Source: Candidatus Omnitrophota bacterium
GTDB lineage: Bacteria > Omnitrophota > Gorgyraeia > Pluralincolimonadales > Pluralincolimonadaceae
Assembly (NCBI GenBank): GCA_028716565.1
Contig: JAQUPL010000002.1
Coordinates: 160,670 to 194,988, forward strand
Reading direction: 5' to 3'
Length of the DNA: 34,319 nucleotides
Shown: positions 1 through 34,319 of the stretch, one piece after another
How positions within the stretch are numbered: position 1 is the stretch's first letter
Layout of the letters: each line of letters opens with the position of its first letter
Program-made: the position numbers and the translations under genes
The notes under the pieces: generated by a model
The model's database searches: none
Told to the model about the DNA's origin: nothing
The model's input: the letters and a program-made list of their open reading frames with translations, nothing else

Positions 1-35
1 GGAAAATTGAGAAATCCAAAACCCCTTTTTCGTGT

Positions 36-63
36 TTGAAATACACATTTTAAGCATTATAAT
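36..63 (+). promoter_or_regulatory. Putative sigma70-type promoter for the first AT-rich gene
   Basis: A -35-like TTGAAA (36-41) and a perfect TATAAT (58-63) are separated by 16 bases. The predicted transcript start near 70 lies about 57 bases upstream of the ATG at 127. The surroundings are AT-rich, so chance matches are more likely than elsewhere in the window. Confidence 0.5.
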
Positions 64-126
64 GTAAACAGAGCGATACAATAACCCATAAAAGGCAATT
101 TTGTATATCATATATTTAGGTATAAA

Positions 127-846
127 ATGAAAATAACGAGAAAAGCTAATAGGTTAGATAGCTTTGATGAGTTACTTTCTTTTGCTGAGAAAAATACACT
201 AACTAAGTCGCAAAGAGTATTAACAAAATTACAAAAAAAACTGTTTTCTCGAAAATCGCAAAAAAACTTAACCCATCTCTTAACGTACCTTATGCTAAAA
301 AGTAATTTAAAAAGTGTGCAAATTATAAAAATGCTTATCAAGAAAAAGCACTTTGATGAAGCAATGGCGTTAATAAGGATGATTATTGAACGATGCGCCC
401 TCGCATTATATAGTTTAGAAAATAACCTTAAAGTAGAATCCATTGAGAAATTGAATGGGGCAAAAGTTATTGGACATTTGAAAAGAAAATTTGCTGATGT
501 TGGGAAATTCTATGGCTATTTTTCTGAAATAGCACATTCTAAACCTGACCCTTCTATCCATTTTTGGATTCTTAGTCTTCAAGAAAATAAAAAAAACAGC
601 GATAACGATAATGAAAAATTCAAAGAAATGATAATAATTCTGAGATGTCTATTGTTTTTTGCTACTGAAATCAATTTCACTATAATTAAATTTTTGGCAA
701 AAGATTACCTTAATGTAAAATCTTATTGGGAACTGGATAAAGATAATTCGTGGAATTATAATCCCCACCATAAAAGTGGGTCAAAATTAATATCTGAAGA
801 TTTATTAGATTTATATTCTCATTACGTGCGTACAGTCGAAACCTAA
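127..846 (+). CDS. Hypothetical protein, AT-rich, possible integron-cassette gene
   Basis: I do not recognise this 239-residue protein with confidence. It is lysine- and isoleucine-rich, has no signal peptide and looks mostly helical. Residues about 75-105 (around AMALIRMIIERCALALYSLE) weakly recall DUF5677-like hypothetical proteins, which are often found near mobile elements; that is only an impression. The ATG at 127 follows a weak AGG ribosome site and a plausible promoter at 36-63. Base composition and codon use (AAA, ATT, TTA) differ sharply from the GC-richer genes after position 2000, which suggests transfer. The stop codon TAA (844-846) lies inside the left core of an attC-like palindrome, as is usual for genes in integron cassettes. 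Confidence 0.75.
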   Translation: MKITRKANRLDSFDELLSFAEKNTLTKSQRVLTKLQKKLFSRKSQKNLTHLLTYLMLKSNLKSVQIIKMLIKKKHFDEAMALIRMIIERCALALYSLENNLKVESIEKLNGAKVIGHLKRKFADVGKFYGYFSEIAHSKPDPSIHFWILSLQENKKNSDNDNEKFKEMIIILRCLLFFATEINFTIIKFLAKDYLNVKSYWELDKDNSWNYNPHHKSGSKLISEDLLDLYSHYVRTVET

Positions 847-916
847 CATTTCACTCAAACGGATTATCACAGCATCCCGTTTTTAAAAGGCCAACCGTTG
901 AGTCAAAATGTTATAT
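841..916 (+). other. attC-like imperfect palindrome (putative integron recombination site)
   Basis: The left core ACCTAAC (841-847) matches the attC R'' consensus RYYYAAC. The right end is GTTATAT (910-916), close to GTTRRRY. TAACATTT (844-851) pairs with AAATGTTA (906-913). After a short unpaired spacer, ACTCAA (853-858) and CGG (860-862) pair with CCG and TTGAGT (895-903), leaving A859 unpaired as an extrahelical base. The order core, spacer, inner arm with extrahelical base, and about 30 bases of variable loop is the attC architecture. The left half resembles well-known sites such as that of the aadA cassette (ATTCAAGCCG). The right core deviates at one consensus position. Confidence 0.55.
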
Positions 917-956
917 AGGAAAAGTAGAAAAGTAAATTCAACAAGGAAAACAAGCG

Positions 957-1751
957 TTGCTAGAGAAAATATATCCCCCTTGGAGTAAAATTTGTGACCG
1001 CTATGATAACTTACATAATGAATTAAAGCTAAGAAATCCCGAAGACTTTCATAGAAAAGAAGAAGCTTTAATTTGGGAACAGTTTGCTTTTGAACTAATA
1101 GTTACTATCCTTTTACACGAGAATATAAAATTCCATACTAGTGCTGATGACGTTCAACCGAAAGTGAAAACACTTGATGGAAAAACAGTAGAAATAGATT
1201 TTCAAGTTATTATTGAAGACAAGCCTATTTATTTTGGCGTAACACATTTTCACAGTAGGCAAGTAGACCTTGGGAAAAATTTGAAGGAATTAAATATTCC
1301 CGTAACTAAACTTGACACGCATAAAGAGGGAACCGTCGAGGGAGTCATTACTGCAGGAAGAGATTCAAACGATTATCTTAATAGAAGAATGGTGGCGAGA
1401 GTTTCCAAGGAAGGAAAAAACTCTTTATTAAATGACTATATTTATATTTTTGTCCCAAAGGTTGATGTGGGTTTTGGAGGTGGAATAGACGCAATGCCTA
1501 CAAATTTTAATTTTTCCTCTTCCTCTAATTATGAATATAAACAAAATAATATTTCAGGAATAGTGTTAATAGGACAATGTATTGAAATAAATGGAAAAAG
1601 TTCAAAGATAAACGAGGACAAAATGGTATTAAAAACATTAGCCTTAAATTGTCGCTCGTTGGTAGCAAAAAAGTTATTAGAATTATTAAATGAACTTCGG
1701 TTAGATATGACCGAGCGAAACAAACAGTTGAGAAAATCATTAAATTCATAA
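957..1751 (+). CDS. Hypothetical protein, possible degenerate nuclease-fold, AT-rich cassette gene
   Basis: This is a 264-residue protein with no signal peptide. The start is a TTG at 957, about 10 bases after AAGG (943-946); no better in-frame ATG is near. I do not recognise the family. The segment around residues 75-98 (EIDFQVIIEDKPIYFGVTHF) has the strand-Asp-strand pattern of PD-(D/E)xK-type nuclease folds. However, the expected (D/E)xK is not clearly present (VTH instead), so any nuclease role is speculative. The gene begins 40 bases after the attC-like site and shares the AT-rich composition of the previous gene, which suggests both were acquired. No convincing second attC follows its stop. 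Confidence 0.75.
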   Translation: MLEKIYPPWSKICDRYDNLHNELKLRNPEDFHRKEEALIWEQFAFELIVTILLHENIKFHTSADDVQPKVKTLDGKTVEIDFQVIIEDKPIYFGVTHFHSRQVDLGKNLKELNIPVTKLDTHKEGTVEGVITAGRDSNDYLNRRMVARVSKEGKNSLLNDYIYIFVPKVDVGFGGGIDAMPTNFNFSSSSNYEYKQNNISGIVLIGQCIEINGKSSKINEDKMVLKTLALNCRSLVAKKLLELLNELRLDMTERNKQLRKSLNS

Positions 1752-1910
1752 CAAGACAATAAAAATATGAAAAGGATGATTAGCAATAGCTTGAATGACA
1801 GAGTTGGGTCTTTACAGCATGCAGTAAATCAGGTATAATTACTCCCTACTTCATCATTCTTTAAATAAAAGAAGTATATCGGATAGACGAACAGACACTT
1901 TTTAGACACT

Positions 1911-1939
1911 TTGAGTATTAAGCAATAAATACATAGAAT
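1911..1939 (+). promoter_or_regulatory. Weak putative promoter for tRNA-Gln and the following gene
   Basis: TTGAGT (1911-1916) and TAGAAT (1934-1939) are separated by 17 bases, with predicted start near 1946, about 40 bases before the tRNA. The stretch 1752-1986 otherwise holds no gene. It includes an 11-base-period direct repeat of AGACACTTT (1893-1901 and 1904-1912) and an ATCTAA/TTAGAT inverted repeat (1937-1942/1974-1979). Confidence 0.3.
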
Positions 1940-1986
1940 CTAATAGCCGTATAACAATTTGAAATAATAGTAGTTAGATGGTTTTC

Positions 1987-2060
1987 TGCCCCGTTGGGTA
2001 ATGGTAGCCCACAAGATTCTGGATCTTGCTGTCTAGGTTCGAGTCCTAGCGGGGCAACCA
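1987..2060 (+). tRNA. tRNA-Gln (anticodon CTG)
   Basis: A complete cloverleaf is visible: acceptor TGCCCCG (1987-1993) pairs with CGGGGCA (2050-2056), followed by discriminator A and an encoded CCA (2058-2060). The anticodon stem CAAGA/TCTTG encloses loop TTCTGGA, giving anticodon CTG for CAG codons. The T arm carries GGTTCGAGTCC. It marks the junction between the AT-rich patch and the GC-richer chromosome, and lies 22 bases upstream of a secreted-protein gene on the same strand. Confidence 0.95.
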
Positions 2061-2082
2061 AAAATAACAAAAGGAGATCGGC

Positions 2083-2646
2083 ATGAGCAGGGCTTATTTG
2101 GCTGTTTTAGCAATTGCGGCAGCAGCAGTGTTCATCTTTACGCAATCATCCGTTAATGCGGCAGACAATTTACTTCTTAATCCGGGGTTTGAGTCGGGTA
2201 CTGATATCACTGCGGACAACTGGAACGGGTGGGGCGGCGTCGAGCGCCTTAACGAATTCAAGCATGGCGGAGACTGGTGTCTGCATGACTGGGCCGCTGA
2301 CGGTACCGATAACAGGGGTGCCTATCAGGATGTCAAGGTGACCCCGGGAACGAAACTGGTTTTTACCGGCTATGTCATGGTCCCGAACGAGAGCGGGATG
2401 CACAAAAGCCCGCTTGTCGGAGGGGCGCAGGGATTCCTGGAGATCGAGTGGTTCCAGGGCGAGACCAAATTGGACAGCATAAAAAGCGAGAGCGTTACCG
2501 GGGCGACTGACTGGAAACAGCTCTCGGTAAGCGGCACGGTCCCTGTCGGCGCCGATATGGCTAGATTTGTGGTCAAGGTAACGAGCGTTGGCGGATCGAG
2601 CGGGGATGCGTATTTTGACGACTTGGAAGTTACGCAAGACCAGTAG
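2083..2646 (+). CDS. Secreted carbohydrate-binding-module protein (CBM4/9-like)
   Basis: This 187-residue protein has an N-terminal signal peptide (residues 1-26, ending SSVNAA). The mature part is a single beta-sandwich-like module opening with LLLNPGFESGT, the phrase typical of CBM4/9-type carbohydrate-binding domains, and closing with DAYFDDLEV, the usual last strand. No catalytic domain is attached. The start is set by AAGGAG (2071-2076), 6 bases before the ATG. Its 5' neighbour is tRNA-Gln only 22 bases away, so tRNA processing may create its mRNA 5' end. It ends before a strong terminator. Binding a polysaccharide at or outside the cell surface is inferred; the ligand is unknown. Confidence 0.85.
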   Translation: MSRAYLAVLAIAAAAVFIFTQSSVNAADNLLLNPGFESGTDITADNWNGWGGVERLNEFKHGGDWCLHDWAADGTDNRGAYQDVKVTPGTKLVFTGYVMVPNESGMHKSPLVGGAQGFLEIEWFQGETKLDSIKSESVTGATDWKQLSVSGTVPVGADMARFVVKVTSVGGSSGDAYFDDLEVTQDQ

Positions 2647-2665
2647 CTGCGGTTAAATATAGCTA

Positions 2666-2705
2666 TAAATAAAAAACCCTTCTTAAATGAAGGGTTTTTT
2701 ATTTA
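2666..2705. terminator. Bidirectional rho-independent terminator
   Basis: A perfect 17-base-pair stem (2666-2682 with 2689-2705) encloses the 6-base loop TTAAAT. The stem core is ACCCTTC/GAAGGGT, flanked by an A-run on one side and a T-run on the other, so it works on both strands. It sits between the convergent secreted-protein gene (plus) and the end of the RND operon (minus). Confidence 0.95.
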
Positions 2706-2725
2706 CGGAGAACTGCGAACTGAAA

Positions 2726-5700
2726 CTATTCCTTCCGCGCCTTGCGCGCAGAATCCGACCGCGTCAACTCGAACTTGTCGAGGTATCTCTCCTGGAACTT
2801 CTGCATGTATAGGAATATCCCGGGGGTCACGAAGAGGGTAACTACTTGGGAGAATATCAGCCCACCCACGACGATCAACCCAAGCGGTTTTCTCGATGCT
2901 CCGTCCGCGCCGTAGCCGAGCGCGATAGGCATCGCGCCCATAATGGCCGCGAGGCCGGTCATGAGTATGGGGCGGAACCTGACAAGGCAGGCATTGTATA
3001 TGGCGTCGAAATCATTCATATTGCCTTTCACGAGGTTCTCGTTCGCGAAGTCGACCATCATGATGCCGTTCTTCGCGACGATTCCGAGCAGCATGAATAT
3101 GCCCACATACGCATAGAGGGAAAGCTCCGACCCGAAGATATACAATGTAACCAGGCCTCCGAAAGTCGCGACCGGGAGCGTGGTAAGTATCGTCATGGGG
3201 TGCACGTAACTTTCGTAAAGGATGCCGAGTATGACGTATTTTATGAAGATCGCGACCAGTATGAGGAACCCGAGGCTTGCGATAGCAGACTCGAACTGTT
3301 CCGCTTCTCCCTGGAACGCGCCGGTTACGCCGTCCGGAAGTACCTTCTTTGCGGCGCCTTCGAGCAACTTAGTCGCGTTCCCTATGGGGACCTGCGGATC
3401 GAGGTTGAACGAGAGCGTGGCGGAGTTCAACTGGTTCAAATGCGGGACATTCTGCGGGCCCAATCCGATCTCCCATTTTGCGACCGAGCTTAACGGGATC
3501 AGTTTATTGGTAACAGACGACCTGATATATATTTGCGAGAGGCTCTCGGGCCTCAATTGGAAACTTTTATCCAGCTCAACGATGACGTTATACTGGTCGA
3601 CGTCCGTTTTGTAGGTAGTGACTTTCCCTTGCGCATAAGCCAGCAAGAGGGCATTTTCTATGTCCTGCGCCGTCAATCCCAGGGTAGAGGCGCGGTCACG
3701 GAGTATCTTTATGTCCAGCTGGGGCAGGTTCAGCCTTATGTCGTTCTGAATGTCGAGGAAGCCGGGAAGTTTTTTCATTTCGTCCTGGAGCTTGAATGAT
3801 ACCTTATAAAGTTCATCCCGGTCCGAGCCGGTCAGTGTGTATGAATATTTTTCTCCCTGTGCCGTCGCTTCTCCTCCCGCGCTTACCTTTATGGCGGGTA
3901 TCGCCATCATAAACACGGAGCCGTCCGGCAGCGTGGCCATCTTTGCGCGCAATTCCCTGACGACCTCAGGCATAGGCTTTCTCTTATTGCGTTCCTTGAG
4001 GACGGTATAGGCTATGCCGGTGCTCTGGTCGGCGCCCGGGCTAAGACCGGTCACGGTGACGAACCTATCTACATTGGGATCGTTTTGCAGGACGTTATTG
4101 ATCTTATCCTGGTATTGCCTCATCTGTTTGGTCGAAGTCCCTAGCGGTGTCTGCATCATGGAGAAGATGCTGCCGCTGTCTCCTTCGGGGATGAACGTCT
4201 TAGGAAGGACCTGGAAGAAGACGATAGTCCCCGCGAAGCATATTATCCAGGCGATGACCGTTGTTATCGGACGGTTCAGCGTCCATTTAAGCATTATCCC
4301 GTACCTGTCGATAATGCCTTTCATGAACGCGGTGATGGCCCTCTGGAGGCCGGTCTCTCCCACGCCCTTTGCTTTAAGCATACGCGCGCACATCATAGGC
4401 GTGAGGGTAAGTGATATGATCCCTGAACAGAGGATCGCGGCGACGACCGTAATGGCGAATTCGCGGAATATCCTTCCTACGACTCCGCCCATGAAGACGA
4501 GGGGGATGAATATTACCGACAATGATAACGTCATCGATATGATGGTAAATGTGATCTGTTGGGCGCTCTCTATCGCGGCTTCCATCGGTTTTTTGCCTTC
4601 TTCGATAAGGCGGACCGTGTTTTCGAGCACAACGATGGCGTCATCAACGACAAAACCTATGCAAAGGGTAAGCCCCATCAGCGACATCTGGTCGAGGCTG
4701 AAGTTCAAGGCATACATGATGACGAAAGTCGCGATGATGGACAAAGGAAGCGTGATGCTCGGTATTATCGTGTCGGATATCCGGCCCAGGGAGAGGAAGA
4801 TTATGGCTACGACAAGGAAGAGAGCTATAAGTATGGTCTGCTTCACATCGTCTACCGACTCGACTATCGGGACAGACTTGTCGTAAAATACCTCAAGCCT
4901 GGCAGAGCCGGGCAGTTCCACCTGGAGCGTATCGATGGTTTCGCGGACCCGCTTGGAGAGTTCGACCGTGTTCGAGCCGGCGGAACGGGAGACCGCGATG
5001 ACGACCGCTCCCGGCCTTATCTTCTCGTTAGGCCGCCCCAGCATGGGATTTACTACGTCGTTGTCCATGCTGTCTATGCATTTCGCGACGTCCCTGAGCC
5101 TTATGGGACTGCTGTCGCGGTAAGCTACGATAAGTTCCTCGTAATCTTTTGCCTTGAAAAGCTGCCCGTGGGGTTCGATGGAGAATGCCCTTGTGCTGCC
5201 GTTCAGACTGCCTGCCGGTATTAGCACGGTCCCGGAATATAATACCTGGGCTATGTCGTTGAGCCCTATGCCGAAAGCCGAAAGCTTATTGGGATCGACC
5301 TGTACCCTGACCGCGGTCTTCGCGCCCCAGACCTGGACCTGAGATACTCCGTCTATCATGCTTATCCTTTTTCCAACGGTCCTGTTGCCGAAGTCGTATA
5401 GCTGCCCCGGAGTCAGAGTATCGGAAGTAAGCATCAAATAGAGTATCGGCGTATCCGAAGGGTTGACCTTTTGATATGACGGTGGCTCGGGCAGGTCAAG
5501 AGGCAGGTTCCCCTGGGCGCGCGCGATAGCCGCCTGCACGTCAGGCGCGGCAAGATCGACGTTGCGGCTTAAGTCGAAGGTGAGTATTATTTGCGACTGG
5601 CCTTCAGTATTGTTCGATATGATGCTTGTAAGGCCCTGTATCTCCGTAAACTCATTCTCGAGAGGGGAGGCGACTGCCGAGGCCATGGTCTCCGGGCTCG

Positions 5701-5860
5701 CGCCGGGATACGATACAGTGACCAGTATTACGGGGAAGTCTATGACCGGGAGGTCGCTTATAGGCAGAGTGAAAAACGCGACGATGCCGAATATCGTAAC
5801 GACCACCATTATGAGGGTGGTCATTATCGGTTTTCTGATGAAGTTTTCGGTAAAGCTCAT
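2726..5860 (-). CDS. RND-family efflux pump, inner-membrane transporter (AcrB/MdtC-like)
   Basis: This 1044-residue protein has the normal length and layout of HAE1-type RND pumps: TM1 near residues 13-32, a large periplasmic loop, TM2-6 (about 340-495), a second periplasmic loop and TM7-12 (about 865-1025). The proton-relay Asp pair is visible in TM4 (GFVVDDAIVVLEN). The N-terminal FIRKPIMTTLIMVVVTIFG is typical of the family. It exports hydrophobic or amphiphilic compounds with the fusion protein and TolC-like channel encoded just upstream. The ATG is one base after the stop of the fusion-protein gene, so the two are translationally coupled. The operon ends at the shared terminator 2666-2705. 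Substrate cannot be told from sequence. The sequence looks complete and intact. Confidence 0.97.
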   Translation of the reverse strand: MSFTENFIRKPIMTTLIMVVVTIFGIVAFFTLPISDLPVIDFPVILVTVSYPGASPETMASAVASPLENEFTEIQGLTSIISNNTEGQSQIILTFDLSRNVDLAAPDVQAAIARAQGNLPLDLPEPPSYQKVNPSDTPILYLMLTSDTLTPGQLYDFGNRTVGKRISMIDGVSQVQVWGAKTAVRVQVDPNKLSAFGIGLNDIAQVLYSGTVLIPAGSLNGSTRAFSIEPHGQLFKAKDYEELIVAYRDSSPIRLRDVAKCIDSMDNDVVNPMLGRPNEKIRPGAVVIAVSRSAGSNTVELSKRVRETIDTLQVELPGSARLEVFYDKSVPIVESVDDVKQTILIALFLVVAIIFLSLGRISDTIIPSITLPLSIIATFVIMYALNFSLDQMSLMGLTLCIGFVVDDAIVVLENTVRLIEEGKKPMEAAIESAQQITFTIISMTLSLSVIFIPLVFMGGVVGRIFREFAITVVAAILCSGIISLTLTPMMCARMLKAKGVGETGLQRAITAFMKGIIDRYGIMLKWTLNRPITTVIAWIICFAGTIVFFQVLPKTFIPEGDSGSIFSMMQTPLGTSTKQMRQYQDKINNVLQNDPNVDRFVTVTGLSPGADQSTGIAYTVLKERNKRKPMPEVVRELRAKMATLPDGSVFMMAIPAIKVSAGGEATAQGEKYSYTLTGSDRDELYKVSFKLQDEMKKLPGFLDIQNDIRLNLPQLDIKILRDRASTLGLTAQDIENALLLAYAQGKVTTYKTDVDQYNVIVELDKSFQLRPESLSQIYIRSSVTNKLIPLSSVAKWEIGLGPQNVPHLNQLNSATLSFNLDPQVPIGNATKLLEGAAKKVLPDGVTGAFQGEAEQFESAIASLGFLILVAIFIKYVILGILYESYVHPMTILTTLPVATFGGLVTLYIFGSELSLYAYVGIFMLLGIVAKNGIMMVDFANENLVKGNMNDFDAIYNACLVRFRPILMTGLAAIMGAMPIALGYGADGASRKPLGLIVVGGLIFSQVVTLFVTPGIFLYMQKFQERYLDKFELTRSDSARKARKE

Positions 5861-5861
5861 A

Positions 5862-7016
5862 TTATTTTGCCTCGGCTACCGGCGTCCCGGGCCTTAGTCC
5901 CATCTGGCCTACCGTAACGACGGTTTCGCCGGCCTTTACGCCGTCCTCGATAATTATGTGGTCGTCTTCCTTACTGCCGACGGTAACATTTCTCAGGTCC
6001 GCCTTCTTGTCAGGGGAGACGACGAAGATGTAATTTCCCTGCTGTCCGATCTGGACGGCCTCGTACGGGACCACCACGGCATTCTTCTTTATCGAGAGAT
6101 GCAGCCGGACCGTTACAAACTGCCCTGCCCAAAGTTCCATATCATGATTCGGCACTATCGCGCGCAATAATACGGTCCCGGTCGTGTTATTGACCGCGTT
6201 GTCAAGGAAATGGAGCTCCCCTTCGTAGGAATCCCCTTCATTCCCCGCCCTATCCTGCGACGACTCAGATCCTTTTTCAAGCGTTAACACGACCTTTAAT
6301 TTGCCTTCGGACATAGCTTTTCTTACATTGCCGAGCTCCCGCTCGGGTATCGTAAAATCCACATAAAGCGGGTCTACAGTCTTGACGTTAACGAGCGTAG
6401 GCCCGTCGTTTGCCGTCACTATGTTGCCCAGGTCGACCTGGCGCTTTCCCGTTAGGCCGTCTATGGGGGAAGTTATATAGCAATAATTCAGATTGATCCT
6501 GGCGAGGTCTATATTAGCGTTGTCGCTCTTTACCGCGGCTTCGGACGAGGTCACGTCTGTCTGGAGCTTATCGAAATCCTGCTGGGAAATGAGTTCTTTT
6601 TCGAGGAGCTTCCTGTTCCTTTCGACCGTATCCTTATTTAGCTTAAGGTTGGCGAGGTCCTGTATCAGCGCCGCGTCGGCCCTTTCCAGCTGGGCCTTGT
6701 ACTGGCTGGGATCGATCGTGAAGAGCAGGTCCCCTGTTTTTACCAGGTCGCCTTCCTTGAAATTCACCTGCATTATCTGGCCCGTGACCTGCGATTTTAT
6801 GTCCACGTCGTTGGGAGAATCGAGATTTCCGAAAGATTCTATGAATACGACGACATCTTTCTTTTCAGCCAGCGCCGTTTCCACATTGCGGGGAGGGATC
6901 ACCGCCTTGGCCGGCTTCTTTATGAGTTTCGAGATAAAGAAGACCGCCAAAAAGATTATCAGCAGGACGACCGCTAATTTCAGGAACCCGAATAACCTGT
7001 CACTTGTTTTGTTCAT
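5862..7016 (-). CDS. RND efflux periplasmic adaptor (membrane fusion protein, HlyD/AcrA family)
   Basis: This 384-residue protein has one N-terminal membrane anchor (about residues 10-30, LKLAVVLLIIFLAVFFI). A biotinyl-lipoyl-like half follows (SQVTGQIMQVNFKEGDLVKTGDLLFTID is spread over residues 73-100). Then come a coiled-coil hairpin (about 105-160), the second lipoyl half (YITSPIDGLTGKRQVDLGNIV) and beta-barrel and membrane-proximal domains, ending in a TVVTVGQMGLRPGTPV motif typical of AcrA-like adaptors. It bridges the RND pump and the TolC-like channel. The ATG at 7016 follows a GGGAG ribosome site and overlaps the end of the TolC-like gene by 17 bases. The next gene begins one base after its stop. 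Confidence 0.96.
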   Translation of the reverse strand: MNKTSDRLFGFLKLAVVLLIIFLAVFFISKLIKKPAKAVIPPRNVETALAEKKDVVVFIESFGNLDSPNDVDIKSQVTGQIMQVNFKEGDLVKTGDLLFTIDPSQYKAQLERADAALIQDLANLKLNKDTVERNRKLLEKELISQQDFDKLQTDVTSSEAAVKSDNANIDLARINLNYCYITSPIDGLTGKRQVDLGNIVTANDGPTLVNVKTVDPLYVDFTIPERELGNVRKAMSEGKLKVVLTLEKGSESSQDRAGNEGDSYEGELHFLDNAVNNTTGTVLLRAIVPNHDMELWAGQFVTVRLHLSIKKNAVVVPYEAVQIGQQGNYIFVVSPDKKADLRNVTVGSKEDDHIIIEDGVKAGETVVTVGQMGLRPGTPVAEAK

Positions 7017-8436
7017 TTGTTATATCTCCCGCATAAAGTGAACCCGTCGCATGGGCCAAGTCGGCCAGCGATACGAATAGGTCCTTTTTTGTCTGGATCA
7101 GTTTGCTTTTCGCATCAGAGAGCTGGCTCTGCGCGTTTATAAGGTCGAGCATGCTCTTCAGGCCGTTGTTGTAGCTTTCGAGCGCAAGTTCGTAAGATGT
7201 CTGCGCCGTTTCCAGGAGGGATTCCCCGAAACCATACTGGCGGACGGCGGTCTTAAAATTATAATATTTCGTCCAGACGTCCGCGCTGGCAGCCAGCTGT
7301 GCCTGTATCAGTTTGGCGCGCTCGACCTCGGACGTCATCTCGGCCTCACGCTTTTTATTGAGGTTATTGAACCCGTCGAACAGGTCCCAATTAAAAGTCA
7401 GGTATGCGGAATAACTCGCGTCGTAATTGCGGGTATTGGTAGTGGCGCCGTAATAATGATATTTGTCCGTTGCAGCCGTACCGCCCGCCGAAATCGAAGG
7501 GTAGAGGGCGGAATTAGCAAATTTGACCGCGGCTTTGCTTGCCTCGACCGAGGCCTTCTGTGCGGCTATATCCGGCCTCTTGTCCATAGCGTCGTTTATG
7601 AGTTTTGTCACGTCGTCTTCGGAGAGGGTGGTAGGCAGCGGCTTTTCCGGGTCGGCTATATCGAATTCGGTATCAGCGGATATGCCGATCGTCTGCGCAA
7701 GTTGGGCCTTAGCGGCATTGACCTGTCCTTTTGCGCCTTCCAAAGAGAAGAGGGAGTCCTCGTAACTAGATTTTGCCTGGAGGACATCCAATTTCGAAGC
7801 GAGTTGAGCCCTGTATCTGGTATCAGCGTCGTCATAAACCGTCCTCGCGGTCTCGAGGTCGTCTTGCGCCGCGACAAGCATCGACTTCGCGCTGTAGAAA
7901 TTGTAGTAAGCATTTTCCACGTTGAACAAAAGGTCTTGCATGGATTGGTTGAACTGGTAATTCGCGGCCAAAAGCAGGTCGGTAGTCTGTTTGATATTGG
8001 CCGCCCTGCCGCCGAAATCGAGCAGCAGGTACGTGAGCTCTATTTCGGGGCCGATCACAAGGTCGTTATAATCGGCCGCGCGTAAATTCGCCTTGGCGCC
8101 TTCCCTTGTAAGCGTGGCCGTCACGGTGGCGCTGGGGTATAACAGGGATTCGCTTTGCGCCTTTACGGCCTCGGCGGCCCGCGCGCTATTCCACGCCTGT
8201 TTCGTGGAGGGATTATTCTGTAAAGCTAGGTTCACAAGGTCAGTGAGGGTAAGGGGTTTAGAGGAGTCTATTTTTTGCCCGCGCAGGACCTGCCAGGAGC
8301 TGTTGTCGGCCTTGGCGGGGGGGGCCTTCCACATTTCAGATGAAGACGAAGGGGCCGTAAGTGTTTGGCAACCGGCTATGGAAATTATTGCAAACACGAT
8401 AAATAATTCGGATATCGGATTAGATAAGTTTGTCAT
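7000..8436 (-). CDS. TolC-family outer-membrane efflux lipoprotein
   Basis: This is a 478-residue OMF-family protein. The chosen ATG at 8436 gives a lipoprotein signal with lipobox SIAGC (Cys23). An open extension to a TTG at 8487 would run past the promoter -10 element and spoil the signal peptide, so I reject it. Two repeated OEP segments can be seen: about residues 55-250, with LTLTDLVNLALQNNPSTKQA, and about 270-470, with KRPDIAAQKASVEASKAAVKFA. Each has long alpha-helical stretches rich in Ala and Gln, as in the TolC tunnel. It forms the outer-membrane exit duct of the pump encoded downstream. No strong Shine-Dalgarno is visible before the ATG. It is first in the operon, after the promoter at 8459-8487. 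Confidence 0.93.
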   Translation of the reverse strand: MTNLSNPISELFIVFAIISIAGCQTLTAPSSSSEMWKAPPAKADNSSWQVLRGQKIDSSKPLTLTDLVNLALQNNPSTKQAWNSARAAEAVKAQSESLLYPSATVTATLTREGAKANLRAADYNDLVIGPEIELTYLLLDFGGRAANIKQTTDLLLAANYQFNQSMQDLLFNVENAYYNFYSAKSMLVAAQDDLETARTVYDDADTRYRAQLASKLDVLQAKSSYEDSLFSLEGAKGQVNAAKAQLAQTIGISADTEFDIADPEKPLPTTLSEDDVTKLINDAMDKRPDIAAQKASVEASKAAVKFANSALYPSISAGGTAATDKYHYYGATTNTRNYDASYSAYLTFNWDLFDGFNNLNKKREAEMTSEVERAKLIQAQLAASADVWTKYYNFKTAVRQYGFGESLLETAQTSYELALESYNNGLKSMLDLINAQSQLSDAKSKLIQTKKDLFVSLADLAHATGSLYAGDITNEQNK

Positions 8437-8458
8437 AAATTTTTTATAGCCAAGATTT

Positions 8459-8487
8459 ATTATACAGATTAATCGGCAATAAAGCAA
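8459..8487 (-). promoter_or_regulatory. Promoter of the RND efflux operon
   Basis: On the minus strand, TTGCTT (8487-8482) and a perfect TATAAT (8464-8459) are separated by 17 bases. The predicted start near 8452 is about 16 bases before the ATG of the TolC-like gene. It is divergent from the promoter at 8523-8551, so the two share a short regulatory region. Confidence 0.65.
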
Positions 8488-8522
8488 TATTTATCGATAG
8501 AGTTGCCGGCGGATGTAACACC

Positions 8523-8551
8523 TTGTCATTTTGCGAAATCTCTGGTATATT
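8523..8551 (+). promoter_or_regulatory. Promoter of the repeat-protein / tRNA / sugar-metabolism run
   Basis: TTGTCA (8523-8528) and TATATT (8546-8551) are separated by exactly 17 bases, with predicted start near 8558. No terminator is seen from here to the GH35-like gene at 13526, so the transcript could include two tRNAs. Confidence 0.7.
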
Positions 8552-8560
8552 ATTAGCGTA

Positions 8561-8593
8561 ATCAGGTCCCTGATCCTTCTGCCTTCGGCAGAA
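8561..8593 (+). promoter_or_regulatory. Two consecutive stem-loops forming the mRNA leader
   Basis: Immediately after the predicted transcript start, ATCAGG/CCTGAT (8561-8574) forms one hairpin. TTCTGCC/GGCAGAA with a TTC loop (8577-8593) forms a second. The second ends three bases before the GGGAGG ribosome site (8597-8602). They could stabilise the 5' end or tune translation; neither is followed by a T-run, so they are not terminators. Confidence 0.55.
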
Positions 8594-8607
8594 ACCGGGA
8601 GGTTGAG

Positions 8608-9468
8608 GTGTCCAGAAAGATTTTTTTAAGCGCGGTGGTTATTTCCGCGATATTCGGCATGTCCGGGACGGCATATCCGGAGACCCTGAAAACCCTTAAG
8701 ACCATACAGGATATCGGGTTCCCGGCCGGCACGGAGGTTGAGTTTTACGGTTCCGGGCAGATCTCGCTGGCCGAACTCGCCAAGGACCAGAAGATAGAAG
8801 GGATAGATTTCGCCAAAGGCACGAGATTGTTATTTTATGAAACAGGGAAGTTAAGGATGGCGATATTACGCCGGGAACACGATATCCAGGGAGTGCCGTG
8901 TATCGGCGAAGCCGATTTCTACCAATCCGGAAAATTGAAGAGCGCCATCCTCAGCAGGGATAAGGGGATCCAGGGGTTGCCTTTCTCGAAAGGCAGCAGG
9001 ATAACCTTATTACAGTCCGGAAAGATACAGGGCGGGCCATTGGCCGAATCCAGGAAAATACAGGGCATAGACTTTCCGAAAGGCGCCGAATTATATTTCC
9101 GTGATTCCGGAAAACTCTCTATGGCGTATTTGCCGAAGGACCAGGAGATCCAGGGCTTCCCTCTCGCCGCGGGTAAGGTGTTATTCCGCGAGTCGGGAAA
9201 GGTGTCAGGCGGCATTCTCTCGGGGGACGCGGAGATAAACGGCATAAAATTACCGAAGGGCAGCGGCATAGAGTTGTATCCTTCGGGAAGGCTCCAGACG
9301 GCCTTTCTTTCAAAAAATATCGAGATACAGGGGGTAAAGCTTAGCGCAGGGAGCATGGTATCTTTCACCGTAGACGGAAAGATTATAGTGAATAAGAATA
9401 ACTCGCAGGGCATAGTAACTGCTCCTGCCCCGCACGCTATAGGAAAACTCCCCCCGAAGGGTAAATAG
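8608..9468 (+). CDS. Secreted protein of about seven 30-residue beta-type repeats
   Basis: This 286-residue protein starts with GTG at 8608, six bases after GGGAGG. Residues 1-25 are a signal peptide. From residue 37 to about 260 the mature part is one repeat of about 28-30 residues with the pattern F-x-KG-x4-F-x2-SGKL-x2-A-x-L-x4-x-IQG. Seven full copies and one degenerate copy can be counted (IQG or INGI recurs seven times). The glycine-aromatic-SGK rhythm recalls MORN/YwqK-type repeats, which fold as flat beta-hairpin ribbons, but I would not assign it to a named family. The tail is short and basic (KLPPKGK). An extracellular or periplasmic scaffold role is possible. It is first in a run that continues into tRNA-Leu 17 bases later. 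Confidence 0.85.
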   Translation: MSRKIFLSAVVISAIFGMSGTAYPETLKTLKTIQDIGFPAGTEVEFYGSGQISLAELAKDQKIEGIDFAKGTRLLFYETGKLRMAILRREHDIQGVPCIGEADFYQSGKLKSAILSRDKGIQGLPFSKGSRITLLQSGKIQGGPLAESRKIQGIDFPKGAELYFRDSGKLSMAYLPKDQEIQGFPLAAGKVLFRESGKVSGGILSGDAEINGIKLPKGSGIELYPSGRLQTAFLSKNIEIQGVKLSAGSMVSFTVDGKIIVNKNNSQGIVTAPAPHAIGKLPPKGK

Positions 9469-9485
9469 GTCAGGTATTTTTTAGT

Positions 9486-9573
9486 GCTGGGATGGCGGAA
9501 TTGGCAGACGCGACAGTTTGAGGGGCTGTTGGTTGAATAAACTGTGGGGGTTCAAATCCCCCTCCCAGCACCA
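9486..9573 (+). tRNA. tRNA-Leu (anticodon GAG)
   Basis: The acceptor GCTGGGA (9486-9492) pairs with TCCCAGC (9563-9569), followed by discriminator A and an encoded CCA. The anticodon arm ACAGT/GCTGT encloses loop TTGAGGG, giving GAG. The long variable arm around 9530-9545 is characteristic of class II Leu tRNA. It is 17 bases after the repeat-protein stop and 24 bases before the isomerase ATG, all on the same strand. Confidence 0.95.
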
Positions 9574-9597
9574 ATTTATTTATAACGGCGGTGAAAC

Positions 9598-10380
9598 ATG
9601 GCAAGGTTCAGAATTGGCTGCCATACCCTTACCTGGGGTAATTATTTAAGCGGGTATCCGATAAAGGATGCTCTTTGGGAGATAAGAGAAGCGGGCTATG
9701 ACGGCGTGGAGATATACGATCCGCTCTCCAGGCTCGGCCCGGCCTCTGCGCTGAAGATGCAGCTTGAGGAACAGGGCCTGGCGCTTGCGGCGGTCTCCGC
9801 GAATATAAAGGTTTCCGCCGACGAAAAAGCGGACCTTGCGGAGGCTAAGGAGAAGGTATTCTTTGCCGGCCAGTTTGGCGTAAAAGCGCTTATGGCCACC
9901 GGAGGATGGTCCGGCGAAGGCCTCAAAAAAGAGCCCAAAAGTTACAAATCCCTCTGCAGAAGGCTCGACCTGCTGGCGGCGTATGCCTCGAAGTTCGATA
10001 TGCAGGTGGCCTTCCACAACCATCTCGATACTATAGTGGAAGACGAGAGGGATATCCTCAATCTCCTCGAATTTTCCAAGTCATTGAAGCTCTGCATCGA
10101 CACGGGGCACCTGGCCGCGGCCGGTTCCGACCCCGCCTATGTTCTGGAAAAATATGCCTCGTCGCTCGCGCTCGTGCACTTAAAGGACTGGGACCCCGGG
10201 ATAAGGGATTTCACCGAGCTGGGGCGCGGCGTTATAGGCGGCGGGATGAAGAATGTCCTTGAAACTTTAGAGAAGATTAACTATACTAACTGGATTATCA
10301 TAGAGCTTGACAGAACTTTAACTACTCCGTTCGAGAGCGCGAGGATATCGCGCGATTTCCTCAGGGGGATAGGATATTAG
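9598..10380 (+). CDS. Sugar phosphate isomerase/epimerase (xylose-isomerase-like TIM barrel)
   Basis: This is a 260-residue cytoplasmic protein of the AP-endonuclease-2 / IolE-IolI-like TIM-barrel family. Typical features are the N-terminal RIGCHTLTWG, the first-helix motif EAGYDGVEIY (residues 31-40), FHNH (139-142), the metal-site segment IDTGHLAAAG (167-176; Asp168, His171), HLKDWD (194-199) and the last-strand IIIELD (Glu236). Members interconvert keto- and aldo-sugars or inosose derivatives at a divalent metal; the exact substrate cannot be told. A GGCGGTGA ribosome site precedes the ATG. It is followed two bases later by a Gfo/Idh/MocA dehydrogenase. This pairing is common in pathways that oxidise and rearrange sugars or cyclitols. 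Confidence 0.92.
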   Translation: MARFRIGCHTLTWGNYLSGYPIKDALWEIREAGYDGVEIYDPLSRLGPASALKMQLEEQGLALAAVSANIKVSADEKADLAEAKEKVFFAGQFGVKALMATGGWSGEGLKKEPKSYKSLCRRLDLLAAYASKFDMQVAFHNHLDTIVEDERDILNLLEFSKSLKLCIDTGHLAAAGSDPAYVLEKYASSLALVHLKDWDPGIRDFTELGRGVIGGGMKNVLETLEKINYTNWIIIELDRTLTTPFESARISRDFLRGIGY

Positions 10381-10382
10381 AT

Positions 10383-11387
10383 ATGGAGTTTAAGGTCGGC
10401 ATCTGCGGCCTTGGAAGAAGCGCGCAAGAGTTCCACATACCTTTGATGAAGAAGGCGGGGAATTTCAGGATCGTGGCGGTATGTGACACGATACCGGGGC
10501 GCCGAAGGGTCGCGGACAGGGATTACCACACTATAGCTTTCTCGGATTATAGGCACTTCCTTGATACGGACATAGACCTGGTCGTGATAGCGACCCCTTC
10601 GAGCAGCCATTTCAGGATAGCGAAGATGGTCCTGGAGGAGGGCAAGCATTGTGTCGTCGAGAAGCCCATAGCGCTCTCCCTGAAAGAGGTGGATTACTTA
10701 ATAAGGCTCGCCCATAAGAAGAGGGCCGTGCTTTCGGTCTTCCAGAGCCGCCGGTTCGACGGGGATTTCCTTACCGTCAAGAGGATCCTTGACGAAGGCC
10801 TGCTGGGCGAACCGTTCACGATCGAGTCGCGCGCGACCTCATACGGCTCTTTGAAGAATTACGGCGTGAAAGAATTCAACCCGGCCTGGCGTTATAAGAA
10901 GATATACGGCGGCGGCATACTTTATGATTTCGGCTCGCACCTGATCGACCAGATGCTCTGCTTGGCCGGCGAGCCGCCGGTCTCGGTCTTCTGCGACATG
11001 AAGTCGGTCCTCTGGTCGAGGGAAGTCGACGACTATTTCAAGCTTTTGATAAGGTTCCGCGGAGGGATGACGGCGCATCTCGAGGCGAGCCAGGTTTCGC
11101 GGTATAACCTGCCGCGCTGGTACGCGCTCGGGACGAAAGGCGCCCTCTTAAGCGAGAACGGCGGGCACCCGATAAAGGTGAAGACGCAGATAAAAGGCGA
11201 AGAGTTCGAGCGCACCTATCAGGTGGATCCCAGCCGTTGGGAACAGTATTACATGAACCTTTATGACGTTTTGATGCACAGGGCGCATCCGATAATAAAG
11301 CTCGAAGAGGTGCGTAAATCAGCCGCGGTGATAGATGCCGCGCGCATTTCGGCCCAGAAAAAAAGAGAAGAAACAGTAAGATATTAA
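10383..11387 (+). CDS. Gfo/Idh/MocA-family NAD(P)-dependent oxidoreductase
   Basis: This 334-residue protein has the N-terminal Rossmann fold (FKVGICGLGRSAQEFHIP, residues 3-20), the ATPSSSHF stretch after strand 4 (70-77) and the family signature EKP (93-95, inside CVVEKPIALSL). The C-terminal alpha/beta domain carries GGGILYDFGSHLIDQM with the conserved Asp and His used in catalysis. It is expected to oxidise or reduce a sugar or sugar derivative in the cytoplasm. The ATG is two bases after the stop of the isomerase gene. Only four bases separate its stop from tRNA-Glu, which is unusually tight. Confidence 0.94.
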   Translation: MEFKVGICGLGRSAQEFHIPLMKKAGNFRIVAVCDTIPGRRRVADRDYHTIAFSDYRHFLDTDIDLVVIATPSSSHFRIAKMVLEEGKHCVVEKPIALSLKEVDYLIRLAHKKRAVLSVFQSRRFDGDFLTVKRILDEGLLGEPFTIESRATSYGSLKNYGVKEFNPAWRYKKIYGGGILYDFGSHLIDQMLCLAGEPPVSVFCDMKSVLWSREVDDYFKLLIRFRGGMTAHLEASQVSRYNLPRWYALGTKGALLSENGGHPIKVKTQIKGEEFERTYQVDPSRWEQYYMNLYDVLMHRAHPIIKLEEVRKSAAVIDAARISAQKKREETVRY

Positions 11388-11391
11388 ATTT

Positions 11392-11466
11392 GGCCCCTTC
11401 GTCTAGTGGTTAGGACGAGAGCTTCTCAAGCTTTAAACACGGGTCCGATTCCCGTAGGGGCTACCA
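11392..11466 (+). tRNA. tRNA-Glu (anticodon CTC) with an atypical T loop
   Basis: The acceptor GGCCCCT (11392-11398) pairs with AGGGGCT (11456-11462) through an outer G-U pair, then discriminator A and an encoded CCA. The anticodon stem AGAGC/GCTTT encloses loop TTCTCAA, giving CTC for GAG codons. The T loop reads TCCGATT, with C at position 55 where nearly all elongator tRNAs have T (pseudouridine). It begins four bases after the dehydrogenase stop and ends 29 bases before the GH35-like gene. Confidence 0.9.
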
Positions 11467-11495
11467 AATCAATCCCTCCAAGGGCGGGTTTTCCG

Positions 11496-13526
11496 ATGAA
11501 AAAGACAGTTGAAATAAAAGACGGTATCTTATATATAGACAATGAGCCAGTTTTCTTGAACTCGGCTGATTATCCGTATTATCGCGACGACCCGGGGAAT
11601 TGGGACGACAGGCTGAAGAAGATAAAGATGGCGGGCATCGACGTCGTTAGTTTCTATGTCCCGTGGCGCCACCATATGACCGGGTCAGGCGGGGGATATG
11701 CCGTAGATTTTGACGGGAAGACGCGGCCAAACCGCAATGTAAAATTATTTGCGAAGCTGTGCGCGAAAAACAAACTGTGGATGGTTGTCAAGCCCGGCCC
11801 GTTCATCCATGCCGAAACAAATTACGGGGGCCTCCCGGATTGGGCCTGCCCCGAAGAAGACCCGGAGATCGAGCCGTTCACGGACAGCAAAGGAGGCCAA
11901 CTCAGGTGGCCGCCGCATAGCGGGAAAGTACTGCCGGCCCCGCTTTCGGGTAAATTTAAGGGCATGGTCAGGAAATGGTTCGGTTCGGTGGACAGGAACA
12001 TCATAAAAGATAATGTTTACCCAAAAGGGAATATTATAGCGGTCCAAGTCTGCAACGAAGGCCTTTATTCCGACTTCCCTAATTTGATCACGGATTATGA
12101 CTATTCTCCCTCGGCTTTGTCGCTTTTCCGTAAATTTACGAAGGAAAGGAACCCGAAGGTCCCCCGGGACGTCTCGGCGCTCAAGACCAGGTCTGACCTG
12201 AAAGAGTATCTCAAGTGGGGCGAATGGCAATCGGAATATATGGGATCGGTATACAGGGAATACTCGTCTTTCATCAAAAGCAAGGTGCCTTTCGTGATAA
12301 ACCTGAGCCCTCCGATAGACGGTAAAAGGCTGGACCATTGGCTTACCCGCGCCATTCCCGAAAAATGGAAAAACATAAATTACGGATTTACAAACTGGCT
12401 AAAGCCGGTTTCGGAAGACAGCGTTTCCTTTGAGCGCTATAGCCTGCTGGCGAAGAGGAAGAGGGGAATAAATTTTGAAGAGAATTGGGGCTTCTCCAAG
12501 ATTTATGACACGCGTTTTCAATACCCGGTGGTCTGCGTCTTCGAGACCCTCCTTGCTGTCGCCAGCGGGGCGACGGGTTTTAATGTCTATACTGCCATCA
12601 ATACCGGCAGATGGGATGACCTGATCGACCGAGTTCATGAACGGCCGTATCCGGATTCGTCCCCTATTAAAGAGGACGGCACGCTGACGAAGAAATATGA
12701 CGTATTGGCCTTATTGGCGGGTTTCTTTAAGGAGAATGCCGCTGATTTCCTGGAGGCCGGACCCTGCCGCGGTATCGCCTGGGGTTTCTATCCGGCTTAT
12801 TCGTATCTCGCGGCATGGGATATTCCCGATGACTGCCTGAAAGGGCTGGGGTTTGGCCGGTTTAAGTGCGGCTTTGGCGGATTGGACGAATTCCAAAGGC
12901 TTCTGCGCGGGAAAAATATAGACTTCCAGATAACGAATATCGAGTCGGCCGCGCCGAAGGAGCTTAATAGCTATAAAAATATCGTATTGTGCGGCGGCTC
13001 CTTTATGGACAGGAAGACCCAGGGAAAGTTATTGAAATACGCCTCTTCGGGAGGCAGGTTGATATTTACCGGGGAGGTCCCGTCTCTCGACGAGAATTTC
13101 AAGAAATATGATGTCCTAAAGGGGAAAGCGGTATTAGTGCGGGCGATGGACGGCGTTTTGGGCGCGATAGCAGGCCCGGACAGGAGATTGGAGGCCGGAG
13201 ATCCGGACCTCCAGGTTTGGGCCTATGAAAACCGCAGGAAAGCCATCCGATTCTTCTTTATATTAGACCTGTCCTCGGAGCCGGGGATAAAAGAATTCAG
13301 GTATTCGGGGAAAAGCTTGAAGGTATCCTTACCAGGGAAGTCCGCGGCGATAATTAAGGTTAAAAATTCAAGGCTCGATGCGGTTTTTGTAAAAGGCGTG
13401 AACGAAATGACCGGGAATTCTGTCGTCCCCTGCGTCTCTTTCGGAAAAGATGAATTGAAGGCCGGCGAAGAGTGCGACCTCCGGGCGTCGCGCAGGGGAG
13501 ATAAATGGCAGGTAAAGACCGCTTGA
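11496..13526 (+). CDS. GH35-like glycosidase (beta-galactosidase family), cytoplasmic
   Basis: This is a 676-residue glycosidase of the GH35/GH42-like clan A type. The N-terminal strand-rich lead (ILYIDNEPVFLNSADYPYYR) is followed by the barrel signature MVVKPGPFIHAE and NYGGLPDW (about residues 96-116). The likely acid/base is Glu188 in IIAVQVCNEG; a likely nucleophile lies in GINFEENWG (Glu328/329). ASGATGFNVYTA (about 360) corresponds to the family's GGTNFG region. A glutamine-amidotransferase-like domain follows (about 500-555, GGSFMDRKTQGKLLKYASSGGRLIF). The open frame extends upstream through tRNA-Glu, but the ATG at 11496, preceded by AAGGGCGGG, is the sensible start. No signal peptide is seen, so it probably acts on imported oligosaccharides; sugar specificity is not certain. 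Confidence 0.85.
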   Translation: MKKTVEIKDGILYIDNEPVFLNSADYPYYRDDPGNWDDRLKKIKMAGIDVVSFYVPWRHHMTGSGGGYAVDFDGKTRPNRNVKLFAKLCAKNKLWMVVKPGPFIHAETNYGGLPDWACPEEDPEIEPFTDSKGGQLRWPPHSGKVLPAPLSGKFKGMVRKWFGSVDRNIIKDNVYPKGNIIAVQVCNEGLYSDFPNLITDYDYSPSALSLFRKFTKERNPKVPRDVSALKTRSDLKEYLKWGEWQSEYMGSVYREYSSFIKSKVPFVINLSPPIDGKRLDHWLTRAIPEKWKNINYGFTNWLKPVSEDSVSFERYSLLAKRKRGINFEENWGFSKIYDTRFQYPVVCVFETLLAVASGATGFNVYTAINTGRWDDLIDRVHERPYPDSSPIKEDGTLTKKYDVLALLAGFFKENAADFLEAGPCRGIAWGFYPAYSYLAAWDIPDDCLKGLGFGRFKCGFGGLDEFQRLLRGKNIDFQITNIESAAPKELNSYKNIVLCGGSFMDRKTQGKLLKYASSGGRLIFTGEVPSLDENFKKYDVLKGKAVLVRAMDGVLGAIAGPDRRLEAGDPDLQVWAYENRRKAIRFFFILDLSSEPGIKEFRYSGKSLKVSLPGKSAAIIKVKNSRLDAVFVKGVNEMTGNSVVPCVSFGKDELKAGEECDLRASRRGDKWQVKTA

Positions 13527-13571
13527 CCCTTCAGACCGCAATTTATTCCCTCAAAATCACATTTTAGCCCC

Positions 13572-13599
13572 TTGACAACTACGGGTTATGATATATAAT
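13572..13599 (+). promoter_or_regulatory. Promoter of the regulator and mannan operon
   Basis: Consensus TTGACA (13572-13577) and consensus TATAAT (13594-13599) are separated by 16 bases. The predicted start near 13606 overlaps the palindrome at 13609-13622, an arrangement typical of repression. Few gaps long enough for another promoter occur between here and 27147. Confidence 0.85.
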
Positions 13600-13608
13600 A
13601 TAACCGAG

Positions 13609-13622
13609 TATACCAAGGTATA
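13609..13622 (+). promoter_or_regulatory. Operator A: palindrome at the regulator's transcription start
   Basis: The site reads TATACCAAGGTATA, with TATAC/GTATA half-sites separated by four bases. It lies immediately after the -10 element, where a bound repressor would block initiation. Near-identical sites occur at 27243-27256 and 27320-27333 by another promoter. The gene that follows encodes a GntR/LacI-type hybrid repressor, so autoregulation is the simplest reading. Confidence 0.7.
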
Positions 13623-13664
13623 TCTAAAGTCACCTTAATCTTCCGCAAAAAGAGGGCAATAAAG

Positions 13665-14768
13665 ATGAAAGATGCCGTAGAGAAAAATTCGCCGGTCCCT
13701 TTATATAAGCAGCTTAAGCGGGTAATTGAAAACCAGATAAAGAGCGGCGATAAGGAACCCGGAGAACTCATCTCTTCCGAGAAGGAATTCTGCCAGCAAT
13801 TCAGCGTGAGCCAGATAACCGTCCGCAAGGCGATGTTCGAGCTGGTGAACGAAGGCGTGCTCTACAGGATCCCGGGAAAGGGGACGTTCGTCTCCGGCCC
13901 GGAGCAGGGATCGAGGGGCGGCTCAAAACTGAAGACCGACAACATCGGATTTGTGATATCGCGCGAACATCACCCGATATTTTCCAACACCTTCTATTCG
14001 TATGTCTTCGCCGGAGTGGAAGAAGAAGCGCGCTCCCATGGCTATAACCTTATCTACCAGGTCCTCGACGAAAAATTGATGTTCGACCCCTCCACATTCA
14101 AGTTGATAGAGGAAAGAAAAGTCGACGGCCTGATCCTCGTCGGCGAGATGTCCCACAGTTTCATTTCAAACCTTAAAGCGAAAGATATCCCGATAGTCTT
14201 GCTAGACCATTATATTGAGAATTCATCGCTCGACTCCATCGTGACGGATAACACGAAAGGCACGGCGGATATGATCAAATACCTTGCAGACCTCGGACAC
14301 AAGCAGATAGGATTCCTCGGCGCCACGCTCGAGCACGGCTCTTTTATGGAAAGGTTCGAGGGATACAAGGCCGCGATGAAGAAGCACCGCCTGGAGCTCA
14401 ACGAGGATTTCGTCCAGACCGGCCTCCTATGGAACGGATACGGCATCATGGAGAAGATGTTCAGGCTCAAGAAGCTCCCCACCGCTATTTTCGCCTGCAA
14501 CGACCTGATAGCTATCCGCGCGATGGCTTCGATACAGGACAAGGGGATGAAGATACCCGACGAGATAAGCATCGCCGGTTTCGACGATATAGATATGAGC
14601 CAGCAGATACACCCCCAGCTTACCACGGTGCGGGTGGAGAAGGAAGAGATGGGCAAGATCGGCGTCAAGAGGCTTATACAGAGGATGAAGAACAGCAACA
14701 AGCGCGCCGAGAAGATCACCGTCCCGACCGAGCTGGTCGTAAGGAAGTCCTGCAAGGCGTTGAAATGA
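13665..14768 (+). CDS. GntR-HTH / LacI-type sugar-sensing transcriptional regulator (AraR-like)
   Basis: This 367-residue protein starts with a GntR-type winged helix (residues about 9-77: PLYKQLKRVIENQI, then SEKEFCQQFSVSQITVRKAM and GKGTFVS). A periplasmic-binding-protein-like sensor domain of the LacI/GalR class follows (about 93-365: IGFVISREHHPIFSN, VDGLILVGEM, FACNDLIAIRAM, ISIAGFDDIDMS, HPQLTTVRV). The architecture is that of AraR of Bacillus. It probably represses until a mono- or oligosaccharide binds; a mannan-derived sugar is the natural guess from its neighbours. The operator-like palindrome at 13609-13622 suggests autoregulation. Its stop overlaps an ATG in the next gene's frame, and the glycan genes follow without a terminator. 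Confidence 0.93.
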   Translation: MKDAVEKNSPVPLYKQLKRVIENQIKSGDKEPGELISSEKEFCQQFSVSQITVRKAMFELVNEGVLYRIPGKGTFVSGPEQGSRGGSKLKTDNIGFVISREHHPIFSNTFYSYVFAGVEEEARSHGYNLIYQVLDEKLMFDPSTFKLIEERKVDGLILVGEMSHSFISNLKAKDIPIVLLDHYIENSSLDSIVTDNTKGTADMIKYLADLGHKQIGFLGATLEHGSFMERFEGYKAAMKKHRLELNEDFVQTGLLWNGYGIMEKMFRLKKLPTAIFACNDLIAIRAMASIQDKGMKIPDEISIAGFDDIDMSQQIHPQLTTVRVEKEEMGKIGVKRLIQRMKNSNKRAEKITVPTELVVRKSCKALK

Positions 14769-14785
14769 AGAAGGGAGGCGGGAAA

Positions 14786-15364
14786 GTGAAATATGTCAGC
14801 CTGGTCCCGGTATTGTTTTTCATGTTAGTTGCCGCCGCTCCGGTTAAGGCGCACGCGGCAGAGGTCTTATGGGAAAGTTTTGAGGGGGACAATTACTGGG
14901 AGCCGGTCGATTGGGAGAATACGGCGCAGGTGAACCTTTCGGTGAGCGCGGATAAGCCCTCCGAAGGAAAACAATCGCTCAAAGTCATAATAAGGGAAGA
15001 AGCGACCGACTGGAAGAACAAGGTCGGTTTCTCCAGGGAAGATCCTGTAGACCTCTCGAAAGGCAATAGCATAGTCATGGATATCTTCAACGAAAAGACC
15101 GCTGACCTGGAAGTGGCCGTTGGTTTCATGGCAGGCGAAGACTGGACATATTATGAGTCCGGGAAAAAACCCCTGAAGCCCGGCTGGAACAGGGACATAA
15201 GCTTCGATCTATCGGCTTCAGATTTTAAGGACAAGGCCAGTGATTGGAAATATACGGTATCGTTGGCGGACAGGGATAACGTCGGGAAGATCTTCATACT
15301 TTTGTATCGTCCGGCCAGGATGTCCGCCGATACGGTTTATATCGATAATATCAGGATAAAATAA
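14786..15364 (+). CDS. Secreted stand-alone glycan-binding module 1
   Basis: This 192-residue protein starts at GTG 14786, chosen because GGGAGG (14773-14778) lies 7 bases upstream and the signal peptide then starts cleanly with MKYVSLVPVLFF. An in-frame ATG at 14765, overlapping the regulator stop, would add seven residues. After cleavage near AHAA the whole mature protein is one module of about 165 residues: VLWESFEG at the start, EGKQSLKV, a PGWNRDISFDLSASDF strand and the closing TVYIDNIRIK. It resembles the binding modules attached to mannanases and other GH5 enzymes (CBM11/30-like beta-sandwich). No catalytic residues or domain are present. The same module recurs in the next two genes and three more times further on. 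Confidence 0.85.
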   Translation: MKYVSLVPVLFFMLVAAAPVKAHAAEVLWESFEGDNYWEPVDWENTAQVNLSVSADKPSEGKQSLKVIIREEATDWKNKVGFSREDPVDLSKGNSIVMDIFNEKTADLEVAVGFMAGEDWTYYESGKKPLKPGWNRDISFDLSASDFKDKASDWKYTVSLADRDNVGKIFILLYRPARMSADTVYIDNIRIK

Positions 15365-15386
15365 AATTTAACAAAAGGAGGGCCGG

Positions 15387-15962
15387 ATGAAATACGCGTT
15401 GCTGTTATCGGTGATCGCGGCGCTGGTATTTACGGGCGCCAGCGCCGGAATTGCCGGCGCTGAAGATAAGCCGTTTGATAATTTTGAGAGCCTGCCGGTG
15501 AACTGGGCATCGCCGGGTTGGGAGAACATAGGGGGCGTGGACCTGGAGTTAAGCACCGAAAAAGCCTCTGAAGGGAAACAGTCACTCAAACTAGCGGCCC
15601 AGGATGAGCCGGAGGAGTGGAAGAACAGGTTTGTTGTCGCCAGGGAAGCGAGCCTCGACCTCTCAAACTCGAATATGGTCTTGGATGTATATACCGACGT
15701 GGCTACGGGAATGGGTGTCCAGGTCGGGTTCGATTCGGCCGGGGATTATTACGAGTCGGAGAAGAAGATATTGAGCCAGGGATGGAACAGGAATATCACC
15801 TTCGACTTAGGCGCCAAGGATTTCAAGTGCAAGGCGAGCGAGTGGAAGAATACCGTGCCGTTGGCCGACAGGAGCGACATAACAAAGGTCTTTATCCTCA
15901 TAACCCATCCGAAGAAGGCGAAGAACGCGACGGTGTATGTGGATAACATAAGGTTCAAATAG
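15387..15962 (+). CDS. Secreted stand-alone glycan-binding module 2
   Basis: This 191-residue paralogue of the preceding gene has a signal peptide (residues 1-25, ending AGIAGAE) and a single beta-sandwich-like module. The shared landmarks are FESLPVNW, ASEGKQSLKL, SQGWNRNITFDLGAKDF, WKNTVPLADRSDITKVFIL and the closing TVYVDNIRFK. The ATG is preceded by AGGAGG. The gap to the previous gene is 22 bases and no promoter is visible, so it belongs to the same operon. The pair looks like a recent tandem duplication. A likely role is to hold or loosen polysaccharide near the cell; the ligand is inferred from the mannanase neighbours. Confidence 0.85.
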   Translation: MKYALLLSVIAALVFTGASAGIAGAEDKPFDNFESLPVNWASPGWENIGGVDLELSTEKASEGKQSLKLAAQDEPEEWKNRFVVAREASLDLSNSNMVLDVYTDVATGMGVQVGFDSAGDYYESEKKILSQGWNRNITFDLGAKDFKCKASEWKNTVPLADRSDITKVFILITHPKKAKNATVYVDNIRFK

Positions 15963-15997
15963 AGTTTAATCCTATGCCAAAGACAGGGAGTCCTGTT

Positions 15998-18900
15998 ATG
16001 AAAAAAATAATTGCGGCATCGATCTTTGCTCTCTCGGCGGCACTCGCTGCGCTCGCTGCAAATATCGCTTTCGCGCAGCCGGACCTGCCCTGGGAAAGCT
16101 TTGAGAAGGAAAAATTATCATGGGCGCCCGTCCCCTGGGATAACGCCCATGAGGTGGGGCTGTCGAGGGTTAGGGACAACGTTACCGAAGGCAGACGCGC
16201 TTTGCGGATGGATATCAAGGAGGACGTAAGCAAGAGCAAGAACAAGGCCGGGATATTCCATGAAGAGAATCTCGACCTCTCCAAGCATAACCTCGTCCTC
16301 GATATCTACGTCCAGTCCTCCGAGGCGGCGTCGGCGGCCGTCGGTTTCGAGACCGGAAACGGCTGGACTTATTACGAATCGATGCCGGTCAAATTGAAGA
16401 AAGGCTGGAACAAGGGTGTCGTCTTCGTGTTGGACAAGGCGAATTTCGAGTGTAAGAGGAGCAAATGGAATTACAATGCGAACCTTGCCAACCGCGATGA
16501 TATAAGGAAGGTCGTCATACTTATCTACGACACCGTCATGTTCGAGGCGGAGACGATATATATAGACAACATAAGGTTCAGGCCGACGCGGAAGCTGGTC
16601 ATGCCTTTTTCTTTTTGGGCGACAGCCTTTGCGGAAGAGGCGAAAGGGGAAACGAAAGAAGAGACAAAGATAATATCAGTCACCGCGAGCGCCCCGGAGA
16701 TACCCAAATACGGCAAGTTTGAACTTACGGTAGACCTGAAAGCCGCCTTTAAGAACCCGTTTGACCCGGAAGAGGCGGACTTGAGCGCCGCTTTCACGAG
16801 TCCGGGCGGCGAAACGTTCATAGTCCCGGGATTCCTCTACTCGGCGAAGTTAGACGCGGATAATAATTACGTTGAGCCGGTCTGGAAGATCAGGTTTACC
16901 CCTATGCGGGAGGGGGAGTGGAGATATGCCGTTCGCCTGAAGACCCCGGCAGGCGAAGATAAGACAGGGGCGGCATCCTTTAAGTGCGCGGCGTCCCCGC
17001 TGAAGGGCTTCGTCCGCGTAAGCAAAAAGGATCCAATATATTTCGAATACGATAGCGGAGAGTTCTATTACCCGTTGGGCGAGAACGTATGCTGGGCAAG
17101 CCTGCCGGGCTACAAAAAATATTTCACCGAGATGAAGAAGGCCGGCGACAACTGGTCCAGGGTATGGATGTGCAACTGGGAGGTAGGCATCGAGTGGGCC
17201 AAGGGCAAAGATTACCGCGGGCTGGGCGAGTATAGCCTGAAAAAGGCGGAGAAATTGGACGAGATAATCAATTTGGCCAAAGAGAACGGCATTTTTTTTC
17301 AGCTGGTCCTCAATCACCACGGGCAGTTGAGCACAAAGGTCAACCCCCAGTGGAACGAGAATCCTTATAACATAAAGAACGGGGGGCCCTGCGGCAAGCC
17401 GCAGGATTTTTTTACGAATGCGTCGGCTAAAAAATATTTCAAGAACAGGATGCGTTATATAGTCGCGCGGTGGGGTTACAGCCCGAATATCATGGCGTGG
17501 GAGCTCTGGAACGAGCTCACTTTCATAGACGACCTTAACCTGGATACGGACGCGGCGTGGCATAAAGAGATGGCCTCATATATAAAAGATATAGATCCCA
17601 ATAAGCACCTGATAACCACAAGCTATGCCGGCACGTTCCACGATTACGGTTTTAACAAGAAACTCTGGGAGTTGCCGGAGATAGACTATACGCAGTTCCA
17701 TATGTATACACATGAAATCGTCTCGGCGAACATGGGCGCTTACAGGCTCATGAGCCAGTTCAAAAAGCCGTATTTCATGGCTGAGATAGGGACCGATTCA
17801 TCCGACGACGTGGACGCGAAGGACCTCGACGGCGCGTATATCCACGCCGCGATCTGGTCCGAGTATATGCTCGCCTGCGGCGGGAACGCCATGCCGTGGT
17901 GGTGGGATAAATATATCCATCCGAAGAAACTGTATTACCACTGGGCCGCGCTTTCGGCGTTCGATAAGGGAGAGGACAGGCGGTATAAGTTTTACAAGAC
18001 GTCTACAGCCAGGGTTCTGGCCGAGACGGAAGGGCTAAATTCGCCGGTATATGCGATCGGGCTTTTGAATAACTTAGAAGGAGCGGTCTGGATCTTCGAC
18101 CCCAAGTGGACCAAATTCGAGCCGAACCATCCGGAGCCGCCTTTTATAAAGGATGCGCTTGTCAGGATAAACGGCCTGGTCGGGGGAAAGTATAAAATAG
18201 AGTTTTGGGACACATGGAAGGGGCAGATTATTGAGACGAGGGAAGTGAAGTCCGACGCTGACGGGATAGACGTTAAACTGCCGCCTTTCAAGAGGGATAT
18301 GGCGTTTAAAATAAAGTCGGTCGAAACTGTGATCAGAGCCAAAGGCGGCAAACAGGCCGAGCTCGTCTCGACCACCCCGATGCCGATAGGATTTACCCGC
18401 AAAGAGATCGTGGCGAAGAAGGCTGCCGGGCCGATAACCATAGACGGGGATCTCTCCGATTGGAAGCTTTCGAAGTTCGGTGAGGACCAGGTCGCATCGC
18501 TCTCGAAGGGCTCAGCCAGATTTTACATCCTTTATGACGACGAGAACCTGTATTATGCCGCGGACGTAAAAGATGACACGGTCATCGGTAACCAGCGCGG
18601 GGTGGATATCTGGCGCGACGATGCCGTGGAATTCTGGCTCGACGCCAAGGGCGATGCCGATATATTCAATAACATGCCGTTCAATCCCGGGTGCTACCAG
18701 ATAGATTTCGCGCCGCTCACTAAGGACAGCCGGCCGGGCGTTTATGTCTACAGGAACATAAACACGAGGCCGGTCGCCGACGCGATAAAGACCGCTTCCA
18801 GGATATCCAAGGGGACAGGGGACAGCGGATACGTGATTGAGGCGGCCATACCGATACGCGCGATAACCGGGCTCGAGATGAAGGGCGGTAAGGTCCTCGG

Positions 18901-19018
18901 GGTCAATTTCTCGCTCTCGGACAAGGATTCCGCGAGCGGCGAATGGAAACATATGATATGGTCGGGGCAAAAAGAAGACGACGCCACGCAGTGGGGCAAA
19001 CTGAAGGTCAGGAACTGA
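15998..19018 (+). CDS. Multi-domain secreted glycoside hydrolase: binding module, DUF5060, GH5-like barrel, CBM9-like
   Basis: I start this 1006-residue enzyme at the ATG 15998, which has GGGAG 7 bases upstream and gives the signal peptide MKKIIAASIFALSAALAAL; another ATG eight codons earlier lacks this. Domains: the local binding module (about 27-195, closing TIYIDNIRFR); a DUF5060 Ig-like domain (about 224-332, ending WKIRFTPMREGEWRYAV); a GH clan-A TIM barrel of GH5 type (about 337-690); a linker domain; and a CBM9/DOMON-like module at the C terminus (from about 812, starting ITIDGDLSDW). Catalytic candidates are Glu506 in AWELWNELT and Glu596 in YFMAEIGTD. Conserved NWSRVW is also present. 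It probably cleaves a beta-linked polysaccharide such as glucomannan. A paralogue lies at 24277. Confidence 0.88.
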   Translation: MKKIIAASIFALSAALAALAANIAFAQPDLPWESFEKEKLSWAPVPWDNAHEVGLSRVRDNVTEGRRALRMDIKEDVSKSKNKAGIFHEENLDLSKHNLVLDIYVQSSEAASAAVGFETGNGWTYYESMPVKLKKGWNKGVVFVLDKANFECKRSKWNYNANLANRDDIRKVVILIYDTVMFEAETIYIDNIRFRPTRKLVMPFSFWATAFAEEAKGETKEETKIISVTASAPEIPKYGKFELTVDLKAAFKNPFDPEEADLSAAFTSPGGETFIVPGFLYSAKLDADNNYVEPVWKIRFTPMREGEWRYAVRLKTPAGEDKTGAASFKCAASPLKGFVRVSKKDPIYFEYDSGEFYYPLGENVCWASLPGYKKYFTEMKKAGDNWSRVWMCNWEVGIEWAKGKDYRGLGEYSLKKAEKLDEIINLAKENGIFFQLVLNHHGQLSTKVNPQWNENPYNIKNGGPCGKPQDFFTNASAKKYFKNRMRYIVARWGYSPNIMAWELWNELTFIDDLNLDTDAAWHKEMASYIKDIDPNKHLITTSYAGTFHDYGFNKKLWELPEIDYTQFHMYTHEIVSANMGAYRLMSQFKKPYFMAEIGTDSSDDVDAKDLDGAYIHAAIWSEYMLACGGNAMPWWWDKYIHPKKLYYHWAALSAFDKGEDRRYKFYKTSTARVLAETEGLNSPVYAIGLLNNLEGAVWIFDPKWTKFEPNHPEPPFIKDALVRINGLVGGKYKIEFWDTWKGQIIETREVKSDADGIDVKLPPFKRDMAFKIKSVETVIRAKGGKQAELVSTTPMPIGFTRKEIVAKKAAGPITIDGDLSDWKLSKFGEDQVASLSKGSARFYILYDDENLYYAADVKDDTVIGNQRGVDIWRDDAVEFWLDAKGDADIFNNMPFNPGCYQIDFAPLTKDSRPGVYVYRNINTRPVADAIKTASRISKGTGDSGYVIEAAIPIRAITGLEMKGGKVLGVNFSLSDKDSASGEWKHMIWSGQKEDDATQWGKLKVRN

Positions 19019-19033
19019 CTTACAGGAAATCAA

Positions 19034-20584
19034 ATGATGTATAAAAAATTCGCATCAGTCATATTTTTATCCCTTACTTCCCTGTTATTTACTGGCGGCC
19101 CGGATGCCTTGGCCGAAGAAAAATGCGAGGACCTCGTGTACTTGAAACCTGCCGCTGCGGTTGCGTCGTCTTTCGACGATTCCGAGTGGGCTCCTGGGCC
19201 GAACCCGATGGCTGTAGCCGACGGGGATTTCAATACGCGCTGGTCGCCGGTGCTCGGCAGGGACGGGGAATGGATATTTTACGATTTCGGGAAACCCAAA
19301 ACTTTTACGAAGACCGTTATCTACTGGGAACGCGCTTACTCCCCGGAATACGAACTCCTTATCTCGGACGACGCGAAGCAATGGAAGTCGGTGATGGTCC
19401 TCAAGAACAGGCACGGCGGCACCGATACTATCGGCATACCGCAGACCACGGCGCGCTATCTTAAACTTGTCGGCCTCAAGAGGTCGAATCCCGAATGGGG
19501 CATCTCGATATGGGAATGGGAGGTCTACGGCCCTAAAGAGCTTAACCCGGAGGATAAACCGATAGAACAGGTATTCCCGGACCGCAAACTGCGGGAGGTA
19601 ATAAAGCTTTCCATGGAAGCGCCGGCCGCGTCGCCGGGACCGGTCACAGCCGCCGAATTCCAGAAAGGCGTAAACTACGCATCCTATAACGAGAGCGACC
19701 TGGCGGCGAAAGAATCCGATTCGATGCTGGAGTACCTTAAAACGATAAACGTCACGCATATTTGCATTATCGTGACCTGGTATCAGGATACACTCGAATC
19801 GATGAAGATCTATCCGGAGAGCCCTGAAGGCGGCAGGACGCCGGTAGATGAGGCGTTGACCCACGCGATAAACAAGGCGCATTCCCTGGGATTCAAGGTA
19901 ATGCTCAAGCCGCATATAGATATCCAGACCGGAGAATTCCGCGGAGATATCCCGGGGGAAGAAGAGTGGTTCAGGAATTACGAGGAGTTTATCCTCAGGT
20001 ACGCCAAGATGGCCGAAAAATACAACGTTGAAATTTTTTGCATAGGTACAGAGCTTGCCGGGACGCCGATGAAGTGGGAGCCGCAATGGAGGAAGATAAT
20101 AAAATCGGTCAGGGGGAATTATGAAGGCCCGATAACATACGCGGCCAACTGGAACGAATATAAGGAAGTTCCTTTCTGGAACGACCTGGATTTTGTCGGC
20201 ATAGACGCTTATTTCCCCCTTACCTCGAAAGCCAATCCGGCGAAGGCGGAGTTGGCCGGGGCATGGGAGAAGGAAGCAAAGAATATGGAGGATTTTTTCA
20301 GGAAGAAGGGCATAAGTAAACCGGTAATATTTACAGAAGCCGGATATACCAGCGCCGAGGGGACTGGCAAGACACCGTGGACGGTGCCATCAAAGGTCGA
20401 GAGCCAAAAAGAGCAAGCTGACTGTCTGGACGCGATGATGACGGTCATGACAAAACGGGTGTGGTTCAAAGGCCTTTACTGGTGGTGCGTGTTCCCGCAG
20501 GATATTGAAAGTCCTCTCGGATACACGATCAAGGGCAAATCGGCCGAAAAGGTTTTGGCCGGCTGGTATAAGACGGCAAAGTAA
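19034..20584 (+). CDS. Secreted GH113-like beta-mannanase with N-terminal F5/8C (CBM32-like) domain
   Basis: This 516-residue protein has a signal peptide (1-27). A discoidin/F5-8C-type domain (about 35-168) shows PMAVADGDFNTRWSP, then an ARYLKLVGLKR strand. The C-terminal TIM barrel (about 207-512) opens FQKGVNYASYNESDL and resembles GH113 endo-beta-mannanases. The likely acid/base is Glu340 in CIGTELAGT; the likely nucleophile is Glu435 in VIFTEAGY. The YAANWNEY and GIDAYFPL strands fit the same family. Two ATGs in a row (19034, 19037) follow AGGAAA. The gap from the previous gene is 15 bases. Expected product: mannooligosaccharides. The barrel is paralogous to the gene at 21260, which lacks the CBM32-like part. 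Confidence 0.86.
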   Translation: MMYKKFASVIFLSLTSLLFTGGPDALAEEKCEDLVYLKPAAAVASSFDDSEWAPGPNPMAVADGDFNTRWSPVLGRDGEWIFYDFGKPKTFTKTVIYWERAYSPEYELLISDDAKQWKSVMVLKNRHGGTDTIGIPQTTARYLKLVGLKRSNPEWGISIWEWEVYGPKELNPEDKPIEQVFPDRKLREVIKLSMEAPAASPGPVTAAEFQKGVNYASYNESDLAAKESDSMLEYLKTINVTHICIIVTWYQDTLESMKIYPESPEGGRTPVDEALTHAINKAHSLGFKVMLKPHIDIQTGEFRGDIPGEEEWFRNYEEFILRYAKMAEKYNVEIFCIGTELAGTPMKWEPQWRKIIKSVRGNYEGPITYAANWNEYKEVPFWNDLDFVGIDAYFPLTSKANPAKAELAGAWEKEAKNMEDFFRKKGISKPVIFTEAGYTSAEGTGKTPWTVPSKVESQKEQADCLDAMMTVMTKRVWFKGLYWWCVFPQDIESPLGYTIKGKSAEKVLAGWYKTAK

Positions 20585-20608
20585 AAGCAGGGAAAGGAGG
20601 AAGTTGAA

Positions 20609-21190
20609 ATGAAAAGGTTGGCAGTGGTTCTTTTTGCGGTTTTGATGTTGACATCTTCCGGCGTATGCAACGCGGCAGAGACCGTACTCTTCGGTTTTGA
20701 GAAGGATACGGACGGCTGGCGCATACCCGATTGGGCGCTTGAAAAAGAGGATAGCGTCGCGAGAGAAATAGCGGTATCTTCCGATTGGGCTTCCGAAGGG
20801 AAGAAATCCCTCGCCGTATCCAGCGAGTTCCTGGACAAGAAATGGTCAGGCGCGTATGCCGAGATCGAGGATTACTACGATTGGTCCCCTTACGGCAAGA
20901 TATCAGCCGATGTCTATATCCCGAAGGATGCTCCTGCGGGCCTTAAGGGCAAGATAATCCTTACGGTCGGCGAGGACTGGAAGTGGGTCGAGATGGGAAA
21001 GACGATCCCTCTTACCCCCGGACAGGTTACGACGATAACGGCCGATTTCAAGCCGGGCAGCAAGGACTGGAAGAACACGGTCGTAGATGACAACTTCAGG
21101 AAAGATGTAAGGAAAGTCGGCGTCAGGGTAGAAGACAACAGGACTGCCTGGAAAGGCAAGATATACATCGACAACATCAGGGTAGAATGA
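20609..21190 (+). CDS. Secreted stand-alone glycan-binding module 3 (divergent)
   Basis: This 193-residue protein has a signal peptide (1-22, ending GVCNAAE) and one binding module: VLFGFEKDTDGWRIPDW, ASEGKKSLAV, a central DWSPYGKISADVYIP strand, and the closing KIYIDNIRVE. The overall plan matches the modules at 14786 and 15387, but the sequence has drifted further and is closer in style to the mannan-binding modules found on bacterial mannanases. It lies between the two GH113-like genes, with AAGGAGGA before its ATG. The perfect stem-loop at 21195-21232 starts four bases after its stop. Confidence 0.85.
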   Translation: MKRLAVVLFAVLMLTSSGVCNAAETVLFGFEKDTDGWRIPDWALEKEDSVAREIAVSSDWASEGKKSLAVSSEFLDKKWSGAYAEIEDYYDWSPYGKISADVYIPKDAPAGLKGKIILTVGEDWKWVEMGKTIPLTPGQVTTITADFKPGSKDWKNTVVDDNFRKDVRKVGVRVEDNRTAWKGKIYIDNIRVE

Positions 21191-21194
21191 CGAC

Positions 21195-21232
21195 ATCCTT
21201 GGGGGTGCTGTATTAACAGCACCCCCAAGGAT
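21195..21232. other. Perfect 17-bp stem-loop between two operon genes
   Basis: The arms 21195-21211 and 21216-21232 are perfectly complementary, with a four-base ATTA loop and a GC-rich core (GGGGGTGCTGT). No T-run follows in either direction, so a canonical intrinsic terminator is unlikely. A role in mRNA processing or 3'-end stability, shielding the upstream binding-module message, is more plausible. Confidence 0.7.
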
Positions 21233-21259
21233 AAAACTTTAGCCTAAGGAGATAACGAT

Positions 21260-22447
21260 ATGTCTTTTCGCAATAAACTGGTAATTATCGCACTTATAAT
21301 CCTCGCTTTCTTGGCGGGGTATTTATTCAGCCTGAAGGGTAATAAAAAACTCGAGGGCCAGACGCAACCCGATGTCAAGGTCGAGGCTAGTGCTGGGACA
21401 GGGCCCGTGCAGCCTACATATTCGCCTGCTCTGGCCGCGCCCTCGACTCCTCCGGCGCCCGCAAAAGAACATAAAAAGGCAGAGAGGCCATCCTTCCCGC
21501 AATTCCAAAAGGGCATGACATACGTGACGTGGGACAGGGTAGCATATAGCAAGGGTTTTTCCGACTTATCGATGTCAAAGCTTTCGTCATTAGGGTGCCA
21601 ATATATAGCCATAGTAACGACGTGGTACCAGACAGATTATAACAGTACTGAGATAAGGCCCGGCGCCTATACGCCTACCGATGAAGGGCTCGCGCATGCC
21701 ATTGGACAGGCGCATAATTTAGGCCTCAAAGTGATGCTCAAGCCCCACCTTGACCTGGTCAAGGGCGGATATTGGCGCGGAGAGATACAGTTCAATAATG
21801 ACGCGGACTGGGAGGCGTGGTTCAGGAGTTATGGGAATTTCATCTCTCATTACGCCGCTTTGGCGGAAAAAGAGAACGTCGAATTGTTATGCATAGGCGT
21901 GGAGCTGACAACCCCGGCCACATATAAAGGCGAACTCTGGGACAAATATGTGATAAGCGAGGTCAGAAAAGTCTTTACCGGCCCGATAACATACGCGGCC
22001 AACTGGAACGAGGAATACCAGAATATCACGTTCTGGGATAAGCTCGATTATGCCGGCCTCGACGCATACTTTCCGCTTTCCGATAAAGAGAAACCCGCGC
22101 TTGACGACCTTCGCGAAGGTTGGAAAAAATATATCCCGGAGATCGAGGTGTGGCAGAAGAAGATAAACAAGCCTGTGATCCTTACTGAGGTCGGATATAA
22201 GAGTTCGACCGGCGCGGCCAAGACGCCGTGGGAACATCAGCTCGGCAGGGAGGTCGACCTCCAGCTCCAGAGTGACTGCTATACCGCCATGCTCGAGGCG
22301 TTCTGGGACAAACCGTGGTTCTACGGTATGTATTGGTGGTATTGGGGCACGAACGAGAGGATGGGAGGGAGCACTGACCGCGGGTTCAATATCCAGAATA
22401 AACCGGCATCTGATGTAGTCAAACTGTGGTATTCTAAAACGAAATAA
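21260..22447 (+). CDS. Membrane-anchored GH113-like beta-mannanase
   Basis: This 395-residue protein has an N-terminal anchor (residues 6-25, KLVIIALIILAFLAGYLFSL) without a clear cleavage site. A Pro/Ala-rich linker (about 47-75) is followed by a TIM barrel (about 80-392) of the same family as the gene at 19034. The likely acid/base is Glu215 in CIGVELTT; the likely nucleophile is Glu310 in PVILTEVGYKS. YAANWNEEY and GLDAYFPL are shared with the paralogue. Its anchor suggests it works at the membrane, perhaps trimming oligosaccharides that the free enzymes release. AAGGAG precedes the ATG. It follows the stem-loop at 21195-21232 and lies 13 bases before the GH130 gene. Confidence 0.87.
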   Translation: MSFRNKLVIIALIILAFLAGYLFSLKGNKKLEGQTQPDVKVEASAGTGPVQPTYSPALAAPSTPPAPAKEHKKAERPSFPQFQKGMTYVTWDRVAYSKGFSDLSMSKLSSLGCQYIAIVTTWYQTDYNSTEIRPGAYTPTDEGLAHAIGQAHNLGLKVMLKPHLDLVKGGYWRGEIQFNNDADWEAWFRSYGNFISHYAALAEKENVELLCIGVELTTPATYKGELWDKYVISEVRKVFTGPITYAANWNEEYQNITFWDKLDYAGLDAYFPLSDKEKPALDDLREGWKKYIPEIEVWQKKINKPVILTEVGYKSSTGAAKTPWEHQLGREVDLQLQSDCYTAMLEAFWDKPWFYGMYWWYWGTNERMGGSTDRGFNIQNKPASDVVKLWYSKTK

Positions 22448-22460
22448 GGGGGGACAAAAA

Positions 22461-23390
22461 ATGAGATTCGTATGCAAGAAGTATGAGAAGAACCCGATAT
22501 TGACAAAAGAGGACGTACCGTACCCGTGTGACGCGGCCTACAACGCCGGCGCGGCGAAGTACAACGGCAAATACTACCTCCTATTCAGGGCCCTGCGCCT
22601 GAATGGTAACTGCGAATTCGGTTTGGCGGTGAGCGACGACGGATATAACTTCACCGTGCGCCCTAAGCCGGTCATGGTCCCCGCGACGACCGGGCCGTTC
22701 GCGTTCTACGAGCAAAAAGGCATAGAGGACCCGAGGATCACGAAGATCGGCGACACTTATTATTTCTTTTACAGCTGCTTTTCGGGCATCGGCATGAGGA
22801 TAGGACTGGCGAAGACAAAAAATTTCGAAAAATTTGAGCGGGTCGCCATGACAACGACTATCGACTACCGCAACTCGGTACTCTTCCCTGAGAAGATAAA
22901 TGGCAAATACTGCCGTTTTGAGCGGCCGAACGTCGGACGCCAGGGCATCTGGATCTCTTATTCGCCCGACCTCATACACTGGGGCGAGCAGGAGCTTATA
23001 ATGCTTCCCTACGGCAACCATATCTGGGAGGACCACAAGATCGGCGCCGGGGCCCCGCCCATCAAGACGAAGAAGGGCTGGCTCAGCATCTATCACGGCG
23101 TGACCTGGACGATGGACGGGATGACATACAGGCTGGGTGTCGCGATGCATGACCTCAAGAACCCGGCAAAAGTGCTCGGAATCGCGGACCAGTTCATAAT
23201 CAGCCCTGACGAAATATTCGAAAGGGTCGGTTACGTACATAATGTAGTATTCACCTGCGGCGCGATCCCTGAGCCTGACGGCACGGTCAAGATCTATTAC
23301 GGCGGCGCGGATACGGTAATGTGCGTCGCGACGGCTAAGATAGACGACTTGGTCGATATCGCTTTGAAAGGGAAGAGGAAGCCGCTATAA
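22461..23390 (+). CDS. GH130 beta-mannoside phosphorylase
   Basis: This 309-residue cytoplasmic protein has the five-bladed-propeller pattern of GH130. Landmarks are the opening YEKNPILT, the CDAAYNAGAAKYNGKYYLLFR segment split over residues 23-43, and the proton-donor Asp in KGIEDPRIT (Asp90). RFERPN, IWEDHKIGAGAPPI and the substrate-loop YHGV also fit. GH130 enzymes break beta-1,4-mannosides with phosphate, releasing alpha-mannose-1-phosphate; which member this is (mannosylglucose or mannooligosaccharide phosphorylase) cannot be settled by eye. It lacks a signal peptide, so it would act on imported oligosaccharides. GGGGGG lies before the ATG. Its stop TAA overlaps the putative ATA start of the ROK kinase. 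Confidence 0.92.
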   Translation: MRFVCKKYEKNPILTKEDVPYPCDAAYNAGAAKYNGKYYLLFRALRLNGNCEFGLAVSDDGYNFTVRPKPVMVPATTGPFAFYEQKGIEDPRITKIGDTYYFFYSCFSGIGMRIGLAKTKNFEKFERVAMTTTIDYRNSVLFPEKINGKYCRFERPNVGRQGIWISYSPDLIHWGEQELIMLPYGNHIWEDHKIGAGAPPIKTKKGWLSIYHGVTWTMDGMTYRLGVAMHDLKNPAKVLGIADQFIISPDEIFERVGYVHNVVFTCGAIPEPDGTVKIYYGGADTVMCVATAKIDDLVDIALKGKRKPL

Positions 23391-24280
23391 GCAATTATCT
23401 CGGCATAGACATAGGCGGGACGAATATCCGCTTCGGCATCATAGACGGGCGCGGTAAAGTCATCGCGAGATACCGCATGCCGACGCTGAAAGAGCAGGGA
23501 AAGTATAAAGTGATCCGGCGCCTGCTCGATGCCGCGGCCGGTCTTATCAAAAGGTCCGGAGTTAAAGTGAAAGCTATCGGGGCCGGTTGCCCCGGCCCGC
23601 TGGACAGCAAGAAAGGTGAAATCCTTTCCCCTCCGAACCTGCCGGATTGGCGCGGGGTGCGGTTAAAGAAGATCATTGAAAGAAGGTTCCGGGTACCTGT
23701 GGTAGTCGAGAACGACGCGAATTGCGCCGGGCTCGGTGAATCGGTGCGCGGAGCCGGACGCAGGGCTTCAAGCATGGTCCTGCTGACGCTCGGCACCGGG
23801 ATAGGAAGCGCGATAGTCCTCGACGGGAAATTATGGACCGGAAAAGGCGGGTTCGCCTCTGAATTGGGCCATGTATCTATAGATATTAAGGGCCCGAAAT
23901 GCGGCTGCGGCAACCGGGGCTGCTTAGAGATGTATGCCTCGGCCACGGCTGTGGTCCGGCGGATGAAGAAAGCTGAAATGACGGCCGAACAGACCTATGG
24001 CGCGGCAAGGAAAGGCGATAAACTTGCGCGCAAGATCGTCGATGAAACAGCCGTATATCTTGGCGCCGCGGTAGCCAACATAATAAACGCGCTCGACCCG
24101 GAAGTGATAGTTCTGGCCGGGGGGATGGCGAAGGCAGGAAAAAAATATTTTGCTAAAATAAGAAAAGCGGCAAAAGAAAGAGCTTTGAAAGAATCGTTTA
24201 AAGGGGTCAGGATAGTGCCCGCGGAACTCGGAGAAGACGCGGGAATAATCGGTGCAGCCTGGAGGGCGAAAAAGCAATGA
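23387..24280 (+). CDS. ROK-family sugar kinase with apparent ATA start codon
   Basis: This is a 297-residue ROK kinase if read from the ATA at 23387. The phosphate-binding motif DIGGTN (residues 8-13) is intact only in that reading. The first ATG, at 23477, would lose it. No ATG, GTG or TTG exists in frame between the preceding stop at 23336 and 23477. Other motifs are the catalytic Asp in VVVENDANC (Asp110), LGTGIGSAI (135-143) and the ROK zinc signature GH-x9-CGCGNRGC (His162, Cys172, Cys174, Cys179). It would phosphorylate a hexose, probably mannose or glucose from mannan. ATAA overlaps the GH130 stop, and its own stop overlaps the next gene's ATG (ATGA), so translation is coupled at both ends. 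Confidence 0.85.
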   Translation: MSNYLGIDIGGTNIRFGIIDGRGKVIARYRMPTLKEQGKYKVIRRLLDAAAGLIKRSGVKVKAIGAGCPGPLDSKKGEILSPPNLPDWRGVRLKKIIERRFRVPVVVENDANCAGLGESVRGAGRRASSMVLLTLGTGIGSAIVLDGKLWTGKGGFASELGHVSIDIKGPKCGCGNRGCLEMYASATAVVRRMKKAEMTAEQTYGAARKGDKLARKIVDETAVYLGAAVANIINALDPEVIVLAGGMAKAGKKYFAKIRKAAKERALKESFKGVRIVPAELGEDAGIIGAAWRAKKQ

Positions 24281-27147
24281 AAAAGCCATTATGTGTCCTA
24301 TTTATCATGTCTATGCTGGCGATCGTAAACCACGTTTACGCCGCCGAGACCGAGACCGTCTTGTGGGACGGCCTTGAAGCCAAGCACCTCTGGAGTTTAG
24401 CCCAATGGGGCGATGCGGCAAGACTGACCATCGTCCCGGATAATAAGACCGAAGGCGAGAAATGCTTCAAGGTCGAATTTGGGCCAGAAGGCAAGCAGAA
24501 CCCTCCCAAGGGACTCGTCCTCGAAAGGGAGCAGTCGGCTATCGACCTCGATTCGACGAAGAAGCTCATGGTTGACATCTATAACGACGGCCCGCCGTTC
24601 GAGCTGGCCCTCGTCCTTTATACCGACGAATTCATCGAGAGCGCGACCGAGACGATAAAGAAGGGGCTCAACAAGGACGTGACCTTCAATATCCACGAGA
24701 AAAATTTCAAGTCGCCGACCAGCAACTGGCAGTATAATTACGCGCCCAGGGCAGGCACGATCGCGTGGCGCATAATGTTCATAATGTATGCCGAAGACAC
24801 CGAGGCGAAGGGGAACATCTATTTCGACAACATCCGCGTCGAGAGGACCCCGAGGTTGACGAGCGAGCAGAAGGTGATCCCGTTGGCCGAATATAAGGCA
24901 CCGGAGGTCCTTTCGGTAAAAGCCGAAAACGAGAGCGTCGAGCAGTTTGAGAAGTTCGAGGCGACCATCGATTTCGAGGGCACATACCAGTATCCGTATA
25001 ATCCGGAGAACATAGACGTGAGCGCCGTATTCACCTCTCCGGACGGCAAGAAGATGACCATGCCCGGATTCCTTTATTCCGGGAAGGTCGACGGCGTCAA
25101 TATCTCGGACGCGGTCTGGAAAGTAAGGTTCACCCCGACCACGGCCGGGAAATGGACATACAGCGTGAACGTGACAAACCCGAAGGGTACGGCCAGGTCA
25201 GAGACCATGGCTTTCGAATGCAAGGCCCCGGCAATGCCAGCACTCGGAAGTCTGGCACCGGCGGCGCCGAAAAAAGGATTTGTCCGCATAAGTAAGAAGG
25301 ACCCGCTCTATTTTGAGTTCGACAACGGCGAGTATTATTATCCTATAGGCCAGAACGTGGCATGGGCGCCGTCGCTGAACGCGTACGAGCATTATTTCCT
25401 GAAGATGCAGGAGAACATGTATAACTGGTCGCGCGTCTGGATGTCGAGCTGGCAATGCGCCATAGAGTGGCTCGACGTCGGTAATTTCCACGGCCTTAAC
25501 AATTATAACCTCAATAACGCGAAACTCCTGGACGACATAACTGATCTGGCGAAGAAGCATGACATTTATTACCAACTCGTATTGAACCAGCACGGCCAGC
25601 TAAGCACAAAAGTCGACCCGGAATGGCTCAACAACCCCTACAATGTGAAGAACGGCGGGCCGTGCAAGGAGCCGAAAGATTTTCTGACGAATCCGGAAGC
25701 CAGGAAGCTCTATAAGATGCGCGTGCGTTATATCGTGGCGCGGTGGGGATATTCCACGAACATCCTCGCGTGGGAGCCGTGGAACGAGCTTACGCTTATG
25801 GACAACTACGACGCGAAACTCGACATCCCGTGGCAGAGGGAGATGGGCCAGTACATTAATTCGATCGACCCTTACAGGCACATGGTAACCACCAGCTATT
25901 TCGGCAACTTCCCGAAGGATATCTGGAAACAGCCGGAGATATCCTACGGCCAGATACATATGTATACGCCGGAGATAGTCACGACCCTCGACGGGCTTTA
26001 TACGATAATGAAGGATTATAAGAAGGCGTATTTCGTCGGCGAGTACGGCGGCAGCAATTTAAGCGGCATCGATATACAGGACCCGAATGCCACGGTCCAC
26101 CACAACGGCATCTGGGCCGCCTATACCACCGTGTCATCCGGCGACGCGATGCCGTGGCAATGGGACGATTATATCGAGCCGAATAATTTTTATTTCCACT
26201 GGCGCTCGCTCGCAAAATTCAACGAGGGCGAGGACAGGCGCGGGCAGGATTACCGGTACAGCCGCGGGACGCTCGAGTTCGAGGACGGGACGATACTCAA
26301 CGCCCAGGGCGTATTGAATAACAAGAGGGCGCTTATCTGGGTATATGACCTGTTGAGGACGAAGTTCAACCAGGGCGCGGTCAGGCCGCTCGATATCAAA
26401 GGAGCCGTTTTGACGGTTGCCGGGATGGACAAGGGGGATTATAAAGTCGAGTTCTGGAATACGTATAACGGGAAAATCACCGGGACGGTCAATGCCGCGT
26501 GCAATGGCTCGAAAATAGAGATACCTTTGCCCGAGATAACCGGAGATATGGCCCTCAAAGTGATATCCCTGGATTCAAAGGCCCGTCCCAGGCCTGCAAA
26601 GGTCTACATAGCTTCGAATTTCCTGAAGAAGGATGTGCCGTTGGAGACGCGCGATATCTGGGAAGGTTTTGAGAAACAGGGCGATTGGGTCTGCGCGGAC
26701 TGGGGCGATAAAGGGAGGGTTTCGCTAGCCAAAGACAGATTTACCGAAGGCAAGACTTCGATCAAGGTGGTATTCGACAAGGCAGGCAAGAGGACCGACG
26801 GGAAAGGCCTGTGCCTCCAGAATACCAAGCTTGACCTCGACCTGTCAAAGGCCAAAAAGATGATATTCGATGTTTATCTCGACGCGCCGAATTCCATAGA
26901 AGTATCGGTTGTCCTTAACAGCAAGGGCTTCTGCGAGAGTGTAAGGAAGCAGATGGTGCCGGGCTGGAACAAGAACGTGACGTTTGACCTTACGGCTAAG
27001 ACCTTTAAGAAGCAGGAAACAAAATGGCAGCACAAGGGTGCCATTGACAGGGAAGAGCCGATGAAAGAAGCGATGTTCATGTTCTACCCGTGGGACGTCG
27101 ATTCCGGCGCTATCTACGTAGACAATGTTGGATTCTTGAGCAACTAG
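24277..27147 (+). CDS. Multi-domain secreted glycoside hydrolase: two binding modules flanking DUF5060 and GH5-like barrel
   Basis: This 956-residue protein is a paralogue of the enzyme at 15998. Signal peptide 1-22. Domains: binding module (about 27-190, closing NIYFDNIRVER); DUF5060 (about 210-315); a GH5-like TIM barrel (about 333-690) with NWSRVW, acid/base Glu504 in AWEPWNELT and nucleophile Glu589 in YFVGEYGG; a small beta domain; and a second copy of the binding module at the C terminus (about 782-955, closing AIYVDNVGFLSN). The sister enzyme ends in a CBM9-like domain instead, so the C-terminal modules have been swapped. The ATG overlaps the ROK stop (ATGA). It is the last gene of the array before a new promoter. 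Confidence 0.88.
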   Translation: MKKPLCVLFIMSMLAIVNHVYAAETETVLWDGLEAKHLWSLAQWGDAARLTIVPDNKTEGEKCFKVEFGPEGKQNPPKGLVLEREQSAIDLDSTKKLMVDIYNDGPPFELALVLYTDEFIESATETIKKGLNKDVTFNIHEKNFKSPTSNWQYNYAPRAGTIAWRIMFIMYAEDTEAKGNIYFDNIRVERTPRLTSEQKVIPLAEYKAPEVLSVKAENESVEQFEKFEATIDFEGTYQYPYNPENIDVSAVFTSPDGKKMTMPGFLYSGKVDGVNISDAVWKVRFTPTTAGKWTYSVNVTNPKGTARSETMAFECKAPAMPALGSLAPAAPKKGFVRISKKDPLYFEFDNGEYYYPIGQNVAWAPSLNAYEHYFLKMQENMYNWSRVWMSSWQCAIEWLDVGNFHGLNNYNLNNAKLLDDITDLAKKHDIYYQLVLNQHGQLSTKVDPEWLNNPYNVKNGGPCKEPKDFLTNPEARKLYKMRVRYIVARWGYSTNILAWEPWNELTLMDNYDAKLDIPWQREMGQYINSIDPYRHMVTTSYFGNFPKDIWKQPEISYGQIHMYTPEIVTTLDGLYTIMKDYKKAYFVGEYGGSNLSGIDIQDPNATVHHNGIWAAYTTVSSGDAMPWQWDDYIEPNNFYFHWRSLAKFNEGEDRRGQDYRYSRGTLEFEDGTILNAQGVLNNKRALIWVYDLLRTKFNQGAVRPLDIKGAVLTVAGMDKGDYKVEFWNTYNGKITGTVNAACNGSKIEIPLPEITGDMALKVISLDSKARPRPAKVYIASNFLKKDVPLETRDIWEGFEKQGDWVCADWGDKGRVSLAKDRFTEGKTSIKVVFDKAGKRTDGKGLCLQNTKLDLDLSKAKKMIFDVYLDAPNSIEVSVVLNSKGFCESVRKQMVPGWNKNVTFDLTAKTFKKQETKWQHKGAIDREEPMKEAMFMFYPWDVDSGAIYVDNVGFLSN

Positions 27148-27201
27148 GGATCTTAAACGCAGGATAACAAAGATTTACCTTAAAAAAGCAACAATATATT
27201 C

Positions 27202-27230
27202 TTGACAAAGAGCGCTTAAAATGGTATATT
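27202..27230 (+). promoter_or_regulatory. Promoter of the PEP-CTERM gene
   Basis: Consensus TTGACA (27202-27207) and TATATT (27225-27230) are separated by 17 bases, with predicted start near 27237. The leader to the ATG at 27414 is long, about 175 bases, and holds two operator-like palindromes. Confidence 0.8.
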
Positions 27231-27242
27231 GCCTTTTGAAGT

Positions 27243-27256
27243 TATACCAGAGTATA
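27243..27256 (+). promoter_or_regulatory. Operator B at the PEP-CTERM promoter
   Basis: TATACCAGAGTATA matches operator A (TATACCAAGGTATA) at 12 of 14 positions. It has the same location relative to its promoter, starting 13 bases after the -10 element (10 bases for operator A). Confidence 0.65.
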
Positions 27257-27319
27257 CTTGCCTTGTTCTTCAATAATCATTTAATCCTTGTTAAAACATC
27301 TTTGTTTACAATTAAATAG

Positions 27320-27333
27320 TATACTCGGATATA
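27320..27333 (-). promoter_or_regulatory. Operator C in the PEP-CTERM leader
   Basis: Read on the minus strand this is TATATCCGAGTATA, matching operator B at 12 of 14 positions. It lies 77 bases downstream of operator B, centre to centre, a spacing that would allow a DNA loop or cooperative binding. Confidence 0.55.
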
Positions 27334-27396
27334 CTAATCAATCAAAAGGAAAGGGGGGTCGACGAATGGTCAATAAAATATTAAAACTTCAAAAAG

Positions 27397-27406
27397 AAGG
27401 AGGTGA
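27397..27406 (+). promoter_or_regulatory. Full-length consensus ribosome binding site
   Basis: AAGGAGGTGA is complementary to all ten bases of the usual 16S rRNA anti-Shine-Dalgarno tail and ends seven bases before the ATG at 27414. It decides the start of the PEP-CTERM gene against two further upstream in-frame starts (TTG 27288, ATG 27366) and suggests high expression. Confidence 0.85.
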
Positions 27407-27413
27407 AACAATA

Positions 27414-28073
27414 ATGATGAAGTACATTGCAGTAATTGCAACGATGTTATTGGTAGGCAGCTCAGCGTTCGCTACAACTTTGTACGACTTCGAATCAGGC
27501 ACCCAGGGTTGGACTTTCCAGGATTATTCGGACAGCATGGCCGTATCAGCGGTCGCCCAGTCCGGCGATCAGGCGAAATCCGGTTCATACTCATTGGCAG
27601 GAACAACTCATCTGGTACCCGGAGACGCTAGCTTCAGTAAGGGAGAAGTCCTGGTCAATAGGGGCTCGTCTAACGCGCTTGATCTGCAGGGGGTATTGGC
27701 ATCCGTGTCGGTTTATGGTCCTACGGGAGCGGCAGGGACAAATCCTTCGTCCCCCAACGGATGGCAGATGTTCTTCAAGGACACGAGCTGGAAGTCATGG
27801 TACGGTCCGTGGAGTAACTTGACCGAAAACAACTGGACGACACTCTCTTCAACTTTAGGTTCCACAACTCCGGATTTTGTCGATTCAGGTTTTGACCCCA
27901 CTCGCGTAATGGTCATGGGCGTCAAACTCGGCACCGGCGACTCGTCAACAGGGACTTACGACGGTCTCATCTATGTCGATCAGTACGACGTAATTCCCGA
28001 GCCGGCGAGCATGCTTCTTCTCGGCAGCGGTTTAGTGGGCATCCTTGGTTTCGCCAGAAAGAAGAAAGCGTAA
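27414..28073 (+). CDS. PEP-CTERM surface protein with binding-module-like ectodomain
   Basis: This 219-residue protein starts at ATG 27414 on the strength of the AAGGAGGTGA site; ATG 27417 is also possible. Signal peptide MMKYIAVIATMLLVGSSAFA. The ectodomain (about 22-190) begins TLYDFESGTQGW and ends DGLIYVDQYDV, the same opening and closing strands as the glycan-binding modules in this locus, though otherwise diverged. The C terminus is a textbook PEP-CTERM sorting signal: IPEPASMLLLGSGLVGILGF followed by ARKKKA. Such proteins are processed by an exosortase and usually end up at the surface or in the matrix; no exosortase is in this window. It has its own promoter with two operator-like sites, and a terminator-like hairpin follows. 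Confidence 0.93.
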   Translation: MMKYIAVIATMLLVGSSAFATTLYDFESGTQGWTFQDYSDSMAVSAVAQSGDQAKSGSYSLAGTTHLVPGDASFSKGEVLVNRGSSNALDLQGVLASVSVYGPTGAAGTNPSSPNGWQMFFKDTSWKSWYGPWSNLTENNWTTLSSTLGSTTPDFVDSGFDPTRVMVMGVKLGTGDSSTGTYDGLIYVDQYDVIPEPASMLLLGSGLVGILGFARKKKA

Positions 28074-28109
28074 GCAGTAAAAGTAACACAGGAAAATCGA
28101 AGAAATAAT

Positions 28110-28191
28110 AAAAGGGGGTATTAAAGCTATGAGGAAAGTTCAAAAGGACTTGCTCCCTCACCCGAAAATAGCTTTAAGCACCCCCTTTTTT
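28110..28191 (+). terminator. Long terminator hairpin that encloses the next gene's start codon
   Basis: AAAAGGGGGT (28110-28119) pairs with ACCCCCTTTT (28180-28189). Across a small internal loop, TTAAAGCTAT (28121-28130) pairs with ATAGCTTTAA (28168-28177). The apex can add GAGG/CCTC and AAGTTC/GGACTT pairs. Six T's follow the GC-rich base (28186-28191). The ATG at 28129 lies inside the left arm, and its only ribosome site is the G-run of that same arm, so this may be an attenuator rather than a plain terminator. Confidence 0.75.
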
Positions 28192-30558
28192 ATCTCCGGG
28201 AGGAACAATAAGGGCGTTGCCCTTATCCTCACGGTAGGGGTCTTGGCCCTTATCCTGCTCGTCGGCACTTCCTTTGCCATCAACATGATAGCGGACCTCA
28301 AGTCGGCGAAGAACTTCAAAAATGCCGCGGAAGCGAAATATCTCGCCGAGGCCGGGATAAACAGGGCGATCTCCGAACTCCTCTACGGCGCCGAAGGATT
28401 TGTAAGCGACGCGGTTGACTCGACCGACGAGGAGTGGGCAGGAAGCCCCGCTTATGTGACGCCGGCCGGCAACGGCGGTTATAGGGTGGATAAGATATAT
28501 GATTGCGCGGGCCAGATATGCATAAACGACGCCAATCCTAACCTAAGCGTTATACTGGAGAACCTGGTCGCTTCCCTTGGCGCGCCCCTGTCTGCCGGAG
28601 ACGGCGCGGCGATAGTCACTAATCGTCCCGCTGCCGGTTATACCACAAAGGAAACAATAGTAGAGGCCCTTCCCGGCGCGGCGCTTGCCGATAAAAAGAC
28701 AAAATATAATAAGATAAAGGATCATATAGCCTTACAGGCATTTATAGATTACGATGTAATAAGCCCCGTGTCGCCTTATCCCGCGGCGCCCAGGGCTCCG
28801 GTTAACGTTAATACCGCCTCAAGGGAGGTATTGATCGCGGTCCTGACGGGGATAAGCGACGGCACGAATACTATGACTTCCGCGAAGGCCGCTTCTCTCA
28901 CAGACCATCTTATAAATAACCGCCCTTACGGGACCTACGACCAGTTGTGGGGCATGCTCTTGTCCGCAGAGACGCTCGGTTATATCGCCGCCGGCGACGC
29001 CGCGGTCGTCATGGCGAACGCTAACCCGAACACGGACCTGATGCGCGCGAACCCGAATTGTTCATGGCGGTATAAGCATGTATCGAGGTATGATCCCGCC
29101 AATCCCGGCATTCAGGCCTATTACGACGCGAATGGCGTCCCGCTCGCGGTAGATAAGACCGCGCTCTCAGTTTATACGACGGAATTCTGCTTCAACTCCG
29201 GCGGATATTATGAGATCAACGCGACCGGGTTCATAAATGACGCGGCAGGGAACCGGGTGGCATCTAAAAACCTGCAGGCGGTCGTAAAACTTTTCGATAT
29301 CTGGAAGCAGACCACCCAGGCCCAGTTCGCGCAGGGCACGATAAGTAATGCCGAGCTCTATCCGGAGTACGACCAGGCCTCTTCCGGCGTATCTCCCGCC
29401 GCCTATGACGGGCAGATAATGCTCACGACAAGGAAAGAAGCGGCCCCTTCCGGAACGCCGCATTTCAAGATCGATTACGCGGATAAGGCCAATCACCTGA
29501 ACGCCGACAACGCAGGCGGCAGCGCCGCGAGGCAGACGAGCGGCATCGCAAGCCCTATCCCGAGAGAGGCCGGTATATTTGCTAATCCTGCGGGCAATCT
29601 CATGCCTGACGGGGTGTTTTATCCCCGGGAAGGGCAGACTATAGATTGGTTCTATCCCGAAAATAATATAGAGGCGAGCAGGGGATCTATAGAGGTATGG
29701 TTTAAGCCGAATTTCTATGAGAGATGGGTGACGTTTCCTACCTATGATTCGGGTAAGATATTTGAAGCGCAGACCAGATCTTTTTGGGATGCCGACGGCA
29801 ATGAATGGAAATGGTCCAATTCTTCCATTGATATGTACATGGCCAGGGGTTCCGGCGAAACCTCATGTAAAATCGTCGTCAGGGTCCACGGAAAAGACGG
29901 CCTGGAGCATAATTTTACTTATTGGCTTTGGGGCGTCAGCAGTTTCTGGGGGGCGGGGACGTGGCATCACCTGGCTTTTGTGTGGGATTTTAATGCCGCG
30001 GAACAGCATATGTATATAGACGGGATCAGCCAGTATGATAATTCACTGGCCATCCAGCCGTATGGGTTTACCGGATTTCAGGGCCTGCAGTTCGGCTGCG
30101 ATACGAACGGGAACGAGCCTCCGAATGGCACTATGGATGAGATACGCATATTTCCGACGATGTTAAATGCATCCGACATCGGCAACGATTGCGCTGCCGG
30201 AAGATACTATGATGTCGGGGACGCCTCTTTTACCTCTTCCTCTGATACGGTGGGCGCCGCGAGGTTAGGGACGATATCCTGGACCGAGCATGTAGCGGAT
30301 GTTGTCGGAAATCCCATCATCCCGGGCGCGGACATAACTTTTGACGTCTTTGACGGCGCGAATTGGCTAGGCAACAGCTCGTCCAGGTCTAATCCGGCGG
30401 GCAATCCCCTCAATGTCGTTACCGGCGGCACGGGCGATATCAAGTATAGCGCTTATTTCCTGGAATCCGGGGACGGCCTCCTTGATACCCCTGTCCTGGA
30501 TGATGTGACGATAACTTACCAAAAACGCGCGAAGATACTGTATTGGAGAAATATATAA
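28129..30558 (+). CDS. GspK/PilX-like minor pseudopilin fused to a LamG-like lectin domain
   Basis: This is an 809-residue protein. After about 25 basic residues comes NNKGVALILTVGVLALILLVGTSF (starting near residue 26), the Gly-x-Ala-hydrophobic N terminus of PilX/GspK-type pseudopilins, then KYLAEAGINRAISELL. Residues about 220-300 hold the GspK-type helix-hairpin-helix (NVNTASREVLIAVLTGI and NRPYGTYDQLWGML). From about 510 to 690 is a concanavalin/LamG-type domain (GSIEVWFKP, WHHLAFVWDF, MYIDGISQ, GTMDEIRIF). A beta-rich tail ends the protein. GspK normally ends after the hairpin domains at about 300-330 residues, so the lectin is an added tip. It may be displayed on a type II secretion or pilus-like fibre to grip polysaccharide. 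The ATG lies inside the preceding hairpin; no better start is visible. Confidence 0.85.
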   Translation: MRKVQKDLLPHPKIALSTPFFISGRNNKGVALILTVGVLALILLVGTSFAINMIADLKSAKNFKNAAEAKYLAEAGINRAISELLYGAEGFVSDAVDSTDEEWAGSPAYVTPAGNGGYRVDKIYDCAGQICINDANPNLSVILENLVASLGAPLSAGDGAAIVTNRPAAGYTTKETIVEALPGAALADKKTKYNKIKDHIALQAFIDYDVISPVSPYPAAPRAPVNVNTASREVLIAVLTGISDGTNTMTSAKAASLTDHLINNRPYGTYDQLWGMLLSAETLGYIAAGDAAVVMANANPNTDLMRANPNCSWRYKHVSRYDPANPGIQAYYDANGVPLAVDKTALSVYTTEFCFNSGGYYEINATGFINDAAGNRVASKNLQAVVKLFDIWKQTTQAQFAQGTISNAELYPEYDQASSGVSPAAYDGQIMLTTRKEAAPSGTPHFKIDYADKANHLNADNAGGSAARQTSGIASPIPREAGIFANPAGNLMPDGVFYPREGQTIDWFYPENNIEASRGSIEVWFKPNFYERWVTFPTYDSGKIFEAQTRSFWDADGNEWKWSNSSIDMYMARGSGETSCKIVVRVHGKDGLEHNFTYWLWGVSSFWGAGTWHHLAFVWDFNAAEQHMYIDGISQYDNSLAIQPYGFTGFQGLQFGCDTNGNEPPNGTMDEIRIFPTMLNASDIGNDCAAGRYYDVGDASFTSSSDTVGAARLGTISWTEHVADVVGNPIIPGADITFDVFDGANWLGNSSSRSNPAGNPLNVVTGGTGDIKYSAYFLESGDGLLDTPVLDDVTITYQKRAKILYWRNI

Positions 30559-31638
30559 ATGAAAAAGGCAATATACTTCATATCTCTTATATTTGCTCTG
30601 TCATTGGCGTGCCGGGCCTCATTCGCGGACACGGTTACGCTCAATAACGGCCGCTCGCTCGAAGGAGAGATACTCGAAGAGAACGGCGAGACCATGACTT
30701 TAAGGACGAAAATAGGAAAGGTAATTTTTAAACGCGCCGATGTCGCCTCGGAGGAACGCATGGAGCTGCCCGAGGGATTCTTCGGCGCGAGGGCGGAAGA
30801 GAAGCGCCGGGTCACGGTAAATCCGGTGCCGCTAAAGGCCGAGGGTTACGGCGCGGCGAATTCCGGGAAATTTAATTTGAACGTTTCGGCCGAGATGAAA
30901 AGTTCTTACAACGGCGACGCTATCCTCGTTAAGTATAAGACAAACCTTCCGCAGAAGACCGTCCTCTTCCTGCAGGTCAGGACGCTCAACCAGGTTATCG
31001 TCACGCGCAAGCATGCGGTGGAAGGGCAGTCATTTGCGATAAGGTTCGGCCCGTTCAAGGAGAAGAGATTCTCGCCGGGCATATATGTAATCGAGGTCTC
31101 CTGTATAACCTCAAGGCAGGAGAGTGAAGAGATAAAGAAGAAGCTCGAAGGCGTTGGCGATATCGTCGCGACCGCGGAGATCCGGGTGGGGTCTCCGGAC
31201 GAGGCAGAGGGGGCTACGGGCAAGCGCAGAAAGGAGTTGGTGGCTGAACTTAAGGAGTTGGACAGCCTTTACAATAAACTGAGCCTGGAATATGGATCCC
31301 AAAAGAAGAAATTCAACAAAGAGAGATGGGAATCGTTTACTAACGACTTCGAGGGCGCAATAGAGAAGATAAAGGATGCGGACCTGGCGTACCGGAAGGT
31401 CGCGATAGTCATGGACTACCCGGCGCAGGAGAACGCCAAGATATCTATCGCGGATATTTTAAGGAAACTCCGGATCCGTTATGCGGAAGAGCTGTACAAG
31501 GCGAATAATCTAGAGTTCAAGGTCCCCCCGTCGGATGACAGCAGGGGAGCAGAGGCGCTCGACGTCAATACGAAAAGCCTTCTTGCCTCTGCCCGTAGTT
31601 TTATCGAGAAATCGGAAAAAGAGACGAAGCAAAAGTAA
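30559..31638 (+). CDS. Secreted protein with N-terminal SH3-like strand domain and C-terminal coiled coil
   Basis: This 359-residue protein of unknown function has a signal peptide (1-23, ending ACRASFAD). A compact beta domain follows (24-66: DTVTLNNGRSLEGEILEENG, then TLRTKIGKVIFKRADV), a type seen at the start of many secreted proteins in Planctomycetota and Omnitrophota. The middle (about 95-220) looks like a beta-sandwich. Residues about 222-300 are highly charged and helical (KRRKELVAELKELDSLYNKLSLEYG), probably a coiled coil. The ATG directly follows the pseudopilin stop (TAA-ATG), so the two are translationally coupled, which suggests a partner in display or assembly of the lectin-pseudopilin. 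The family is not recognised. Confidence 0.8.
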   Translation: MKKAIYFISLIFALSLACRASFADTVTLNNGRSLEGEILEENGETMTLRTKIGKVIFKRADVASEERMELPEGFFGARAEEKRRVTVNPVPLKAEGYGAANSGKFNLNVSAEMKSSYNGDAILVKYKTNLPQKTVLFLQVRTLNQVIVTRKHAVEGQSFAIRFGPFKEKRFSPGIYVIEVSCITSRQESEEIKKKLEGVGDIVATAEIRVGSPDEAEGATGKRRKELVAELKELDSLYNKLSLEYGSQKKKFNKERWESFTNDFEGAIEKIKDADLAYRKVAIVMDYPAQENAKISIADILRKLRIRYAEELYKANNLEFKVPPSDDSRGAEALDVNTKSLLASARSFIEKSEKETKQK

Positions 31639-31645
31639 CTATCTC

Positions 31646-31673
31646 TTGACTTTTTATAACAATAGAGAATAAT
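31646..31673 (+). promoter_or_regulatory. Putative promoter of the sugar ABC importer
   Basis: TTGACT (31646-31651) and AATAAT (31668-31673) are separated by 16 bases. The predicted start falls at about 31680, the A of the ATG itself, so the message would have little or no leader. The short gene gap (31639-31679) leaves no room for an alternative. Confidence 0.5.
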
Positions 31674-31679
31674 AAGGCT

Positions 31680-32924
31680 ATGCGCGGAATAAAACGCGGA
31701 AGTGCCATAGGGTGTCTTTTTTTATTTTTTGCGGCCCTCATTTTATCCTGCCTTTCCGGCTGCGCAAAGAAGTCTTCCGAAAAAGAGATACTCATGTGGC
31801 TTGTAGGTTCCGAGAAGCAGGCCCAGAAGATAACCGAGCTCGGGCGGGATTTTTATAAAGAGACCGGCGTCAAGGTGAGATGCGAGGCGATCTCGTGGGG
31901 AGAGGCGCATTCGAAATACCTGACCTCGGTAGTAGGGGAAGTCACCCCCGACATCGGGACGATGGGGCTTACCTGGGGGACCGAATTCGGCAACCTGGGC
32001 GCGATGGTCGACCTCCAGAAGGCTTTTCCTGCGGACCTCAAGGATATAGAGGACAACATCTTTCCCGGCCTCGCGGAGTCGATAAGGTACAAGGACAGCG
32101 TCTATGCCGTACCATTCGATATAAGCGAATATATAATGTATTACAGGACCGATATGATCGGAAAGCCGCCCCGGGACTGGAAAGAACTGGCCTCGCTTTT
32201 GGCAGAGCTTAACCGCAACGGCAAATCGATGATAATCGACTGGGGCGGGCTCGGTTGGATAGGGTACAGCCCTTTCTTATGGCAGGCAGGCGGGGATTTT
32301 TATAATAAAGAGAATACGGTTGCCACCCTCGATACCGCAGCCGCGGAAACAGGGATGGAATTTTTCACCGGACTTTATAAAAGATACGGCGTGCCGAAGG
32401 AGGAGAAACCCGTAGAGCAAGGATTCAAGATGGGCGACTACCCGATATTCATCTCCGGGAACTGGAAGATGAAGACCCTTGCCGACGTTGCCCCGGAGAT
32501 AAACGGTAAATGGGGCATATCGCAGCTGCCGGCCGGGCCGACGGGAAAAAGGACAGGGTTCATCGGCGGCAGGGTGATGGGGGTATTTTCCCAATCCAAG
32601 CTGAAGAATGAATCGTGGGGATTCATAAAGTATCTTTCCCGTCCGGACATCCAGCTGAAATTATACGAGGCGACCCTCGAGTCGCACGATACCTATCTTC
32701 CCCCGAACATAAAGACGTGGGATATCCTCCCGATGGATGCGGCGTTCAAGGAACCGCTTAAGGCGCAGGCGATGGACTCGAAAGGCCCTCCGTCCCTGTT
32801 GGGTTGGGATGACAGCACGAGGTTCATAGATACGGCCATACAGCTTATCGTCCTGAAGGGCAAGGACGTGAAGGCCTCTTTAGCCGGCGCGAATGACGAA
32901 TTGAACAGGAGGCTCAGGAAGTGA
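31680..32924 (+). CDS. ABC sugar importer, substrate-binding lipoprotein
   Basis: This 414-residue family-1 extracellular solute-binding protein (MalE/UgpB class) has a lipoprotein signal ending LSGC (Cys28). The mature part shows the usual first strand after the anchor (EILMWLVGSEKQ), GVKVRCEAISWGEAHSKYLT, TPDIGTMGLTW, YAVPFDISEYIMYYRTDM, GDYPIFISGNW and the closing FIKYLSRPDIQ. The aromatic-rich WGGLGWIGYSPFLWQAGG segment fits carbohydrate binding. It captures an oligosaccharide for the two permeases that follow. The ligand is inferred as mannan-derived only from location. The stop overlaps the next GTG start. No ATPase gene is seen in the window; it may lie beyond the end or be shared. Confidence 0.93.
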   Translation: MRGIKRGSAIGCLFLFFAALILSCLSGCAKKSSEKEILMWLVGSEKQAQKITELGRDFYKETGVKVRCEAISWGEAHSKYLTSVVGEVTPDIGTMGLTWGTEFGNLGAMVDLQKAFPADLKDIEDNIFPGLAESIRYKDSVYAVPFDISEYIMYYRTDMIGKPPRDWKELASLLAELNRNGKSMIIDWGGLGWIGYSPFLWQAGGDFYNKENTVATLDTAAAETGMEFFTGLYKRYGVPKEEKPVEQGFKMGDYPIFISGNWKMKTLADVAPEINGKWGISQLPAGPTGKRTGFIGGRVMGVFSQSKLKNESWGFIKYLSRPDIQLKLYEATLESHDTYLPPNIKTWDILPMDAAFKEPLKAQAMDSKGPPSLLGWDDSTRFIDTAIQLIVLKGKDVKASLAGANDELNRRLRK

Positions 32925-33823
32925 AGCCGTTCGCAAAGGAATTGAACAGGCAGAAATGGTCTTACATCTTCATCGGCCCGTCCTTTATCATCTTCACCGT
33001 ATTTCTCATCATACCGGTCTTCGCGTCGCTTTACTGGAGTTTCACCCAGTATAATATCCTCCAGCCGCCCAAATTCGTCGGGTTCCAGAATTACATAAAC
33101 ATACTGTTCCATGACCCGCGTTTCTGGAAAGCGATGGTAAATACCGCGATATACGTGGCAGGCACGGTCCCGACGAGCATAGTGATCTCGCTTGCCCTCG
33201 CCGTCGCCATCGACCAGAATATCCGTTTCAAGAACTGGTTCAAGACCTTTTTCTTCATCCCCAGCATAACCTCGATAATAGCGATATCGGTAATCTGGAA
33301 ATGGCTTTACGCCAGCGGCAAATACGGCCTCTTTAACCACGCCCTTTCTTCGATCGGGATACAGCCGGTGAACTGGCTCGGGATCGATTGGACGCTCCCC
33401 TCGATAATAATCATGAGCGTCTGGGGCGGGCTCGGGTATAACATGATACTCTTCATCGCCGGGCTTCAGGGCATCCCCCATGTTTTCTATGAGGCGGCCG
33501 AGGTCGACGGGGCGAGCGAATGGGACAAGTTCCGCAACATCACGCTGCCGCTGTTGGCGCCGACGATGCTCTTCGTCACCATAATGTCGATCATAAGCGC
33601 ATTCCAGGTCTTCGACGCTGTATATATAATGACCTACAGTTCCGAGGGAGCGGTGGGCGGCGCGCTTGACTGCGCGCTGACGATAGTCGCGTACCTCTAC
33701 GACACCGGGTTCCAAAGGTTCGCGATGGGTTACGCCTCGGCGCTGGCGTACCTTATATTCCTGGTGCTTTTTATCGTAACGATCGTCAACATGCGGCTGG
33801 TGGAGAAAAAGATTGAGTACTGA
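32921..33823 (+). CDS. ABC sugar importer permease, MalF/UgpA type
   Basis: This 300-residue inner-membrane protein starts with GTG, overlapping the lipoprotein stop (GTGA), with AGGAGG at 32907-32912 eight bases upstream. Six membrane segments are visible, the first near residues 13-37 (SYIFIGPSFIIFTVFLIIPVF). The cytoplasmic EAA loop is clear: EAAEVDGASEWDKFRNITLPLLAPT. This is the first permease half of a CUT1-type carbohydrate importer. The second half follows directly at 33825. Confidence 0.95.
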   Translation: MKPFAKELNRQKWSYIFIGPSFIIFTVFLIIPVFASLYWSFTQYNILQPPKFVGFQNYINILFHDPRFWKAMVNTAIYVAGTVPTSIVISLALAVAIDQNIRFKNWFKTFFFIPSITSIIAISVIWKWLYASGKYGLFNHALSSIGIQPVNWLGIDWTLPSIIIMSVWGGLGYNMILFIAGLQGIPHVFYEAAEVDGASEWDKFRNITLPLLAPTMLFVTIMSIISAFQVFDAVYIMTYSSEGAVGGALDCALTIVAYLYDTGFQRFAMGYASALAYLIFLVLFIVTIVNMRLVEKKIEY

Positions 33824-33824
33824 C

Positions 33825-34319
33825 ATGGGTATGAACGGGATAAAAGAGCTGGAGAGAAGGGGCACGGTCAGGGTAACCAGCAAGAAGCAGCAGCAGAAGA
33901 CCGCCAATCTCCTCATCTATATTTTCCTGATAGCCGGTTCGTTCATAATGATCGTGCCGTTCGTCTGGATGATAGTCACGTCGTTCAAGCCGCTCGACGA
34001 GATAAATACCTATCCGCCGAGCTTCTTCATCCGCAAACCTACGATCGAGGCGTACCTCGAACTCTTCAGGATAATACCGATGGGCAGGTATTTCCTCAAC
34101 AGCCTTTTTGCCACGACCGCTATAACGCTGGCCAATATATTCTTCTGTTCCCTGGCCGGCTACGCCTTCGCCAAGCACCGGTTCTTCGGCAGGGACAAGC
34201 TCTTCCTCCTGCTCGTCGGCTCGATGATGATACCGTGGCAGGTGAACCTTATACCGAGTTTCGTGATAGTGAAGAAATTCGGGTGGCTCAATTCGTTTTA
34301 CGGGCTGATAATCCCGGCG
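33825..34319 (+). CDS. ABC sugar importer permease, MalG/UgpE type (cut by window end)
   Basis: The first 165 residues are present and the frame is still open at the last base. The basic lead (KKQQQKTANLL) is followed by a first membrane segment (IYIFLIAGSFIMIVPFVWMI). SFKPLDEI, the N-terminal MalG hallmark, comes next. Then NSLFATTAITLANIFFCSLAGYAFAKHRF, split around residue 92, and SMMIPWQVNLIPSFVI. The EAA loop lies beyond the window. The ATG at 33825 is one base after the MalF-type stop; a second ATG two codons on is also possible, and neither has a strong ribosome site, as expected for coupled translation. Confidence 0.93.
   Translation, partial: MGMNGIKELERRGTVRVTSKKQQQKTANLLIYIFLIAGSFIMIVPFVWMIVTSFKPLDEINTYPPSFFIRKPTIEAYLELFRIIPMGRYFLNSLFATTAITLANIFFCSLAGYAFAKHRFFGRDKLFLLLVGSMMIPWQVNLIPSFVIVKKFGWLNSFYGLIIPA

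Follow-up and report, generated by a model that had tools for sequence, protein, structure and literature searches.

The window analysed here, a stretch of 34,319 nucleotides, corresponds to positions 160670-194988 of contig C2 in a 1.73-Mb Omnitrophota assembly (G000, 97% complete), and its positions 1-2026 are the right end of an integrative element of 11,153 bp that runs from C2:151499 to about 162,695. The insertion site is a tRNA-Gln (CTG) gene at 1987-2060 (+), recognised by both ARAGORN and Rfam. Namely, the 5' half of this tRNA constitutes the attR of the element (1983-2026, +) and is repeated at C2:151499-151542 (98% over 44 bp), a tyrosine integrase gene identified with Pfam and NCBIfam lies just left of the window (C2:159457-160533), and in a relative (G003:C73) a glycosyltransferase gene, an intact tRNA-Gln and a gene for a secreted protein are collinear with the locus in the absence of the 11,153 bp. 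All the hallmarks of a tRNA integrative element, i.e. the integrase, the tRNA-derived repeats and the empty site of a relative, are therefore present. The element also contains an excisionase-like HTH_17 gene. Its integrase scores 69 bits against the IntI family TIGR02249, where the cut-off is 265, and is not an IntI; as the preliminary description of the window had noted, there is no intI in the window, and this non-IntI tyrosine recombinase is the only one nearby.

Several further genes deserve mention in their own right. A HigB-like / HTH-M78 pair lies in the element at L013:9856-12051 (G000:C2:151855-154050), and its second protein matches PD-Lambda-2_B of PADLOC (8.3e-32), which suggests that the element may carry a defence function. 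A tandem pair of genes, 68% identical and of no known family, occupies L013:15354-16079 and 16157-16876 of the same element. Elsewhere in the window, at 27288-28073, a secreted protein has, by eye, a PEP-CTERM-like C-terminus (VPEPASMLLLGSGLVGILGFARKKKA).

Inside the element, the intergenic palindrome at 841-916 (+), originally described as attC-like, is an integron recombination site attC. Alignment, folding and the covariance models R1 and R3 resolve it into R'' (841-847, ACCTAAC), L'' (853-862, ACTC-A-AACGG), L' (895-903, CCGTTGAGT) and R' (910-916, GTTATAT), in that order, the site having been aligned with seven attC sites of the same genome. The cores conform to RYYYAAC and GTTRRRY, with a single departure in R', and the site carries an extrahelical base, which can be any one of A857-A859 and is a C at that position in relatives. 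Model R3, built within this analysis, like all models with which we scanned the contigs for attC and attI sites, from ten other attC sites and excluding the window, finds 841-916 with 52.3 bits (E 3.9e-15). Model R1, which includes the window attC, gives 76.1 bits, the next unrelated match within the window being 9.7. In the attC alignment, 92% of the paired cells are paired in the attC structure, as against 20-40% after a slide of one to three columns, and covariation beyond pairing is modest with the eight sequences at hand. Folding of the bottom strand, put forward at the outset as a check, bears the assignment out: the strand folds more stably than its shuffles (z -2.3 to -3.3). Moreover, if the 5' end of the cassette, TTAGGT, takes the place of R', as it does once the cassette is circular, an outer stem of 11 bp closes in full and the fold reaches -14.3 kcal/mol (z -5.3, with 0 of 200 shuffles as good). 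The bottom strand of the site is expected to be the substrate of IntI.

The cassette to which this attC belongs is 795 bp long, beginning with TTAGGT and ending on the G of GTT (116-910, +). Its first six bases (116-121) complement ACCTAA of R'' at 6/6 positions, thereby completing the stem, and the start codon follows 6 bp downstream. The single cassette gene (127-846, +) encodes 239 amino acids with a weak resemblance to DUF5677 (E 0.0069; 16.9 bits, below the Pfam cut-off of 27.1), and its TAA stop codon (844-846) sits within R'', as had been claimed. Equally, the two genes flanking attC are AT-rich, having a G+C content of 0.29 and 0.32 versus 0.52 elsewhere in the window. The first of them is a cassette gene. 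The second, an AT-rich orphan gene inside the element (957-1751, +), has no match in Pfam, NCBIfam or PADLOC; as it has no attC downstream, it was dropped as a second cassette. Nor are the two genes fixed neighbours in relatives that lack the palindrome, a finding that would have spoken against an attC: among the five genomes of the genus, the gene at 127-846 occurs in this one and in none of the other four.

Upstream of the cassette lies what appears to be its landing site. A Pc-like promoter, TTGAAA-N16-TATAAT (36-63, +; 11/12 consensus), points toward the cassette and is putatively functional, in an AT-rich stretch with 13 promoter-like sites, as compared with 8.7 in shuffles. Alongside it lies a degenerate attI-like site (57-115, +), which ends at the left end of the cassette and has no intI adjoining it. 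An attI model, R2, derived from ten attI sites (four linked to intI and six orphan) with the window excluded, matches 57-115 with 18.2 bits, the next match being 7.6 bits; the E-value is 7.3e-5 within the window and 0.0045 in a whole-genome search. The site is thus homologous to the attI sites of the lineage up to the crossover point, where the expected GTT is replaced by TTT. Two other comparisons speak less clearly. An nhmmer attI profile gives 10.6 bits on the window and 9.4 bits for the best reversed decoy, and an ungapped comparison in exact crossover register yielded no match for the window attI, whose spacing is one base off. With the register constraint dropped, positions 36-113 are identical at 56/78 ungapped positions to a region of G001:C3 upstream of a three-cassette group without intI, while shuffles reach at most 42 identities. 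This alignment was chosen after the in-register comparison had failed and, for that reason, the R2 searches are the cleaner test. The altered crossover triplet suggests that this attI copy may now be old or stranded.

Is there an integrase in this genome that could have placed a cassette here? A chromosomal integron in this lineage, as well as further attC copies and an IntI, had been raised as things to look for, and all were found on other contigs. The sole IntI of the genome, encoded at the start of contig C4, scores 402 bits against TIGR02249 (cut-off 265); its closest solved structure is Vibrio IntI4 (2a3v, E 1.6e-68), in an alignment that spans the IntI-specific stretch. Contig C6 carries an attI, together with some nine attC sites that belong to the family of the attC in the window. 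Since C4:1-127 and C6:1-127 are exact reverse complements of each other, we read the shared 127 bp as an assembly overlap, which makes intI, attI and the C6 array adjacent. Reaching to about C6:6500, the array has seven attC sites that score strongly (79-95 bits), together with a degenerate site at 576-660 and, near 6475-6505, half a site; among its cassette genes is one for a HEPN AbiU2 protein. By eye, a RelB/RelE-like toxin-antitoxin pair is also among the array cassettes (L011:5183-5729, G000:C6). In a relative, Omnitrophota fen_1319 (G001, PLNR01), intI, attI and attC sites occur in the same order on one contig. This genome therefore contains a chromosomal integron, having an IntI with its specific stretch and an adjacent attI and attC array. 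The C4/C6 locus resembles sedentary chromosomal integrons in its divergent intI, its attI and its array of same-family attC sites. Unlike them, the cassette in the window lies off the array, on a mobile element, behind a separate attI that no intI adjoins. What had been raised as a possible fragment of a cassette array is accordingly a single cassette with an attI-like platform of its own, in a tRNA-Gln element and on a different contig from the array.

The arrangement recurs, both in this genome and in the family. The attC in the window is not the only lone site off the array: a second, of 70.5 bits, lies at C4:38892 and a third, of 58.4 bits, at C3:926. Reverse strands of real sites aside, the next match in the genome is the degenerate array site, with 13.7 bits. 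An attI scoring 61 bits lies at C3:333-397 with a cassette after it, again without intI, and the stretch that contains them has a perfect 57-bp repeat of a tRNA-Asp 3' end on either side (C3:71-127 and 11252-11308); the integrase of this second element is 56% identical to that of the element in the window. The tRNA-Asp element also encodes a type III restriction-modification pair (L015:1648-6134, G000:C3). The attC family of the window is present in eight of the ten family genomes. In G000, attachment sites attI of at least 28 bits are found at three places, or four if the window is counted; G001 and G008 have two such places each, G007 (DISH01, like G001 an Omnitrophota genome) has four, and G006 has four loci. 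By contrast, intI was found once each in G000, G001, G002 (also Omnitrophota, MHHC01) and G007 and in none of the other family genomes searched; its absence from G006, G008 and G009 is not firm because these assemblies are incomplete. Per genome, this amounts to at most four attI sites and at most one intI. In the relatives, six further orphan attI sites are each followed by a cassette. The places recur, gene names here being our reading of translated ORFs: after gltD in G001 and G007, in the alr-ilvD interval in G007 and G006, and in the ogt-prfB interval in G008 and G006, the last being also where the lone C4 cassette of G000 lies. No remnant of intI was seen near the orphan platforms in the regions examined, and several of them share a promoter that differs from that of the intI-linked sites.

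Two additional observations concern the platforms themselves. A possible empty one lies at G000:C1:131351-131412 (L206:5352-5413), with an attI of 32 bits and an orphan-type promoter and no recognised attC after it. Upstream of several attI sites, at a distance of about 80-100 bp, the attI core occurs once more (L014:133-164, L073:2886-2917, L074:4080-4111), possibly an extra binding site for IntI. As for how widespread integrons are, 18 of 384 sampled Omnitrophota genomes have an IntI above the cut-off. In 15 other Omnitrophota regions with the integrase family of the element, neither an attI nor an attC of this type was found, though highly divergent sites could escape; the carriage of integron parts is thus not general among such elements, and the notion that it might be a trait of this integrase family is unsupported. 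In viral contigs, neither the core pattern of attI nor the integrase of the element had a match.

How, then, did the cassette come to lie where it does? We consider it likely that this attC belongs to a one-gene cassette captured at an attI-type platform of a tRNA-Gln element without intI, the host IntI probably having acted in trans. Namely, the single chromosomal IntI would bind and cut the folded bottom strand of the attC of a circular cassette and join the circle, in trans, to the attI of the window; once at attI, the cassette gene could be expressed from Pc, and the tyrosine integrase of the element could then move platform and cassette together between cells. Trans loading is favoured by the identical layout of the tRNA-Asp element, with its related integrase, and by the orphan attI sites and cassettes of the relatives, with no intI remnants about them. 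That said, the attI of the window is weak on its own, its spacing departs by one base from that expected and it lacks the crossover G, all of which counts against this explanation, as do the 15 regions with this integrase family and no such sites. On a larger scale, the integron of this Omnitrophota family may be dispersed, with one IntI and several attI sites scattered over the chromosome and tRNA elements, and with elements loading cassettes by means of the host IntI in trans, a picture that we judge to have an even chance of being right.

One alternative is that IntI inserted the cassette at a secondary genomic site of the attG type, with no attI there beforehand. Such insertions are known, and the cassette at C4:38892, which has no recognised attI, would fit them. 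We nonetheless think this unlikely for the window, where the attI-like block ends at the left end of the cassette in the correct orientation and the base preceding the cassette is a T rather than the G expected from insertion at G|TT. Alternatively, the element could once have held an entire integron, from which intI was then lost in place, leaving a CALIN with attI. The degenerate attI with its altered crossover would agree with such decay, as would an orphan attI region in G007 that hardly differs from its intI-linked counterpart, even in the stretch adjoining intI; given that the orphan platforms examined have no intI remnant nearby and that several share a promoter different from the one found at intI-linked sites, this account, too, is improbable. 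A chance palindrome, a terminator or another hairpin, as an intergenic position between AT-rich genes might suggest, is ruled out for all practical purposes by the match of R3, a model that had not seen the window, no terminator-like site having been found at 841-916 and the cassette 5' end complementing R''. It is possible that the tRNA-Gln element was imported ready-made, and possible as well that an intI formerly lay inside it; the most economical account is the trans loading, by one IntI, of several attI platforms that tRNA elements have acquired.

The one precedent comes from the Shewanella prophage M16-3, where a complete integron and an array without intI each have an attI of their own (PMC9892861). 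The likeness lies in a cassette array on a mobile element that has its own attI and no intI, with a complete integron elsewhere. The prophage is a single case, with both parts in one prophage and nearly identical attI sites; the Omnitrophota, unlike it, have several scattered platforms and tRNA-inserted elements, and belong to another phylum. By default, IntegronFinder 2 reports attC clusters without an integron from at least two attC sites (PMC9024848), so that a single attC would be passed over. The window resembles such CALINs, or a single attC outside an integron, in having an attC with no intI nearby; it differs in having an attI and a promoter ahead of the cassette and, elsewhere in the genome, a gene for a matching IntI. 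Loot and colleagues, in a 2024 study named in PMC11023631 and PMC12901181, are said to have reported attG insertions, i.e. cassettes entering genomic sites outside the integron. Our cassette likewise lies outside the integron array, whereas its receiving site is attI-like and not a non-classical genomic site. Searches of the literature by title or abstract found no system of attI sites apart from intI, and searches on integrons in Omnitrophota returned a single paper, which treats a different topic. Relative to the literature examined, the novelty appears to lie in how many platforms there are, in the fixed places at which they recur, in the link with tRNA elements and in the phylum.

Our results document integrons in Omnitrophota. 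Lone attC sites are usually taken as noise, decay or random insertion. Several of those described here sit behind attI-like sites without intI, on mobile elements and at places that recur. Should IntI indeed work in trans, the integron of these bacteria would be a network rather than one locus, and mobile elements could draw cargo genes from the cassette pool of their host.
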